Shown: one piece after another, positions 1-64,000 of the stretch
How the letters are laid out: each line of letters opens with the position of its first letter
Position numbering within the stretch: the first letter of the stretch is position 1
Assembly (NCBI GenBank): GCA_903642325.1
Contig: CAHJWM010000007.1
Coordinates: 1-64,000 of the forward strand
From: Myxococcales bacterium
Lineage (GTDB): Bacteria; Myxococcota_A; Polyangia; Polyangiales; Polyangiaceae
Direction: 5' to 3'
Length of the DNA stretch: 64,000 nucleotides
Made by a program: the position numbers and the translations under genes
The notes under the pieces: generated by a model
Told to the model about the DNA's origin: nothing
Databases searched by the model: none
The model's input: the letters and a program-made list of their open reading frames with translations, nothing else

Positions 1-997
1 GAGCAAGGGCGTGACGCTGACGCGCGTGGAGATCCATGCAGGCAAGGGCGGCGGAGGGGCCTCCGGCGCCGATGGCGTGTCGGGCGCTGATGGGGAGGCA
101 ACAGGGGCGCCGCAAAATGGTCGGGATGTCAATTGTTCTGCCACAACGCCCCAAAACGGAGGCTTACCATCGGTTTCTAGCGCATGCGGTAGCGTGGGTG
201 GAACTGGCGGAATGGGGTACGTGAGCCTGCCCGGTGGTGGAGGGGGGCCGGGCACGCCGACTGACCATCAGAGCCCCCCGGGCCAAGCAAATGGCGGACC
301 CGGCGCAACTACGGTGAAAGTTGCGGGGACCGTCGGCGCGGTTGGCAACGGCGGGGTCTCTGGAATGCACGGCGGTGCCGCGCAAACCCTCGGCGCCTTT
401 GCATCAACTGGTTACACCGTTGCCGGCGGTCGAGGCGGCACGGAGGGCAATCCTGGTCAAGGCGGCGGCGGCGGCGGAGCCAGCATGGGCAACGGTACTC
501 TCGGCGGGACGTGTTACGGTCCGAGTGGAGGCGCGGGTGGCCAAGGCGGGTGCGGTGGAAAGCCCGGGGCCGGCGGTGCCGGCGGCGGAGCATCCATCGC
601 TGTGCTGAGCTGGAGCAGTGTGGTGACGCTCGCTGCGTGCGAATTAAGCGCAGACCTTGGCGGTGCTGGTGGTAATGGCGGAAGAGGTGGCTCCGGCGGC
701 TCGGGTAAAGCCGGCGGGACAGGAGGGTCCGGATTGCCGCAGCAAAGCATCGGTAAAGCAGGAGACGGTGGAGACGGAGGGGATGGCGGCAATGGTGGCA
801 ATGGCTCCGGGGGCACCGGTGGACCTTCGATTGCGCTAGTTTACCACGGTGCGAAGCCAGCGACCGTCGATGATTCGCTGCTCACGCATGCGGAAGTCGG
901 CGCCCCCGGGGGCCCCGGCGGAAAGCTTGGGGTGCAAGGAGACTGGGGTCCCGATGGCGCCATCGGAGCGGCACAGGAACAATACGAGCAGCTCTAG
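1..997 (+). CDS. Glycine-rich surface protein, 5'-truncated by window edge
   Basis: The reading frame is open from base 2 and ends in TAG at 997, so only the C-terminal ~332 residues are present and the true start lies upstream. What is seen is almost entirely Gly-Gly-X runs with scattered Ala, Asn and Ser, broken by short hydrophobic stretches such as ASIAVLSW and PSIALVYHG. It is a tandem paralogue of the next gene: bases 1-96 match 1684-1779 with a single mismatch, and both proteins share WGPDG near the C-terminus. The complete copy downstream is a lipoprotein, so this one is probably also a cell-surface protein. The function is unknown. Such Gly-rich low-complexity proteins are common in myxobacteria. 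Confidence 0.8.
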   Translation, partial: SKGVTLTRVEIHAGKGGGGASGADGVSGADGEATGAPQNGRDVNCSATTPQNGGLPSVSSACGSVGGTGGMGYVSLPGGGGGPGTPTDHQSPPGQANGGPGATTVKVAGTVGAVGNGGVSGMHGGAAQTLGAFASTGYTVAGGRGGTEGNPGQGGGGGGASMGNGTLGGTCYGPSGGAGGQGGCGGKPGAGGAGGGASIAVLSWSSVVTLAACELSADLGGAGGNGGRGGSGGSGKAGGTGGSGLPQQSIGKAGDGGDGGDGGNGGNGSGGTGGPSIALVYHGAKPATVDDSLLTHAEVGAPGGPGGKLGVQGDWGPDGAIGAAQEQYEQL

Positions 998-1015
998 GCT
1001 CGATGGTTTGGGCGT

Positions 1016-2665
1016 ATGAAACTTGGGCATGCGTTTTTGGTGATGGGGGCGACCTTTGGGCTGTGCGGTCTGTCCTCATGCGGAGCTGAGTCAAACTGCG
1101 CTGTACGACGCGAGTGCGCTCGCCTAGTCAGCACCGGATCGTCTGGCTCTGCTGCTGGCGACGCTTCAGGTGCGAGCGGATCGGGCGGGAGCGGGAGTGG
1201 GGGTGGGGCTGAAGGCGGGAGTGGCGGAGGGGCCTGCGAGGTGGGCGCGAGCCCGGAATTAGCGGACTGCGTGATTGGCGATGATTACGGGATCTTCGTG
1301 TCGTTGTCGGGGGACGACGAGAGTGGGGACGGCACGGAAGCCCATCCCTTTGCGACGGTGAGCAAAGGGCTGACGATGACCGGTCCGAGCAAGCTGAACC
1401 GGTTGTACGTGTGCGCGACAGCGCAGGGCACGACGACGAGTTATGCGGAGCCCGACACTCTGGTGATCCCCGATCGTGTATCGATCTACGGCGGCTTCAC
1501 GTGCGCGGGCGGGGTGTGGTCGTACGACGTAACGGTGAAGGCATACCTGAAGCCGAAGAGCCCAATCGGGGCGACGATCACGTCGGCGCATGCAGGGGTG
1601 ACGATAGAGGACGTGCGCCTCGACGCAGAGCCGGCGCCGGACGATGGGACGGGGGCGAGCAGCTTCGGGATGATCGTGAATGCGAGCAAGGGCGTGACGC
1701 TGACGCGCGTGGAGATCCATGCAGGCAAGGGCGGCGGAGGGGCCTCCGGCGCCGATGGCGCGTCGGGCGCTGATGGGGACCTCGCAGGTGCGGACCAGAA
1801 TGGAAAAGACGGGAGATGCACCGGACTTAAGAATAACGGCGGGAGGTGGCTTACTGGTAGCGCTTGTGGAAGTTTAGGCGGAACGGGAGGCGACGGCTTT
1901 CCCGCCCAGGATGGCACCTCCGGGCAGCAGGGCTCGCCCGCAAAGAATGTTGATCCACCTGAAAATAGAAATGGCGGTTCCTTCTCGATCAGCAAAAATA
2001 CTCCTGGGGCTGCCGGTCAAGTTGGGTCCGTAGGATTACCAGGCGCGACTGGAATGGCTGCCAAAGACGTGGGTATATTTAGCGCGTCTGGCTACGTGCG
2101 CGCCGATGGGGGAAATGGAGCGGCTGGCCGTGCCGGCCAAGGTGGCGGGGGCGGGGGAGCTAGCGCTGGAGACGGGTTGACATGCGTTGGCGCCGGCGGT
2201 GGTGCAGGGGGGATGGGCGGCTGCGGCGGTGATCTCGGGTCAGGCGGAACCGGCGGAGGGGCATCGATCGCGTTGTTAAGCTGGAACAGTTCCGTGAACT
2301 TGGAGGCTTGCGCCTTGCTCGCGAGCGCTGGCGGAGCCGGAGGCAATGGGGGCAAAGGGCATGTTGGGGGTCTTGGAAGGGCAGGCGGCAGGGGCGGCTT
2401 GGCCGAACTTACGAATCAGATCGGGGCCGGTGGACAAGGCGGCGACGGCGGTAACGGCGGCAATGGCGGCAGCGGCGCCGGCGGGACAGGTGGTCCGTCA
2501 TTTGCGATTCTGTTCTTGGGTGGTGAACCAACTCGGGTGGATTGTGTCCTGACGTCGGGCGAGGGCGGTGTACCCGGTCAGGGCGGACGGCTCGGTTTAA
2601 CCAGCGCAAATTGGGGACCCGATGGTGTCAAAGGTCTATCTAAGCTTGTTGAACAGCAGCTCTAG
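1016..2665 (+). CDS. Glycine-rich lipoprotein, tandem paralogue of preceding gene
   Basis: This 549-residue protein starts 18 bp after the preceding stop. A signal peptide ends in the lipobox LSSC (Cys22), predicting lipidation and export. A Ser/Gly linker follows (about 42-70), then a globular region (about 85-225) with the pattern seen in DUF1565-type N-termini of right-handed beta-helix proteins (FVSLSGDDESGDGTEAHPFATV). The rest is a long Gly-Gly-X region (about 230-530). The close paralogue upstream shows a local duplication, and near-identical DNA at the globular/Gly-rich junction suggests recent exchange. An adhesin, matrix or coat role is possible but is inference only. No catalytic motif was recognised. 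Confidence 0.85.
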   Translation: MKLGHAFLVMGATFGLCGLSSCGAESNCAVRRECARLVSTGSSGSAAGDASGASGSGGSGSGGGAEGGSGGGACEVGASPELADCVIGDDYGIFVSLSGDDESGDGTEAHPFATVSKGLTMTGPSKLNRLYVCATAQGTTTSYAEPDTLVIPDRVSIYGGFTCAGGVWSYDVTVKAYLKPKSPIGATITSAHAGVTIEDVRLDAEPAPDDGTGASSFGMIVNASKGVTLTRVEIHAGKGGGGASGADGASGADGDLAGADQNGKDGRCTGLKNNGGRWLTGSACGSLGGTGGDGFPAQDGTSGQQGSPAKNVDPPENRNGGSFSISKNTPGAAGQVGSVGLPGATGMAAKDVGIFSASGYVRADGGNGAAGRAGQGGGGGGASAGDGLTCVGAGGGAGGMGGCGGDLGSGGTGGGASIALLSWNSSVNLEACALLASAGGAGGNGGKGHVGGLGRAGGRGGLAELTNQIGAGGQGGDGGNGGNGGSGAGGTGGPSFAILFLGGEPTRVDCVLTSGEGGVPGQGGRLGLTSANWGPDGVKGLSKLVEQQL

Positions 2666-3294
2666 GCCGTTCGGAAATGAACAGCTCGCGGCGCGAGCGC
2701 ATTGGGCGCCCGATGGAGCGCTTGGCATGGCTCGAGCCGAATACGAACAGAAATGAGTCAGCAGCGGAGCCCGAAGGGGCAATTCGTCCGTCGATCAATA
2801 GTAATTCTGTCGGCGCGCGCGCCCACCCGTTTAGCGCCGTTTCGCCCACTCGATCAGCCGGTTACCGCGTCCCATGTCGTTGAAGTGCAGTTGTACCAAC
2901 GGTGCTGCATTAGAGATGCGGTGCGGAAATTTGACGACGCAGTGGGCGACATTGCGCTACGTAGCTCGCGGGTGAAGGGCGCTGAATGTCTGTTTAACGA
3001 ACGAGCAGGAGCGCGTCCGCGCGGCCCGATGAGCGGGTGCGCCTGTTGCTCGGCGCCGTACACGCAACGCTGGAATCGGGGCCAAGTCATGAGGCGGCGT
3101 CGACGCCTGTCGAAGGCTGGGCAATGTCCCGTCGCGGCGACGGCAAGTGTTCATCAGAACGAGCTTCGTCGGTCTCGGAGTTGCGCCTGGTAAGAATGCG
3201 CACTTTTATAGAAACTGGTTCTCTGGCTCTCACGATCAGGGCCGTACGCGGTGGGCTCCGCGCGTAGAACTTTCGAATCAATAAGGCGACAGAT
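2666..3294. other. Intergenic gap, no convincing gene
   Basis: This 629-bp gap separates the glycine-rich tandem from the RCC1 lipoprotein. Short open frames exist on both strands, but their translations are Arg/Ser/Ala-rich with no domain, signal peptide or credible ribosome site. I saw no tRNA, terminator with a T-tract or repeat in it. It must contain the promoter of the downstream gene. Confidence 0.5.
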
Positions 3295-5235
3295 ATGGAA
3301 TCGAAATACTGGTTGGTGGTCGGGATAGCGGCGGTCGGCGGCATCCAAATCGCCGCGTGCTCGTCGAATTTCGACTCATGCGCCGACTCGCGGACTTGCC
3401 CATCCCATGCGTCGCAAGGTGAGGCAGGGGCGTCGAGCGGTGAAGGGGGGGCCGCAGGCGGCGACGATGGCGAGAGTGGTGCGGGTGGCACCGTCGCTGC
3501 CGCTCCGGAAAAACCGAAGTTATTCGGACCGTGCGCGGGCGTCGGAGGCCTTGCTTGCGACGGGGCGGCATCTGCTCGGCGGCTCGCTTGTGACGGCAAA
3601 ATCTGGCAAGCCGGCACGACCTGCGCGGACGGCGAGCGTTGCGACTCCACGAACGGAGAGTGTACGAGAATCGTCGCGGAGTGCTCTACGGCCCTTCCGG
3701 GCCAAAATGTGTGCCGCGGCGATAAGCTGCTGACGTGCGGCCCCGACCTAGTGACGGCAGTTGAAGCTGCGGCATGCGTTGGCCTGTGCAAAGACGGGAT
3801 TTGTCAGATGCCTGCGTGCGGCGACTTGAAGGTCGAGCCCGGCGAAGAGTGCGACGAAGGCAACGTCGACCAGTCAGGCGCGTGTTCCGCAAGCTGCAAA
3901 AAGAAAGTTTGCGGAGATGGCCAGATTTTTTCCGGTCATGAACAGTGCGATGACCACAACACGGTTTCTGGCGATGGCTGCAGCGCGACCTGTAACTGGG
4001 AGCCGATAGCGCTCGCACTTGGCGACTCTTCATCCTGCGCCCTGTCAGCGAACGGCAAGGTGAAGTGCTGGGGTTATAACGGGTCCGGTTCACTTGGCAT
4101 CGGCGACGACATGAACCGTGGAGACAAGCCCAATCAAATGGGCCCCAAACTTTTACCCGTGTCGTTAGGAGCCAACCAAATGGTAAAATCGATTGCGGCC
4201 GGCGGGAAATCCGTTTGCGCCCTGCTTGAAGAGGGCGGTCTCAAATGCTGGGGCGATAATTTTTTTGGGCAGCTTGGCACCGGCGACCGGGCCGAGCGCG
4301 GTAGCAAGCCGGAGCTGATGGGAGATGCGTTGAAGGCCATCCCTTTCGGAGCCGGAGAGCAGGCCATTTCCGTCAGCACCGGCCGCCAGCACACCTGCGC
4401 AGTTCTGAACACGGGGGCCGCCAGGTGTTGGGGAAGCGGGTGGGCGGGAGAGCTTGGTTTGGGTGACACCGCCGACTACCCGGTGCCGACGCAAAGCCGA
4501 TTCGCCGTGCTCGGAAACAGCATAAGTAAGGCTATCGATGCTACAGGCAACTTTTTCACCTGCAACTTAAGCGACGACGCGACGGAAAGATGCTGGGGCA
4601 GCAACGTCGCCGGGCAGCTTTCGATCAATGGTCTAACTAACTTGGGGGAACAGCCGGGCAGCGCGGGAGACGTGCATGCGCTTTCCTTTGGTGGCGGTCG
4701 TACCGTGAAAGCCATCGCCGATGGGGCCGACTTCGCTTGCGCCCTTCTGAGCGATTCTAGCGTGAAGTGCTGGGGCGATAACTTGAGCGGAATGCTAGGA
4801 ACCGGTGACGCGGAGCGCCATGGCACGACGCCAGCCGCACTTGCGGCATTGCCGTCCATCGACCTCGGTCCGGGGCGATCCGCGAAGTCGATATCCGCGG
4901 GTGCCTATTACGCTTGCGCAGTCTTGGATAACGGCGACCTGAAGTGTTGGGGCGACAACGGAGCGGGAGGGCTCGGACAAGGCGACACGGTTTCGCGCGG
5001 TAACATGCCCGGGCAGATGGGTGGCGCGCTCAAGCCAGTCTCTCTTGGCAGCGGTCGCACCGTACTTCAGGTCGCAGTGGGCGGTGGTCATACCTGCGCT
5101 CTGCTCGACAACGGCACCGTCAAGTGTTGGGGATGGAATAACTCAGGCCAGCTTGGTTTGGGCGACACGGCGAATCGAGGCAGCTCTATCGGCGAGATGG
5201 GCGATTCCCTGCCCGCGGTCGACCTATCCTTCTAA
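3295..5235 (+). CDS. RCC1-repeat lipoprotein with DUF4215 cysteine-rich repeats
   Basis: This is a 646-residue exported lipoprotein with the lipobox IAAC at Cys22, followed by a Gly/Ser/Ala linker. Residues about 75-170 are Cys-rich. At about 175-232 are two DUF4215 (Myxococcus cysteine-rich) repeats, recognisable by CGDLKVEPGEECDEG and CGDGQIFSGHEQCDD. The C-terminal ~410 residues hold seven RCC1-like blades, each carrying the signature C-A-L/V-L then CWG and a QLGxGD-type turn, for example SCALSANGKVKCWG. The fourth blade is degenerate (SINGL replaces the LGxGD turn). RCC1 repeats form a seven-bladed beta-propeller, and seven repeats are what is seen. Start: ATG preceded by AAGG about 8 nt upstream. 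Likely a surface-bound recognition or adhesion protein; the ligand is unknown. Confidence 0.9.
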   Translation: MESKYWLVVGIAAVGGIQIAACSSNFDSCADSRTCPSHASQGEAGASSGEGGAAGGDDGESGAGGTVAAAPEKPKLFGPCAGVGGLACDGAASARRLACDGKIWQAGTTCADGERCDSTNGECTRIVAECSTALPGQNVCRGDKLLTCGPDLVTAVEAAACVGLCKDGICQMPACGDLKVEPGEECDEGNVDQSGACSASCKKKVCGDGQIFSGHEQCDDHNTVSGDGCSATCNWEPIALALGDSSSCALSANGKVKCWGYNGSGSLGIGDDMNRGDKPNQMGPKLLPVSLGANQMVKSIAAGGKSVCALLEEGGLKCWGDNFFGQLGTGDRAERGSKPELMGDALKAIPFGAGEQAISVSTGRQHTCAVLNTGAARCWGSGWAGELGLGDTADYPVPTQSRFAVLGNSISKAIDATGNFFTCNLSDDATERCWGSNVAGQLSINGLTNLGEQPGSAGDVHALSFGGGRTVKAIADGADFACALLSDSSVKCWGDNLSGMLGTGDAERHGTTPAALAALPSIDLGPGRSAKSISAGAYYACAVLDNGDLKCWGDNGAGGLGQGDTVSRGNMPGQMGGALKPVSLGSGRTVLQVAVGGGHTCALLDNGTVKCWGWNNSGQLGLGDTANRGSSIGEMGDSLPAVDLSF

Positions 5236-5249
5236 GCGGCGTTCGGAGC

Positions 5250-6923
5250 TCAGCGCTCCGCGAATAGGGTCGCCAAGTACTTCTTCACGTAGCGTTTGAA
5301 GGCCTCGGTCGACATGGTGTTGTAGAGGTCTTCAGCGGTGGTGCGGTCCGCAATGGTTTTCAGGTCCGGGGCGCGCCAGACAGAGAGCTTGAAGGTGAGC
5401 GGCTCGGGGTCTTGAGGAATTTCGAAGGTGGTGCGGGTGATGAGGCCGATGCCGGAGAGGGCGAGGCGTGGTCTGCGGCTGATGAACGCGCCCGACAGTT
5501 CGGTGTGGTACGTGATCAGTAGGGTGGGCGCAGCGGCTCGTTCGCTATCCTCTGCGGCGAGCGCGGGCGCGAGCTCGGGCAAGACCAAGTCGGGCGGAAA
5601 GTGCGCGGACAGGGCGATGCTGAGCGCGCTAGCCACCGCCGCTTCTCGCGGCTCTGCGCGCGCGGGCTCGAAGTACGGGCCCGGCAGTGAGTTCTCGCCG
5701 CTAAAATAGGCACTTTTGCGCAGCGCGTTTTGGGCTTTGTCCAGCGTTTCACTGGGCTTTCGTTGGAAACGGACAAGGACCTTCGGGCCGTGCTTGGCGG
5801 TGTAGCGCAAAAGACGCTCCATGAACGGCAAGAGTCGAGCTTGGTTGGGGGCGAGCGAGGGGCGCAGCTGTCTCAGCGTGGTTTCAATGCGCAAGTCGAT
5901 GGCGCGATCGAGATCTGAGCTCAGGAACGAGTAGCGCTCATAGCGCGCAGCGAAACCCTTCAGCGCCCCCAGCGTGCCGATCGACTCAGCGAGCGCGAGC
6001 TCTTTGAGGAGAGCGGCTCGAAGCGCCGCGTCGATCTCCGGTTTTATCTTGAAACCGGGGTGAGCGTTGCCGAAGGCCTCGATGGCAGAGACGGTGCCCT
6101 GCCGAACGACGTCCTTCAGCTCAGAGCGCGGGAGGAGTAGCCCTTGCACGTCCGGATTTTGACCGCCGCGGGCCAAGTAAGCGCGGTACGCACTGCTACT
6201 GTCAGCGGCGCGCGCGGCCGCGTACAGGCGCGCTTCACTCAACCGGTTGCGAACGCGCCAGGCTGTCACGCCCAGGAGCACCCCCAAAGTCAAAGCCAAA
6301 ACTGGCCAGACCTTGACCCAAGAAGGAGGCGTGTTCGCGAACGATTCCGAGGGGGAAAACGGGTTCTTGAAGCCGTTGTCCAGCAGCGGATCGAGCAAGG
6401 CCTGTTCGCGTGCGGTCCAATCCGGCCCCGCATTGGCCAGTCGATCGCGCAGCTCGACGAGCTCCCGGGCGGTCAGCTCGGCGCGAACCCAATCCGAGGT
6501 CGGAAAATCGAAGCGCACGCCGTCGAGCTTCACGCGTAAGCAACCGTTGCTGCGGTCAGCATGAGCCTCCGTTCGTTCGTTCAAGCGATGCACGAAGAAG
6601 CGCGGGGTGCGCGCATCGATCACGCCGATCGGGAATAGATACAGCGCCGGACGATACGGCACTGCGTGCGCGGTCACGTGGCGAGCCGCGGCTTTGAGGA
6701 ACCCGAGCGCGGAAAGCGCGAAAAGCCCAACCTGGACGGCGGCGAACCGAAGCGGTGTCAGCGCGTACGGACTTCGTAGATCCCCAAACCCGACACGTAG
6801 CGATAGGAGCGCTCCGAGCAGGCCGGCCGCGCCCAACAGCAGCCAGCCAAGCTGTCTCGAGTCACGGGCGGAAGGATGGATGGCGAGCGGCGCTGGCGCG
6901 GCGGAGCCTTCCGTCGAGGCCAT
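5250..6923 (-). CDS. Membrane protein of unknown function
   Basis: About 557 residues from ATG 6923. The frame is open to 7025, but that would overlap the upstream MutS-like gene and adds only Arg-rich sequence. Hydrophobic segments lie near residues 22-40 (LGWLLLGAAGLLGALLSL) and 55-75, and a third lies near 205-225 (VWPVLALTLGVLLGV). The long C-terminal part (about 230-557) is soluble and rich in helix-forming Ala, Leu, Arg and Glu. No family was recognised. It lies 43 bp downstream of the MutS-like ATPase on the same strand, so the two are probably cotranscribed. The convergent RCC1 gene ends 14 bp from its stop. Confidence 0.75.
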   Translation of the reverse strand: MASTEGSAAPAPLAIHPSARDSRQLGWLLLGAAGLLGALLSLRVGFGDLRSPYALTPLRFAAVQVGLFALSALGFLKAAARHVTAHAVPYRPALYLFPIGVIDARTPRFFVHRLNERTEAHADRSNGCLRVKLDGVRFDFPTSDWVRAELTARELVELRDRLANAGPDWTAREQALLDPLLDNGFKNPFSPSESFANTPPSWVKVWPVLALTLGVLLGVTAWRVRNRLSEARLYAAARAADSSSAYRAYLARGGQNPDVQGLLLPRSELKDVVRQGTVSAIEAFGNAHPGFKIKPEIDAALRAALLKELALAESIGTLGALKGFAARYERYSFLSSDLDRAIDLRIETTLRQLRPSLAPNQARLLPFMERLLRYTAKHGPKVLVRFQRKPSETLDKAQNALRKSAYFSGENSLPGPYFEPARAEPREAAVASALSIALSAHFPPDLVLPELAPALAAEDSERAAAPTLLITYHTELSGAFISRRPRLALSGIGLITRTTFEIPQDPEPLTFKLSVWRAPDLKTIADRTTAEDLYNTMSTEAFKRYVKKYLATLFAER

Positions 6924-6966
6924 GAAGCGTTCTTGAATCGACCGCTGAAGCGCCCAGAAATCGACC

Positions 6967-8592
6967 CTATCCACGCGACGCCTCGGCCCGTGCGCGCGAT
7001 CGATCGATGAGCTCGCGCAGGGCATCTCGCGTAACGCCGAGCCGCTCCGCCGTGCGCTCGGCGAGCGACGTCGTCGCGACTCCGGGGATGAAGCCGTAAG
7101 TCGGAGTTTCGTACGCGTCGAGCTCGACTTGTAAAAATTCCAGGCGCGCTACCGGTCTTTCGCTCTCCAGGCGTGACGCGAACTGTAAAAAATGCGTCGT
7201 GATGAAGGCTTGCGGCTCGAGCTCGGCCAAGAGCGAGACGACCAGCTCGAAAATATCTTCTCCCTCCGAAGGATTGGTACCCGAGCACAGCTCGTCCAAG
7301 ATCACCAAGCTGCCTACCGAGAGTTGCTCGAACATACGCCGGATCCGCAAGAGCTCCGTACCCAGACGGCCTTCTCGCTGGTCGGAGCTAGCTTCGTGCG
7401 AAAGTGACACGAAAAGCCCCGAACGCAGCTTCAGGAGTGCGCGACGCGCCGGCACGAAGGAGCCCGATTGGCCGAGCAGCTGCGTGAGCGCCAAGGCCTG
7501 TAAGAGCCTGGTTTTGCCGCCCGAATTGGGCCCGGTGATCACCACCAACGCGCGTTCGGCCGCGCTGATCTGACAGGTCTTGGGCGGCCGCTCTTCGAGC
7601 AGCAAGAAAGGGTTGAAGAGCGCTTCGAGCTTCGTCGTCGCGTCGATGCGGTCGTGGAGCTCCGGTAAGCACATGTCCAAGCCGTTCTTCTTGGCTAGCG
7701 CTTTGAGCGACAGGCTGGCCAAGTAGAATTCCATGTCTACGAGTAGTTGAAAGAGCGCGAGCACGCATTCTTGCATCCCGTCGAAGGCCGCGTTCGTGAG
7801 CCGACCGATCAGCTCGGACTCGCGAAAGCCGTAACCCTGGAGCCACAGGGTGAGCTTGGTCATGAAGCGCCCAACGCGCGTGCGATAGAACGGATTTTCG
7901 TGGTTTTCGCCAGCGCGCACGATCTGGAAGCTTCGCAGCTCGCCATCGTAGCCAACTTTCACGCGCAGCTCGATCGTGGCTCGCTCGTTTTCGTGCTCGA
8001 GCAAGTTGGTGAGCGTTTCGTAGGCGGGGCTACCGAGCTGTGCGCTCGCGAACCGCCCGATGCGCGCGAGCGCGGAGGTCGAGGCGGAAAACGCGGTGGC
8101 GAGCTCGTCCACGAGCTCGCGAACCGTGCGCAAAATCTCGACCCGCCTCCCGATGGCGTCATAACGTTTACCGCGATCAGGCGCTTCCAACTCGAGCACC
8201 AAGACCCGAATTTTGGCGGCGAGCCGAGCGAGCTCGCTCGCACGCTGGGGGTGCTCAACCAGCTCTGCCAAAATTTCTTGACGGAAGCGCGCAATGGCCG
8301 GTTCACGCGGCGGATGCGCCAGCAGACGCAGCAGGTGCCCGCGCTCGGGCACGTACTTTTGACCGCCGATGTCGAAAGAAAGGCAACGCGAGACGAAATC
8401 GCTCAGGAATAACTCGCGGGCGAAACAATCGCTCGAAAAGTCGCTCGGACCAAAGTCGGCACGTTCCCAGATCTTGGTGAACATGTCCGCGGTGCCGCCG
8501 GTCGCAAACGCGAAGGTGAGTGCCTCACGTAGAGCGCGGGCGTCGAGCCGGGCGCGGGGCTCCGGATACAGCAGGTCCGGGACGGCGTTCAT
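6967..8592 (-). CDS. MutS-family (MutS2-like) ATPase
   Basis: About 541 residues from ATG 8592 (MNAVPDLLYPEP). Upstream in-frame sequence looks non-coding, so the longer frame to 8748 is not favoured. The C-terminal third carries the MutS ATPase core: Walker A GPNSGGKTR, a Ser-rich segment SLSHEASSDQREGRLGTE and Walker B VILDELCSGTNPSEGE, followed by an FITTHF-like switch motif. The N-terminal half is helical and matches the lever/core region. There is no N-terminal mismatch-recognition domain with the Phe-x-Glu motif and no C-terminal Smr domain, so it is neither canonical MutS nor full-length MutS2. It probably acts on branched DNA or in another stress role; the substrate is unknown. Confidence 0.85.
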   Translation of the reverse strand: MNAVPDLLYPEPRARLDARALREALTFAFATGGTADMFTKIWERADFGPSDFSSDCFARELFLSDFVSRCLSFDIGGQKYVPERGHLLRLLAHPPREPAIARFRQEILAELVEHPQRASELARLAAKIRVLVLELEAPDRGKRYDAIGRRVEILRTVRELVDELATAFSASTSALARIGRFASAQLGSPAYETLTNLLEHENERATIELRVKVGYDGELRSFQIVRAGENHENPFYRTRVGRFMTKLTLWLQGYGFRESELIGRLTNAAFDGMQECVLALFQLLVDMEFYLASLSLKALAKKNGLDMCLPELHDRIDATTKLEALFNPFLLLEERPPKTCQISAAERALVVITGPNSGGKTRLLQALALTQLLGQSGSFVPARRALLKLRSGLFVSLSHEASSDQREGRLGTELLRIRRMFEQLSVGSLVILDELCSGTNPSEGEDIFELVVSLLAELEPQAFITTHFLQFASRLESERPVARLEFLQVELDAYETPTYGFIPGVATTSLAERTAERLGVTRDALRELIDRSRARAEASRG

Positions 8593-8793
8593 CGGGCCGT
8601 AGCTCAGGAGGGCGTGGCGCGAAACATGCGCTGGCGGCCGAGGGCGCGCACGGTGAAGCCTAGATAAGCATTGGTCTTTCGGGAGCGCGACCAGGGTTTG
8701 CGCATGACCTGAGCGTAACATGTGCGACGCCGCGGACGGCATGGCCATCCCTGGCTAGATTCGGCACGATCGCTCCTGTTCACCGCCACACTG

Positions 8794-9597
8794 TTATTTT
8801 GGCTTTGCAGCGCCTGCCCAACCGATCTCCCGCGCTGTTCCCAAGCCCACGCCGAGCTCGCTGAGGGACTCTGGAGGGCGTTCGACGCCTGGGGCGGTCA
8901 CCCGATTGCGCGTCATCACTTCCGCGTAGCGCTGCGGATAGAGGGGGACGCGATTCGGCTCGACGAGGCCGTCCGGAATCACCGCGCGGCCGGCGGCGTC
9001 GTACTTGTCGCTGGCCCCGAGCGTATGAAATAGCTCGTGCGTCACTACGAACATTGCGAGATCGACCATCGAAGTGTCGAGGTCGATGCGCGCGACGCCC
9101 ACCCGGCCGCCTTGCTCGCTCGAGCCCTCGACCCAATTGCGCGCGCTGTCGCGTGGCTCGCGGGCCAGGACGTAGATGCGCGAGTCGAAGTGTCGCGCGG
9201 GAAGCTCGCTGACGCGGTCGACGGCGCGCGTCCACAACCACTGGTCGTAAGCGTGCCGGGCGAGACTCGTGAGGGTCGAGTCCGGATCGGGGGGTGGGGG
9301 CCGGTCCACGCGCACCGGACCAAAGATGGTGAACACGATCGGGCGCCCCATGCGGCCGCCGTAACGATGATACTCCGCCGCCAGACGCGCTTCTAGCGCC
9401 GGAAACCGCGCGCGGAGAGCGTTGACGGCGTGCGCATTTACCGCGCCGAGCTCGACGACATCCACCGCAACCTCTACCGGACGTTGCCACTCGGTGCGCG
9501 CCCGTCGTGAGCGAATGTCGTGCACGGCCCAGAGCACGGTCAGCGTCAGCAGGCCGACGAGAAACACGAGACGCAAGCGGGACGAGCGACGCGGCAT
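8794..9597 (-). CDS. Membrane-anchored zinc metalloprotease-like protein
   Basis: 267 residues. An N-terminal signal anchor (about 9-25, LRLVFLVGLLTLTVLWAV) follows a basic leader (MPRRSSR). At 187-197 the sequence HELFHTLGASD fits the metzincin-type zinc site HExxHxxGxxH/D, with Asp197 in the third-ligand position, as is known for snapalysin-type (M7) peptidases. The rest does not match a family I can name. The enzyme should sit outside the cytoplasmic membrane. It is the last gene of a tight group: the zinc-ribbon gene ends 6 bp upstream of its start. A role in proteolysis is inferred from the motif only. Confidence 0.75.
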   Translation of the reverse strand: MPRRSSRLRLVFLVGLLTLTVLWAVHDIRSRRARTEWQRPVEVAVDVVELGAVNAHAVNALRARFPALEARLAAEYHRYGGRMGRPIVFTIFGPVRVDRPPPPDPDSTLTSLARHAYDQWLWTRAVDRVSELPARHFDSRIYVLAREPRDSARNWVEGSSEQGGRVGVARIDLDTSMVDLAMFVVTHELFHTLGASDKYDAAGRAVIPDGLVEPNRVPLYPQRYAEVMTRNRVTAPGVERPPESLSELGVGLGTAREIGWAGAAKPK

Positions 9598-9603
9598 GCG
9601 CAG

Positions 9604-9933
9604 TCAGTTCAGACTGGTCCCCACGATTTTGAACCACAGCGAGCGCGTACTTCCGCATTGCCGGCAGCGCAGCTTGACCTCGCGCAGGCGGATCCCTCGC
9701 TGCACCGAAGCGGCGTGCTCCGTGACCTCCTGAGCGGCGGCGCAAAGCGGGCAAGGCGCGCCCGCCGCATGCGCCTCGATCACCGCGGCCGAGCTGGCCT
9801 CGAGCGGGTGGGTGGGCTGCCCCCCCGGCTCCAGGGTGAATAGCCGCTCACGGTCGATGCGCAAACGCGCCAGGAGTCGCGCTCGTTCACGACGTGCAGT
9901 GCGGTCGCTCTTCTTCGGCGGGCGCTTGGCCAT
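9604..9933 (-). CDS. Small zinc-ribbon protein
   Basis: 109 residues from ATG 9933. The N-terminus is very basic (KRPPKKSDRTARRERARLL). Four cysteines in two CxxC knuckles (C61/C64 and C90/C93) predict a zinc ribbon. It lies between uridine kinase (11-bp gap) and the metalloprotease (6-bp gap), so it is part of one operon. The frame stays open far upstream across the kinase gene, but that extension is an out-of-frame shadow. The function is unknown; nucleic-acid binding is plausible from the basic tail and ribbon. Confidence 0.75.
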   Translation of the reverse strand: MAKRPPKKSDRTARRERARLLARLRIDRERLFTLEPGGQPTHPLEASSAAVIEAHAAGAPCPLCAAAQEVTEHAASVQRGIRLREVKLRCRQCGSTRSLWFKIVGTSLN

Positions 9934-9944
9934 GACTCGCGTGC

Positions 9945-10589
9945 TCACACACCATCGAGTAAATAACGCAAGCGCCCCACGATGACATCCAGGGCCTGCG
10001 CGTTTTCGCCGCCCTCGGGGACCACCAAGTGTGCGTGCTGCTTGCTCGGCGCGACATGTTGCAGGTGCATGGGGCGCACGGTGCCGTAGTATTGTTGTTC
10101 GACGGAGTACAGGTCGCGACCACGGTCGACCGTATCGCGGCGAATGCGGCGCAGCAGGCGGATGTCGTCGGCCGTGTCGACGAACAACCTGAGGTCGAAG
10201 CGGTCGCGCAGCTCCGGCACGGCGAAGAGCAAGATGCCCTCGACGACGATCACGTGCCGCGCCGGCGTGGTCACGGTCGCGGCGCAGCGCGTGTGAGTGG
10301 TGAAGTCGTAGCGTGGGCACTCGACGGCGTTGCTCCGACGCAGCTCGTCCAAGTGCTGACCGAGCAGGGCGTTGTCGAGCGCGGCCGGCTCGTCGTAGTT
10401 GATGGCCTCGCGCTCGGCGGGCGTGTAGCCCGTTCGGTCCAAGTAATACCAATCGTGCGAGATCAGCGTGGAACCCTCGCCCAACGCCTCCCGGATCTTG
10501 CCGGCTAGGGTTGTCTTGCCGCTCCCGGTGCCGCCCGCGATGCCGAGGAGCAGTGACCGGGACGAGCCGACCTCGAACATGCTCCTCAT
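9945..10589 (-). CDS. udk: Uridine kinase
   Basis: 214 residues, the usual size for the family. It phosphorylates uridine and cytidine to UMP/CMP in pyrimidine salvage in the cytoplasm. The P-loop GGTGSGKTT lies at 19-27, followed by the substrate-binding ISHDWYYLD region and the NYDEPAALD motif typical of Udk. Further on are IVVEGILLF and the lid RRIRRDTVDRGRD. It is the first gene of a minus-strand group with the zinc-ribbon and metalloprotease genes. Start: ATG 10589 or ATG 10580; a GAGGAG sits one base before the second, too close to serve it well. Confidence 0.92.
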   Translation of the reverse strand: MRSMFEVGSSRSLLLGIAGGTGSGKTTLAGKIREALGEGSTLISHDWYYLDRTGYTPAEREAINYDEPAALDNALLGQHLDELRRSNAVECPRYDFTTHTRCAATVTTPARHVIVVEGILLFAVPELRDRFDLRLFVDTADDIRLLRRIRRDTVDRGRDLYSVEQQYYGTVRPMHLQHVAPSKQHAHLVVPEGGENAQALDVIVGRLRYLLDGV

Positions 10590-10682
10590 TCACGCGAGTA
10601 TACTATCGGCCTCGGCCGCCGAAATTTCAGGGGGTTTTTTACCCGAACCGCGATTTCAGCCGAGCTTGCGCGGACCGGCCTC

Positions 10683-12227
10683 ATGGTGGAATGTGTCGAG
10701 CGCGTGGCAGACTCGTGGCTCGTTTTCGCTAACTTCGCCATGGCCGTCGTTGTCGTGGCCGCATTTCTGCGGCTCATGCCGCTTTCGCCCCGCCGCCGCC
10801 TGCGACGTTCGGTCATCTTGCTCGGCTTTTACGCCGGGACCTTGGTGCTAGGCGCCGCTTTGCATTGGGCCCGGGCCCCCGCGCTCGCCCTAGGCGTGCA
10901 ACTTGCGGCCGAGCTCTTGCAGTCGCTGCTGGTCATCAACCTACTCGCGATGGCCGTCTTCGATCTACTGCTGCGCGCGCTCGGGGTGGACTACGCCGAC
11001 ATCTTACACGATGTGGTCGTCGGTGCAGCGTACGCCGTTGCCTTTGGTTTCTTGATGCATCACGCGGGGTTGAACCTGACGAGCATCGTGGCAACCTCTG
11101 CCGTGGTCACGGCGGTCGTCGGTTTGTCGTTGCAGGCAACGCTCGGGAACGTAGTGGGCGGCGTCTCACTGCAGCTCGACGACTCCATCAACGAAGGTGA
11201 CTGGATCGAGCTCGAGAACAAGACGCAGGGCTTGGTGAAAAAGATCCGTTGGCGCCACACGGTGATCGAGACTCGGGATTGGGATACGTTGATCGTTCCA
11301 AACGGGCAGCTCATGACCCAGGCTTTTCGAGTGCTCGGCAAGCGCAGCGGTCAACCCCTTCAGCGGCGAATGTGGGTCTATTTCAACGTAGATTTCCGTT
11401 TTTCGCCAGCGGACGTGATGCGCGTCGTGAACGACGCGCTGCAAGCCGCGCCGATCGAGGGCGTGGCGCGCGAACCTCGTCCTCATTGCCTGTGTCAGGA
11501 CTTTGCGCGCGATAACGCTGACAGTTCCTCTTACTACGCGGTCCGTTACTGGCTGACCGATCTGCATCGCGACGGGCTCACCAGCTCACGTGTGCGAGAA
11601 CGACTCTATGCCGCGCTGAAGCGCGCCCAGATTCCGCTCGCCTTGCCGGCCACCACGGTGTTCGTTTCGCAAGACGACAGCGAGCACCGAGAACGCAAAC
11701 GCGCTCGGGAGCAGGAGCTACATATCGCCGCGCTGGCGGAGGTCGACATCTTCGCGACGCTCTCGCATGATGAGCAGCGGCTCTTGGCCACGTCGGCTAG
11801 GCTCGCTCCGTTCAGCGCTGGTGAAGTGATCACCCGTCAGGGAGCGACCGCGCACTGGCTGTACGTGCTTCTCAAAGGCAAAGCAGAGGTACGCGTAGCC
11901 ACGGAAGACGGCATGGAGCGTCAGGTGGCCGCCCTGGAAGCGCCCAGTTTCTTCGGCGAAATGGCGCTGATGACCGGTCAGCCACGCGAGGCAACCGTGA
12001 TCGCGGACACGGACGTCGAGTGCTTACGCGTCGATCGCCGAGACTTGGAGGGCATCATCAAGCACCGCCCGGAGATCGCCACGGCAATCTCCGAGGTGCT
12101 TGCCAAGCGACGCGTCGAGCTTGCAGTGGTGCGCGAGGGACTCGACGGCGATGCCAAACGTCAACGACTGACCACCGAGCACCGTCGCATCCTGACTGCA
12201 GTGCGCAACTTCTTTGCGCTCGAATAG
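10683..12227 (+). CDS. MscS-type mechanosensitive channel with cyclic-nucleotide-binding domain
   Basis: 514 residues. Four or five hydrophobic segments occupy about 10-165, followed by the pore-lining MscS helix and beta domain (VVGLSLQATLGNVVGGVSLQ at about 150 and DSINEGDWIE after it, then WDTLIVPNGQLM). Residues about 350-470 form a cNMP-binding domain: GEVITRQGATAHWLYVLLKG, then the phosphate-binding cassette FFGEMALMTGQPREATV. Known MscS channels open under membrane tension. The fusion suggests ligand-tuned gating, which is inference. The gene is divergent from udk with a 93-bp gap that must hold both promoters. Confidence 0.9.
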   Translation: MVECVERVADSWLVFANFAMAVVVVAAFLRLMPLSPRRRLRRSVILLGFYAGTLVLGAALHWARAPALALGVQLAAELLQSLLVINLLAMAVFDLLLRALGVDYADILHDVVVGAAYAVAFGFLMHHAGLNLTSIVATSAVVTAVVGLSLQATLGNVVGGVSLQLDDSINEGDWIELENKTQGLVKKIRWRHTVIETRDWDTLIVPNGQLMTQAFRVLGKRSGQPLQRRMWVYFNVDFRFSPADVMRVVNDALQAAPIEGVAREPRPHCLCQDFARDNADSSSYYAVRYWLTDLHRDGLTSSRVRERLYAALKRAQIPLALPATTVFVSQDDSEHRERKRAREQELHIAALAEVDIFATLSHDEQRLLATSARLAPFSAGEVITRQGATAHWLYVLLKGKAEVRVATEDGMERQVAALEAPSFFGEMALMTGQPREATVIADTDVECLRVDRRDLEGIIKHRPEIATAISEVLAKRRVELAVVREGLDGDAKRQRLTTEHRRILTAVRNFFALE

Positions 12228-12263
12228 CCGTCCCACGCCGGCTTCGAGGCATGGAAGCGGCCG

Positions 12264-13232
12264 TTAGTCGCTTAGCGCTTCCTCGACCAGGCGCTTGATT
12301 TCGTCGAGCTTTGGGTCCGGTGCGCGCGGTTTTGCAGGCACGCGGGGGGTGACCGCGTTTGCCAGCGCCGCTTCGAGCTCGTCGATCGACCCTGCGTCGG
12401 CGGCGCTGGGTTTGCGACGGCTGCCGGCGAACCAACGACTGAGACGCGACGCCGGCTCCCTCAGCTCGAGCACACCGCGCGCGAGCCGACGAGGCTCGGT
12501 GCGCAGCATCCGTGCGCTGGCGATGTTCGTATCGGCCCAAACTCTGGCTTCGGCAAAAGCCTCACGCTGCGTCGGGGACAAATATTTTGGCAGAGCGCGG
12601 GCCGACTGGCCCGACGCCGCTAGGTCGAGCGCCAGCACCCATGCCAGCTCATTCGGGCCGAGGGCCGTGCTCTTGCTGACGGAGGGGCCAGAGCACGCTT
12701 TGCGATAAATGTGGGAGCCCTCGAGTAGCAGCAGGCCGAAGCCCAATGCCACGGCGGTCAGGTCGACAGCCAAATCGAGATTCAATTGGCGGGGTGGGGC
12801 GTCCGCTTCCCGCAGTACGGCTAACGCAAGGGCACGGCACAGGGCGGAGCTCAACGCGACCGGCTGCCGTGCTTCAGCGGGCAGCACGTTGACGCGCCAG
12901 GCGTCGCCGTCGTCGACCAAGCGCTCTAGCGTCGGCTCTTCCGCCGCGGGGCCGCCGCTGCCACAGGCGCCAGTTCCACAACTCGGCTCGTGTCCTTCGT
13001 TCCAGAATTTCACGACGACGGCCATGTCGGACAGCCCTGCATGCTCGAGCAAGCGGTCTAGCAAGCGCTGCACGCTGGCCTCGTCGGCCTTGAAAATATC
13101 TGGAAAAAACTCTCCGTTCGGCAAGACCAGCGGCCGCGCGTGTCTGGCCAGGCCCAGACTATCGAGCACGCTTGCGTACGCGACGATGAGCGCTTGCCTG
13201 ATGTCGGGGGTCGCAAGTTGCATGTCGCTCAT
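12264..13232 (-). CDS. Protein of unknown function
   Basis: About 322 residues from ATG 13232 (MSDMQLATPDIR); ATG 13223 is an alternative and the frame is open to 13274. It appears soluble, Ala/Leu-rich and helical. A CGTGACGSGG segment near residue 86 has two closely spaced cysteines, and a basic patch (LSRWFAGSRRKPS) lies near 260. The C-terminus is a charged helix. No family was recognised. It converges on the MscS-cNMP gene with a 36-bp gap and is divergent from the HAD gene with 93 bp between starts. Confidence 0.75.
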   Translation of the reverse strand: MSDMQLATPDIRQALIVAYASVLDSLGLARHARPLVLPNGEFFPDIFKADEASVQRLLDRLLEHAGLSDMAVVVKFWNEGHEPSCGTGACGSGGPAAEEPTLERLVDDGDAWRVNVLPAEARQPVALSSALCRALALAVLREADAPPRQLNLDLAVDLTAVALGFGLLLLEGSHIYRKACSGPSVSKSTALGPNELAWVLALDLAASGQSARALPKYLSPTQREAFAEARVWADTNIASARMLRTEPRRLARGVLELREPASRLSRWFAGSRRKPSAADAGSIDELEAALANAVTPRVPAKPRAPDPKLDEIKRLVEEALSD

Positions 13233-13325
13233 TCTAACATGGCCCGCCTGGATGCCGCCCGTCGAGTGCCACACTCTCGATTACGGCTCGCTCGAGTTGC
13301 AATTTCCGAGCAAACTCCCACCCTA

Positions 13326-14018
13326 ATGCCCCCGCCGACCGTCGCTCTGTTCGATATCGATGGCACCTTGATCGTCACTGGGGGCACCGGTCGCCGCTCG
13401 GTCAATCGCGCGTTCCACGCGCTCTACGGCCGTGCTGATGCCTGTGATTCGTTCGGATTCGACGGTATGACGGACCGATCGATCGCGCGCCTGGGGCTCG
13501 AAGCCATTGACGTCGAGGCGAGCGAGGAGGCGATCGATGGCTGGCTCGCCGTGTACCTACTCGCATTGGCCGACGAGGTCTCGCGCGCCAGCGAGGGTAG
13601 CTTTCGCCTCCTGCCCGGGATGCGAGAAGCAGTGGCGGCGGCGCACGCGGCGCGAATGGCCGTTGGCTTGGGCACCGGGAACGTGCGTGAAGGCGCGCGC
13701 ATCAAGCTCGAGCGTGTCGGGGTCCACCACCATTTCAAGTTCGGGGGCTTTGGTTGCGACGCGGAGGCGCGGCCCGAGGTGATCCGCCTGGCCGCGGCGC
13801 GTGGGGCCGAGCAGCTCGGTCTGCCGGTCTCCGAGTGCCGGGTGGTGGTAATTGGCGACACCCCGCGCGACGTGGACGCGGCTCGGGCGATCGGTGCCGA
13901 ATGCATCGGGGTTGCGACCGGCCGCTACTCAGTTGCAGATTTGGAAGCCGCGGGAGCGCACTACGCCTTTGCAGACTTTTCACACTCGACCGCGCTCGCA
14001 ACGTTGCTGGCGGTTTAG
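13326..14018 (+). CDS. HAD-superfamily hydrolase (phosphoglycolate phosphatase-like)
   Basis: 230 residues from ATG 13326. The frame is open upstream, but the HAD motif I fixes the start. Motif I is LFDIDGTLI (nucleophile and acid Asp at the N-terminus), motif II is the VGLGTGN region and motif IV is VVVIGDTPRDVDAARAIG. The cap is helical, as in subclass I phosphatases such as Gph. It probably dephosphorylates a small metabolite; the substrate cannot be read from sequence. The gene is monocistronic and is followed by the terminator of the convergent amt gene. Confidence 0.88.
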   Translation: MPPPTVALFDIDGTLIVTGGTGRRSVNRAFHALYGRADACDSFGFDGMTDRSIARLGLEAIDVEASEEAIDGWLAVYLLALADEVSRASEGSFRLLPGMREAVAAAHAARMAVGLGTGNVREGARIKLERVGVHHHFKFGGFGCDAEARPEVIRLAAARGAEQLGLPVSECRVVVIGDTPRDVDAARAIGAECIGVATGRYSVADLEAAGAHYAFADFSHSTALATLLAV

Positions 14019-14099
14019 CTGCTCGCGTTGCGCAAAATCTACGACGCGGCGTCGCCCCGAAAGCTTTGCGACGGGCCTCGAGGCTACGAGCCCGCTTGC

Positions 14100-14144
14100 C
14101 AAACAAAAAAACAAGAGCGCCTCCGAGATGACCTCGGAGGCGCT
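14100..14144 (-). terminator. Rho-independent terminator of amt
   Basis: A perfect 12-bp stem (14116-14127 pairing with 14133-14144) with loop ATGAC is followed, in the minus-strand direction, by a T-rich run (complement of AAACAAAAAAACAAG). It lies 27 bp past the amt stop. This is the clearest intrinsic terminator in the window. Confidence 0.9.
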
Positions 14145-14171
14145 TCGGCCTTCTCAGATCTAGCGGCGCTG

Positions 14172-15698
14172 TTACTTCGCCGCGGCCGTGGAGTGCGAGA
14201 CCAAGGACGCGCGCTCCGCATCCATGGGACCGGCACCGTGGAAACCACCTACGAGCTCCGGGTAGGCGGACCCGCCATGCTCGTGGATGTCGAGACCTTC
14301 CATCTCGCCTTCTTTGGTGACGCGCAAGGTGCCCGTGGCTTTGACCGCGTACATGAGCGCCATGCTCACGCCAAAGGTTGCCGCAGTGATCGCTGCGCTA
14401 CCGATGGCCTGGCCAATCAGTTGCGAGACCCCGCCCCCATAAAATAGCCCCGTGACGACCATTCCCGCCGAGTTGTCTGCACCCGTGGTGGTCGGTGCCC
14501 CGTACTGGCCGGTGGCGAAGAGACCGAGGCTGAGCGTACCCCAAATGCCGCAGATGCCGTGTACGGCCACTGCGCCTACCGGGTCGTCCACGCGGATGTG
14601 TTCGATCAGGTCGACGCCCAGGATGACGACGACGCCCGCGATGGCGCCGATGCAAATTGCACCGAACGGCGAGACCCAGTAACAAGGACAAGTGATGGCG
14701 ACGAGACCGGCGAGGAAGCCGTTCACGGTCATGCCGCAATCCCACACCTTGTTGCGCGGATAGATGTAGGCGAGCGCGGCGAGGCCGCCGGCACAGGCTG
14801 CGAGGGTCGTGTTGGCTGCGACGCGGCCGATGCCGTCGGCATCCATCGCAGAGAGCGTGCTGCCGGGGTTGAAACCGTACCAGCCGAACCACAGGATCAC
14901 ACCGCCGACGGCGGCGACGACCATGTCGTGGCCAGGAGGCATGGCGCCGCCGTCACGCTTGAACTTGCGACCCAAGCGCGGCCCAAGAGCAATGGCGCCG
15001 GCGAGAGCGACGAAGCCACCGATGGTATGAACGACCGTCGAGCCAGCGAAGTCGTGGAAGGCGGCGGGCTTGATGGTATTGAGCCAACCGTCCGGACCCC
15101 AGGCCCAGTGTCCGAGGATTGGGTAGATGAACCCGCTCACTCCGAAGCTGTACAGGAGGTCGCCGACGAAACCGGTGCGACCGACCATGGCGCCGGAGGT
15201 GATCGTGCTGCAGGTGTCTGCGAACGCGAACTGGAACAAGAAGAAGGTCAGGATTGAAACGCCCGAGCTACCGAAGGTGGCGGGGGCGCCGTGCAGGAAG
15301 AAGAATTCCTTGCCGATGAAGCCGCTGCCCGAGCCGAACATGAAGGCAAAGCCCCAGGCCCAGAACAGGATGCCGCACAAGCAAGTGTCGACGATGCCCT
15401 CCAGCAGGATGTTGACGGCCTCGCGCGTGCGCGCAAAACCAGCCTCCAACATCATGAAGCCGGCCTGCATGAAGAACACGAGGAACGCCGCGATCAACGT
15501 CCACATGTTGTTGATCGGGTTGACGTACAGAGGTACGGCGGCTGGATCGTCGGCATGTGCGGGTGCGCCGAAGTAGAGTCCTGCGGCCTTGATGGCTAGG
15601 AACAACGCCCCGACGCCGAGCAGTTTGCTCGCCAAGAGCACGGCAAACAGCTTTCGACTCTCCGGCCGTCGCCACCGTTCTTTCAATTTTTCTAACAT
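14172..15698 (-). CDS. amt: Ammonium transporter
   Basis: About 508 residues from ATG 15698. GAGGAG at 15706-15711 lies 7 nt upstream and decides this start over the longer frame. It conducts ammonium/ammonia across the inner membrane. Residues about 18-40 are hydrophobic (a signal or extra helix), followed by the Amt fold of eleven helices. Diagnostic pieces are MLEAGFARTREAVNI, FADTCSTITSGAMVGR, the twin pore histidines in VVHTIGGFVALAGA and AVHGICGIWGTL, and ILWFGWYGFNPGS. No glnK/glnB gene lies next to it, which is unlike many amt operons. Its nitrogen role pairs with the allophanate hydrolase 3 kb away. Confidence 0.95.
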   Translation of the reverse strand: MLEKLKERWRRPESRKLFAVLLASKLLGVGALFLAIKAAGLYFGAPAHADDPAAVPLYVNPINNMWTLIAAFLVFFMQAGFMMLEAGFARTREAVNILLEGIVDTCLCGILFWAWGFAFMFGSGSGFIGKEFFFLHGAPATFGSSGVSILTFFLFQFAFADTCSTITSGAMVGRTGFVGDLLYSFGVSGFIYPILGHWAWGPDGWLNTIKPAAFHDFAGSTVVHTIGGFVALAGAIALGPRLGRKFKRDGGAMPPGHDMVVAAVGGVILWFGWYGFNPGSTLSAMDADGIGRVAANTTLAACAGGLAALAYIYPRNKVWDCGMTVNGFLAGLVAITCPCYWVSPFGAICIGAIAGVVVILGVDLIEHIRVDDPVGAVAVHGICGIWGTLSLGLFATGQYGAPTTTGADNSAGMVVTGLFYGGGVSQLIGQAIGSAAITAATFGVSMALMYAVKATGTLRVTKEGEMEGLDIHEHGGSAYPELVGGFHGAGPMDAERASLVSHSTAAAK

Positions 15699-15844
15699 CG
15701 AGTCACTCCTCATTAACGAGCTATTGATCGCGAAGGGCGATCTGGGTTCGGGCTCAGTGGGAGTAACGTGGCGAGTATTTCGAGTTTCTTTCTGATTCAA
15801 TTCGTAGTCCAGAAACATATTTATACAAAACAACATGCCGGGGG

Positions 15845-15867
15845 CGTCCCAACGGGACGTTAACGTC
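15845..15867. promoter_or_regulatory. Overlapping palindromes upstream of amt
   Basis: CGTCCC-AAC-GGGACG (15845-15859) overlaps the 12-bp palindrome GACGTTAACGTC (15856-15867). They lie about 150 bp upstream of the amt start, next to an AT-rich stretch containing TATAAAT on the minus strand (about 15819-15825). This could be an operator, but no regulator family was recognised. Confidence 0.35.
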
Positions 15868-16362
15868 GCATTCGTGCAGCGATTTTAACGCTTTCTAGAT
15901 GTGCTGGCGGGCCGTAGCGAGGGTTAAAAAAATGCACGGGCGCCCTTGAATCATGCGACTTCCGAAGCTCGGGCAGGCGCCCAGCTCGGACCCGAGCGGC
16001 CCGCCCGCGGGGGTGCTTTGATACCGGACACGCGCTCGAAATGCGCTAGGACACATTCGGGCTCAAATCTCCAAACCGGCGGGGCATTGTGGGACAATCC
16101 GGCCCAGCAGGTGGGGTCGGCTTTTGCGGCGAACTGACCGGCAAAATGCAATGAAGGAGAGTTTTTTCCGTATTTTGGGCAAGCTCGAGGCGTGGAGTGT
16201 AAGGCTCGATACCTGACGAGACGAAGTCGGCGCGTCTCCGCAATCTGTACGCCCCAAGCCTATTTACGGCGCTGCCGTGTCCAAAAAATAAAGATAAACT
16301 AAGTATTGGCCCGCGCGGCGCACCCTCAGTCGCTCCTAGACGCGGATGCTAAGGTCGGCAGC
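15868..16362. other. Intergenic region between amt and sensor kinase
   Basis: About 500 bp between divergent genes. It is locally AT-richer than the flanks (runs such as GGTTAAAAAAATGC and AAAAAATAAAGATAAACTAAG), which fits promoters for both sides. No gene, tRNA or hairpin with a T-tract was seen. Confidence 0.45.
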
Positions 16363-17877
16363 ATGAGCATGCGCAAGCCGAGCGAGATTCAAGGCAGCGC
16401 TTGGGGCTTGCTCACCGTTCTGGCAAGCACGCTGATTTCCCACTTGGTTCGGCCGTACGCGGAGCTCACCGATCTGATCATGATCCACCTGTTGGGGGTG
16501 GTGCTGATCGCGATGCGCTGCAGCAGGGCCGTTTCCTTGGGCACCGCGGTCGCCAGCATTCTGAGCTTCGACTTTCTATTCATTCCGCCTGCGTTGGTTT
16601 TCAACTCCCCCGATCTCAAGAGCGGAGTTACTTTCGTGGTGATGCTGATCGTCGCCGCCGTGATCAGCACCTTGAACGAACGCGTGCGCCGCGAGCAGGC
16701 GGCCTCCCGCCGCAGCGAGGCCACGACGCTATCCCTCTACCGATTGGCGCAAGATTTGAACGGGGCCGTGCGCGTCGACGAGGTCGTGACCGCCGGCGTC
16801 GAGCACATTGCGCTTGCATTGGGGGCCCGGGCGCGCGTGCTGTTAGGCGCGAGCGAGCTTTCGCTGGGCCCCGACCAGCGCGGCTGGCTGTCGGACCAAG
16901 ATCTTCGCGCCGCTTCTCGGGCTTGGACGGAGCGTCACGCGGTGCGTGAAGTCGGCTCCGGTGACAGCAAAATTTTTCAGCCGTTGTTGGGTCTGCGTTC
17001 GCCCGTCGGGATGCTGGCGCTCGCTCCGGACCCCGAACGGGGCACCGATGACGACGATTTGCGTCTGATTGCCGCCTTCGCGGCCCAGTTGGCTTCGGCT
17101 ATCGAGCGCATTTCGTTGGGCAGCGCCGTTCAGCATGCAGAGGTGCAGATCGAGACCGAGCGAATGCGGAACGCGTTGCTGAGCACCGTATCGCACGACT
17201 TGAGGACGCCGCTTTCGACGATCATCGCCGCGGGCACGACGCTTGCGGACGACGATGCGCAGATCGACGGCAAAACGCGGACAGAGCTCACGCACACGAT
17301 CGTGGAAGCCGCCGAACGCCTGGATGGCCTAGTCACCAATCTTTTATCAGCCACCCGGATGGAATCTGGTCAAATTGTGCTCACGAAGAGCGTCGAGGCG
17401 CTGGACGAGCTCGTGGGAGCCGTTTTATCGCGCTTCGCGGAACGCCTGGGCGGTCGTCTCGTGAACCTCGACCTCCCCGCCGACTTGCCCCTACTGGCGG
17501 TGGACCCGATGCTGATCGAGCAAGTGCTGATCAACCTCGTAGAGAACGCGCTGCGCTACACGCCGGAGGACACGCCGTTGTACTTGTCGGCGCGCGCCGG
17601 ACCGGGACGTGTGACGGTCGAAGTGGCCGACGAGGGCGCGGGCATCGCCGAGTCCGAGCGCGAAAAAGTCTTTGACAAGTTCTTCCGCGGTAGTCTGGCG
17701 CGCAGCAACGACGGCGGCGCCGGGCTTGGCTTGATGATTTGCCGCGCGGCGGTGCTTGCCCACGGTGGGCAGATCAGCGCACGGTCGAGGCCAGGCGGTG
17801 GAGCGTGCATCGAGTTCAGTTTGCCGATTGCCGACTCCCCCCCGGTGCTGCATGAAATCACGGAGCAGTACGCCTAG
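16363..17877 (+). CDS. KdpD-like sensor histidine kinase lacking the N-terminal KdpD/Usp module
   Basis: About 504 residues from ATG 16363, which has AAGG upstream; ATG-like starts at 16306 are possible. It begins directly with the four-helix DUF4118 membrane block (LTVLASTLISHLVRPYAELTDLIMIHLLGVVL and on to about 110), followed by a GAF-like region (about 130-250). A HisKA box follows with the phospho-acceptor in STVSHDLRTPLST, then an HATPase with N box QVLINLVENALRYTP, G1 DEGAGI and G2 GAGLGLMICRA. Classical KdpD is ~900 residues with an N-terminal ATP/c-di-AMP-binding Usp module, absent here. It abuts the response regulator (TAG directly followed by ATG), so signalling partners are certain. 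No kdpFABC genes are present. Confidence 0.9.
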   Translation: MSMRKPSEIQGSAWGLLTVLASTLISHLVRPYAELTDLIMIHLLGVVLIAMRCSRAVSLGTAVASILSFDFLFIPPALVFNSPDLKSGVTFVVMLIVAAVISTLNERVRREQAASRRSEATTLSLYRLAQDLNGAVRVDEVVTAGVEHIALALGARARVLLGASELSLGPDQRGWLSDQDLRAASRAWTERHAVREVGSGDSKIFQPLLGLRSPVGMLALAPDPERGTDDDDLRLIAAFAAQLASAIERISLGSAVQHAEVQIETERMRNALLSTVSHDLRTPLSTIIAAGTTLADDDAQIDGKTRTELTHTIVEAAERLDGLVTNLLSATRMESGQIVLTKSVEALDELVGAVLSRFAERLGGRLVNLDLPADLPLLAVDPMLIEQVLINLVENALRYTPEDTPLYLSARAGPGRVTVEVADEGAGIAESEREKVFDKFFRGSLARSNDGGAGLGLMICRAAVLAHGGQISARSRPGGGACIEFSLPIADSPPVLHEITEQYA

Positions 17878-18570
17878 ATGTCACAAGCTCGCACCGTTCT
17901 AATCATCGACGACGAAATACAAATGCGTCGAACCTTGGCGGCGGCGTTGCGCGGCCAGAGCTACGAGGTGATCGAGGCCGCAACCGGTACGGACGGCCTG
18001 CTCAAGCTCGCCTCACGCATGCCTCGCATCGTGCTCTTGGATCTGGGCTTACCCGATATGGACGGCATCGACGTAGCGCGTAAAATCAGAGAGCAGAGCG
18101 ACGTGCCGATCATCGTCATATCGGTGCGAGGTGACGAAAAGAATCAGGTGTTGGCGCTCGACTCCGGTGCCAACGACTACATTACGAAGCCGGTGCGTGA
18201 AGGCGCATTCCTGGCTCGTGTGCGCGCGGTGCTGCGCAGCACGGACCCGAACCGGCGCGAATCGGCGGCGTTCGTGGTCGGTGGTCTACGCATTGATCCC
18301 ACGCAAAAGCGGGCCTGGGTGCGAGGGGTGGAAGCCGTGCTCACACCGACGGAGTTTCGGCTCTTGAACGTGCTGATGCAGGAGGCGGGCCGCGTGGTCA
18401 CTCATCAACACCTGCTGCGTCAGGTTTGGGGTCCGACCCACGCTCAAGAGATTCAATATTTGCGCGTGTACATGCGCCAGCTACGCGAGAAAATCGAGCG
18501 CGAGCCGGCACGCCCAGAGTTTTTAGTAACCTCTCCGGGCGTCGGCTATCGCCTCAAGGTGACGGATTAG
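17878..18570 (+). CDS. kdpE: KdpE-like response regulator
   Basis: 230 residues. The receiver domain has the acidic pair in IIDDE, the phospho-acceptor Asp in IVLLDLGLPDMDG and Lys in GANDYITKPV. An OmpR/PhoB winged-helix domain follows (LTPTEFRLLNVL, then HQHLLRQVWGPTHAQEIQYLRVYMRQLREKIE, a KdpE-type signature). Start ATG immediately follows the kinase stop. The stop touches the stop of the convergent allophanate hydrolase with no base between, so transcripts of the two must overlap. K+ responsiveness is inferred from the family only; its targets are not in this window. Confidence 0.88.
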   Translation: MSQARTVLIIDDEIQMRRTLAAALRGQSYEVIEAATGTDGLLKLASRMPRIVLLDLGLPDMDGIDVARKIREQSDVPIIVISVRGDEKNQVLALDSGANDYITKPVREGAFLARVRAVLRSTDPNRRESAAFVVGGLRIDPTQKRAWVRGVEAVLTPTEFRLLNVLMQEAGRVVTHQHLLRQVWGPTHAQEIQYLRVYMRQLREKIEREPARPEFLVTSPGVGYRLKVTD

Positions 18571-20379
18571 TCAACCTCGGGCCGCCAAGTACGCGCGCCA
18601 TCCGCCGTGCTCGGTGATGTCGGTCGCGCCTTCGAGGGCAACTGGTTCGCAGGTGAAGCCGTGTACGCGCTCCCCATCTTCCAAGACGAGCGTACCGATC
18701 GCCATGGGGGCGGGTACGCCCCTCATGAATTGTCCGAAACCCTCCGGGGACAGCCCCCATACCTCGACTTCGATAGGCCTGCCGGCGCTGCTTACCCGCA
18801 CCAGGCCCGGTTTAGCGGGTGTCGTATTCGGCAGGGCGAACAAGCGGTACTCGGGCGCGGTCCGGCACGACCGCAGCAAGGTGCCAGAAAGGTCGGTGAG
18901 CTGGCGATTGAGCGGCTGGCCACTGAGGTGCGCGCCGACTACGGCGATGCGCATATTGCCGTCGTCGACGGTGCTGGGCTTTGCCGCCCGCGGTAACGGC
19001 GCATTCGTGGCGCCGAGCTTGCCACCCACGTCGCGCTGAAACGCCGAGCCAATGGCGGTCAAACGCGCGTCGTTATCACGCAACGCAAACAGTGTGATAC
19101 CGAAGGGCAAGCCGTCGGCGCGCAAGTCGGAAGGCACCGCGAGCGCGCATAAGTCGAGCAAATTGGCGAAGTTCATCAGCGCTCCGAGGCGCGAGTTCAA
19201 ACCAATTGGATTTTCGCTGACCTCGCTCAGCTTTGGAAAGAAGGGCGCGGTGGGCACTACCAAGACATCCATGGTCCGCCACGCAAGCCGGGTTTGCCGT
19301 GCGAGCTCAGCGAGGGTCTGACTGGCGGTGAAGGCGTCCGTCGCGCTGAAGCCGACCGCGCGGGACAAGACCTGGGTGATGATCGGCAAGACCCCGCTTG
19401 GGTTTTGGTCCAAGATGTCCTTCACCGATGCGGCGCGCTCGGCTACGAAGCAGCCTTCGTAGAGCAATTGGCCGGCCTCGTGAAAGGGCGTGAAATCCAA
19501 GACGACTGGCTCACCGCCGAGGCGTTGCAAGCGCTCGATCGCGCGCTCGAAATCCGGACGCGTGCCGCCAAACTCGAGCTCTTTGAGAAAGTCCGAGCCG
19601 GGTACGCCGAAGCGAAAACCCGCAGGCCGAGCGCTGGCCGTGAAACGCACGCGGTCGGCATCGGGCCGCGAGTATGCGTCGTTCGGATCCGCGGCTTTGG
19701 CGATGTCGGCGACGCGCGCCGCATCCTCCACGGTGAGCGCGAAGATGGACACGCAGTCGAGGCTGCGGCACGCGGGCACAACCCCGCTCGTGCTCAGGAT
19801 GCCGCGCGTCGGCTTCAGGCCGACCAGATTATTGAAGGCAGCGGGAATACGGCCAGAACCCGCGGTGTCCGTTCCGAGTGAGAAGCTGACCAGCCCCGCG
19901 CTGACCGCGACTGCGGAGCCGGAGCTCGATCCGCCCGGGATGCGTTCGTGGTCGAATGGATTCACTGGCACGCCATAAGGTGAGCGCACGCCGACGAGCC
20001 CGGTCGCGAACTGATCGAGGTTGGCCTTGCCGACCACGAGGGCGCCGGCTTTGGTCAGCCGGGCCACCACGAACGCGCTGTCCTTCGGCACGTGCGCGTA
20101 GCCGGGGCATGCCGCCGTAGTCGGAAGACCGGCAACGTCGATGTTGTCTTTGACCGCGAAAGGCAAGCCGTACAACGGCAGATCCTCGCCCGCGGCCTTG
20201 CGGCGCTCGAGCTGTGCAGCAGCCTCGAGCAGCTCGCCCGTATCTACGAGATGAATCCAAATCCGCTTGCTGCGGCTTGCCTGCCAGGCGTCGGCGAGTT
20301 GTTTTACGAGCGTGGTCGGCGTCAGCGTTCCGGCGTCGTATTGCGCATGCAGACTCTGAATATCGAGGCTGAGAGACAT
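18571..20379 (-). CDS. atzF: Allophanate hydrolase
   Basis: 602 residues, the expected full length. It hydrolyses allophanate (urea-1-carboxylate) to ammonia and CO2, the second step of ATP-dependent urea degradation. The amidase-signature triad is visible: Lys77 in FAVKDNIDVAG, a cis-Ser in PGGSSSGSAV (151-153) and nucleophile Ser175 in GTDTAGSGRIPA. The C-terminal ~130 residues form the second domain typical of AtzF (EYRLFALPNTTPAKPGLVR and GVPAPMAIGTLVLEDG). No urea carboxylase or biuret/cyanurate genes are adjacent, so its allophanate source is unclear. The amt gene nearby fits a nitrogen-supply role. Confidence 0.92.
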   Translation of the reverse strand: MSLSLDIQSLHAQYDAGTLTPTTLVKQLADAWQASRSKRIWIHLVDTGELLEAAAQLERRKAAGEDLPLYGLPFAVKDNIDVAGLPTTAACPGYAHVPKDSAFVVARLTKAGALVVGKANLDQFATGLVGVRSPYGVPVNPFDHERIPGGSSSGSAVAVSAGLVSFSLGTDTAGSGRIPAAFNNLVGLKPTRGILSTSGVVPACRSLDCVSIFALTVEDAARVADIAKAADPNDAYSRPDADRVRFTASARPAGFRFGVPGSDFLKELEFGGTRPDFERAIERLQRLGGEPVVLDFTPFHEAGQLLYEGCFVAERAASVKDILDQNPSGVLPIITQVLSRAVGFSATDAFTASQTLAELARQTRLAWRTMDVLVVPTAPFFPKLSEVSENPIGLNSRLGALMNFANLLDLCALAVPSDLRADGLPFGITLFALRDNDARLTAIGSAFQRDVGGKLGATNAPLPRAAKPSTVDDGNMRIAVVGAHLSGQPLNRQLTDLSGTLLRSCRTAPEYRLFALPNTTPAKPGLVRVSSAGRPIEVEVWGLSPEGFGQFMRGVPAPMAIGTLVLEDGERVHGFTCEPVALEGATDITEHGGWRAYLAARG

Positions 20380-20512
20380 GGTCGGAGCATCCCTGTGGCA
20401 CTGTTTCCTATAGGTGTCGAATGCGGCTTCGTGGAGTCAGCGAAGCATCAACGCAGCCGAAGGCAATCCCGACCCCCGCGCACTTGCGCATTTTCTCGAG
20501 GCTCAGCGTTTG

Positions 20513-21607
20513 CTATCGCGCTAGAGAGCGGCGCTCGCGTTTACGGGTCCTCGACACCACATAGAGCGGAAGCCAGAAGGGAAACAGCGCCGGCACCGCC
20601 TCGGCCACGAGCGCGGCTCCACGCAGGCCGTACTCGGTGCGGCCACCGCGATTCGTAACGGCGAAGGTCCGGGCCGCGCGGTCATTCGGTACGATTTCGA
20701 AGCGGGCACACCAGTCGAGCAGCGCGAGCACGCGAGCCAGCGCGCGAGCGAGGCGACTACCTGCGTCGAAGACAAAGCGGCGCTCGCGGACCTCGGGAAC
20801 GACGAAGGCTAGATAAGATGCGACCATCAGCCAGCTGAAAAGCTCGACCCGTGCGGAAATCTCGATCGTAAAATGAAACACAACTCCAAGGTAGAGCGCG
20901 AAACGTCGCACACGCGGCAGCCACATACCCACGGCCAAAAATAGCTCGCTCGCGATAGCAAGCTTGGCCGCGCCACTGGCAAAGAAGGCGGACGACAGGA
21001 GCTGGAGGAGTGAGCTCGGCAGCGACACGCCGCGTGCCGCCCAGAACTCACCGGTGCTGGCGAAGCGAACGAACAGCACTTGCCCGCTCCGCCAGTCGGC
21101 ATCGACGAGCTTTCCGCATGCGGAGCTCAAGTAGATGAGTGACACTTGAGCTTGAAACAAGCGGCGAGCCAGGGTGGAAGCGACGCGCTCGCCTCGGGGT
21201 AACGTGTGCGGCCGCCGCGCGATCGACCAAGAGCGATCGCAAGGGGTGAAGCCGAGCAGTAAAGCGAGTAGCAGGAGGGCGTAGCGGTTGTTGTGGTACT
21301 GTAGGCGGTCTAGAGTGAGCACGAACAGCCCTAGGGTCGAGGCCGTGAGCAACGCCGGCCGTGGCCAAACCCCGAGGAACGCCATGACGCCGGTCACTAT
21401 CTGAACGGCCAAAATGACGGCGTAGCCAGTGGCGGACGGCAACCACGCCTCGGGAACGATCGGGATGTGGAAAAAATCACCGAAGTAGCCGCCGCGAGCG
21501 AGCTCGACGATGCCGCGACTCGTATTCCAAAGGAGCAGCGTGCTCAGCGCTAGACGCAGGGGGCCGAGCAGATAAGCGTCGCGCGCTTCATTGAAAAAAC
21601 GAGTCAC
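20513..21607 (-). CDS. HTTM-domain membrane protein (vitamin K-dependent carboxylase-like)
   Basis: About 364 residues from GTG 21607, which overlaps the TGA of the upstream gene (GTGA). The frame extends to 22126, but the extra part is Arg-rich and lies over that gene, so it is rejected. Several transmembrane helices are seen (for example TGYAVILAVQIVTGVMAFLGVW and YALLLLALLLGF). HTTM signatures include RLQYHNNRYALLL and QAQVSLIYLSSACGKL, followed by WRSGQ. HTTM is the membrane part of vitamin K-dependent gamma-carboxylases, but bacterial stand-alone members have no proven activity. Coupled translation with the 159-residue upstream gene indicates a two-protein unit. Confidence 0.85.
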   Translation of the reverse strand: MTRFFNEARDAYLLGPLRLALSTLLLWNTSRGIVELARGGYFGDFFHIPIVPEAWLPSATGYAVILAVQIVTGVMAFLGVWPRPALLTASTLGLFVLTLDRLQYHNNRYALLLLALLLGFTPCDRSWSIARRPHTLPRGERVASTLARRLFQAQVSLIYLSSACGKLVDADWRSGQVLFVRFASTGEFWAARGVSLPSSLLQLLSSAFFASGAAKLAIASELFLAVGMWLPRVRRFALYLGVVFHFTIEISARVELFSWLMVASYLAFVVPEVRERRFVFDAGSRLARALARVLALLDWCARFEIVPNDRAARTFAVTNRGGRTEYGLRGAALVAEAVPALFPFWLPLYVVSRTRKRERRSLAR

Positions 21608-22083
21608 GGCTTGACACCTGTCAATCGGACCTGACGGTCTTGGTGGCCGTTGTTTCGCGTGTCGACGACGGCGACCAGAGCTTGAGTTTCGGCGTCGCCC
21701 GGGAGATGGTGTGCGACGTCGTCGAGCGCGAATTGTAGCCGAAAAAGCTGGGCCTTCAAGCCGTAGGAGGCGTGCACGTAGCGATCGAGGGTCCCCAGAA
21801 CGCCATCGTGCACGCGGGCATTCCAGCGCTGGGTGTGGAGCGAACCGTCTACGCTCTTCGCTTGCCAGGTGCCGTCCTTCACCGGCACGAGGCCGTGCTT
21901 GCGCGACGTGCGCACTTTTCGAAACAGCGCGATTTTGAGCTCTGAGGATGCGTTGAACATCTGAAACCCGAACACGAAGTCGGGACTGATTTGAGCGTGC
22001 AGCAAAAGCGCAAGCTGCACGCTCAAGTAGCCGAAGCAGGAGGCCACGCGGAGCTTTGGCCAGAGACGCCGCGTCGTCGTCAT
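21604..22083 (-). CDS. Partner protein of HTTM membrane protein
   Basis: 159 residues from ATG 22083, chosen because GAGG lies 6 nt upstream; ATG-like codons up to 22104 are alternatives. One hydrophobic segment near the N-terminus (VASCFGYLSVQLALLLHA) is probably a signal anchor, followed by a beta-rich extracytoplasmic part containing FGFQMFNASSELKIALFR. It overlaps the HTTM gene by GTGA. Pairing of HTTM proteins with such small anchored proteins is suggested by the arrangement here. Function unknown. Confidence 0.7.
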   Translation of the reverse strand: MTTTRRLWPKLRVASCFGYLSVQLALLLHAQISPDFVFGFQMFNASSELKIALFRKVRTSRKHGLVPVKDGTWQAKSVDGSLHTQRWNARVHDGVLGTLDRYVHASYGLKAQLFRLQFALDDVAHHLPGDAETQALVAVVDTRNNGHQDRQVRLTGVKP

Positions 22084-22253
22084 CGACTGCCTCGCCTGAC
22101 GCACGAAGGCTGAGAGCGCGCGGCAATGGAAAGCGAGGCGTAAGACGCGTCCAGCGGGGCGAGAAGCGAAGCTAACAACTTAGCCTCTTCCTACTCGGCT
22201 AAGCTCACGCCGGGAATCTTGGTGAGCGGGCCCGCACGGAAGCGGGGCCGTTT

Positions 22254-23438
22254 TCAGGCGGCGGTCGATTGCAGCTGCAAGGCGAGACCCTGAAAGCTGG
22301 CGCAGACGTCCGCCGGATAGGGTCCAAGTGAGGCCGCTACGGCCACGAACATCGCAGCCCTCGGCGCCTCGTGGCCGATGAAGTAGTCTGCCATTTGGGT
22401 GACAGTGCTCACCGTGTGCGGTACGAAACCTGGCCGCTTCAACGTTCCCGCCAGCTCGTTCAAAAGCTCCATGGTCGGGCCCGTCGCGAGCAGCAGTACG
22501 CGGAGCCGCTCCAGTATCTCGTAGGTCTTCAAGCGATCAGCGACCCAAATCGCCGACTCGTTCGCATCGGGCAGTAATTTCGGTGAAAACGGAACCGGCA
22601 CATTGCTCACATGCGCATCCGGTGTAGCGACGGCAAACAGGCTACCTCGGTCGAGCGTGCGCAGCACCGAGTAGCCCGCGCGCAGCAGGAGGACGCGCAG
22701 TGTTGACTCACTGAAATTCGTGAGGTGGGCGTTTTGAAAGAAGTTTTCTTCGAGCAAGCCGTACGGCTGATAAACGTTGGGCACCTCGATCACCAAGCGC
22801 CCGCCGGGCTTCAGCCAGCCGCGCATGCGCAACAACGCGGCCAGCGGATCGTGCAGGTGTTCGAGGACGTGAAAGCTTTGAATCTGGTCGAAGCGCAGCT
22901 CAGCCGGATCGTAATCTTCGATCGTGCCGACGAAGCAGGCGATGCCGGCCTCACGGGCCTTTTCCGCTTCTTCGACCCCAGGCTCGACGCCGTACGCGTC
23001 GACCCCGAGTGCCTCACGCATCAACGACAATGTTCGGCCATGGCGGCAGCCGATCTCGAGCACCAAGTCGCCGGCTTTCGTTTCAGCGAGGGCGCGCGCG
23101 TTTTCTCCTTGCACGCGATGCCAGGCGTCCATCGCCGTGTCGAAGTGGGGATCGCCCGGCCTCGCATACCCGCCTCCAGCGAGCGGGTAGCCGACATCTC
23201 CGTATTGCTCACGGTAGCCGCTCGCATAGTAAGCTGCCATCGCCTCACGCGTCGGGCGTGGCGACTGATAGACGAGCGCGCAATGGTCGCAGGCTATGTT
23301 ACGCACGCTCATGTCGAAACGGCCGCGCGTTCCGACTTCGAGCCCGGTCGAGCTCACGCCGCACACCGGGCAGAGGGGGATTTCGGTTGCTTCTGGAGGG
23401 GAATAGGCCACGCCCCTCATCAGCAATTCTCGCGCCAC
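22254..23438 (-). CDS. SAM-dependent methyltransferase with N-terminal zinc ribbon
   Basis: 394 residues. Four cysteines (C23/C26 in CPVC, C50/C53 in CDHC) form a zinc ribbon of the kind found in Methyltransf_13-type sugar C-methyltransferases. The Rossmann fold follows with motif I VLEIGCRHGRT, an acidic loop in VEPG and the post-core SFHVLEHLHDP segment, typical of Methyltransf_23/11. A C-terminal region (about 260-394) resembles the extra domain of sugar methyltransferases but has no clear motif. No nucleotide-sugar genes adjoin, so the substrate is unknown. It is divergent from msrA across 147 bp. Confidence 0.85.
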   Translation of the reverse strand: MARELLMRGVAYSPPEATEIPLCPVCGVSSTGLEVGTRGRFDMSVRNIACDHCALVYQSPRPTREAMAAYYASGYREQYGDVGYPLAGGGYARPGDPHFDTAMDAWHRVQGENARALAETKAGDLVLEIGCRHGRTLSLMREALGVDAYGVEPGVEEAEKAREAGIACFVGTIEDYDPAELRFDQIQSFHVLEHLHDPLAALLRMRGWLKPGGRLVIEVPNVYQPYGLLEENFFQNAHLTNFSESTLRVLLLRAGYSVLRTLDRGSLFAVATPDAHVSNVPVPFSPKLLPDANESAIWVADRLKTYEILERLRVLLLATGPTMELLNELAGTLKRPGFVPHTVSTVTQMADYFIGHEAPRAAMFVAVAASLGPYPADVCASFQGLALQLQSTAA

Positions 23439-23585
23439 CGACCGCGTCCCCCGTTCGGCTCAAAGCGCGCGAATTTAGGCGAATTCGTGGGTCGAGCGGG
23501 AAAAGCCGAGGGTCAGCGCGCTGGCGCTCGTCATGGCTTTGACATGTCCTCTGAAACCCTTCTCCCGAGCGACCGTACATGATCC

Positions 23586-24293
23586 ATGCGACCTCTAATC
23601 ACGAGCACCCTGCTGCTATTCGCCGCCGCCGGCTGTCATGAAAGTGCGGTGAGCGACCAAGCCGTGGGCCGCTCTGCTGCGGCGCCCTCGAACCTAGCTG
23701 TCACGGCCGGCACCGCCGCTAAGCCTTCACCCGTCGGAACCGACCCTGGGCACGTCGGTCGGGGTACGCCGCTCGCTGCCCAGGAGGGCCACGAACTGGC
23801 AGCCTTTGCCGCGGGCTGCTTTTGGGGTGTAGAGGATGCATTTCGCCACGTCGAAGGCGTCACGGCGACCGCGGTCGGTTACACCGGCGGGCACACCGCC
23901 GACCCAACCTACGAACGGGTCTGTCAGCACGACACGGGTTATGCGGAAACTGTCCTCATTGAGTTTGATCCGAAGCGCGTCAGTTACAAGCGCTTGCTCG
24001 ACATATTCTTCGAAATTCATGATCCGACCACGCTCGACCGCCAGGGTCCGGACGAGGGCGACCAGTACCGAAGCGCGATCTTCACGCAATCGCCTGCGCA
24101 AGTGCAGGCAGCGCAAGCTGCGCTGGCGCGCGCGCAAAAAAAGCAGCCCGACAAGATCGTGACACAGATTACTGACTTGAAGCCGTTTTATCGCGCTGAG
24201 GACTATCATCAGCAGTATGCTGAGCGGACAGGCTCACACGGCTGTCCCATCCGTCATTTCTCTGGCTCGAGTGAGGGCTCCGCGTCGTTATGA
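23586..24293 (+). CDS. msrA: Peptide methionine sulfoxide reductase A, lipoprotein form
   Basis: 235 residues. It reduces S-methionine sulfoxide in proteins. An N-terminal signal peptide with lipobox AAGC (Cys17) and a ~55-residue Ala/Ser/Pro linker precede the MsrA domain. The catalytic Cys78 is in AAGCFWGVEDAF. The substrate-pocket motifs GYTGGHTADPTYERVC, HDTGYAETV and DEGDQYRSAIF all match the family. The C-terminal Cys in HGCPIRHF may be the resolving cysteine. Lipidation would place repair at the cell envelope rather than in the cytoplasm, which is inferred from the lipobox. Confidence 0.93.
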   Translation: MRPLITSTLLLFAAAGCHESAVSDQAVGRSAAAPSNLAVTAGTAAKPSPVGTDPGHVGRGTPLAAQEGHELAAFAAGCFWGVEDAFRHVEGVTATAVGYTGGHTADPTYERVCQHDTGYAETVLIEFDPKRVSYKRLLDIFFEIHDPTTLDRQGPDEGDQYRSAIFTQSPAQVQAAQAALARAQKKQPDKIVTQITDLKPFYRAEDYHQQYAERTGSHGCPIRHFSGSSEGSASL

Positions 24294-24330
24294 GCTCACC
24301 TTCGTTTAGCCATCACCCGCTGCGCGGGGT

Positions 24331-24780
24331 ATGTTTCGCGGCCGCATGCGACCCTGGCTGAGTGTTGCGCTACATGTAGGAGCCCTCGCCGTCGGCTTGG
24401 CGTGGGCCCGCGATTTGCGCGCAGACCCGCCGCCCGTGCTCGAGTTCCGCACGACTCTGCGCAGTGAGCAGGGGGTGGTGCGCTGCGGTCTTTTCACGGA
24501 GAAGAGCTGGCTAAAAGCGCCGCTGAGAGCGGCCGTGGCAAACATCCGCGCCGGCAGCGCGGTGTGTGTCTTCAAGAGTGTTCCGAAAGGCGTGTACGCC
24601 ATCTCGGCGTTTCACGATCAGAACAACAACGGAAAGCTCGACACGAACTTCATCGGCTTGCCGACGGAAGATTATTGCGCCTCACGCGACGCGCGAAATA
24701 GCTTTGGTCCGCCCAGCTTCGGGGACGCCAAGTTCAACTATGCAGGTGGCGTAGCGCGGCTCAGCGCGCACATGAAATAG
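24331..24780 (+). CDS. DUF2141 secreted protein
   Basis: 149 residues. A signal peptide (LSVALHVGALAVGLAWA, cleavage near LRA-DPP) leads to a small beta-sandwich domain. The DUF2141 hallmarks are visible: VPKGVYAISAFHDQNNNGKLDTN followed by GLPTEDYCASR and FGPPSFGDAKF. Start may be ATG 24331 or ATG 24346; the latter gives a more compact signal peptide. Function of the family is unknown; an envelope location is likely. Confidence 0.85.
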   Translation: MFRGRMRPWLSVALHVGALAVGLAWARDLRADPPPVLEFRTTLRSEQGVVRCGLFTEKSWLKAPLRAAVANIRAGSAVCVFKSVPKGVYAISAFHDQNNNGKLDTNFIGLPTEDYCASRDARNSFGPPSFGDAKFNYAGGVARLSAHMK

Positions 24781-24848
24781 CGCGAGCTTAGCTCAGCGCG
24801 CGCCAGCTGCACGCGGCTCCGAGTGTCGCGAGAAACTCTCGAATCGCC

Positions 24849-25745
24849 ATGGTTCCCGCTGCTGGCGGCTCGTGGAGTGGCCCGCTCGGCGGAACCAAGG
24901 TAGACGACGCGCATGCGGCAGCGAGGCCTACTTTGAGCTTATTGGTAGCGATTCTGTTGGGCATCGTGGAGGGTTTGACCGAGTACCTGCCGGTGTCTTC
25001 GACCGGGCATTTGATCTTGGTGAGCCAGATCTTGGGCGCGACCAGTGAAGGGGCCAAGGCCTTCGACATCGTGATTCAGCTGGGCGCGATTCTCGCGGTC
25101 ATGGTCCATTATCGCCGACTGCTCAGGGCCCGCCTGGTAGGGGTTCTGCGCGGAGACGTCGCGTCGGTCCGCTTGGCGACCGCGCTCGCAGTTGCCTTCC
25201 TGCCGGCCGCCGGCATGGGATTTCTATTTCAAAAAATGATCAAGGCGCGGCTCTTCGGGCCGTTGCCCGTGGCTGCGGCGCTCTTCGTGGGCGGTTTCGT
25301 GATGATCGTCGTCGAGCGCGTGCGTGCCGCACGGCAGGTGCATGGTTTGATCGGCCTCGAGCACGTAACGCCGGGGCGGGCGCTGGTCATTGGTCTCGGT
25401 CAATGTTTTTCGCTGTGGCCCGGGGCGTCGCGTTCTATGTGCACGATAATCGCGGGTCAGGCAGCGGGGCTTGCCACGGCAACCGCCGCCGAGTTCTCGT
25501 TTTTGCTGGCGCTGCCGACGCTGGGCGCAGCCTGCCTGTACGAAGGCTTCAAGGCACGCCACGAGCTCGGCTCGTCGTCGGTGGGAGGGGCGCAGGTCCT
25601 GGCCGGGCTAGTCGTCTCCTTCTTCGTCGCCTGGGCCGTGATCGCTGTTTTCATCAGGTACCTGCAGCGGCGGGGTCTCGAACCGTTCGGCTACTATCGC
25701 ATCGCCCTGTCGGTATTGGTGTGGTGGATGGCGCTCCACGGCTGA
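24849..25745 (+). CDS. uppP: Undecaprenyl-diphosphatase
   Basis: 298 residues as drawn, with an N-terminal extension of about 25 residues; the true start may lie later. It is an integral membrane enzyme that dephosphorylates undecaprenyl pyrophosphate to recycle the lipid carrier for peptidoglycan and other polymers, and it confers bacitracin tolerance. The two family boxes are clear: GIVEGLTEYLPVSSTGHLIL (catalytic Glu and Ser) and LWPGASRSMCTI (Pro-Gly-x-Ser-Arg-Ser). Seven to eight hydrophobic helices follow, ending at WWMALHG. The glycoside-hydrolase-like gene starts 10 bp downstream, so the two may be cotranscribed. Confidence 0.93.
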   Translation: MVPAAGGSWSGPLGGTKVDDAHAAARPTLSLLVAILLGIVEGLTEYLPVSSTGHLILVSQILGATSEGAKAFDIVIQLGAILAVMVHYRRLLRARLVGVLRGDVASVRLATALAVAFLPAAGMGFLFQKMIKARLFGPLPVAAALFVGGFVMIVVERVRAARQVHGLIGLEHVTPGRALVIGLGQCFSLWPGASRSMCTIIAGQAAGLATATAAEFSFLLALPTLGAACLYEGFKARHELGSSSVGGAQVLAGLVVSFFVAWAVIAVFIRYLQRRGLEPFGYYRIALSVLVWWMALHG

Positions 25746-25755
25746 GACGAGTGGC

Positions 25756-27693
25756 GTGACGAGCGACAACAACCTGCTCCTGCTCGTGCTCGCGGGACTC
25801 GCTCTAGGCACGCTGTCGGATTCTTGCCAGCCCCCGCAAGCGCGGCGCCCGGCGGCGGCGGCCGAGGCCTATCGGCCTTCGGCTTACGTGGCAGGCCAGT
25901 TCGCGTTGGTCGAGGACGAGGGCCGGCTTTGGTTCAGAGCGCCAGACCAACGCCAATTCTTGTCGCTGGGTGTGAACGCCGTCGGCAGCGGCGCCTACCG
26001 CGCCCCCAACCCCAACTACTACGACCCAGTTCCCAAGCAATTCGGGGGCGACCGGCCAGCGTGGGTGAGGAGCGTCTTCGCGCGCCTTTCGAGCTGGGGT
26101 TTCAATACGGTAGGCGCATGGTCGGACGGGGCGCTTTACGGGCAGCGCTATCCATATGCGTTCATGTTGTACGCGGCCGGCCACGATCATCCGCTCGATC
26201 ACGTATTCGAGCCGGAATTTCCGGCGCTTGCCGCGACCAATACGGCGTCCGCGCGCACACTTCGAAGCGATCCGTACTTGCTCGGGTACTTCTTGGACAA
26301 CGAGCTGCCCTGGTGGGGGGAGCTTGGCTGGCGCGCGTCGGGTCAAAAATCGTTGCTCGAGCGCTATGCCCGAGCGCAGGGGGGCGCGGGCAAACGCGCG
26401 CTGCGTGAGTTTCTGGAGCAGCGCTACGCCGGGAACATTGCACGCTTCGATCACGTGTACCGCGTTGCTCTCGTGTCCTTCGACCAGCTCGAACGACCCG
26501 TCGAGCTGAGTCTGCTGAACCGCAGCGCGCGCGTCGACGCCGACGAATTTGCCGGCCTCGTCGCCGAGCGATTCTTCAGCGTGACGACCCGCGCCCTTCG
26601 CGAGCAAGACGCGACGCATCTCGTGCTGTGCGTACGCTTTGCGGGTGAAGCGCCGTGGCCAGTGGTGCGGGCCGCGGGCCGCCATTGCGATCTCGTGAGC
26701 GTCAATCAGTACCAGCAGAGCGGGGACATCGATCGTGAGCTACTCGACAACATATACGCCGTCACGCATAAGCCGATCTTAATCAGCGAATACTCGTTCA
26801 GCGCGACCGAGAATCAGAGCGGCGATCCGAACACCAGGGGCGCGCCGGTCACGGTGCGAACCCAGGCCGAGCGTGCAGAGCACGCCGCGCGTTTTCTGAG
26901 CCAAGCGCTGACCTTGCCTTACGTCGTAGGCGCCCATTGGTTCGAATGGGCCGATGAGTCCCCGCAAGGTCGCTTCGACGGTGAAGATCAAAACTACGGG
27001 CTCGTCGACCTCCGCGATCGTCCGTATCAGCTCCTGACCGAGGCGCTGCGGACGGTGAACCGCGAAGCCGATCGAGCTCACCGTAGTCAAACATCTGCGT
27101 TGCCGACGGTGTTCCGGGGCGACACTCAGGCTCACCTGCCCAACGCCACGCCGCTCGTGGCCCCCCTTTGGTTCTTCGCGGTGGGCGCGCGGCCAACGAT
27201 CAGCACGTGGGGCGACGCAGCGTCCGGAGCTTCGGTCCGGCTCGACGCCATCCCGCCCGGCGTCATCCCGCCCGGTACTGTGATGCATTACGTCTCTGGC
27301 GCGGGGTGGGGCGCCGGTATCTCGATTCCGGGGACCGCCTCGCCGTTCGATGCGCGCGGCTCAGGCCAGCTCGAGCTCCGATTGCGGGCCCCGGCAGGAC
27401 GCACGGTGCAGGTGTTACTAGACGAAGTGGGAGCGGCGGCTCCTGGCCAAGCCCACTACGCCGGCAGCGGCGGTAGCGACGGAGAATCTTATGAGCTCCC
27501 CGCGCTGCAGGGCTCCGGCAAGCTCGAAACGTACCGGCTCGATTTGCACGATATAGAACGCCGCTCGAGTTACGGAAACCAGCGCGGCAATCAGACGCTC
27601 GATCTGCAAGCCTTGAGCACGGTCGATTTGTACGTGCCAGGCAATCAGGGTGACGGTGAGATCTGCGTCGTCTCGATGCGCTTTCTGCGCTGA
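25756..27693 (+). CDS. Putative glycoside hydrolase with C-terminal beta domain
   Basis: 645 residues from GTG 25756. A hydrophobic N-terminus (NLLLLVLAGLALGTLSDSC) suggests export; Cys24 is not in a standard lipobox. The TIM-barrel region (about 40-440) has GYFLDNELPWWGE, where Glu183 fits an acid/base after a barrel strand, and PILISEYSFSA, where Glu345 fits a nucleophile. A GAHWFEWADESPQGRF aromatic cluster closes the barrel. Together these fit clan GH-A enzymes such as GH42/GH50-type agarases and galactosidases, though I cannot assign the family. The last ~160 residues are beta-rich and probably carbohydrate-binding. Substrate unknown. Confidence 0.7.
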   Translation: MTSDNNLLLLVLAGLALGTLSDSCQPPQARRPAAAAEAYRPSAYVAGQFALVEDEGRLWFRAPDQRQFLSLGVNAVGSGAYRAPNPNYYDPVPKQFGGDRPAWVRSVFARLSSWGFNTVGAWSDGALYGQRYPYAFMLYAAGHDHPLDHVFEPEFPALAATNTASARTLRSDPYLLGYFLDNELPWWGELGWRASGQKSLLERYARAQGGAGKRALREFLEQRYAGNIARFDHVYRVALVSFDQLERPVELSLLNRSARVDADEFAGLVAERFFSVTTRALREQDATHLVLCVRFAGEAPWPVVRAAGRHCDLVSVNQYQQSGDIDRELLDNIYAVTHKPILISEYSFSATENQSGDPNTRGAPVTVRTQAERAEHAARFLSQALTLPYVVGAHWFEWADESPQGRFDGEDQNYGLVDLRDRPYQLLTEALRTVNREADRAHRSQTSALPTVFRGDTQAHLPNATPLVAPLWFFAVGARPTISTWGDAASGASVRLDAIPPGVIPPGTVMHYVSGAGWGAGISIPGTASPFDARGSGQLELRLRAPAGRTVQVLLDEVGAAAPGQAHYAGSGGSDGESYELPALQGSGKLETYRLDLHDIERRSSYGNQRGNQTLDLQALSTVDLYVPGNQGDGEICVVSMRFLR

Positions 27694-27700
27694 GGCAGGG

Positions 27701-29089
27701 TCACTGGGGGGTATTCCAGCCACCGATGTCGGCCACCAAGCGGTCGGCTTGCGTCGGTCCCCAACTCCCTGCCTCGTATTCGAACATGGGGCTCGGCCCT
27801 TGGATGACCGGATCGACGATTGCCCAGGCGGCTTCCACCACGTCCTGACGCGCGAACAAAGTGGCATCGCCCGCCATCGCATCGCCCAGCAACCGCTCAT
27901 ACGGGCCGAGCCGGCCGTCGGCGCCCTGCTCGGTGGCTTCCACGACCGATAGCTCCACCGGCCGCCCACGCATGCCTTCGCCGGGACGCTTGGCGCGTGC
28001 GCCGAGAGCAATCGCGACCTCCGGGTTCAAGCGAAAGCGAACGTAGTTGCCCATGGACGGGCGAGCTTCGTTGAACACCACTGGCGGTGGATTGTTGAGC
28101 TCGACCGTCACCTCGGTGACGGTCTTGGCTAAAGATTTGCCCGCGCGAACGTAAAAGGGCACGCCCTCCCACCGCCATGAATCGACGTGCAATCGCAGCG
28201 CCGCATACGTGGCCATGTACGAATCCGCATGCACCCCGGGCTCGTCTCGGTAGCCGCGAAACTGGCCACGCACCATCTGATCGGGGCTGATCGGTCGAAT
28301 GTTGCGCAAGACCTTGGCCTGCTCGTCGCGGACCGCCTCTGGGTACGTGCTCGACGGCGCTTCCATCGCCAAATAGCTCACGATCTGCAGCAAGTGATTC
28401 TGAATCACGTCGCGAATCACGCCCGTCTCCTCGTAGAACTTGCCGCGCCCCTTCACGCCGAAGTCTTCCGCCATGGTGATCTGCACGTTCTCGACGTAGC
28501 GGCGGTTCCAGATCGGATCCAGGAACGCGTTGGCGAAGCGGAAGTACAGGATGTTCTGGACCGCTTCTTTGCCCAAAAAATGATCGATCCGAAAGATCGA
28601 TTCTTCCGGAAATACATCGTGCAAAGTGTGGTTCAGTGCTTTCGCGGAGGCTAAGTCGCGGCCGAATGGTTTCTCCAAGACGACGCGTGCGGGGGACGTG
28701 CAGCCCGCCCTCTCTAGCTGCTGCACGACCGTTCCGAACATCGAAGGGGGGATCGCCAAGTAGTGCGTGGGTAGCGCGGCACCGCCCAGCGCAGCCTTCA
28801 GCTTCATGAATGTCTGCTCATCGGCGTAGTCGCCGTCCACATAACGAAGCTGCTTAGCGAGGATCGCGAAGGCGTCCGGGTCTAGCCCGCCGTGTTCAGT
28901 GCAGCTCTGCTTAGCGCGCTCGATCAATTGCTCGAGCGTCGTGTTCGACTTCGCTACCCCTACGATTGGGAAGGTGAGCGCGCCGCGCCGCGCTATATTT
29001 TGCAGCGCCGGAAAGATCTTTTTGTAAGCCAGGTCGCCGGTGGCGCCGAAAAAGGACAGTGCATCAGATCGTGGTTTGGCGTCGCTCAT
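27701..29089 (-). CDS. zwf: Glucose-6-phosphate 1-dehydrogenase
   Basis: 462 residues. It oxidises glucose-6-phosphate to 6-phosphogluconolactone with NADP+, opening the oxidative pentose phosphate pathway in the cytoplasm. Seen: nucleotide-binding [24 protein letters not shown], and the active-site [15 protein letters not shown] with the catalytic His. [11 protein letters not shown] also matches. No gnd or pgl gene is adjacent. It converges on the glycoside-hydrolase-like gene with a 7-bp gap and is divergent from the small gene at 29265. Confidence 0.95.
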
Positions 29090-29264
29090 GAGCTCTCAAT
29101 CGGTGGGGGCCAGTGCCGGTGTGGGAGGTTAGCCGAGTCGCGCAATCGCACCGCGTGCGGTACGCAAACATCAGTAAAAGGTAATAAATACGGTAACTTG
29201 AGAAAAATACTGGTCCGGCGTTCAGTACTCTGTTAGAGCGCCTTCAGCTCACCAGGAGACCGCC

Positions 29265-29639
29265 ATGAACATGCCCGCGCGCCCATCCTCGACCGCCGAA
29301 GCTTCCGCCCTTCGCCCGTTTCAGGCCTTGGATTACTTCGTCACCGCCACCGGCATGAGAGTGACGTACTACGCGCTATCGCTCGACAAGGTGCCGGCAG
29401 ATTTCTTCGCTGACCCAGACGGCGCGTGGAGCTACGAGCTCTTGGCGCGCGCGGCCGGCTTTGCGACACACAGCGGCGTGGCGATCGGCGCGCTTCGAGC
29501 CGATTTCAACGGTCACCCCGAAGGCGCGGCGGTGGTCACGCTGAATACCCTGCCGCGACCCTACGTGGCGATCGTCGAGTGCCCGATCGGCTACGCTTGC
29601 GTTGCGCAGCCGGTGGGTTCGGAGAGCTCGGCGGCGTGA
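29265..29639 (+). CDS. Small protein of unknown function
   Basis: 124 residues. The start is secure: AGGAG at 29254-29258 lies 6 nt before ATG. The protein looks soluble, with two or three beta strands (YFVTATGMRVTYYALS and AAVVTLNTLPRPYVAIVECP). No domain was recognised and no cysteine motif is visible. The 175-bp region before it is AT-rich and divergent from zwf. It is followed after 36 bp by hflX on the same strand. Confidence 0.7.
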   Translation: MNMPARPSSTAEASALRPFQALDYFVTATGMRVTYYALSLDKVPADFFADPDGAWSYELLARAAGFATHSGVAIGALRADFNGHPEGAAVVTLNTLPRPYVAIVECPIGYACVAQPVGSESSAA

Positions 29640-29675
29640 TCGGCCTAGCCCGCTTTTGTGCCATGCTGGCCGGCC

Positions 29676-31109
29676 ATGACTCTGGAGGATCGCGCGGCTT
29701 TGCTCGTCTCTACATTGCCCAAGGCGCTACTCGTGGGCGTCAAACTACCCGGCGTCTCGGATGCGGAGTTCGAGTCGAGCCTCGACGAGCTGGAGCGGCT
29801 GGTCAGAACCCTGGGCTACCAGGTGGTCTCGCGTGTCACCCAAACACGCAGCACGCTCGCGCCGGCCGCAGTTCTGGGCGAAGGAAAGCTGGCTGAGCTG
29901 GCCGCCTTCACCGGCGGTTCGGGCGATGCGGGCGTGGAGGTGCCGCGGGTCAAGGACAAGGCCCGTATCCGGAGGGAGGCGGTGGAGGCGGGGCACACCG
30001 TAGCCAGCGACGAAGACGCCGGGGAAGGGGAAGGGGAAGGCGCGTGGGACGCAAGCATCGAGACTCAGGAATTGCAATTGGTCGCGGTCGACCACGAGAT
30101 CAGTCCGAGTCAGTTGCGCAATTTGGAACGCGCCACGGGCATTAGTACCCTCGACCGCACGGGCGTGATCATCGAGATCTTTCATCGCCACGCGCACAGT
30201 CGTGAGGCGCGCATGCAGGTGGAGATCGCAAGGCTGCGCTACGAGTCACCGCGCGTGCGCGAATCACCGCGTGGCAAAGAACGACAAGCGGGGCGCGGTG
30301 CGGGTGAGGCCGGGCTCGAGCTCGATCGGCGTAAAATCCGCGATCGCATCGCCGAGCTCAAAGAGCAGCTCGAGGCGGTGCAAAAAGAGTACAGCGTGCG
30401 CCGAGCGAAACGTCAGGAGGCGCGTCGCGTTGCACTCGTGGGGTACACCAACGCGGGCAAGTCCTCGCTCATGCGTGCGCTCACGGGCAGTGACGTATAC
30501 GTGGAAAACAAGCTGTTCGCGACGCTGGACACCACCGTGCGGGCGCTTTCGCCCGAGGTTTTGCCACGTATTTTGGTGAGCGACACGGTCGGCTTCATCA
30601 AGAAGCTGCCTCACGATCTGGTGGCCAGTTTCAAGTCTACGCTCGACGAGGCTAGCGAAGCGTCTTTGCTGCTGCACGTCGTCGACGCCTCCGACCCGAA
30701 TTGGGAGAGTCAAATGTTCGTGACGCGCGAGGTGCTGACGGAAATCGGCGCACATGCGGTGCCGAGTTGCCTGGTGATGAACAAGATCGACTGCCTGGGC
30801 GAGGGCGACTTGCTGGCGCTCCGCGCCCGCCAGCCCGACGCCTGGTTTCTCTCCGCCAAGAGTGCGACCGACGTCGCGCTGCTTCGGCAGCGCATCATCG
30901 ACCAATTCGAATCGAGCTACGTGAAGGCAGAGGTGCTCGTGCCTTTCAGTGAGCAGCGTTTGCTCGCCGAACTGCATGCGAGCATGAGCGTGCTCGGTAC
31001 CCGGTATGAAGAAGCGGGCGTCTTCGTTCACGTGCGGTGCGAGCCTCTGGCCCTGACACGGCTCGCTGAGCGCTTGCCAAAAGGCTCCGTGACCATGCTT
31101 CCGGACTGA
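29676..31109 (+). CDS. hflX: GTPase HflX
   Basis: 477 residues from ATG 29676; GTG 29658 adds only MPCWPA. HflX is a ribosome-associated GTPase that splits stalled or stressed 70S ribosomes. N-terminal domain: TRSTLAPAAVLGEGKLAEL and HEISPSQLRNLERATGISTLDRTGVII, then EIFHRHAHSREARMQVE. A coiled linker leads to the G domain: G1 GYTNAGKSS, G3 DTVGFIKKLPHDLV and G4 NKID. An insertion of about 45 residues, ending in a run of Glu/Gly/Asp (ASDEDAGEGEGEGAWD), interrupts the N-terminal domain between GKLAEL and the VDHE strand. It is charged and probably a surface loop. Confidence 0.93.
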   Translation: MTLEDRAALLVSTLPKALLVGVKLPGVSDAEFESSLDELERLVRTLGYQVVSRVTQTRSTLAPAAVLGEGKLAELAAFTGGSGDAGVEVPRVKDKARIRREAVEAGHTVASDEDAGEGEGEGAWDASIETQELQLVAVDHEISPSQLRNLERATGISTLDRTGVIIEIFHRHAHSREARMQVEIARLRYESPRVRESPRGKERQAGRGAGEAGLELDRRKIRDRIAELKEQLEAVQKEYSVRRAKRQEARRVALVGYTNAGKSSLMRALTGSDVYVENKLFATLDTTVRALSPEVLPRILVSDTVGFIKKLPHDLVASFKSTLDEASEASLLLHVVDASDPNWESQMFVTREVLTEIGAHAVPSCLVMNKIDCLGEGDLLALRARQPDAWFLSAKSATDVALLRQRIIDQFESSYVKAEVLVPFSEQRLLAELHASMSVLGTRYEEAGVFVHVRCEPLALTRLAERLPKGSVTMLPD

Positions 31110-31235
31110 GCGGGTCGGCGCGCGTGCTTGGTAGGGCGGAAGCTTGCACGTGTCGTGCGGCCGGCGGGCGCAATCGCGGCGACTTTGCGCCGCGGACCTT
31201 GCCTCTACCGGAAGCGGTAGTATCTTCGGCGGTCC

Positions 31236-34154
31236 TTGAAAGAACTGTTCGAGACCCTGAAGAAGAAGGCGTTGCCGGCCATTTGGGCGCAGGGCGTGAA
31301 GCTGGCGCGTGCAGATTCGGTCTCGCTGGAAAAAGAGAGCGCCGAGCGCTTGGATCTGCGGGTACGCGTCCCCGCTCGCTCGTCGTACTTGAGCGTCAGC
31401 CTGTTCAAGAAGGACCTGGAATGGACCTGTGACTGCCCAGGGCCGGCGGACCCCTGCGTGCACGTGGTGGCGGCGTTGCTTTCGGTCCAGCGCGTCGCGC
31501 AAGCCGGTCAGCGCTTACCGGATGCAAAAAAATCGGGCGCGCAGCTTTTGTACGCATTTCGTAGGTTGCCCATGTCGGGGCTCACCTTGGACCGTTTTCT
31601 GATCGTTGGTGAGGAGCGGACCAAGCTCGAGTCCACCTTGGCGTCGGTGAATGGCAAGTACGCGCTCTCGCCCGGCCCCGGGGACCTCGTCGTCGACCGG
31701 ATTTTGACGGCGGCGGCGCGCGGCGTATTGCGGCCCGGCGTTTGGGCGAGCTTGCTCGAGGCCTTGAGCGGCGCTCAAGTCGAGTTCGACGGCAAGCCCA
31801 TCTCCGTGTCGCACGAGCCACTCCTACCCACTGGCAGGGTGTACGACGAAGGTGAAGAAATCGTGCTCGCGGTCGAACAGAACGCCGAGCTCAGCGCAGT
31901 GATCGAGCTTGGCCTGGCCCGCGTCGGCAACACGCTGCGCCCGCTGGGTCTGACCGACCTCACGGGCTTGAAGCTCGAGCGTCTGCCTTTGCGGCGGCGC
32001 TTTGCGCGGACGGACGTGGGCGAGCTTGCTACCAAAGTCCTGCCCGAAATAGAAGCCAAGCTCAAGGTCGTGATCCAGTCCACGCGCATGCCGCGGCGTG
32101 GGAAAACGCGCATGCCGCCGCGGATCGCCTTCGACCTCAGCCATGAAAAGCACACTTTGAGCGTGGTGCCCATGGTCGTCTACGGCGACCCCGTGTGCGC
32201 TCGTATCGAGGGCGGCAAGCTCGTGCACGTGCAGGGGGATGTGCCGGAGCGCGATGAGATCGGCGAGCGCCGGATGGTCGAACGTTTGCGTGACGAGCTG
32301 TTCTTGGTGCCGGGTCGGCGGGTCGACTACGATGGTCAAGAAGCCAACAAGTTTGCGGCCAAGCTGCGCGAATTTCAAACGCGCTTAGGGCTCGAGCCGG
32401 GCGCCATGCTGGTGCGCACCGCTCCGGTGCAGGCAAAGATCCGCGTCAACGGCGACACGCTGAGCATCGAGTTCGAGGTTCCGGACGACGGCGCGAAGGG
32501 GGACGCCGCGCCGCGCCGTGGAAAGGCGAGCGCGGAAGCGGTACTTCGCGCTTGGCAAGACGGTCTTTCTTTGGTGCCCTTGGAGGGCGGCGGATGGGCG
32601 CCGTTGCCCAGCGATTGGCTCGAAAAGTTTGGCGACCGCGTGGCTGACTTGCTCGCGGCACGGGATGCCGAGGGCCGCGTCTCGCGCGTATCCATTCCGG
32701 CGCTCTCCGCCTTGTGCGACGACCTCGATCAGCCGCGGCCCCCCTCCTTCGACAAGCTTGCGCCGCTCATCCACGGCTTCGAAAGCCTGCCCGAGGTCGA
32801 GCTACCCAAAGACCTGACCGCGACGCTCCGCACCTATCAGAAGGTGGGCGTGGATTGGCTGTGTTTTCTTCGCGACGCCGGGCTCGGGGCGGTTCTAGCG
32901 GACGACATGGGTCTCGGTAAAACATTGCAAACGCTGTGCGCCGTGCATGGCCGAACCTTGATCGTTTGCCCGAAGAGCGTGCTGCACAATTGGGAAGCGG
33001 AGGCGCGGCGCTTTCGGCCAGGCCTCAGCATTGCAGTCTATCAAGGGCCCCGCCGCGAGCTCGACAAGCGCGCGAACCTCACCATCACCACGTACGCTAT
33101 ATTACGCCTGGACGCGGAGCGCTTGGCCGCCGAAACCTGGGACACCGTCGTCTTGGACGAGGCGCAGGCAATCAAGAACCCGGACAGCCAAGTCTCGCGC
33201 GCAGCGTACGCCTTGAAGACCAATTTCCCCGTCGCGTTGAGCGGTACGCCGCTCGAGAACCGGCTGGAAGAGCTGTGGAGCATGTTCCACTTTTCGCACC
33301 GCGGGCTGCTCTCGGGGCGGTCCCAATTTCGCGACCGCTACAGCCTGCCCATCGAGCAAGGCAACAAGAAGAAGCTGTCCGAGCTCCGGGAAAAAACGAA
33401 GCCCTTTATTTTGCGCCGTCTGAAGCGGGAGGTAGCGCCCGAGCTCCCGCCCCGCACCGACATGGTGCTCGAGATTGAGCTCGATCCAAGCGAGCGCGAC
33501 TTGTACACGGCCGTGCGCGCCGCCACCCAGCGGGATCTGCTCGAAAAGTTGCAGAAGGGTGGGAACGTGCTGCAGGCCCTCGAGGCGTTGCTCCGCTTGC
33601 GTCAGGCGGCGTGTCACCCGGCCCTCGTACCCGGCCAACATGCCGAGACGTCGAGCAAAGTCGAGGCCCTGCTCGAAAGTTTGGAGCAAGTGGCGGCCGA
33701 AGGTCACAAGGCGCTCGTCTTTTCTCAGTGGACGAGCCTCTTGGATCTGGTGGAGCCGCATTTGGAGAAGGCTGGGCTACGCTCGGTGCGCCTGGACGGT
33801 CGCACTCGAGACCGAGCTGCGGTCGTGAACGAGTTTCAAGCGGACGACGGGCCACCGGTGATGTTGACGTCGCTCAAAGCCGGCGGCACGGGCTTGAACT
33901 TGACGGCCGCCGATCACGTGTTTTTGCTCGATCCTTGGTGGAACCCCGCCGCGGAAGATCAAGCCGCGGATCGCGCCCACCGCATTGGCCAGGAGCGGCC
34001 AGTGCTGGTCTACCGGTTGATCGCCAAGGACACGGTAGAAGAGGGCATATTGGCGCTGCAGGCTAAAAAGCGCGCCTTGGCCGACGCCGCGCTCGAGGGC
34101 TCAGGGGATGCCGCAGGTATCACGCGCGAAGATTTGATGGCGTTACTCGCCTGA
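31236..34154 (+). CDS. SWI2/SNF2-family ATPase with SWIM zinc finger
   Basis: 972 residues from TTG 31236. An N-terminal SWIM-type zinc finger (C65, C67, C74, H76 in [15 protein letters not shown]) is followed by a ~450-residue middle region. The SNF2 core starts near 540: Walker [12 protein letters not shown] (near 557), the DEAQ box [10 protein letters not shown] (near 642) and [14 protein letters not shown]. The helicase C domain has [26 protein letters not shown] and the Gln/Arg motif [11 protein letters not shown]. This is the bacterial SNF2 architecture associated with RNA polymerase recycling or DNA translocation (RapA-like role by family). No strong ribosome site was found at the TTG, so the start could differ. 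Confidence 0.92.
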
Positions 34155-34219
34155 GTCACCGGGCGCGACGAGGCGATGACGCGCATCGACGATCGCGAAG
34201 ACTCGGTCCCAGATAGCCT

Positions 34220-34909
34220 GTGTCTTTAACCGTGCTTCCACTCCGTAATGTATCGCTGGTTGCGGCGTGGCTCCTCCTCAGCTTCGGAAACGTGGCCTGT
34301 TCCAGGAACGAGACTGCACCGGAGCGCGCTCGCCCCCCGCCCCTGCCATCGGCCGCGTTTGGGCCGCTCGCGGAGCTCGTGACAAGCGCCAGCCCCCCGC
34401 CCGCGCCTGCCGTGTCGGGCGAGCTGGCACTGCCCGTCGTCGACGGCCCCGCGCTCTTGCAGATGATCCGCGCGAGCGGGCACAAAGGCGTGGTGGTCAA
34501 CGCGTGGGCCAGCTGGTGCGATCCCTGTCAGCACGAGCTGCCGATGCTCAACCGCGTGTCTCAGCGGCTCGCGAAACGGGGCGTGCCCATCTGGCTCGTC
34601 TCGGTCGATGCGCCAGAGAGCCTGCCATCCGCCAAAGCCGTGCTGGCTGCTCTGCACGTCGAGCTCACGAGCATGGCGGCGGCTCCGCCCTTACAAGCTT
34701 TCAAGGCCGCGATGAATCCGAAATGGCCAGGCATGATCCCGGTCTCGTTCTTGTTCGATGCGACGGGCAAGCTACGCTACTTTTGGGCGGGGGAGGTGTA
34801 CGAGAAAGAGCTCGTGCCAGTGGTCGAGGGTTTCTTGGCCGGAAAGAAGATCGATGGCGCGAGCCACTTCGGGCTCGCCCCTGGCGCCACGCAGTCAGTG
34901 CCTGATTGA
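34220..34909 (+). CDS. TlpA/thioredoxin-like lipoprotein
   Basis: 229 residues from GTG 34220 (GTG 34232 is possible). Signal peptide with lipobox NVAC (Cys27), then a Pro-rich linker (about 35-66). The thioredoxin domain has the redox pair WASWCDPCQHE (Cys100, Cys103), typical of TlpA/ResA-type extracytoplasmic thiol-disulfide reductases. The cis-Pro region is GMIPVSFLFDATG. It probably reduces envelope disulfides, for instance in cytochrome assembly, but no partner gene is adjacent. Confidence 0.88.
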   Translation: MSLTVLPLRNVSLVAAWLLLSFGNVACSRNETAPERARPPPLPSAAFGPLAELVTSASPPPAPAVSGELALPVVDGPALLQMIRASGHKGVVVNAWASWCDPCQHELPMLNRVSQRLAKRGVPIWLVSVDAPESLPSAKAVLAALHVELTSMAAAPPLQAFKAAMNPKWPGMIPVSFLFDATGKLRYFWAGEVYEKELVPVVEGFLAGKKIDGASHFGLAPGATQSVPD

Positions 34910-34963
34910 GCTCTCGGACATTTCTATGAGCTCGCGCCGGGCGCTCGTGGCTCGATGGTCAAG

Positions 34964-35000
34964 CGTGACGCCGCGCTTCGGCCCAGCCTTCGGCGTCGCG
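34964..35000. terminator. Hairpin between convergent genes
   Basis: CGTGACGCCG (34964-34973) pairs with CGGCGTCGCG (34991-35000) with one G-T wobble and a 17-nt loop. It lies between the thioredoxin-like gene and the convergent permease gene. There is no T-tract, so termination is only a possibility. Confidence 0.35.
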
Positions 35001-35036
35001 CCGCGCCTCCCTGAAGCGGTCCGTGGCTTCAGGAAG

Positions 35037-36296
35037 TCAGCGGCCGCCCATGCCGGTCGTGCTGATGCCCTGGATGAACGTCTTCTGTGCAAAAAAGAAG
35101 AGCACGATGATCGGCATCACGAGCAGGGCCGAGGCGCCCATGAGCAAATGCCACTCGCTACCACCCAGTTGCGACTGATACTGCTGCAGACCGAGCGCCA
35201 TGGTGAACGTCTGCGGCTCCGTCAAAAAAATCAACGGGCCTAAGAAGTCATTCCACGCGTTGAGGAACGTGAACAGCGCCACGACCGACAGCGCAGGACG
35301 CGCTAGCGGCAAGATCACGCGCCAAAAGATGCCGAACTCCGTGCAGCCGTCGATGCGAGCGGCGTCCGACAGCTCGCTAGGAATCGTCAGAAAAAACTGG
35401 CGCAGTAGGAAGATGTTGAAGGCGCCCCCGAAGAACATGGGCACCCAAAGCGGCATCAGCGTGCCGATCCAGCCCAGGCTGCGAAACACGCCATAGAGCG
35501 GCACCATGAGTACCGGAAAGGGCACCATCATCGTGGCCAAGGTAACGTTGAAGAGCGTGGCGCGACCCTTCCACTGGATGCGTGACAGGCCGTAGGCGAC
35601 GAGTGAGCTCGAACACAGCGTGCCGATCACCGAGAGCAGTGCGACCAGCAACGTGTTGCTCAAGTAAGTCAGGAACGTGATCGTCTTCGTGCGATCGCCC
35701 TTGTGTGTCCACGGGAATGCAGACTTTGCCAAGAGCTCGCCCAGGGGGCGCGCTTTGTCCTTTTCACTGGCGGTTAGCGCGCGAATGGCCTCCGGGTAAT
35801 TGCCGAGGACCGGCCGGATCTCGCTGCGAATGCTGCGCGGATCAACGTAAAAGACCCGTGTTTCACGCTGGGTGTACTTCGACAGGAACCACTCTTTGAC
35901 GATCACGAAGTGACCGGGCACCCGTTGTAGGAGCTTAGCCGGGTAGAGCGCCTCCACGATCCGATCTGCGATCTGCGTGCGAATCCGCACTTGGCCGCCG
36001 ACGAAGTCGCCGGGCACGACCAACACCTGCTTACCGAGCTCTGGCCCAGCGACCGGCATCACGAGCAGGCGATCCGTGCCGATGGCGGCGGGCGGCGTCA
36101 CTGGGATCGTCTCGCCGGCGACGGTTACGAAGTTCTGGTGCGGAAGCCACTCGGGGGGAATTTTTCCGACTTGTTCGCGCGGCTGCAACGAGGTGAGTAG
36201 CAGCCATACGAGCGGGACCGTGAACAGCGCCGCGAGTAAGATCAGCGGCAGATGGATGAGCGGGTTCGAGCGTATGAGTGGATTCGGGCTTGCCAT
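35037..36296 (-). CDS. Carbohydrate ABC transporter permease (MalG-like) with long loop insertion
   Basis: 419 residues against the usual ~280. The first helix (LPLILLAALFTVPLVWLLLTSL) is followed by about 175 residues before helix 2 (YLSNTLLVALLSVIGTLCSSSL); other MalG-type permeases have about 50 here. The extra ~130 residues are soluble, beta-rich and charged and should face the periplasm. The EAA loop that contacts the ATPase is intact: SELSDAARIDGCTEFGIFWRVILP. It is the third gene of the importer operon, with 7 bp between it and the MalF-like gene. No ATPase gene follows; shared MsiK-type ATPases are known in other bacteria. Confidence 0.9.
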   Translation of the reverse strand: MASPNPLIRSNPLIHLPLILLAALFTVPLVWLLLTSLQPREQVGKIPPEWLPHQNFVTVAGETIPVTPPAAIGTDRLLVMPVAGPELGKQVLVVPGDFVGGQVRIRTQIADRIVEALYPAKLLQRVPGHFVIVKEWFLSKYTQRETRVFYVDPRSIRSEIRPVLGNYPEAIRALTASEKDKARPLGELLAKSAFPWTHKGDRTKTITFLTYLSNTLLVALLSVIGTLCSSSLVAYGLSRIQWKGRATLFNVTLATMMVPFPVLMVPLYGVFRSLGWIGTLMPLWVPMFFGGAFNIFLLRQFFLTIPSELSDAARIDGCTEFGIFWRVILPLARPALSVVALFTFLNAWNDFLGPLIFLTEPQTFTMALGLQQYQSQLGGSEWHLLMGASALLVMPIIVLFFFAQKTFIQGISTTGMGGR

Positions 36297-36303
36297 GCCG
36301 AGC

Positions 36304-37188
36304 TCAGCGATCGTACGTGACCCAGCGCTTGGACAGCTTGGTCGCCGCGAAGGTCAACACCAAGATGACGATGAACAGCACCCAGGCCATGGCCGAGGCG
36401 TAGCCCATACGAAGGTCCTGAAATCCGACGTTGTACAGGTTCAACACATAAAACAGGGTGGAACGCTCGGGCGCGCCGGTCGACCCGGTCATGATGAACG
36501 CCTGCGTGAATGCCTGGAAGCCCGCGATGATGCTGAGCACGACGTTGAAATAGATAACCGGGGAGATCATCGGAATCGTGACGTTGAACAAGCGCTGGAA
36601 GAAGCCCGCGCCATCGATGATCGCCGCTTCGTACAACGACGTCGGCACGTCTTGCAGGCCAGCCAAGTACACGACCATGGCATTCCCAGCGCCCCAGACC
36701 GCCATCAATACGATGGCGGATTTTGCCCAGCTCGGGTCGGCCAGCCACGCAGGCCCCGTGATGCCGAGATGACGCAGCCCCGTGTTGATGATTCCGCTCT
36801 GACCATTGTACATCCAAAGCCACAGGATGCTGCCGGCCACGATCGGCATCAGTGACGGCAAGAAGAACAAGGTGCGATAGATGCCGAGCCCTTTGACCTT
36901 CGAGTTCAAGAGCAGCGCGAGCGTGAGAGAGACCACCGTACCGAGCACGACCGAACCGGCGGCGTAATAAGCCGTGTTGTACAAGCTCTTCCAGAACAAT
37001 GGGTCAGATATCAAATCTGCATAGTTATCCAAGCCAATGAACACCGGCGGAAGAAGCACTGAGTAATCACACAGCGAGTAATAAAGGGCGGCGATCAGCG
37101 GGTAGATTAAAAATATCGCCAGGCCAATCAGCCACGGCAGGCAAAAGAGCAAACCGTTCCGACGATTGACGCTATCGAGTGAGCTCAC
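36304..37188 (-). CDS. Carbohydrate ABC transporter permease (MalF-like)
   Basis: 294 residues, the normal family size. Six transmembrane helices, starting with LFCLPWLIGLAIFLIYPLIAAL. The EAA motif is YEAAIIDGAGFFQRLFNVTIPMISP. The start is GTG at 37188, overlapping the TGA of the binding-protein gene (GTGA), which indicates translational coupling. It forms the inner-membrane channel with the MalG-like protein. Typical of the CUT1 family for oligosaccharides. Confidence 0.92.
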   Translation of the reverse strand: MSSLDSVNRRNGLLFCLPWLIGLAIFLIYPLIAALYYSLCDYSVLLPPVFIGLDNYADLISDPLFWKSLYNTAYYAAGSVVLGTVVSLTLALLLNSKVKGLGIYRTLFFLPSLMPIVAGSILWLWMYNGQSGIINTGLRHLGITGPAWLADPSWAKSAIVLMAVWGAGNAMVVYLAGLQDVPTSLYEAAIIDGAGFFQRLFNVTIPMISPVIYFNVVLSIIAGFQAFTQAFIMTGSTGAPERSTLFYVLNLYNVGFQDLRMGYASAMAWVLFIVILVLTFAATKLSKRWVTYDR

Positions 37189-38621
37189 TTCGCGTCTCTA
37201 CGCGCTAAAATGCGGCGATTACGGTCGAGCGCCGCTTGCATCTTCGTCTGTACTTCTTTCAAGACCACGGCCGGAGGCTGGGTCAAGTTTTGGATCAGAT
37301 CCACCGCGTTGCCGAGCTCGCGATTGTACTCGTTCCAAATCCCCGTTTGCGGGATAGAAAAGGCGTTTTTGCTCATGCCCAGCTCGCGGAACAGGCGGAT
37401 GTACGGGTTCGGATGCACGCGCCAAAATTCCTCACTAACGGTCTTCAGCGGGGTGAATTTTTGTTGACCCAGGCAAAGCTTTTCCAGCACCTTCGGTTGC
37501 AGCACGTATTCGATGAACGCGAATGCTTCCTCCGGGTGCGGCGAATCTTTTGGAATGATCAGCACGTCGGCGTCGGCGCTGGTGGTCAGGGCTAGCTCGG
37601 GGTGCGCGGCCGGGTAGGGAAAGGGAGCCGCACCCCATTCTAAACCGGGCGCGTACTTCTCGATGAAGTTATGCATCCACACGCCTTGCAAAACCATGGC
37701 GACTTTGCCGGAAAGAAACGCATTTTGCGGGCTGGCAAAGTTACCGAAGCCCGAGCGAAAGCGCTTCGTCACACCGATGCCGAGATTTTTCGAGAACGAC
37801 GCGACCCAGTCGAAGGCGGCGACGTTCGCGGGATCCGCCGCCGTAATCTTATCGGGACCATCGACCAAATTTCCCCCGAAAAAATAGCCCCAGCCATAGG
37901 ACCACCAGCCGGGCTCCCCCGGCAAGAATCCGGCTTGAATCAACCGTTTTTTCTGATCAGGGACCCCCGGCAAATAGCCTACCTGAATGCTTTTTTCGCC
38001 GTTCGGTAGCGTCACTTCCCACTTCGTGAGCTTGGCCGCGAAAGCGTCCAGCTCTTCGATCGTCGTGGGCGGGTGCTCTGGATCGAGGCCTGCCTCGCGG
38101 AACAATCGCTTGTTCGTGAGTAAAGCGATGGACGCCGGGACGATCGGAACCGCCCAGGTCTTGTTCCGATATTCCCCTAGCTTCAGATAATGTTCGATGT
38201 ACGCCGAGCGGTCGAAGCCAGCCTTGGCCAGCATCGGTCCGAGATCCATGAGCGCGCCACCGTCGGCATAGGCGGCGACGTAAAAACTATAGTTTCCAGC
38301 GAGGTCGGGAGGATTGCCCCCGGCGATGGCGATCAATAGCTTCTGCTCGACGTTCGAGATCGTCACCTTCTCGACCTCGATGGGCGCGTAGCTCGAGTCG
38401 GCTTTGGCGCGCGCGACTTCCCCGGCGTTGAAATCGTCGATCACGGCGTCCATGGCTTCGCCCTCGAAACCAGTCCACTTTTCCCAGTAGGTGATGTGGC
38501 GAGGCGCCTGCTTGTTTTCGGCTCCGGAGCAGCCTACGAGAACGGCCAACGAGAGCGTGGCCGTCACCCGCGCTACGGCGCCTGCTGGCGGGCGGCGGCC
38601 GCGTGTCTGTCGTCCGTTCAT
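37185..38621 (-). CDS. Carbohydrate ABC transporter substrate-binding lipoprotein
   Basis: 478 residues. Signal peptide with lipobox LVGC near residue 31, then a mature domain of the type-1 extracellular solute-binding family: ITYWEKWTGFEGEAMD, YADGGALMDLGPMLA, WAVPIVPASIALLTNKRLFREAGL, and a C-terminal VLKEVQTKMQAALDRNRRILARR helix. It delivers sugar to the two permeases encoded downstream. First gene of the operon; its 5' region is shared with the divergent GH31 enzyme. The basic leader MNGRQTRGRRPPAGAVAR is long for a signal peptide, so a later start is possible. Confidence 0.92.
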   Translation of the reverse strand: MNGRQTRGRRPPAGAVARVTATLSLAVLVGCSGAENKQAPRHITYWEKWTGFEGEAMDAVIDDFNAGEVARAKADSSYAPIEVEKVTISNVEQKLLIAIAGGNPPDLAGNYSFYVAAYADGGALMDLGPMLAKAGFDRSAYIEHYLKLGEYRNKTWAVPIVPASIALLTNKRLFREAGLDPEHPPTTIEELDAFAAKLTKWEVTLPNGEKSIQVGYLPGVPDQKKRLIQAGFLPGEPGWWSYGWGYFFGGNLVDGPDKITAADPANVAAFDWVASFSKNLGIGVTKRFRSGFGNFASPQNAFLSGKVAMVLQGVWMHNFIEKYAPGLEWGAAPFPYPAAHPELALTTSADADVLIIPKDSPHPEEAFAFIEYVLQPKVLEKLCLGQQKFTPLKTVSEEFWRVHPNPYIRLFRELGMSKNAFSIPQTGIWNEYNRELGNAVDLIQNLTQPPAVVLKEVQTKMQAALDRNRRILARRDAK

Positions 38622-38648
38622 CTTCTCGGTCTCGCGTTCTAGTAGAAA

Positions 38649-38665
38649 CCAACTTTCTAGGTTGG
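38649..38665. promoter_or_regulatory. CCAAC-N7-GTTGG inverted repeat near importer start
   Basis: CCAAC (38649-38653) and GTTGG (38661-38665) are separated by 7 nt, about 30 bp upstream of the binding-protein start. This spot would suit an operator, but no regulator gene is nearby and the short arms could be chance. Confidence 0.3.
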
Positions 38666-38822
38666 ACCTTTCCGATATTTTTGTACACGCACGCTCGCGG
38701 AATGGCCCATGGCACGCGAGCGGCGGGGTGGCGAGCGCCCCGCCAAGCTAACCGCAAGCCCGTGGTCGAGTACCCCCTAGCTGGGCGCTTGCTTGCTCGT
38801 GCGCACCTTCGCCTTTCGACTT

Positions 38823-38852
38823 CGCCCCGGAAAGGCGCCTTATTTCGGGGCG
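38823..38852. promoter_or_regulatory. Nested palindrome in the divergent sugar-locus promoter region
   Basis: CGCCCCG (38823-38829) and CGGGGCG (38846-38852) flank the perfect 10-bp palindrome AAGGCGCCTT (38832-38841). It lies midway between the divergent importer and GH31 genes, as expected for a shared operator. The rest of the 38622-39023 gap holds no gene. Confidence 0.35.
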
Positions 38853-39023
38853 GGGAGGCTTCAACCCACGATCCGGCCCAGCATCGGAGAAAACAAACTC
38901 AGACCGAGATGGGCCGTGATAACGAGACGGCTTGGAAAGGCCCTCGATTAGCCTGACGAGCCGATTGAAGACCGCGTGTTCGACGACAGATGAACCGGTG
39001 GCCAGCGCTCTGCGACTTGTACA

Positions 39024-41561
39024 GTGAAGGTAAGTGGCTCGGTTCGCCGCGGTCGAACGTCATCGCCGTGCGCGGCTGGCGCCGCCCCAAGGGAAGTAGG
39101 CTTTGCTTTGACTCGTGCGACCATCAACCCCAGATACCACGTAGCCCTAGGTGCGGTGACTGCGCTCGAACGCATCGAGCGCGGCCTATTGATCAGCGTG
39201 GGAGAGGAGAAGCTGCGCGTCGAGGTGATACGCGCGGACATCCTTCGTTTGAAGATTTCGCGGGCGGGTCAATTCGATGAATCGCCCACGTTCGCGGCCG
39301 CCTTCACCATGCCCGGTGCCGTGCCGTTCGAGGTGAGCGAGACCGGCCAAGCGATCATCCTGGAGACCGCCCAGCTCAGGCTCGTCGTGTCGCGTGCCCC
39401 TTTCGGGCTCGCGGTGTATCGCCATGATGGTTCACCGGTGCTCGAGGACGCGGTCTCGGTCGAGACCGGGGGCGGCCGGCAGGAGCCGGCTCGGGGCTAC
39501 ATGGCGCTGAACGATTCGTTCGTGCTGACACGGCGCATCGCGCGTCACGACGCCATCTATGGGCTTGGTGAAAAGACGGGCAGTTTCAATCGCCGCGGTC
39601 GCAACTTCATCCTCTGGAACACCGACGTTTTGCACCAGGGGGTACTGGCGCAAAATCGCTTGGCGGAAGCCAACCAATCGCTGTCGGGGTCGAGCACGAG
39701 CTTCGACCCGTATTACACTTCTATCCCGTTTTTCTACCACTCGCGCACGAGCGCCAGCGCGGCTCTTGTATCTGGGTCTTTCATCGACAACGGCTATAAA
39801 GCCAATTTCGAGTTCGAGGCGCGGGACAGCTACTGTATCGAGTTTCATGGCGGCCAATATACCGAGTACGTGTTTGCTGGCCCGGGCATGAAAGAGGTGC
39901 TCGAGGGGTATACCTTCATCACGGGTCGTATCTCTCCGCCGCCGATCTGGGCGCTTGGTCACCACCAATGCCGCTGGCACGACTACAGCGATGCGGACGT
40001 ACTCCGCATCGGCGACCAGTACCGGGCACGAGACATCCCGTGTGACGTCCTGTGGCTCGATATCGAGTACATGGACGCTTACCGCGTTTTTACCTGGAAC
40101 AAGGATAAGTTCCCGGATGTGGCCGGCATGCTCGCGCGAGCTCGAGAAAAAAAGCTGCGAGTCATCACGATCATCGATCCCGGGGTCAAGTACGAGCCCG
40201 GCTACCCCGTGTTCGACGATGGCTTGGCCAAGAATCTCTTCTGCAAAACCGAGGCTGGTAACGTCTACGTCGGCCAGGTCTGGCCGGGCCGCACCGCCTT
40301 TCCTGACTTCACGAAGGCGGAAACCCGCGCTTGGTGGGGCAACCTCAATGCCCAGCACATCGGCTCCGGGGTTGCCGGTATCTGGAATGACATGAACGAG
40401 CCAGCCACCGGGCAAATCGAACCGTTTTCGATGCGCTTCGATCGTGACGGCGAAAACCACCCGCACGAGCGCTTCCACAATCAGTACGGCCTACTGATGG
40501 CTATGGGCACCCACCAGGGGCTGCTTGCGGCCGAACCGACGCTCCGCACCTTCATTCTGAGTCGCGCTGGCTTTTCTGGCATTCAGCGCTTCGCCGCCCA
40601 GTGGTTGGGCGACAATTGTGCAGACTGGTCGCACATCGCCATGAGCATCCCGATGACGGCGGGCATGGGCGTGTCAGGGCAGGCATTCGTCGGCGGGGAC
40701 ATCCCCGGATTTACCTCGAGCCCCAGCGCAGAGCTCGCGGCGCGTTGGGCCCAGTACGGCGCGTTGACGCCGTTTTGTCGGTATCACAGCGAGCGCGGCG
40801 AAGCAGATAAGTATCCTTGGAGCTTCGGCCCGGGCGCCGAGCAGCTAGCGCGCTCCGCACTGCAGCTGCGCTACCGCCTACTGCCCTACATTTACAGCGC
40901 GTTCGTGACTTCCAGTGAGACCGGGGCGCCCGTGCAGCGGCCGTTCGTGTTCGACTTCCAACACGATCGCACCGCGTGGGAGACCGACGATGCCTACTTG
41001 TTCGGCGAAGCGCTTCTAGTTGCGCCGGTGATGCAGCCGGGTGCGACTGCGCGTCACGTGTATCTGCCGCCTGGCACCTGGGTCGATTTTCACACCGGTG
41101 AGCGCCACCGGGGCGGAAGGTACATCACCGCGGCGGCGCCGCTCGATCACATTCCACTCTTTCAGCGGGGCGGTTACGTGATCCCGATGTATGAGCAGGC
41201 GCCGGCTTCGACCATGGGCCACTACCCAGAGCTGATCGAGCTGCACGTCGTCGTACCGGACGAGGACGGCGAGACGTGCTCCATGCTGCAAGAAGACGAT
41301 GGTCTCAGCAACGCGTTCCAATCCGGCGCGTACCTGCGGACCGAGTTTACGTTGATCAGGCGAGGGGACGGCGTGACGCTCTTCGCGCGGTCCTCGGGGC
41401 ACGGTTTTCCCGAGCTACGGCGGAGCCGGCTTCGGTTCGTATTGCACGGCTTCTCCGGCAATTCGCTGAAGATCAACGGTGAGGACGTTGCGACTAGCGG
41501 CGGCGGGTTCGAGTGCAAAAACCACGGGGAGAGTCTGGATATCGCGTTCGTACTCGCGTGA
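39024..41561 (+). CDS. GH31 alpha-glucosidase family enzyme
   Basis: 845 residues from GTG 39024. TTG 39108 (817 residues) is a plausible alternative because the first ~28 residues are low-quality and AGTAGG precedes it. Family GH31 retaining enzymes cleave alpha-glucosides or alpha-xylosides. The nucleophile Asp456 sits in GIWNDMNEPA and the acid/base Asp530 in QWLGDNCADW (numbered from GTG). N-terminal beta-sandwich (GLGEKTGSFNRRG), WALGHHQCRWHDY, DVLWLDIEYMD and a C-terminal beta domain complete the fold. No signal peptide, so probably cytoplasmic, acting on sugar brought in by the divergent importer. Substrate not readable. Confidence 0.93.
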   Translation: MKVSGSVRRGRTSSPCAAGAAPREVGFALTRATINPRYHVALGAVTALERIERGLLISVGEEKLRVEVIRADILRLKISRAGQFDESPTFAAAFTMPGAVPFEVSETGQAIILETAQLRLVVSRAPFGLAVYRHDGSPVLEDAVSVETGGGRQEPARGYMALNDSFVLTRRIARHDAIYGLGEKTGSFNRRGRNFILWNTDVLHQGVLAQNRLAEANQSLSGSSTSFDPYYTSIPFFYHSRTSASAALVSGSFIDNGYKANFEFEARDSYCIEFHGGQYTEYVFAGPGMKEVLEGYTFITGRISPPPIWALGHHQCRWHDYSDADVLRIGDQYRARDIPCDVLWLDIEYMDAYRVFTWNKDKFPDVAGMLARAREKKLRVITIIDPGVKYEPGYPVFDDGLAKNLFCKTEAGNVYVGQVWPGRTAFPDFTKAETRAWWGNLNAQHIGSGVAGIWNDMNEPATGQIEPFSMRFDRDGENHPHERFHNQYGLLMAMGTHQGLLAAEPTLRTFILSRAGFSGIQRFAAQWLGDNCADWSHIAMSIPMTAGMGVSGQAFVGGDIPGFTSSPSAELAARWAQYGALTPFCRYHSERGEADKYPWSFGPGAEQLARSALQLRYRLLPYIYSAFVTSSETGAPVQRPFVFDFQHDRTAWETDDAYLFGEALLVAPVMQPGATARHVYLPPGTWVDFHTGERHRGGRYITAAAPLDHIPLFQRGGYVIPMYEQAPASTMGHYPELIELHVVVPDEDGETCSMLQEDDGLSNAFQSGAYLRTEFTLIRRGDGVTLFARSSGHGFPELRRSRLRFVLHGFSGNSLKINGEDVATSGGGFECKNHGESLDIAFVLA

Positions 41562-41641
41562 GCGCCGGCCTCTTTCAACGCTGTCTGGTCAATCAAGACG
41601 CGGCTCGGCTTCGGAGATCGCTGGTGCGTGGCAAGTCTATC

Positions 41642-41661
41642 GAGCTCCATGCTCGGAGCTC
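41642..41661. terminator. Hairpin between GH31 and EAL genes
   Basis: GAGCTCC (41642-41648) and GGAGCTC (41655-41661) enclose a 6-nt loop in the 153-bp convergent gap. There is no T-tract, so intrinsic termination is weakly supported. Confidence 0.3.
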
Positions 41662-41714
41662 AGCCGCTGAGGCGCAACCGCTGGCAGCGCGAGGCTGCGA
41701 TACCGTCAGCGCCG

Positions 41715-42689
41715 TCAGCGCACGCCGGGCAGCGGCGGTCGTTTGTTCGGCGCAACCACTTGCGTGGGGCGCTTGGACGGGCGTTTCGACGGGTTCCCCG
41801 ACGGAGACTTCGACGGCGTCTTCGCGGCCGCGGACACCAAGCTTCGCGGCGTATCGAACGCCGGGATCTTGCCGAGCGGTTTGGGCGGCGGTCTCATTCG
41901 CGCATGGGGCGGCGGCGCGCCGCGTCGCGCTAACGGAAAGTTGACCTCGGGCGGCGGAAAGGCCGGACGCGCGAGCACGTAGCCTTGCGCGAGGTGCACG
42001 CCCGTGTCGGCCACCGCCTTCAGCTCTTCCACCGTTTCGACACACTCCGCGACCACTTTTGCACCTAAATCTACGCACAACGCGACCATGTGCCGAACGA
42101 TGATCTGTCGCCGCCGGTCCTTGTCGATGCCGCGAATCAGCGCGCCGTCGAGCTTCACGATCTTGGGATTGAGGTCGAGGATGCGCGACAAATTCGAGTG
42201 GCCGGCCCCGTAGTCGTCGACCACTAGGTGCACGCCGGCGCGCGCGCAGACTTCTTTGAGCACGCTCATGCACAAGTCGTAATGGGTGAAGGCGGCCGAC
42301 TCCGTGATCTCCAAATAAACTTCGCGCTCGTGCAAATAGAGCGGGTCGTCGGGCCGTACGAGCCAGCGCTGGCTGAGCTCCTCTGGATGCACGTTCACGA
42401 ACAAGGCCGTGTCCTGACAGCGTTCGAAGGTTTGTTGCCTGATCACGCGCCCGAGGTGCCCGCAGGCATGTTCCTTTTCAGCCGCAAGGAACAGTAGGGG
42501 CGGGGAGGCGTATTGGGGCAGCTTGCAACGCACCAGCGCCTCGTGAGCAAATAAGACCCCGGTGGCGATATCGACGATGGGCTGAAAGACCATGTTGATG
42601 TCGTTCGTCGTCATCGAACGCACGCTCGCGTTCAGGCCCATCTGGTCGGGGTCACCGTTGAACGTCCAGCTCAGGCGATCGTCGGGCAT
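41715..42689 (-). CDS. EAL-domain cyclic-di-GMP phosphodiesterase
   Basis: About 324 residues from ATG 42689; the frame is open to 42776. The EAL domain starts with FQPIVD (36-40) and HEALVR (Glu50). Conserved metal and substrate residues are all visible in order: LFVNVHPEEL, YLEITESAAF, HLVVDDYGAGHSN, KIVKLDGALI, VVAECVETVEE and AQGYVLARP. It should therefore hydrolyse c-di-GMP. No GGDEF, receiver or membrane segment is present. The last ~75 residues are a Pro/Lys/Arg-rich basic tail (KTPSKSPSGNPSKRPSKRP), probably disordered, of unknown role. Confidence 0.9.
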   Translation of the reverse strand: MPDDRLSWTFNGDPDQMGLNASVRSMTTNDINMVFQPIVDIATGVLFAHEALVRCKLPQYASPPLLFLAAEKEHACGHLGRVIRQQTFERCQDTALFVNVHPEELSQRWLVRPDDPLYLHEREVYLEITESAAFTHYDLCMSVLKEVCARAGVHLVVDDYGAGHSNLSRILDLNPKIVKLDGALIRGIDKDRRRQIIVRHMVALCVDLGAKVVAECVETVEELKAVADTGVHLAQGYVLARPAFPPPEVNFPLARRGAPPPHARMRPPPKPLGKIPAFDTPRSLVSAAAKTPSKSPSGNPSKRPSKRPTQVVAPNKRPPLPGVR

Positions 42690-42904
42690 GCGGGCGTGAT
42701 CACCCGGCAGGAACGGCGCTCCCCGCCACTTGTTAAGAGACGGCCACGCGTGCACAAAAACACAATGGTTTCGCATATTTAATTATTCGAACCAAGACCA
42801 GTATGGATCCGTGTGCGATGAATGGATGGCAGCGCCTACCCGTCCGATATCTAGAGCCTCATGCTTCGGTTACGCACTGCCCTTCGGCCGGCCCGAGAAT
42901 CTCG

Positions 42905-43627
42905 ATGAAAGCCTTACCCTCAGTCCTCGTTACTGTCTTGACCTTGGCCCGGGCTAGCCTCGCGCTGGCCGATGACGCGCCGATCCGAGTCGCGACTCCG
43001 GAGCGGCCGGTGACGCCGTCGGCCCCCATCATCTCGCTCGGCACGGCCCCGGTCGAGGCAGCCGTTCCTCGCACGTTCCACATGCATGAAGGCTTTTACT
43101 TGCGCGCCAGCGTCGGCTTTGGCGACTACCGAGCCAGCTTTAGTGACGGTCACCGTTCGAACCTGGATTTTGGTGAGCACGGGCACTCGATGGCGCTCGA
43201 TTTTTTACTTGGCGGCTCTCCAAATCCTGGTCTGTCGATCGGCGGAGGTTTGTTGCTCGAGCCTTTGTTCGGAGCTGATTATGATCGTCACGGCTATGGT
43301 GCGGGTAGCCACGGGGGGTTCAGCGCGTTGATTGGCCCGTTCATCGACGGCTTCCCAGATGCCACGCGGGGCTTTCATCTCGGCGGTTTGATCGGGTTCG
43401 CCGCGCAGAGCTTTCAGAATCTGAATTCCGGAGATGCCAGCCGCACGCGAGCAGCGGGCGTCGGGGGTGCCGCTTGGTTTGGCTACGACTTTTGGGTGGC
43501 CTCCGAGTGGGCCCTCGGGCCACAGCTGCGCTTGATGGGCATGCGCACGAGCGGCACAAAGTCCGATGAGGACGTCTCCGCCTGGGCGCGGTCCTTCACG
43601 CTCGGTGTAAGCGCGGTCTTCAACTGA
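42905..43627 (+). CDS. Putative outer-membrane beta-barrel protein
   Basis: About 240 residues from ATG 42905, which places a standard signal peptide (LPSVLVTVLTLARASLALADD) at the N-terminus; the frame is open upstream to 42803 but that part is unlikely. The mature protein alternates Gly and aromatic residues (EGFYLRASVGFGDYRASF, LDFLLGGSPNPGLSIGGGLLLE), and its last strand ends in ...FTLGVSAVFN, close to the C-terminal aromatic signature of outer-membrane barrels. Function unknown. It is followed by the NYN gene after 54 bp. Confidence 0.75.
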   Translation: MKALPSVLVTVLTLARASLALADDAPIRVATPERPVTPSAPIISLGTAPVEAAVPRTFHMHEGFYLRASVGFGDYRASFSDGHRSNLDFGEHGHSMALDFLLGGSPNPGLSIGGGLLLEPLFGADYDRHGYGAGSHGGFSALIGPFIDGFPDATRGFHLGGLIGFAAQSFQNLNSGDASRTRAAGVGGAAWFGYDFWVASEWALGPQLRLMGMRTSGTKSDEDVSAWARSFTLGVSAVFN

Positions 43628-43681
43628 GTTGGGCTTTCTGCGACCCCTGGCGAAAAATGTCCGCGCGTTATAAGCCGAGCT

Positions 43682-44269
43682 ATGCAGAACACCGCTGCCT
43701 GGTTCATTGACGGCGCCTACTTATTCAAGGTTTGGCAGAGCCTCAAACGAAGTGACCGGCTCGACTACCTGAAGTTGCGCACCTTCCTCGAGTCGAGCTT
43801 CGGGGAAGCGATCGACGACGCGTACTACTTCAACGCCGACCCCGATCCCACGAGCGCCAAAATGAACGCCTTCCACAGCGCGCTCTCTTACCGGCCGCCG
43901 GACGGCCCTGGCGTGCGCGTCAAACTGTATTGGCTGCAAAAGAAAGCACTATTTTGGCCTACGAGCTGGGGCGGAGGCCCCGTACAACATCCCGAGAGCG
44001 GCCGACATTTCGAGCTCGTTCAGCAAAAAGCCGTCGACGTTGGTCTCGCTTTCCACCTCATGCGCTCCCACGATCACCGCAAATGGCGCACGCTCTACTT
44101 GGCGGCCGGCGACAGCGACTTCCACGAGGTCGTACAACACCTGGTCGAAAACGAAGACGTAAAGCTCATCCTCATCGGCAGCGATCAAACCATCAGCGGC
44201 GAGCTCCTCCCCTACGCCCGCGCAATCGTCAAACTGCGCGACATCGCGGACGAAGTCGCGCGCGGATAA
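43682..44269 (+). CDS. NYN/PIN-like ribonuclease domain protein
   Basis: 195 residues. The NYN fold (a PIN-like nuclease) is indicated by an N-terminal strand with Asp10 (AAWFIDGAYLFK), the KAVDVGLAFHLMRS segment with a central acidic residue, and LYLAAGDSDFHEVVQHL with two acidic residues. These are the usual metal-binding acids. It is full length for the family and has no fused partner. RNA processing or defence roles are known for NYN proteins, but neither is shown here. It lies 58 bp before the 3' end of tRNA-Leu on the opposite strand. Confidence 0.85.
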   Translation: MQNTAAWFIDGAYLFKVWQSLKRSDRLDYLKLRTFLESSFGEAIDDAYYFNADPDPTSAKMNAFHSALSYRPPDGPGVRVKLYWLQKKALFWPTSWGGGPVQHPESGRHFELVQQKAVDVGLAFHLMRSHDHRKWRTLYLAAGDSDFHEVVQHLVENEDVKLILIGSDQTISGELLPYARAIVKLRDIADEVARG

Positions 44270-44327
44270 CCCGCTCGCGTTCCCGCAAGCAGCCTCCCCA
44301 GATGTTAGCCAAAACGGGGCTTCGTGC

Positions 44328-44413
44328 TGGTGGCCCCTCCCGGACTCGAACCGGGATTCCATTTCTGGAGAGGGATTTTAAGTCCCCTGCGTCTGCCATT
44401 CCGCCAAGGGGCC
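44328..44413 (-). tRNA. tRNA-Leu (UAA)
   Basis: An 86-nt cloverleaf on the minus strand. The acceptor GGCCCCT pairs with AGGGGCC, followed by discriminator A and encoded CCA (44328-44330). The anticodon loop CTTAAAA gives anticodon UAA. A long variable arm (TCCA-GAAA-TGGA) and the T arm CCGG-TTCGAGT-CCGG confirm a class II leucine tRNA. Confidence 0.95.
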
Positions 44414-44557
44414 ACTGTGATTACTGTCTCAACGTCTGACTCACCCGGCAACGGTTTTTTCGCTGTGGCCGCTTGGTCGCCGTATGCTGACCCGCGCTGG
44501 TTAGCGCTGTGTACTCCCTGGCAATTGCTTCGTCTAGGGCCCCCTAGCTCGCCAAGC

Positions 44558-44709
44558 TCAAGCCCCGGCCGTTGTGCGTGCGCCGCGTCGGTAGTTGGTG
44601 ATCACGACGCTGGAGCGGTGGCCGGTTGGGTCAGATAGCATGCCTTGGACTTGCCCGCGGCTAAGGCCAACGTAACGAAAGTGCCGCGCAGGTCATGCAG
44701 CCTTATCGC
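44558..44709 (-). pseudogene. Tyrosine recombinase (phage-type integrase) remnant, frameshifted
   Basis: Minus-strand translation from 44709 reads AIRLHDLRGTFVTLALAAGKSK, the box II HxxR region of tyrosine recombinases. One frame over, from 44641, it continues LSDPTGHRSSVVITNYRRGARTTA to TGA at 44558-44560, with the second conserved His (TGH) and the nucleophile Tyr (codon 44591-44593) in their expected order. A single missing base at about 44638-44641 would restore KAWLSDPTGH. Upstream in frame there is a TAG about 30 nt before the remnant, so only the C-terminal catalytic end survives. It lies 145 bp from tRNA-Leu on the tRNA's 5' side. Confidence 0.75.
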
Positions 44710-44760
44710 TTGGCGCGCGTTTCGCCGCTACGACCTTGTCCGTCGTCGTCGTGATGAGAA

Positions 44761-45126
44761 CCGGCGCTGATGCTTAGCGCCGAATCGTACGCAGCAACGG
44801 AACCGCTACCGTGAGCGAGCAGGTCTCGCTTGGTTTCTGAAATGAGTGTGAACAGATTGACCAGTATACACTCGGAGAGTGCCGACTGAAGCGGGTTGAC
44901 TCCCGGTGACTACTATTGTCAGCACCCTGCAAAGAATAGATGTTTGAGGGGAGGTGCAAGGGACTGCATCTCGAGCGGCTGCGAGTAGTCCCCTCCAAAA
45001 ACCCAATGGATTAGGCAAGTCTGGAGTAAGTTTAAACCGGAAATTCGCACCCCTACGCCCCTCGACTTCTCTCAGGAATACAATCGAATCGCCATTTCTG
45101 ATTCGCCGGTGCAGGCCGTTCGCGCC
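44761..45126. other. Gene-poor stretch of atypical base composition
   Basis: About 365 bp with AT-richer runs than the flanks (for example GTGTGAACAGATTGACC and GGAGTAAGTTTAAACCGG) and no credible open frame. A hairpin-like GGGACT...AGTCCC pair sits at 44960-44992. It probably belongs to the same decayed insertion as the integrase remnant. Confidence 0.4.
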
Positions 45127-45430
45127 CTAAGGTGTAACGGGCGGCAGAAGAGCGGGTGGCATGGTATCGACTTTTTTGACGCTTCGAGCGCGGTATGCGG
45201 CAACGGCCGCCTGCACGTCGGCGAGCGTTAGGGCCTTGTCCTTCGCGTGGTATAGCCAGTCGATATCTTCGGCCCACGCTCGAGGCTTGCCGTTCTGGCC
45301 TTGCGCGAACTGCTCACCCGTGAGCCACAGGTTGTACATGATGAGCATTTCGGTTTTGGGAATGTAGGCAGTGTCGGTGTGGGTTAACAGCAACTTGCTA
45401 TCCCCGGACGCGATGCGCCATGCCCGCGAT
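45127..45430 (-). pseudogene. C-terminal fragment of a larger gene, family unclear
   Basis: The minus strand encodes about 100 residues ending at TAG 45127: WRIASGDSKLLLTHTDTAYI, then PKTEMLIMYNLWLTGEQFAQ and a helix ALTLADVQAAVAAYRARSV. The composition and strand/helix pattern look genuinely coding, but no proper start or upstream domain exists. The HTDTAYIPKxEM...NLW...DW pattern faintly recalls the second half of GH16-type jelly-roll domains; this is a weak guess. Together with the integrase remnant it suggests a degrading region. Confidence 0.4.
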
Positions 45431-45612
45431 CTGGCGGGCGGGGCTGCCCTTTTTGTCGCCGCGTTCTCGTGCGGCGGTCAAGCATGCCAGCCCCGTTGCG
45501 GCTGCGTGAGCTCGTCTCCGAGCCGATTCTCGTCGTGGCTCGCGAGGCAGCGCGGAGGGGCGAGTTAGACCGTGCGCTGGTTTTGCCGCCGCGGCGATCA
45601 GCTGCGCAGGGC

Positions 45613-45909
45613 TTATCTGGCGACCGAGCCGCCGGCTTTGCTGACCTCCCAGGCCGAGTCGCTCGTCACGCGGTTCCACCAACTCAGTGAGACGCTTAGC
45701 TGGCCGCAGTCCTCGAAGCGAAGCCCTGCTTCTTCGATCACGGCTTGGAGCTCGGAGGCAGACCGGACGCTTTGTTCCGCTAGCGGTTTGGACGCGGGGG
45801 GAGAAGCCTGCGCCCCGCCGCGCTTTAGCGCGCTCGCGAATACTTCTTGAAGCGAGCTGCCACTTTCGAGCTGCACCCGCTGACCGGGCACATGGGCTAC
45901 GTCTGACAT
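45613..45909 (-). CDS. Small hypothetical protein
   Basis: 98 residues. An amphipathic helix (ASELQAVIEEAGLRFEDC) precedes a short beta-rich tail (GQLSVSLSWWNRV). The sequence is of normal composition, unlike the Arg-rich shadows around it, but no Shine-Dalgarno sequence precedes ATG 45909 and no family was recognised. It could be a real small gene or a remnant in this decayed stretch. Confidence 0.4.
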   Translation of the reverse strand: MSDVAHVPGQRVQLESGSSLQEVFASALKRGGAQASPPASKPLAEQSVRSASELQAVIEEAGLRFEDCGQLSVSLSWWNRVTSDSAWEVSKAGGSVAR

Positions 45910-46084
45910 ATCACTGTTGACCGCAACTAGCGTACCGGCGCGCTGCGCGCCAGGGCGTTTTAGTGCATTATCTCCAATACTTCGCCACGCGGGCTGTTCG
46001 TGGCCGCTCCGAATTGTGGCCGGCAGACTGCCACGGTGCGAGGCAATCTGTCACCGATCGGGAGGGGGTGGACATCACACTGCG

Positions 46085-46843
46085 ATGCACTTAAGCACAC
46101 TACCCATGAATGAAGCCTCTGATGTTGCTCCGTCGGCTGGGGGCCCACCCCCGCTCGAGTGGCACGAGCACTGCAAAACGCCGAGGGCGATGAGTCAACG
46201 AGCGCGGCCTAGCTCGCCACGTATGTTTGAATCCAATCTCTTCGAGAGATTTTCGCGAGCCCATCCGCTTGCGCCCGCGGTGTTATATCTTCCGGTCGCG
46301 GCGATGAGCATCGCGCTGAGCTGGCGGCAGGGTCCATTGCATACGGTGCTAGGCGTGTTCGCTGGTTACTTGGTGTGGACGGTGGTTGAATATTGGCTGC
46401 ACCGCCTCATCTTTCACCTACCGGTGATCGGCCCGAAGAGCGCCCGCGTCGCGTTCGTGCTGCACGGCGTGCACCACGACAACCCGTCCGACGAGACCCG
46501 TCTGGTCATGCCGATTGGTGCCTCATTGCCGATGGCCCTCGTTGTGTTTGCTGTCTTCCGTTTGACTCTAGGAGCCAGCGCCGTTTGGGGACCCTTCGCA
46601 GGGTTCGCCATTGGCTACGTCATCTACGACGAGGTGCACTGGTACCTGCACGCCGGCAAGCCCACTTCGGCTTGGGGTCGCTGGGTTCGTCGCCAACATT
46701 TTCTCCATCACTTCTCGGAGCCGACCAGCCGCTTCGGCGTGAGCTGTCCCTGGCTCGACTATGTGTTCTTCACGCGTGGAACCCAGCGGAAGACGGGTAG
46801 CCTCTCCGCAACCGCGAGCGACTGTTCCAGCGCCGCTGAGTGA
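46085..46843 (+). CDS. Fatty acid hydroxylase-superfamily membrane protein
   Basis: About 252 residues from ATG 46085; ATG 46106 and ATG 46190 are alternatives and no clear ribosome site decides. Four hydrophobic segments carry the histidine clusters of the di-iron hydroxylase family: EYWLHRLIFH, LHGVHHDNP, VHWYLHAGK and RQHFLHHF. These enzymes (FA2H/sterol desaturase superfamily) hydroxylate or desaturate lipids using O2 and two irons. The lipid substrate is unknown. The C-terminus is Ser-rich and likely disordered. Confidence 0.88.
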   Translation: MHLSTLPMNEASDVAPSAGGPPPLEWHEHCKTPRAMSQRARPSSPRMFESNLFERFSRAHPLAPAVLYLPVAAMSIALSWRQGPLHTVLGVFAGYLVWTVVEYWLHRLIFHLPVIGPKSARVAFVLHGVHHDNPSDETRLVMPIGASLPMALVVFAVFRLTLGASAVWGPFAGFAIGYVIYDEVHWYLHAGKPTSAWGRWVRRQHFLHHFSEPTSRFGVSCPWLDYVFFTRGTQRKTGSLSATASDCSSAAE

Positions 46844-46855
46844 GGCGGAGGATAG

Positions 46856-47137
46856 TCAATCGGGCGTGATGAGGGCTTGGTCCTCGCACAGCCAACCGCC
46901 TTGCTCGACGACGATGGATAGGGCTTCCCGCATCTCCGTGGCCGGGCAGCGTAGGGCGTACTCGAGCTCCCGGCCGTCGGGGCTCAGCGTTGCGTTGAGG
47001 ACCGCCAAGTCCTCGATCGCGCGCTGGACGAACCAGGCGCCATCGATCAGAAACCTTGCGCTCCAGATTTGGTCGCCGCTGCGGTTGTGCATCGCGATGA
47101 CGTCGACCCAGGCGTTCACCTTTTGTTCGTTCGTCAT
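46856..47137 (-). CDS. Small protein of unknown function
   Basis: 93 residues with a compact alpha/beta pattern: NAWVDVIAMHNRSGDQIWSA, FLIDGAWFVQRAIEDLAV and ELEYALRCPATEMREALSIV. No family was recognised. It converges on the hydroxylase gene with a 12-bp gap. No strong ribosome site precedes the ATG. Normal residue composition supports a real gene. Confidence 0.65.
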   Translation of the reverse strand: MTNEQKVNAWVDVIAMHNRSGDQIWSARFLIDGAWFVQRAIEDLAVLNATLSPDGRELEYALRCPATEMREALSIVVEQGGWLCEDQALITPD

Positions 47138-47253
47138 GACTGGAATGTAAACGCGTCACGGGCCGAGCGGTCAACTTTGGTCTTCCGAGCGCTCGCGGAT
47201 TCACCGCTAGATCGGAAGGGAGGGGCTCGGACGGCGCTACTTGCGGCGCCACG

Positions 47254-49443
47254 CTAGCGTCGATGCATCAGGTATCCGAACGCCACCGACAGGGAGCCCA
47301 CGATGATTATCAGCAGCAGCACGGTCGCCCAATGAGTGCTCTGCACGGGGCCCGGCCGCGCCGAGCGGCGCGACAGGCGCTCGGGTGGCAAGGAGATGCC
47401 ACCGCGCCCGCCGCGAGCCAGATTGGCGATTCCCGCGGCCGCAGAAGCGCTGATGCTGACGCGCAGTTGCAGGGCGCCGCGTTCGGCCTCGGTCAGGGCG
47501 ACGAGCTCCGCCTTTTGGACTCGGTCGCTGCCGTCCGCGAACACTGAAAGCGATTCGATCCAGGCGCGCACCGAAGGGGGTCGAAGATGAGGGTCGCGCT
47601 CCAAGCCGCGATGAACCGCGCGCGCTAAATCGCGCGGCACCCAGGAGGCGAGCTTTTCGAGCTGGGGGATTGGCTCGGTGCAGATGGCTACGATCAGCTC
47701 GCCCAGGGAGGTCTGTTCGCCCCACAGCCGTCGCCCGCTCAGCGCTTCCCAGAGCACCACGGACAAGCTCCAAACGTCGGTGCGCTCGTCGACGGCCCGA
47801 GCGTTTTTAGCTTGCTCCGGTGACATGTACATCGGCGAGCCCAAAAAACCACTCGCGCGCATGAGGCTCAGTTGACCGGTAGCGCCGTCGGCTTCGCTGA
47901 TGCCCGCGCGCTTGGCGACGCTGAAGTCGCGGACTTTGACGGTGACCTCCTGGGTATCCCCGTTCACCTGCAGCAAAAAATTGCCAGGTTTCAGGTTGCG
48001 ATGCACGAGGCCGCGGGCATTCCCGGTCGCCACCCCGCTCGCGCCCTGCAGCAGGAGTCGGACCGCGACCTGGGGATCGAGAGCGCCTTCTTTTTTCATG
48101 ACTGCCGACAGCTCGACCCCGCGCAGGAGCTCCATGACTAAGTACGGCATCCCGAGTGCATCGTCGACGCCCGCGTCGACGGTCCGCACAACGTTGGGGC
48201 TGTCGATGTCGTTGGCGGTGCGCGCTTCCCGTGCAAAACGCTGGAGGGCCGTCGGCGAAGCATTGCCCAAGCCGGCCGAGATGACCTTCGCCGCGAGCCG
48301 CGCGCCGTCCGTATCTTCGACCTCGTATACCGAGCCCCTGCTTCCGCGGCCAATCAAGCGCAGCACCTCGTAGCGTGCGCCGAGCCGCTTACCGAGGATC
48401 CCGAGCGGATCCGCATCGCTCGAGCCGCTCGGCGGCGGCGTCGGGATCGGCAGGGCCAGATCGGCTCGATCTTCCGAACGCGTTCGGAGCTCGCGCGACA
48501 CCCGAGCGATGCGCGGGCCGTCCAAAAATTCGCCACCGCCCGAAAACCGGCTCAGATCATCGGCGAAATCCCCGATCGTGGCGGGACGCAGATTCGGATC
48601 GCGATTCAACGCGCGATGAACGGCGCGCGCCAAACCCGCCTCCACCCAGGGCGCTCGATCTTGAAGATGAGGAACGTCGTCATTGCAGATGGCGATCCAC
48701 AGATCCGCCAACGACTCGATGTGTGAAAAGGGCGCCACCCCGCACAGCATCTGATAGAGCGTAGCGCCCAGGCCCCAGATGTCCGTGTGCGCGTCGGCGC
48801 TCTTCGCGTCGCGCAGCTGTTCGGGAGCTGCATAGTCCGGAGCACCGAGCTGGATGCCGGTCGACGTCAGCGGCTCGTCGCCCGGGGGGACGATGCGTTG
48901 GGCGATGGCGAAGTCGCAAACCTCGACAATGACCGCGTCGCCATCATGATAGAGCAGCAAGTTGCCCGGTTTGACGTTTCGATGAACCACGCCGATGCGA
49001 TGGGCAGCGGATAAGCCGCGGCCTGCCTGAAGGGCAATCCGGACCGCGCTTTCCGGCGTCAAAACGCCGTGTTCATCGAGCACGTCGTCCAGGTCTCGCC
49101 CCCTACGGAGCGGCATGACCAGGAAATGCGCACGGAGGGCCTCGTCCTGACCGGCGGTGAGCGTGCTCGCCACGTGCGGATCTGACAGCCCGCGAAGGAG
49201 CTTTGCCTCGCGTTCGAAGCGCGGCCAGGCTTCGCTGTCCAGCAACTCGGGATACAAGATTTTTACCGCGACGAGCTGGCCTTCCCGCTCGGTTGCGCGA
49301 TACGCGGCGCTCATTCTGCCCAGGCCGATCAGGGCGTCCAAGCGATAGCGGCCGGCAAGCAGCTCGCCGATGTAGCTCTTGGCGCGAGCTTCTGCGTTGG
49401 CCGGAACCACGATGGTTCGCGCAGCATAGCCATGCGGCGACAC
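47254..49443 (-). CDS. Protein with two tandem Ser/Thr kinase-like domains, both lacking the catalytic Asp
   Basis: 729 residues. Kinase-like domain 1 (about 33-300) has VAVK (Lys61), HRNVKPGN (154-161), CDFAIAQ and AAPEQ. Domain 2 (about 358-635) has a full Gly loop IGRGSRGSVY, LAAK (Lys386), HRNLKPGN (481-488), RDFSVAK and SPEQ. The catalytic-loop HRD is HRN in both (Asn156, Asn483; codon AAC both times). The nucleotide-binding Lys, Asn and metal Asp (177, 506) remain. A transmembrane helix (about 706-725, VLLLIIIVGSLSVAFGYLM) near the C-terminus puts both domains in the cytoplasm. HRN occurs in the pseudokinase HER3, so a signal-scaffold or ATP-sensing role is likely; weak activity cannot be excluded. 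Confidence 0.9.
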   Translation of the reverse strand: MSPHGYAARTIVVPANAEARAKSYIGELLAGRYRLDALIGLGRMSAAYRATEREGQLVAVKILYPELLDSEAWPRFEREAKLLRGLSDPHVASTLTAGQDEALRAHFLVMPLRRGRDLDDVLDEHGVLTPESAVRIALQAGRGLSAAHRIGVVHRNVKPGNLLLYHDGDAVIVEVCDFAIAQRIVPPGDEPLTSTGIQLGAPDYAAPEQLRDAKSADAHTDIWGLGATLYQMLCGVAPFSHIESLADLWIAICNDDVPHLQDRAPWVEAGLARAVHRALNRDPNLRPATIGDFADDLSRFSGGGEFLDGPRIARVSRELRTRSEDRADLALPIPTPPPSGSSDADPLGILGKRLGARYEVLRLIGRGSRGSVYEVEDTDGARLAAKVISAGLGNASPTALQRFAREARTANDIDSPNVVRTVDAGVDDALGMPYLVMELLRGVELSAVMKKEGALDPQVAVRLLLQGASGVATGNARGLVHRNLKPGNFLLQVNGDTQEVTVKVRDFSVAKRAGISEADGATGQLSLMRASGFLGSPMYMSPEQAKNARAVDERTDVWSLSVVLWEALSGRRLWGEQTSLGELIVAICTEPIPQLEKLASWVPRDLARAVHRGLERDPHLRPPSVRAWIESLSVFADGSDRVQKAELVALTEAERGALQLRVSISASAAAGIANLARGGRGGISLPPERLSRRSARPGPVQSTHWATVLLLIIIVGSLSVAFGYLMHRR

Positions 49444-49461
49444 TCTGCGCTAGTATCGAAT

Positions 49462-50286
49462 ATGTTCGAAGTGCAGGAACCCAAGGGCCGTGTGCTGGTG
49501 GTCGCAGGCTCCGACTCGGGCGGCGGGGCCGGCATACAGGCCGATATCAAGACCATCACGGTTTTGGGCGGCTACGCCGCCACCGCGATTACCGCGCTCA
49601 CTGCGCAAAACACCTTGGGGGTGTTTGGGATATTGCCCATCGACCCCGCGCTCGTCGCTCAGCAAATGTCCGTCGTGCTCACGGACATTGGAGCCGACGC
49701 GGTCAAGACGGGGATGTTGTACTCGGAGGAGATCATCGCGGCCGTCGCCTCGACGCTGGAGGCTCGCGCGCGCCGGCTGCCCGTGATCGTCGATCCCGTG
49801 ATGGTCGCCAAAGGCGGAGCTTCGCTCTTGCAGCAGCGGGCGCGCTTGGCGCTGGTCGAGCGCTTGCTGCCGCTCGCGGCATTGATCACACCCAACGCGC
49901 CGGAGGCTGCCGCCTTGTCCGGCGTGAGCGTGGAGAGCGAAGCGGATATGGAGCGCGCCGCCGATCGCTTGCTGGCATTTGGGGCCAGCGCGGTACTGAT
50001 CAAGGGCGGGCACCTGCCAGGGGACACGATCGTCGATTTGCTGCGCACGGCGGATGGCGAAGCGGCCCGCTTCGAGCATCCACGCATCGCGACTCTGTCG
50101 ACCCATGGCACTGGCTGCACCTTGGCATCGGCCGTCGCGTGCGGGGTGGCCCTCGGCTTCACGCTGCGCGACGCCGTGCAGCGCGCCGAAGACTACGTGC
50201 TAGAAGCGATCCGCACGGCCCCGGGTTTGGGCAAGGGCCACGGCCCGCTCAATCATGGGCATCCGATCGGCGCGCGCCTGAATTGA
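49462..50286 (+). CDS. thiD: Hydroxymethylpyrimidine/phosphomethylpyrimidine kinase
   Basis: 274 residues from ATG 49462. It phosphorylates HMP and HMP-P for thiamine synthesis in the cytoplasm. The N-terminal signature VAGSDSGGGAGIQADIKT, the substrate loop GVFGILPIDPALVAQQ, VIVDPVMVAKGG and the anion-hole/catalytic motif THGTGCTLASAVAC are all typical of ThiD. No other thiamine gene or visible THI-box riboswitch lies upstream. It is divergent from the double kinase-like gene, with only 18 bp between the two starts. Confidence 0.95.
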   Translation: MFEVQEPKGRVLVVAGSDSGGGAGIQADIKTITVLGGYAATAITALTAQNTLGVFGILPIDPALVAQQMSVVLTDIGADAVKTGMLYSEEIIAAVASTLEARARRLPVIVDPVMVAKGGASLLQQRARLALVERLLPLAALITPNAPEAAALSGVSVESEADMERAADRLLAFGASAVLIKGGHLPGDTIVDLLRTADGEAARFEHPRIATLSTHGTGCTLASAVACGVALGFTLRDAVQRAEDYVLEAIRTAPGLGKGHGPLNHGHPIGARLN

Positions 50287-50326
50287 GCGCGCTTGTCCAG
50301 CCTCGAATGGCATGTCATATCGCAGC

Positions 50327-51502
50327 ATGACTCGCGGCGACGGTTGGTTGTGCTCGCTGCTCGCGGCCGGCGCACTGCTGAGTTGTGTCACCGATCACAA
50401 GGCGCTTGAGAAAAAAGCCGACAGCGGGGCCGGCGGCGGCGGCGGAGTGCTCGGCGTGTCCGGTTCGGTTTCGCAGCTCGGCGGTGGCCCGAACGGCCAA
50501 GTTCCCAGCGGCGGCGGTCACCCGGATGATGAACCGCGAGGCGCGAGTGTGCTCACCATCGTGAACGGCGTGGTCGACGCGCCGAGCGTCGTGCTGTGCC
50601 TGGCCAAGCTCGACGCCGAGGGCGGCGTCACGGCCCTGGGTCGCCCGCTCACGGCAACCCCGTTCGAGTACGGAAAAAACCTCGTATTGTCCAAGGTCGA
50701 AGGCGCCAACCTCGACAGCGATACGCTGCAGCCCTTCGCAATTGCGGGCGAGCTCGCTCTGATCACCGACGCGGACTGCCAAACCGCGTTGGCCAGCGCA
50801 CAGGCCGAAGAAGCGCTGGTTGCCGACGCCAATGCGAACGCGGAGGACTCGATTGGCGCCGCGGGCGAGGGCGGCGCAGCCGGCGCAAGCGGTAGCGCGG
50901 GAGTGCGCCCACGCCTGCGCGTGCGCGGGCTGCCCGCTATCCCAGGGGGCACGCTGAGCGCAGGGCGGAGCATCTTGTACGTGGCCACGGGCTGCATGGG
51001 CGGAGCCACTTTTATCGCGCGCAAGGCCGCAGAGTACTGCGGCGCAGGCTACACGCAGCGAAACCCCACGCTGTCGGCTTTGCTCGTCTCGTTGTCGCGT
51101 CGCACGACCTACGGGTTCACGGGCATGCAGTTCGTGCATGCGTCCGCCGCGACGCCGGAGGTCAGTGTGAGCTCGCAGCCCGCCGCTGGGTTCGGACCGC
51201 AAGGCGCCTCGCTCGCCATTGCCACCAGCGTCAGCGAAGGAGAGGTCGCGCCGCACCCAGCGTTGCTTTCGAACCCGGCGGCGGCCTACGGCGTGCAGCA
51301 GTCGTACCAGGTGCAAGTGGGCGCTCAGGGCATGGCCACCGCGAGCTATGCCTGGCCCGATATACTTGCTCGCGGAGGCGTGGCGAAGCTGCTCGACGGA
51401 AGCACGTATGCGCTCGTGTTGCTCGGACCGCGCCCAGATCACGTGCAGCCGACTCCGATTTGGAACGCGTCCGTAATGACGCTCGTACCCGTCGACCCTT
51501 AG
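50327..51502 (+). CDS. Lipoprotein of unknown function
   Basis: About 391 residues from ATG 50327 (ATG 50312 possible). The lipobox LLSC follows a short signal peptide, then a Gly/Ser linker (GAGGGGGVLGVSGSVSQLGGG). The body alternates beta strands (VVLCLAKLDAEGGVTALG, GRSILYVATGCMGG) with an Ala-rich low-complexity stretch near 165-190 (AAGEGGAAGASGSAG). No domain recognised. The style matches other exported lipoproteins in this window. The start is about 40 bp after thiD, so cotranscription is possible. Confidence 0.8.
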   Translation: MTRGDGWLCSLLAAGALLSCVTDHKALEKKADSGAGGGGGVLGVSGSVSQLGGGPNGQVPSGGGHPDDEPRGASVLTIVNGVVDAPSVVLCLAKLDAEGGVTALGRPLTATPFEYGKNLVLSKVEGANLDSDTLQPFAIAGELALITDADCQTALASAQAEEALVADANANAEDSIGAAGEGGAAGASGSAGVRPRLRVRGLPAIPGGTLSAGRSILYVATGCMGGATFIARKAAEYCGAGYTQRNPTLSALLVSLSRRTTYGFTGMQFVHASAATPEVSVSSQPAAGFGPQGASLAIATSVSEGEVAPHPALLSNPAAAYGVQQSYQVQVGAQGMATASYAWPDILARGGVAKLLDGSTYALVLLGPRPDHVQPTPIWNASVMTLVPVDP

Positions 51503-51584
51503 CGTCCCGCACAGCGCGCAGGCATGATTTGCCGTTTGCCGTTCTCGCGAGCGCGGCCCGAGACGCCGACGCGGCTCGGGCCGC

Positions 51585-52439
51585 TCAATGATAAAGCGAG
51601 ACCTCGGCCAGCTTGGCGCGTGCGTCGTTGATGTGCGGGCTGTTCGGAAAGCGGCGAATGAAGGCGCGCAGCGTGTTCTTGGCGTCGTTCCAGGCCTGAA
51701 TGGCGAGCTCGGCTTCGGCGAGCTGCAACGTGGCCTCGTCCATCACCTCCTTGTCCGCGGACGCTTCGGAGAGCTGCATCAAGATTGGGATCGCGTCACG
51801 GTGCAGGCCGAGTTGAATGAGAGCCCGGGACAGCTGCAGGTTGGCCTGCGGGCTGTGCGCGGCGTCGCTCTTGTACTTGAGTGACTCACGGAAGGCCTGC
51901 TGCGCCTCGTGCCAGCGCGCCATGCGGATGTGATCGACGCCGGCTTGATAAGCAATCAGCGACAATTCATTTTTGGCGCGCTCGACGGCCCCGTCGAACA
52001 CCGCTCGCTCGGTCGGGGTGAGCTCGAGCTTCACCACGTCCGGGTAAGCTGCGATCAGCTCCTGCCGCTTGCTCTGCACAATCAGCTGATAGAACTCGCT
52101 GGCCTGGCGGCTAGCGCGCTTCTGTAGCTCTTCGCGCTCCTGCTCGATTTTGATGTCCTTCTGGACCGCATCCAACTGGTCACGAGTTTCCTTGTTCTCG
52201 GTGCGAACCGTCTCTAGGCGAATGTCCCAAGTCAGCTTCACGAAGATCAGGAGCACGGCAATCGTGACTACGTAGGCAGTGGCGCTGTTCAAGACGACCT
52301 TGCGTTCAGCGCCCTGCTGTCGTTTGGAGATACTCTTCAGGTCAGCGGCCAGCGCGTTGACCAGGTTGTTGGTCTTGATGGTGAGGGCACGGCTCTCCAC
52401 GATCTCACGCTTGATCTCTTCGATCTCGTACTCGTTCAT
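51585..52439 (-). CDS. Single-pass membrane protein with coiled coil and TPR-like repeats
   Basis: 284 residues. A charged N-terminal helix (YEIEEIKREIVESRALTIK) precedes one transmembrane segment (about 54-72). A coiled coil (about 78-120, RTENKETRDQLDAVQKDIK) follows, then TPR-like helical repeats from about 170: AYQAGVDHIRMARWHEAQQAF, LSRALIQLGLHRDAIPILMQ and AELAIQAWNDAKNTLRAFIR, ending HINDARAKLAEVSLYH. The last repeat is typical of tol-pal/YbgF-type TPR ends. Probably an envelope-anchored scaffold; partner unknown. Confidence 0.8.
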   Translation of the reverse strand: MNEYEIEEIKREIVESRALTIKTNNLVNALAADLKSISKRQQGAERKVVLNSATAYVVTIAVLLIFVKLTWDIRLETVRTENKETRDQLDAVQKDIKIEQEREELQKRASRQASEFYQLIVQSKRQELIAAYPDVVKLELTPTERAVFDGAVERAKNELSLIAYQAGVDHIRMARWHEAQQAFRESLKYKSDAAHSPQANLQLSRALIQLGLHRDAIPILMQLSEASADKEVMDEATLQLAEAELAIQAWNDAKNTLRAFIRRFPNSPHINDARAKLAEVSLYH

Positions 52440-52654
52440 CGGCCGGGTGTTGAGTATCGCTGCGCCGCGAGCCGAGCAAGCGCTGGGCCGCCTCGGCCGT
52501 CCCCAAAAAGCCGCCGCCAGGCCGTGAAAAGCCGTTTCTGGCTTGAAGGGAGGCCAATCCCTGGCTAGAGCGGGGCGGGCTCAATGGCCGAGTTGGTCGT
52601 GGGCGCCGCGCGCGGGCGCGTCAAGCAGCGCCCCGGTAACTTCTCGAGGTAACT

Positions 52655-53230
52655 ATGGACACGAGCGACATCCGCAAGGGCCTGAAGTTCATGATGGACG
52701 GCAATCCGTACGTCGTCACCGATTTCCAATTCGTGAAGCCGGGGAAGGGCCAAGCCTTCACGCGCACGAAGATGCGAAACATGCTGAACGGCGGCACCAT
52801 CGAACGCAACATCCGCTCCGGGGAGAAGCTCGAGCCCGCCGACGTCGAAGACCGCACCCTCCAGTTCATCTACCCGGAAGGCGACGCGTACGTGTTCATG
52901 AACTCACAGACCGGCGATCAAGTCACGGTACAGGCGGACGTCGTCGGCGACGATTCGGGCTTCTTGATCGACGGCATCGACGTCGTGATCACGATTTACA
53001 ATGGGAACCCCGTGGCGATCGCCCTGCCGCCCCACGTCGTCGTGCAGATCACGGAGACCGAGCCCGGCGTGAAGGGCGACACGGCCACCAACGTGACCAA
53101 AGCCGCTAAAATCTCGACCGGCGCCGCGGTGAACGTTCCGCTCTTCATCAACGAGGGCGATTGGGTACGTGTCGACACCCGCACGCGTGCCTATATCGAG
53201 CGCACGAAGGCGCCATCGAAGACCACCTGA
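52655..53230 (+). CDS. efp: Elongation factor P
   Basis: 191 residues, standard EF-P length. It binds between ribosomal P and E sites and relieves stalling at polyproline. Domain I has the modification loop VKPGKGQAFTRTK, with Lys31 in the position modified in other bacteria. Domains II and III follow (GEKLEPADVEDRTLQFIYPE, then FINEGDWVRVDTRTRAYIER), the C-terminal signature of the family. The lysine-modifying enzymes are not in this window. ATG is preceded by GAGGTAACT. Confidence 0.95.
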   Translation: MDTSDIRKGLKFMMDGNPYVVTDFQFVKPGKGQAFTRTKMRNMLNGGTIERNIRSGEKLEPADVEDRTLQFIYPEGDAYVFMNSQTGDQVTVQADVVGDDSGFLIDGIDVVITIYNGNPVAIALPPHVVVQITETEPGVKGDTATNVTKAAKISTGAAVNVPLFINEGDWVRVDTRTRAYIERTKAPSKTT

Positions 53231-53313
53231 GTCTTCGCCCGCGGCGGCGCTTTTCGAGCGAGCTTCGCCCGGGTTTGATATTGATGGTCGCCCGGGGTGG
53301 CCCAGGGCACGTA

Positions 53314-53367
53314 GCCTTCGGCGTCGTGGCCGCGCCGAGCTCGAGAATCGTCTGCGACGCCGAAGGC
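53314..53367. terminator. Long hairpin between efp and a convergent lipoprotein gene
   Basis: The 13-bp arm 53314-53326 (GCCTTCGGCGTCG) pairs perfectly with 53355-53367 across a 28-nt loop. It lies in the 197-bp gap between the convergent genes. There is no T-tract on either strand, so it may be a transcript-end or antisense-buffer structure rather than an intrinsic terminator. Confidence 0.4.
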
Positions 53368-53427
53368 CATGCCGCGCACGTCGCGCCGCGTGACCATGAA
53401 AAAATGATCGCTCGCTGGATGCGCGGC

Positions 53428-55323
53428 CTACGGGCGGGCAGCCGTCGCGTTTGGCCGCCCGCGTGTGAAGAGGATCGCGTGGCCGGCGTCGACGCAGGCG
53501 GCCGCGTGGGCTCCGTTGGCGACCACGCAATCGCTGAACTTGCTGGCGTCCGCGTGCTCGGAGAGTGCACTCGTTCGCCAAAGCTCTTTGCGATCGCCGA
53601 TCAGGAGCAAGCCGAGCGCGGTGGGCGTGACCAGCCAGCGCCCGTCGGGCGAGCGTGGGCCGCCCATCGCCGGAAGGCCGAGCGCGACCTTCTGCCCTGG
53701 AGTAGCCGTGCTCACGTGTGAGCCGTTGACCAGCGCGTCGAGCCCGCCTTCGTCGTAAGCGAGCGGGGCGATCACGACGTTTGGCCCTCGGCCATTTCCC
53801 GCGCAGCTGGCGGGGCGAGCGGCGAGCAGAGGGGCGGTGAGCGGCGGCAGCAAGCCTTGCTGCGCGTCGTTGCGGTTGAAGAGCAGCTCGGAGCGATCGC
53901 AGGCATGGCTGACGCCGGTGATGCGCTGACCGTCGGGCGCGGCCAGCTCGAGCGGCCAGCTCGGCGAGCCAGCGTCGGCCGAAAGCGGCTCTTCGGTGCT
54001 GCGGTCGGCCGCGATGCGCGTGACCTCGTTCGCGCCGCGGATGAGCAGCGCCCCGTCGGGCAGGAAAGTGAGTGGGCTGTAGTGAGGAAGCTCTGGTACG
54101 AGCGGCTGTGCGCGGGCGACGAATGGCGCGGCTAGCGTGAGCTTGCTTACGGCGCCAAGCAGATCGCGATCCACGACCTTGCGCTCCGCGCTAGACAGCG
54201 CTTTGAAGTACCAGCCGTCGCGGTTCTCGACCGAGAAGGCCTCGAGCACGTCGCCTTGGGCGAGGGCGTAGCTCACTTCGTTCGAGGTGGCCGCGTCCAC
54301 CACGCGGGTCAGATCGCCGCAGCGAAAAGGCGCACCGTCCTCGTCGAACAAACGCGGGACGCCGCCTTCCAGGCACAGGCTCGATAAGAGACGCCATACG
54401 TTGCGGTTGGTCTCCGGCGGACGAGTGCCGTGGTTTCGCCGCGCACGTGTCCCAAGTTCACCCAAGAAGTGCAATAACGAGCGGATCGGCTCGTTCGCCG
54501 AGCGCGACGCTCCCGCCGCGCGATCGAGCCACGCCAAATCTGCGCTAGCGGGCTCGCTACTCCCGAGCGCGCCCACGCTCACCGTGAGCCGCGCGTCGTC
54601 TCGTCCGTCTTGATCTTGATCAGACGAATCTACTGCTAAATTCAAACTTTCTCCCGGCGCCGCGGAGGCGGCGCGTAAGGTCAAAAGCACCGGCTGCGGC
54701 GCGTTTGGCGCGACGATCACCAGGGCTCGCGCCGGAGCGCGCGCGATCAGCGTGGCCTTGCAGACGGCCGACACGTCCAGTGTGACGCTGCGCGCGCCGG
54801 TCTGAGTGAGCGCGGGGCTCAAGCTGCAGTCCGGTCCGTTCGGAACGAACCCGGGGAGGTCGAGCAGCTTGCGTGGCGCCGTTCCATGCGGGAAGTACCA
54901 GAGCTCCCCCGCGGCTGCGTTCGTCTCGTGGGGCGCGGGTAAGAGCCAAGCGACTGCGTCGAGCTCTTGATCTCCGTCGAAGTCTGCGGACAACACCTGC
55001 GCGAACAGGCGGGCTTTCGGCGCGCGCAGGTCCAGGCCGGAACCTTGCCACGTGCTCGGCACCCCTGGCACGAGCTCAGCACTGCGTGCCGCAAAGACGG
55101 ACGAAGCGCTCGGCGCGCCGCTGAGCCCGGAGGGAGAGCTTTGCGGGAGATCTGCGATCGGCAGGGACGAGGCCACTCCGAACGGGGTGTATGGCTTGTC
55201 GGAACCGCAACCCTCGCAGGCCGATAGCTCGCCAGATGCGCCGAGCACGATAGCGAGCGCGAGCGCGTGCGGCGCGCAAATTTGCCCGACCGCACCGTCC
55301 GTCGCCGACTCTTTTCTGGGCAC
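53428..55323 (-). CDS. Lipoprotein of unknown function with an FG-GAP-like segment
   Basis: 631 residues. Lipobox LSAC at Cys36 follows a long leader (APHALALAIVLGASGE), then a Ser/Pro-rich linker (about 55-85). SADFDGDQELDAVAWLLP (about 113-130) matches the calcium-binding FG-GAP/VCBS pattern, and the rest repeats beta strands that suggest a propeller (for example YSPLTFLPDGALLIRGANEV). No catalytic motif. Extracellular surface protein; partner unknown. Confidence 0.75.
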   Translation of the reverse strand: MPRKESATDGAVGQICAPHALALAIVLGASGELSACEGCGSDKPYTPFGVASSLPIADLPQSSPSGLSGAPSASSVFAARSAELVPGVPSTWQGSGLDLRAPKARLFAQVLSADFDGDQELDAVAWLLPAPHETNAAAGELWYFPHGTAPRKLLDLPGFVPNGPDCSLSPALTQTGARSVTLDVSAVCKATLIARAPARALVIVAPNAPQPVLLTLRAASAAPGESLNLAVDSSDQDQDGRDDARLTVSVGALGSSEPASADLAWLDRAAGASRSANEPIRSLLHFLGELGTRARRNHGTRPPETNRNVWRLLSSLCLEGGVPRLFDEDGAPFRCGDLTRVVDAATSNEVSYALAQGDVLEAFSVENRDGWYFKALSSAERKVVDRDLLGAVSKLTLAAPFVARAQPLVPELPHYSPLTFLPDGALLIRGANEVTRIAADRSTEEPLSADAGSPSWPLELAAPDGQRITGVSHACDRSELLFNRNDAQQGLLPPLTAPLLAARPASCAGNGRGPNVVIAPLAYDEGGLDALVNGSHVSTATPGQKVALGLPAMGGPRSPDGRWLVTPTALGLLLIGDRKELWRTSALSEHADASKFSDCVVANGAHAAACVDAGHAILFTRGRPNATAARP

Positions 55324-55414
55324 GTCCGCGAGCTTGATAGGCCGCGGGGCGCTGGGTCAAGTGAGCCTGCCGACGTGGCCCGTGTCATTGAAGGGTTCGT
55401 ACCTGCGATTCCCG

Positions 55415-56311
55415 TTACTCTCGGCGCGCTGGGCGGACCTTGGCCCCTTCTCCGTCGTATGCGTAGAAACCGCGTCCGGTTTTCCGCCCGAGCTGCCCGG
55501 AAGCGACCAAGTTCTTCAACAACACCGAGGACCGATACTTTGGATCGCCAAAATCTTCCTCCAGCACGCGCGCGATCGATAGCACCGTATCGAGGCCGAT
55601 CAGATCCGCCAGCTCGAGCGGACCGAGGGGGTGATTGAGCCCGAGACGCGCGCCTCGGTCGATGTCCTCCGCGCTGCCACAGCCTTCTTCGAGGGCGAAA
55701 CAGGCCTCGTTCAAAAACGGAATCAACATTCGATTGACCAGGAAGCCCGGCCTATCCTGGCTCACGATCGAGGTCTTCTCCAGTCGGTCGGACAGTGTCC
55801 TGACCACGCTCAGGGTCTCGTCACTGGTGCGGAGGCCGCGTACGATCTCGACCAGCTTCATCACCGGCACCGGGTTCATGAAGTGCATGCCAACCACGTG
55901 CTCGGGGCGCCCGGTCTCGGCCGCCAGCCGCGTGATGGAAATGCTCGAGGTGTTGGAAGCCAAGATAGCTCCCGGTTTGGCAAGCTCATCGGCTCGCTTG
56001 AAGATCGCGAGCTTGAGCGCGCGATCTTCGCTAGCCGCCTCGATCATCAAGTCGGCTCGCGGGTAAGCGAGCTCGGCTTGGCAGAGCTCTACGCGCGTTA
56101 GCGTCGCCCAGCATTCTTCCACCGCGAGCCGGCCTTTGTCCACGAGTCGGACCAGCTCACGTTCGATGGTCGATCGACCGGCGCGTGCGCGCTCGCAGGT
56201 CTCATCGCTCAGGAGCACCGTGTAACCGGCGCGCGCGCACACCTGGGCGATGCCCGCGCCCATCTGCCCGGCGCCCACGACGGCGATCACCGCATTCTCG
56301 GAGAGCTCCAT
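55415..56311 (-). CDS. 3-hydroxybutyryl-CoA/3-hydroxyacyl-CoA dehydrogenase
   Basis: 298 residues from ATG 56311 (ATG 56329 possible). It oxidises 3-hydroxyacyl-CoA to 3-ketoacyl-CoA with NAD(P)+. The Rossmann motif [21 protein letters not shown] is near the start. [12 protein letters not shown], the catalytic His-containing [19 protein letters not shown], and the substrate-domain end [16 protein letters not shown] and [16 protein letters not shown] are all as in the ~285-residue single-domain enzymes. No hydratase or thiolase is adjacent, so butyrate versus fatty-acid use is open. Confidence 0.93.
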
Positions 56312-56363
56312 GGCGGCAGCTTCGCCCACGCTGACCGAGTCTGCTAGTCTGACTCGCGCCGCG

Positions 56364-57212
56364 ATGGGAATTTGGGCTTGCGTTCGTCATGGCTGCGCGC
56401 TCGCGGTTTTAGGAAGCGGTTGCGCCTTTTCACGGCCGGACGCGGCCCGCCAGGCACGCGCGCTGGTCGTGGAAGGGCGCTCGGCAGACGCCGCCGGCGA
56501 GCTCGAAGCGTCACTACGGCGGCAGCCCACGGCCGTCCCCGAGCGTCGGCTGTTGATCCGCATCTACGCCAGCATGGGCCGGCTAGACCGCGCACAGCAG
56601 CATGCGGAAGTCTTGGCTCGAACGCTCGGCCCGGCGAGCCCAATCCCATGGGTCGAGCTTGGGTATGCGCTCGAGCTCGTGCACCGTTACGATGAAGCGC
56701 TCGCGCAGTACGATCGCGCGGCCGCCGTCGCGCCGGGTGACGCCTTGGGTCCGCTCACCGGTGGCATGCGCGCTGCGCGTTGGGGTGAGCTCGAGCTTGC
56801 CGAGCCGCGGCTGCTGGAAGCGCTTCGGCGTGATCCTAGTCTTGCGCAGGTTTGGCATGCTTTGGGTGTCGTTCGTCTGCAACGCGGGGACCTGGATGGC
56901 GCCAGCGCTGCCTACTTCTCCGGTCTGCGGGCCGACCCGCTGGTTCTGGAGGACCACGTGGGCCTGGCCACGGTGGCATTAATGCGGGGAGACGCCGCCC
57001 TTGCGCTCGACCAGTACGATGCGCTCGTTGCGGCCCGGCCCCGCTTCGCTGACGCGCAGCTTGGGCGGGCTTGGGCACTGAGTAAGCTCGGTCGCTTGCA
57101 GGAGGCGCAGCGCGCGCTCGACCGGGCCGCTGAGCTTGGCGCAAGTCCAAAGCCTTTGCAGGCGGAACGCCGCGTCCTTGGTCAGCTGCGCGGCGAGCCT
57201 GCGATGCATTGA
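56364..57212 (+). CDS. TPR-repeat protein, probably exported
   Basis: 282 residues from ATG 56364; the frame is open to 56250, but the ATG gives a sensible signal segment ([11 protein letters not shown], a weak lipobox). About six TPR units follow, for example [41 protein letters not shown] and [20 protein letters not shown]. TPRs mediate protein-protein contact. It is divergent from the dehydrogenase gene and sits 160 bp before the giant TPR gene, which may share its process. Confidence 0.8.
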
Positions 57213-57372
57213 AATGTGCGCAAGACGCGGCCGCTGTGACCAAAGCCTCGGGCGGAAAGACAATTGAAATCGTGGTCTTGCCGAGCTTGTAACGACTCGG
57301 CGCGCGGCGTACTGTCGAGTCTCCGCTCCGTGCCGAAACCGCGGCGATCGAGTGGGCAATAACGGGTGAGGA

Positions 57373-60300
57373 ATGGACTCCCAGACGATCCGCACGGCGC
57401 TCGGAACACTGCAGGCAATACCAGACTCGGCCGAGGCGTGGGCGGCTCTCCGAGGCTCCTCGCGGGAACGTGGCGGCGACCTGTCGACCGACGAGCTCCT
57501 TCGATTGCTCGAGGCCGCGGGCGACAAGCACGTTGCGCGCGGGGAGTGGAATGCCGTGGCTGGCCTTTTGGACGTGGCGGCACAGGTTGCCGAGGGCACG
57601 CCTCGCGAGGCCGAGATCGTGAGCGAGCAGGCGAAGGTGCTGCTGAACGAGACGTTCGACGACGACGGCGCCGCCGTTTGCTATCTGCGGCTGCTCGAGA
57701 TCGAGCCGAATAGCCCAGTGGCAACGGCGGCCATCGCCGAGAGCGAGCACAAGCGCCAGCGATTTTCGGAGTTGGCCACGACCTACGCCTCGGAGGCGGA
57801 GCAGGCGACGGACGAGATCTACAAGAGCTCGATGCTGATGCGCGCCGCGGAGATGGAGGTGCGCTACGGCGGTCAGAGGGTCAGTCTAGAAACGGCCACC
57901 GAGCGCTTGGAGCAAGCCGTACGTCTCGACCCAACGAACGAGCGCGCGGGCCGCCTACTCGAGCACGTGTACCGCGTGGGCAACCGCTGGGAGGAGCTCG
58001 CGCGGGTGCTCGAGCGTCTGGCCGATCGCAGCGAGAAACCAGGCTCGCGCGTGGCGGCGGGCGTGCGCTTGGCGCGCCTGTACGCCCAGCACCTGTCGGA
58101 CAACGAGCGAGCCGCGCGCGCTTATGATCGCGTGTTGCGCGTGGACGCCGCGCACACGGAAGCAAAAGGCTTTCTGGCCGAGTTCTACGGTAACGACGAA
58201 CGTTGGGCCGACCTCGTGCTCTTGTACGAGCGCGAGCTCAAGGCCAAGGACACGAACGACGCGGAACGTCTGGGCGACATGCTGCAGATCGCGATGCTCC
58301 ATTGGCGCAAGCTCGGGCGGCCACCGGATGCCGAGCCCTGGTTCGAGCGCGTCCGCAAAGTGGCGCCCACGAACGAAGGGATGCTCAGCTTCTATCGCGA
58401 GTATTATGGCTCCCTGGAAGACGACACTCGCTTGATCGAGGTGTTGCAGGGAGCGCAGCGCTCAGTTCCGGACGCCTCCAAAGAACGCCGGCAGCTCGCG
58501 TCCGAGATCGCCAAGCTCGCGGAAGGTACGGCCAACGCGCAGAAGGCGATTGAGCAGTACAAGAGCATTCTGCGCCAGGATCCGGACAGCCCCGAAGCGC
58601 GCGATGCACTGAAGCGCCTTTACAAACAAACCCAAGGTTACAACGCGCTCGTCGAGCTACTGCGTCAGCAGCTGGAACGTACGCCGGCCGAGGAATACGC
58701 CACGCGGCTCGCGATCTTGCGCGAGGTGGCGACGGTGTACCGGCAGTACGCGCATAGCGATACGGCGTTGCTCTCGGTGCTGAGCCAGATCGTGCAGCTC
58801 GACGACAAGCTCGACGAGCGCGACGTGGACGAGATGCGGGAGTTGGTGGGGCTCTACGATAAGCTCGGCCGACATCGCGACTTGATCACGCACCAGTTGA
58901 GGCTCGCAGAAATCACGCCGGACCTCGAGGAAAAGAAGGAGCTCTATAGAGCGGCCGGACGGCGCTGGCTCGAGCAATTTTCGAACGCTCAGAACGCGAC
59001 CGAAGCCTACGCTGCGCTACTGAAGATCGCGCCGAACGATCCAGAAGCTCACGAGCGGCTGGAGGATCTTTATCGAAAGCGTCGCGCCTGGGACAAACTG
59101 TTCGAGCTGTATTCGGCCGACTTGGTCACGGCCGAGGGTGCCGCCAAGCTATCGCTCTTGAAGGAGCTCGCCCAGCTTGCGGCCGACCGCCTAAACCGCG
59201 GCGCGGACGCGGTCGAGCTTTACAAACAAATTTTGGAGATCGATCCGACGCGCGCCGAAGTCCTCGATGCGCTCGAAAAGTACGCCGAGCGGGCCAAGGA
59301 TTGGCCGACACTGGCCGAGGTATTGGAGCGCCGCGTGACCTCGCTTTCCGACGAGCCGGCGCGGCTCGCCGCGCTGCAGAAGCTCGGTACGGTGTACGCA
59401 GATCACGTCGCCGATCACGCGAAGGCGGCCCAGGCCTGGCAGCGCGTGCTCGAGCTATCGCCCGGGCACTCTAGGGCGCTTCGCGTGCTGCGCGAGACGT
59501 ACCTGCAGAGCTCCGATTACGATGGGCTCGAGCGCCTGTATGCGTCGCAGAACGACTGGGAGGGTCTTGCCGAGGTGCTGAGCACGGCCGCGGACCGCGC
59601 CAAAGAGGCGCCCCCGCGCATCGAGCTCAGCTACCGCGCAGCCGCCGTGTACGAGCAAAAGCTCGGACAACCCGAACGCGCGTTTCGTTCTTACGACCGC
59701 ATCTTGACGACCGATCCGACGGACACCCGTGCCGCGGGCGCCCTCGTGCCACTATATGAAAAGGAAGAAAAATGGGCGCGCTTGCCGCCGTTGTACGAGC
59801 TATTGCTCGAACGCGCCGAGAGCGTCCTGGAAAAGCTCGCCCTGCTCAGGAAGTTGGTGGAGGTCTCTGGCCGCCGATTGAACGACAAAAAGGGAGCAGC
59901 CATCTACGCGCGCAAGGCGTACGAGCTTGCCCCCGAGAGCACGGCTGCGCTCGACCTGTTGGAGGACTCGACACGCGCAGCGGGGACGTGGGAAGCGTTC
60001 GTGGATGCGCTGGAGCAGCGCCTACAAATCACGGACACCAGCGCTGCGCCACCGCCGGTGGCCTCGGCGGAGCCCGCAATACAAGCCAGCAAGAAGGGCA
60101 GAAGGAAGAAAAAGAGCGAGCCTCCGCCCGACCCGGGCGCCACGCCCTCGGTCACGGTTGTGGCCGATGCCGAGCGCCGTTTACTCGAGGTGCGCCTGGC
60201 GCGGGTGCTCGCCGAAGAGCTCGGACGCTCGGAGCAAGCCGTGGCTTTGTACAAGCAGATGCTCGAGCAGACGCCGGCCGACGCCGAGGTGGCAGCGGCG

Positions 60301-63300
60301 TTGGAAGCGATCTTACGCCGCGAGGATAGACGCGACGACTTGCGTTGGCTGCTCGAGCTGCGTGTCGAGCACGCCGTGGATGACGAAGCGCGCGCTCGCA
60401 TTTTGAGCGAATGGGCGACGCTCGAGGAAGACGTCTTCGAGGAGCCGGAGCGCGCGGTTGGCATCTATCGGCGCATTCTCCAAGTGCAGGGTTCTGACTC
60501 TGCCGCGCTCGGTGCGTTGCCGCGTCTGCTCTTGACGCAAGGGGATGCGGCTGGTGCCGTAGCGGTGATCGAACAGCATCGAGAAAAGCTGTCCGGTGAT
60601 GATCGAGCGGAACGCGAGGCCGAGCTGGCGGAGCTCTATCTCGATCGCTTGGCGAACCCGGAAGCGGCTTTCGCTCACGCGGTGTCTGCGGTCGAATCGA
60701 CGCCGGTAAAGGCACGCGTAATGTCCGTGCTCGAGCGATTGGTGGAGTTGCCCGCGGTGCGTTCGCGGGCGGCAGAGGTGCTGGCCATGCAGTACGCGGC
60801 CTCCGCCGAGCCGCGCCGCGAAGCGAGCGCGTTGACCGTGCTCTTGGCGGAGACCAAGGACCCTGCGCTGCGCTTGGCTCTCTATGTGCGGTTGGCCGAT
60901 GCTCAGCAGCACAAGCTCAGCTCGTACGGCAACGCTTTGGACGTGGTACTCGAGGCGGTGCGCCTGTATCCGAGCGAGCTGTCGCTCTGGGACCGCGCCG
61001 ATACGTTGGCGCAGCTCGCGGGGCGCCCGACGGATCTTGCGGGCACCTTCCGCGAAGTGCTCCGCGGTGCCTTGGAAGAATCGCTCGAGGTCGAGCTGGC
61101 CGAGCGCGCCGCGCACTTGTACGAAGACCGTTTGGGCGATCCCATCGGGGCCACCCCCTATTTGGAGCGGGTGCTCGCACTTGCACCCGGGAACGAAGCG
61201 GCGTTCCAGCGTCTGAAAGACATTTTGACCGCGGCCGAGCGCTGGGGAGAGCTCGAGGCGCTGTATGACCGCGCGGCCAGCGCCACGTCGGACCTCGCGC
61301 GCCGCGCGGAGATGCTCGTGGAAGTTGCCCTGATCTGCGAAGAGATCATCGAGGATCCGGAGAAGGCCACGCGCTACTACGAGCGCATTCTTGAGGTCGA
61401 CCCGCTGAACGACGTGTCGATTCGGGCCCTCGATCGCTTGTACGTCAAACAGGGCAAGGACAACCAGCTCGCCGCGCTTCTCGAAAAGCGGCTGCAGCAT
61501 GCCACTGGCGAAGAAGCGTTCGAGCTCAAGCTTCGCCTCGCCAAGCTGGACTTGGACCTGCACGAGCCGGAAAAGTCGATGCTGCTGGTGGAGGACGTGC
61601 TCTCCGAGCAAATCAACGATCCGAATGCGCGCGAGCTGAGCGAGCGGATGCTCGAGATCGGAGGTCTGCGTCAGCGCGCCGCGCGTTTGCTCGAGGGCGT
61701 TTACGAAGCCCGGGACGAGATCCGTGACCTCGTGCGCGTACTAGACGTTCGGTTGGAGAGCTTTGGATCCGATCCCGCCAACGCGGATCGGCGTGAGCTA
61801 CTGCGGCGCATCGCCACGCTGCGTGACGAACGCCTGCACGACGACGAGAGCGCGCTCCGTACACTTGCGCTGCTCGTGCCGGCCGACCCGCTGGATGTCG
61901 ACGCACGCAAACGCCTGCTCGAAATCGGCCGGCGGATAGGCATGAACGAGCGCGTCGCCGAGGTGCTCAGCGCGGCGGCGGAACGCGCGGAAAACCGTGT
62001 CTTGCAGGGCGAAATCTTGATGCAGGTCGCAAGCATCTGCGAGGACCTGCTGAACGATCGGCCGCGCGCGGAACGAGTCTACCGGCGGGCGCTCGTGCTC
62101 GACGAACACGACGCCGAGCTGGTTTTGCCGGCGGCGCGCGCTTTGGAGCGCATTTACACGGCGCAGCACGAGCACGCGAAGCTTGCCGAAATGCTGTCCG
62201 TTCAGGTGAAGCTCGAGCAAGACGGTCCGCTTCGGCGCGACCTATTCGGCCGGCTCGGCGAGCTCTATCAAAACGTGCTCGGCGACAATGACGGCGCGAT
62301 TGCCGCCTGGACCGCACGCGTGGAAGAAAATCCCGACGACGAGCCGGCCTTGGCCGCGCTCGACCGTTTGTACGAGCGGACCGAGCGTTACCGTGACCTC
62401 GTGTCGGTGCTCGAACGTCGTCGCGAGGCCTCCGCCGACGCGGAGCTTCGGCGTACGCTGATGACTCGCTCGGGCGAGGTCTTGTGGAAAAAGTTAGAGG
62501 CGATACCCGAAGCGATCGACGCTTACCGGGCGCTGATCGCCGAGTTTGGGGCGAGCGGCGCTTCGCTCGTTTCGCTCGAGCAGCTATTCCAGAGCTCGTC
62601 ACGCTGGGAGGAACTGAGCGATACCTTGGAACGGCACCTCGAAATCGCCGAGAGCGACGGCGAGCGGCTGGAGCTCTTGGCCAAGCTCGGTGCGCTCAAA
62701 CGAGAACACTTGAATGATGGCGCTGGGTCGCTCGAAGCATATCGGCGCGCGCTCGGTATCGACGCCAAACATCTTCCTAGCCGCGCGGCGCTCGAACGGC
62801 AGCTCGACTCGGAGGAGGCCTTGTCACGCCGCGAGTCAGCCCAGATCCTTCACCCTATCTACGAAGCGGAAGCGGATCACGAGCGTCTGCTGCGCGTGCT
62901 CGAAATCGAGGTGTCTACCAGCGACGATTCGCTGGAAAAGCTCGCGGGCTTACGGGCCGCAATGCGGGTTGCGGAGACACAGCTCGAGGATTCGAAGCGT
63001 GGCTTCGGTTATGCCGAGCGCGGGCTGCGGATTGCCGTCGGTCACAGTGAGCTCGAACCCTGGTTTTCGGATTTGGAGCGCCTGGCAGCGGCTACCAATC
63101 AGCAAGCGGAGTACGTCCAGCTGCTGTGCGATGTGGTGCCGGAGATCTTCGACGGTGAGGTTCAGCTCGCCGTCACGCTGAAGATCGCCGATCTCGCGCG
63201 CCACCAGCTCGCGGACCGCGAGCTGTCGCGTAGGTACTACAAAAAGGCGCTCGAGTTACGCGCGGATGACAAGAGGGCGCTCGGCGCCCTCGAGTCATTG

Positions 63301-64000
63301 TACGAGGAAGCCGGGGACGCTCCGAACCTGCTCGAGATCCTCGAGCGCCGGGTCGAGGTCGCAGACAGCGACGAACAGCGGAAGCAGCTCTTGTTCCGGC
63401 GCGCCCGTTTGCTTTCCGACGTTCAAGGCGATCAGCCGCGCGCAATCCGGGTATACGAGACGATCTTGGAGCTGGGGCTCGATCCGGCCGCGATCAGCGC
63501 GTTGGAGGCGCTGTACGCATCGGTGTCGCAGTGGGGCGAGCTGATTGCGCTGTACGAGCGTCAGCTCGACGCGAAGCTGGGTAATTCGGCCGGCCTCCAT
63601 GTCAGTATCGCGCGCGTTGCAGCTCGACAGCAGAACGATCTGGGGCGGGCCTTCGACGAGCTCGAGGCCGCATTGGCTAGCGACAAGCAGCATGCGGGGG
63701 TGATCGCCGAGCTAGAGCGGATCTTGGCCGAGGCGGGCGAAGTCGAGCACCGCGCGCGGGCCGCCGCGCTGCTCGAACCCGTGTATCTGCTGCGTGGCGA
63801 CTTCGACCGCGTGATGGCGGCGATTCGGGCGCGGCTTTCGCACGCGAGCGACCCTGACGACCGGCGTGACTTGCTGTTGCGGTTGGCCAAGCTGTACGAG
63901 GAACAAAAGGAGGATTACCGAGCGGCGCTCGATACCATCGCCGAGCTCCTCAAGGATGATCTCGCCTCCTCGTCCACGGTCTCGGAGCTCGAACGGCTGG
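57373..64000 (+). CDS. Giant TPR-repeat protein, 3'-truncated by window end
   Basis: The frame from ATG 57373 (TGA just upstream; GGTGAGG overlaps it) stays open to 63999: 2209 codons and no stop. It consists of degenerate TPR-like helix pairs of ~35-40 residues, such as NERAARAYDRVLRVDAAHTEA, GADAVELYKQILEIDPTRAE and LNDRPRAERVYRRALVLDEH. One break is a basic, Pro-rich insert near residue 897-925 (SKKGRRKKKSEPPPDPG). There is no signal peptide or transmembrane segment. Such proteins of 3000-4000 residues are known from myxobacteria without defined function; probably a cytoplasmic scaffold. The C-terminus is outside the window. Confidence 0.9.
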   Translation, partial: MDSQTIRTALGTLQAIPDSAEAWAALRGSSRERGGDLSTDELLRLLEAAGDKHVARGEWNAVAGLLDVAAQVAEGTPREAEIVSEQAKVLLNETFDDDGAAVCYLRLLEIEPNSPVATAAIAESEHKRQRFSELATTYASEAEQATDEIYKSSMLMRAAEMEVRYGGQRVSLETATERLEQAVRLDPTNERAGRLLEHVYRVGNRWEELARVLERLADRSEKPGSRVAAGVRLARLYAQHLSDNERAARAYDRVLRVDAAHTEAKGFLAEFYGNDERWADLVLLYERELKAKDTNDAERLGDMLQIAMLHWRKLGRPPDAEPWFERVRKVAPTNEGMLSFYREYYGSLEDDTRLIEVLQGAQRSVPDASKERRQLASEIAKLAEGTANAQKAIEQYKSILRQDPDSPEARDALKRLYKQTQGYNALVELLRQQLERTPAEEYATRLAILREVATVYRQYAHSDTALLSVLSQIVQLDDKLDERDVDEMRELVGLYDKLGRHRDLITHQLRLAEITPDLEEKKELYRAAGRRWLEQFSNAQNATEAYAALLKIAPNDPEAHERLEDLYRKRRAWDKLFELYSADLVTAEGAAKLSLLKELAQLAADRLNRGADAVELYKQILEIDPTRAEVLDALEKYAERAKDWPTLAEVLERRVTSLSDEPARLAALQKLGTVYADHVADHAKAAQAWQRVLELSPGHSRALRVLRETYLQSSDYDGLERLYASQNDWEGLAEVLSTAADRAKEAPPRIELSYRAAAVYEQKLGQPERAFRSYDRILTTDPTDTRAAGALVPLYEKEEKWARLPPLYELLLERAESVLEKLALLRKLVEVSGRRLNDKKGAAIYARKAYELAPESTAALDLLEDSTRAAGTWEAFVDALEQRLQITDTSAAPPPVASAEPAIQASKKGRRKKKSEPPPDPGATPSVTVVADAERRLLEVRLARVLAEELGRSEQAVALYKQMLEQTPADAEVAAALEAILRREDRRDDLRWLLELRVEHAVDDEARARILSEWATLEEDVFEEPERAVGIYRRILQVQGSDSAALGALPRLLLTQGDAAGAVAVIEQHREKLSGDDRAEREAELAELYLDRLANPEAAFAHAVSAVESTPVKARVMSVLERLVELPAVRSRAAEVLAMQYAASAEPRREASALTVLLAETKDPALRLALYVRLADAQQHKLSSYGNALDVVLEAVRLYPSELSLWDRADTLAQLAGRPTDLAGTFREVLRGALEESLEVELAERAAHLYEDRLGDPIGATPYLERVLALAPGNEAAFQRLKDILTAAERWGELEALYDRAASATSDLARRAEMLVEVALICEEIIEDPEKATRYYERILEVDPLNDVSIRALDRLYVKQGKDNQLAALLEKRLQHATGEEAFELKLRLAKLDLDLHEPEKSMLLVEDVLSEQINDPNARELSERMLEIGGLRQRAARLLEGVYEARDEIRDLVRVLDVRLESFGSDPANADRRELLRRIATLRDERLHDDESALRTLALLVPADPLDVDARKRLLEIGRRIGMNERVAEVLSAAAERAENRVLQGEILMQVASICEDLLNDRPRAERVYRRALVLDEHDAELVLPAARALERIYTAQHEHAKLAEMLSVQVKLEQDGPLRRDLFGRLGELYQNVLGDNDGAIAAWTARVEENPDDEPALAALDRLYERTERYRDLVSVLERRREASADAELRRTLMTRSGEVLWKKLEAIPEAIDAYRALIAEFGASGASLVSLEQLFQSSSRWEELSDTLERHLEIAESDGERLELLAKLGALKREHLNDGAGSLEAYRRALGIDAKHLPSRAALERQLDSEEALSRRESAQILHPIYEAEADHERLLRVLEIEVSTSDDSLEKLAGLRAAMRVAETQLEDSKRGFGYAERGLRIAVGHSELEPWFSDLERLAAATNQQAEYVQLLCDVVPEIFDGEVQLAVTLKIADLARHQLADRELSRRYYKKALELRADDKRALGALESLYEEAGDAPNLLEILERRVEVADSDEQRKQLLFRRARLLSDVQGDQPRAIRVYETILELGLDPAAISALEALYASVSQWGELIALYERQLDAKLGNSAGLHVSIARVAARQQNDLGRAFDELEAALASDKQHAGVIAELERILAEAGEVEHRARAAALLEPVYLLRGDFDRVMAAIRARLSHASDPDDRRDLLLRLAKLYEEQKEDYRAALDTIAELLKDDLASSSTVSELERL

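Follow-up and report, generated by a model that had tools for sequence, protein, structure and literature searches.

A tandem kinase-like membrane protein with asparagine at both catalytic aspartate positions, and its graded orthologues at the thiD locus of a myxobacterial genus

A tandem kinase-like protein encoded beside thiD in a Myxococcales bacterium has asparagine in place of the catalytic aspartate in both of its kinase domains, a combination found in no other genome among those compared. The stretch analysed – the window – is 64,000 nucleotides of contig CAHJWM010000007.1. We favour, at a probability of roughly 0.55, a history in which a tandem kinase with an external domain (ectodomain) gave rise to a tail-anchored, probably nucleotide-binding, non-catalytic pseudokinase serving as a scaffold or allosteric partner. 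On this reading the protein is an evolving receptor-turned-scaffold and not a long-conserved double pseudokinase. The motifs, the architecture, the orthology, the losses relative to orthologues, the preserved core, and purifying selection on the HRN domain of two same-genus relatives (G003 and G007) are directly supported.

Gene layout and catalytic motifs

The gene and its principal features are as follows.

47254..49443, minus strand: gene for the tandem (pseudo)kinase, 729 aa, starting at GTG
49432..50286, plus strand: thiD (phosphomethylpyrimidine kinase; Pfam), divergent neighbour, whose synteny marks the orthologous locus in relatives
48583..49347, minus strand: kinase domain 1, aa 33-287 (Pfam Pkinase, AF2 fold, best PDB matches PknB/PknA)
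49300..49326, minus strand: Gly loop of domain 1, GLGRMSAAY, with Ser for the third Gly
49261..49263, minus strand: domain 1 beta3 Lys K61, kept
48976..48978, minus strand: codon AAC for the Asn of the domain 1 catalytic loop (HRN), a site held by Asp in canonical kinases
48907..48915, minus strand: domain 1 DFA replacing DFG, Asp kept
47608..48366, minus strand: kinase domain 2, about aa 360-612 (Pfam match, AF2 model)
48325..48351, minus strand: Gly loop of domain 2, GRGSRGSVY, with the three Gly of GxGxxG retained (3/3) and GM of the family GGMG replaced by SR
48286..48288, minus strand: domain 2 beta3 Lys K386, kept
47995..47997, minus strand: codon AAC for the Asn of the domain 2 catalytic loop (HRN)
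47920..47928, minus strand: domain 2 DFS replacing DFG, Asp kept
47272..47340, minus strand: predicted C-terminal transmembrane helix, about aa 702-724 (hydropathy; AF2 helix 705-728, low confidence)

The reading frame is intact over its 729 codons, contains no ambiguous bases, and has a coding-like GC3 of 0.767 (0.75-0.87 in neighbouring genes); at its start it shares 12 nt with the opening codons annotated for the divergent thiD ORF. Each half of the protein matches Pfam PF00069 (Pkinase). The first-pass annotation had called it a membrane protein, and the predicted C-terminal helix does anchor it. There is no ectodomain, the protein stopping 9 residues past the predicted helix segment, and a search of the downstream DNA for a vestigial ectodomain beyond the stop gave no significant match. 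No partner gene adjoins the kinase gene. Beyond thiD lie TPR and EF-P genes, in an order conserved among relatives. Elsewhere in the window we noted a small ORF immediately downstream of the kinase gene (about 93 aa, MTNEQKVNAWVDVIAMHNRSGDQIW..., about 46855-47140, minus strand, read by eye) and a tRNA-Leu (taa) gene at 44328-44413 on the minus strand. The genome has 86 kinase-domain matches above the Pfam cut-off. The matches in PADLOC and NCBIfam (PD-T4-6, PknB_PASTA and others) are generic to kinases, and we draw no function from them.

The two catalytic loops, CATCGAAACGTCAAACCGGGCAAC (HRNVKPGN, 48961-48984, minus strand) and CATCGCAACCTGAAACCTGGCAAT (HRNLKPGN, 47980-48003, minus strand), are both in frame, confirming the AAC codons reported by the first-pass annotation. 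As it also stated, the ATP-binding Lys (K61, K386), the loop Asn (N161, N488) and the metal-binding Asp of DFG (D177, D506) are kept in both domains, and we find the alphaC Glu (E79, E406) and the catalytic-loop Lys (HRNxK) in both as well. It had not mentioned the DFA and DFS motifs, the Ser in the domain 1 Gly loop, the change of the domain 1 activation-segment GTP to GAP, or the loss from domain 2 of the family-invariant residues G368, M369, C505, T528 and G531. By the usual definition, which is a sequence definition (loss of the beta3 Lys, the HRD Asp or the DFG Asp), both domains are pseudokinases, and both retain the residues that holding a nucleotide would require. Nucleotide binding is therefore probable as far as sequence can indicate, and kinase activity is most likely lacking. 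The description 'conserved dual pseudokinase' stands for its second and third words; the first fails, as no other genome among those compared has Asn in both domains.

Taking as invariant those positions that do not vary in canonical tandem kinases, the window protein keeps 24 of 29 structural or family invariants in domain 1 and 35 of 44 in domain 2. The nine changed in domain 2 (compared with 2, 0 and 0 in orthologues) fall mostly in the Gly loop, the catalytic loop, DFG and the activation segment, and the overall match of this domain to a consensus of 281 positions is nonetheless similar, at 147 against 161-169 in the orthologues. This pattern looks like targeted catalytic loss on a preserved fold and not general erosion, although it could still be early decay.

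HRN is rare in the family. A DNA-pattern search of 108 family genomes gave 20 matches to HRNxKPxN and 12,720 to HRDxKPxN (about 0.16%); the window's genome has two HRN matches, both in this gene, and 48 HRD matches, and every other genome has at most one HRN match. Given this rarity, the occurrence of both matches in one gene is not chance. Gene conversion between the domains was considered as a source of the shared HRN and rejected: synonymous differences separate the DNA stretches round the motifs, so neither stretch is a recent copy of the other. ORFs of about 420 aa in six genomes of one genus (L141-L146; G110-G114 and G021) encode a single-domain kinase with HRN and DLG; this is a conserved HRN pseudokinase, and lies nearer to what the first-pass annotation predicted than the window gene does.

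Orthologues and history of the locus

A kinase gene divergent from thiD is also present in the same-genus genomes G003, G005, G006 and G007, and the five orthologues form one clade in the kinase tree (support 100/99). By position and sequence the window protein thus belongs to the locus's family of tandem receptor-like kinases, although it departs from that family in having nothing sizeable after the membrane helix. The locus is without this kinase in same-genus G001 and G002; the G004 contig ends there, and the short G006 contig covers only thiD and the next gene.

The residue following HR was expected to be Asn in both domains across relatives, with HRD in the closest homologues counting against conservation, and it is HRD that we find. 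The closest orthologue, thiD-linked G005 (L002; 57% identical), is HRD/HRD and DFG/DFG with an ectodomain, and the others are HRN/HRD or have HRD with domain 2 absent. G005 and a Polyangiaceae bacterium contig (JAQSWN010000021.1, L031) share with the window the thiD locus, two domains in the same order and a membrane helix, and differ in that each of their two domains has HRD and DFG and the protein carries some 80-90 residues of external domain. In G006, domain 1 (HRD, DFG) and the ectodomain are as in G005, and domain 2 is cleanly missing; at L010 1390-2898 (L154, G006:C30) the loss is precise, leaving the membrane helix and ectodomain fused to domain 1 in an open frame of 503 aa. G003 and G007 resemble the window in having HRN in domain 1 and in stopping at the C-terminal membrane helix, without an ectodomain, but their domain 2 is fully canonical (HRD), and their degenerate domain 1 Gly loop is more divergent while DFG is intact. 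Asn thus occurs in domain 1 of 3/5 orthologues (the window, G003 and G007), and a single locus in one genus presents graded states: both domains intact, the second deleted, the first dead, and both dead.

The kinase tree and AU tests (AU p 0.43-0.44) favour no one order of the three branches within the clade, and a neighbouring-gene tree gives weak support (88/92) to a grouping of the window with G005/G006. A single origin of the domain 1 HRN shared with G003/G007 is neither supported nor rejected by these analyses, and the Asn may reflect either common ancestry or parallel change. If the neighbouring-gene tree is right, the domain 1 HRN and the ectodomain loss arose twice; otherwise, perhaps once. 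Loss of the domain 2 catalytic Asp is private to the window's genome.

Branch length tracks catalytic state in per-domain trees. For domain 1 it is 0.20 in G005, 0.60 in the window and about 1.0 in G003/G007; for domain 2 it is 0.29 in G005, about 0.24 in G003/G007 and 0.42 in the window. The faster evolution of both window domains relative to active ones is also expected under relaxed constraint. Between G003 and G007, dN/dS is about 0.12 (0.11/0.89) in the HRN domain 1, as low as in the intact domain 2 (0.07/0.63, about 0.11), so that in this family an HRN domain is being preserved by selection. The window copy has no close relative among the genomes compared, and its pN/pS values relative to G005 are 0.30/0.58 and 0.23/0.60; pN is well below pS against every orthologue, part of this predating the catalytic losses.

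We also classified 32 complete or nearly complete tandem proteins by hydropathy and motif. Intact HRD-type domains with an ectodomain are the common state (20/32), and only in the window protein is the catalytic Asp changed in each of the two domains. All six proteins lacking an ectodomain (the window, G003, G007, G089c, G025b and G025c) have at least one degenerate domain, compared with 6/26 of those bearing one, four of these from one large-genome genus (g20). The Fisher p is 0.001 with kinship ignored; the tree shows only four ectodomain-state changes, too few for a phylogenetic pairs test to reach significance. Loss of the ectodomain and degeneration of a domain are thus associated, suggestively, over about four independent losses. 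A wider class search added almost no further full-length tandem relatives.

Two sets of tandem proteins show other arrangements. In one large-genome genus (L012 and L196-L198, from G026, G123, G122 and G124), domain 1 is degenerate (YRD, loop Asn to Arg, GFG), and an intact domain 2 and the ectodomain are kept, constituting a conserved bacterial pseudokinase-kinase tandem. Two tail-anchored paralogues of one genome (L125 and L128; G025:C303 and C454) are degenerate in domain 2 instead of domain 1 (HEN; HGG/GWG).

Structure and comparison with known systems

The AF2 model (nine sequences) contains two complete kinase folds (mean pLDDT 75, pTM 0.48), with activation loops of low confidence and an interdomain pose without confidence. 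The fold is that of Hanks-type (PknB-like) Ser/Thr kinases. Among solved structures, PknB and PknA come closest in both sequence and fold, although PknB, PknA and StkP have one active kinase domain and no HRN. Fold matches include a solved CaMKII D136N structure with Mg/ADP, D136 being the HRD Asp.

Comparison with HER3, suggested by the first-pass annotation, is a fair one, since HER3 and JAK JH2 have Asn at the HRD Asp position and bind ATP with one cation (PMC4718504). The pattern associated with such binding (beta3 Lys, loop Asn and DFG Asp kept, HRD Asp to Asn) recurs in both window domains at the level of sequence, and the JAKs are tandem as well. Both belong, however, to the eukaryotic tyrosine-kinase lineage; HER3 is without the alphaC Glu, and JAKs retain one active domain. 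Among bacteria, the pseudokinase family ActPs2 also has Asn for the HRD Asp and commonly a C-terminal membrane region, so that HRN itself is not new there, but ActPs2 proteins are mainly actinobacterial, with Arg for the beta3 Lys, a mostly deleted DFG and large insertions (PMC12599244); the window protein has K61, K386, D177 and D506 at those sites. Plant tandem kinase-pseudokinase proteins likewise fuse two kinase domains with catalytic degeneration, but are of separate descent, have one putatively active domain, and no such membrane tail (PMC6170490). One active-looking and one degenerate domain, the arrangement of these proteins and of the JAKs, is not that of the window protein, and would describe G003/G007.

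Competing explanations and significance

In the history we favour, the ancestor would have been a tandem Ser/Thr receptor-like kinase with a pair of PknB-like domains in the cytoplasm, a single membrane helix and a domain outside the cell. The window's lineage would have lost the external domain, and both domains their catalytic Asp (HRD to HRN) and DFG Gly, with the ATP-binding Lys, alphaC Glu, loop Asn and metal-binding Asp retained throughout. Most likely both domains would still fold and probably bind nucleotide, without efficient phosphate transfer, and the protein, tethered to the membrane, would serve at least one of the cell's many active kinases as a scaffold or as an allosteric dimer partner.

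The main rival is decay in progress, in which the receptor became useless once its ectodomain was lost and the domains have been drifting, the matching Asn residues being coincidental G-to-A transitions. We consider this rather unlikely, even though the dual HRN is private to one genome, the window domains evolve faster than active ones, and the missing kinase in G001 and G002, together with the missing domain 2 in G006, marks the gene as dispensable in the genus. Simple decay is not favoured, as the first-pass annotation had also judged, for the frame is unbroken and its GC3 coding-like, both domains retain the Lys, Glu, Asn and Asp together with most of the structural invariants, and the invariants that did change cluster in the active site. 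The low pN relative to pS, though partly older than the losses, and the strong purifying selection on the HRN domain of G003/G007 also speak against it. It is improbable, to a greater degree, that the domains are not dead, and that with HRN in place one or both still transfer phosphate weakly or in an unusual way, or act as some other transferase. The ATP-binding Lys, Glu, loop Asn, DFG Asp and catalytic-loop Lys are all present, and HER3, with Asn at the equivalent site, trans-autophosphorylates in vitro (PMC4718504); yet each window domain has lost its catalytic Asp along with the DFG Gly and residues of the activation segment, which is unlike one tolerated substitution. A sequencing or assembly artefact is very improbable: the genome is a 140-contig assembly, but an error would have to account for four separate substitutions (two HRD and two DFG sites) in an intact frame with conserved gene order, and the domain 1 Asn was independently assembled in two other genomes.

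A broader reading, which we advance only as doubtful, extends the favoured history to the family: ectodomain and catalysis would be lost in a coupled manner, tail-anchored receptors repeatedly becoming membrane pseudokinase platforms, usually through one domain and here through both, that regulate other kinases.

Bacterial pseudokinases are common yet almost unstudied (PMC12599244); in M. xanthus pseudokinases make up 11 of the 99 Ser/Thr kinases by one count, and seven of the 11 are developmentally regulated (PMC6791715). With its graded states, the thiD locus is a natural setting in which to test what role a bacterial kinase domain has once it no longer phosphorylates, and whether the external domain and catalysis are lost in step. 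If the coupled reading is true, the window protein would be a fully non-catalytic double pseudokinase regulating kinases at the membrane.
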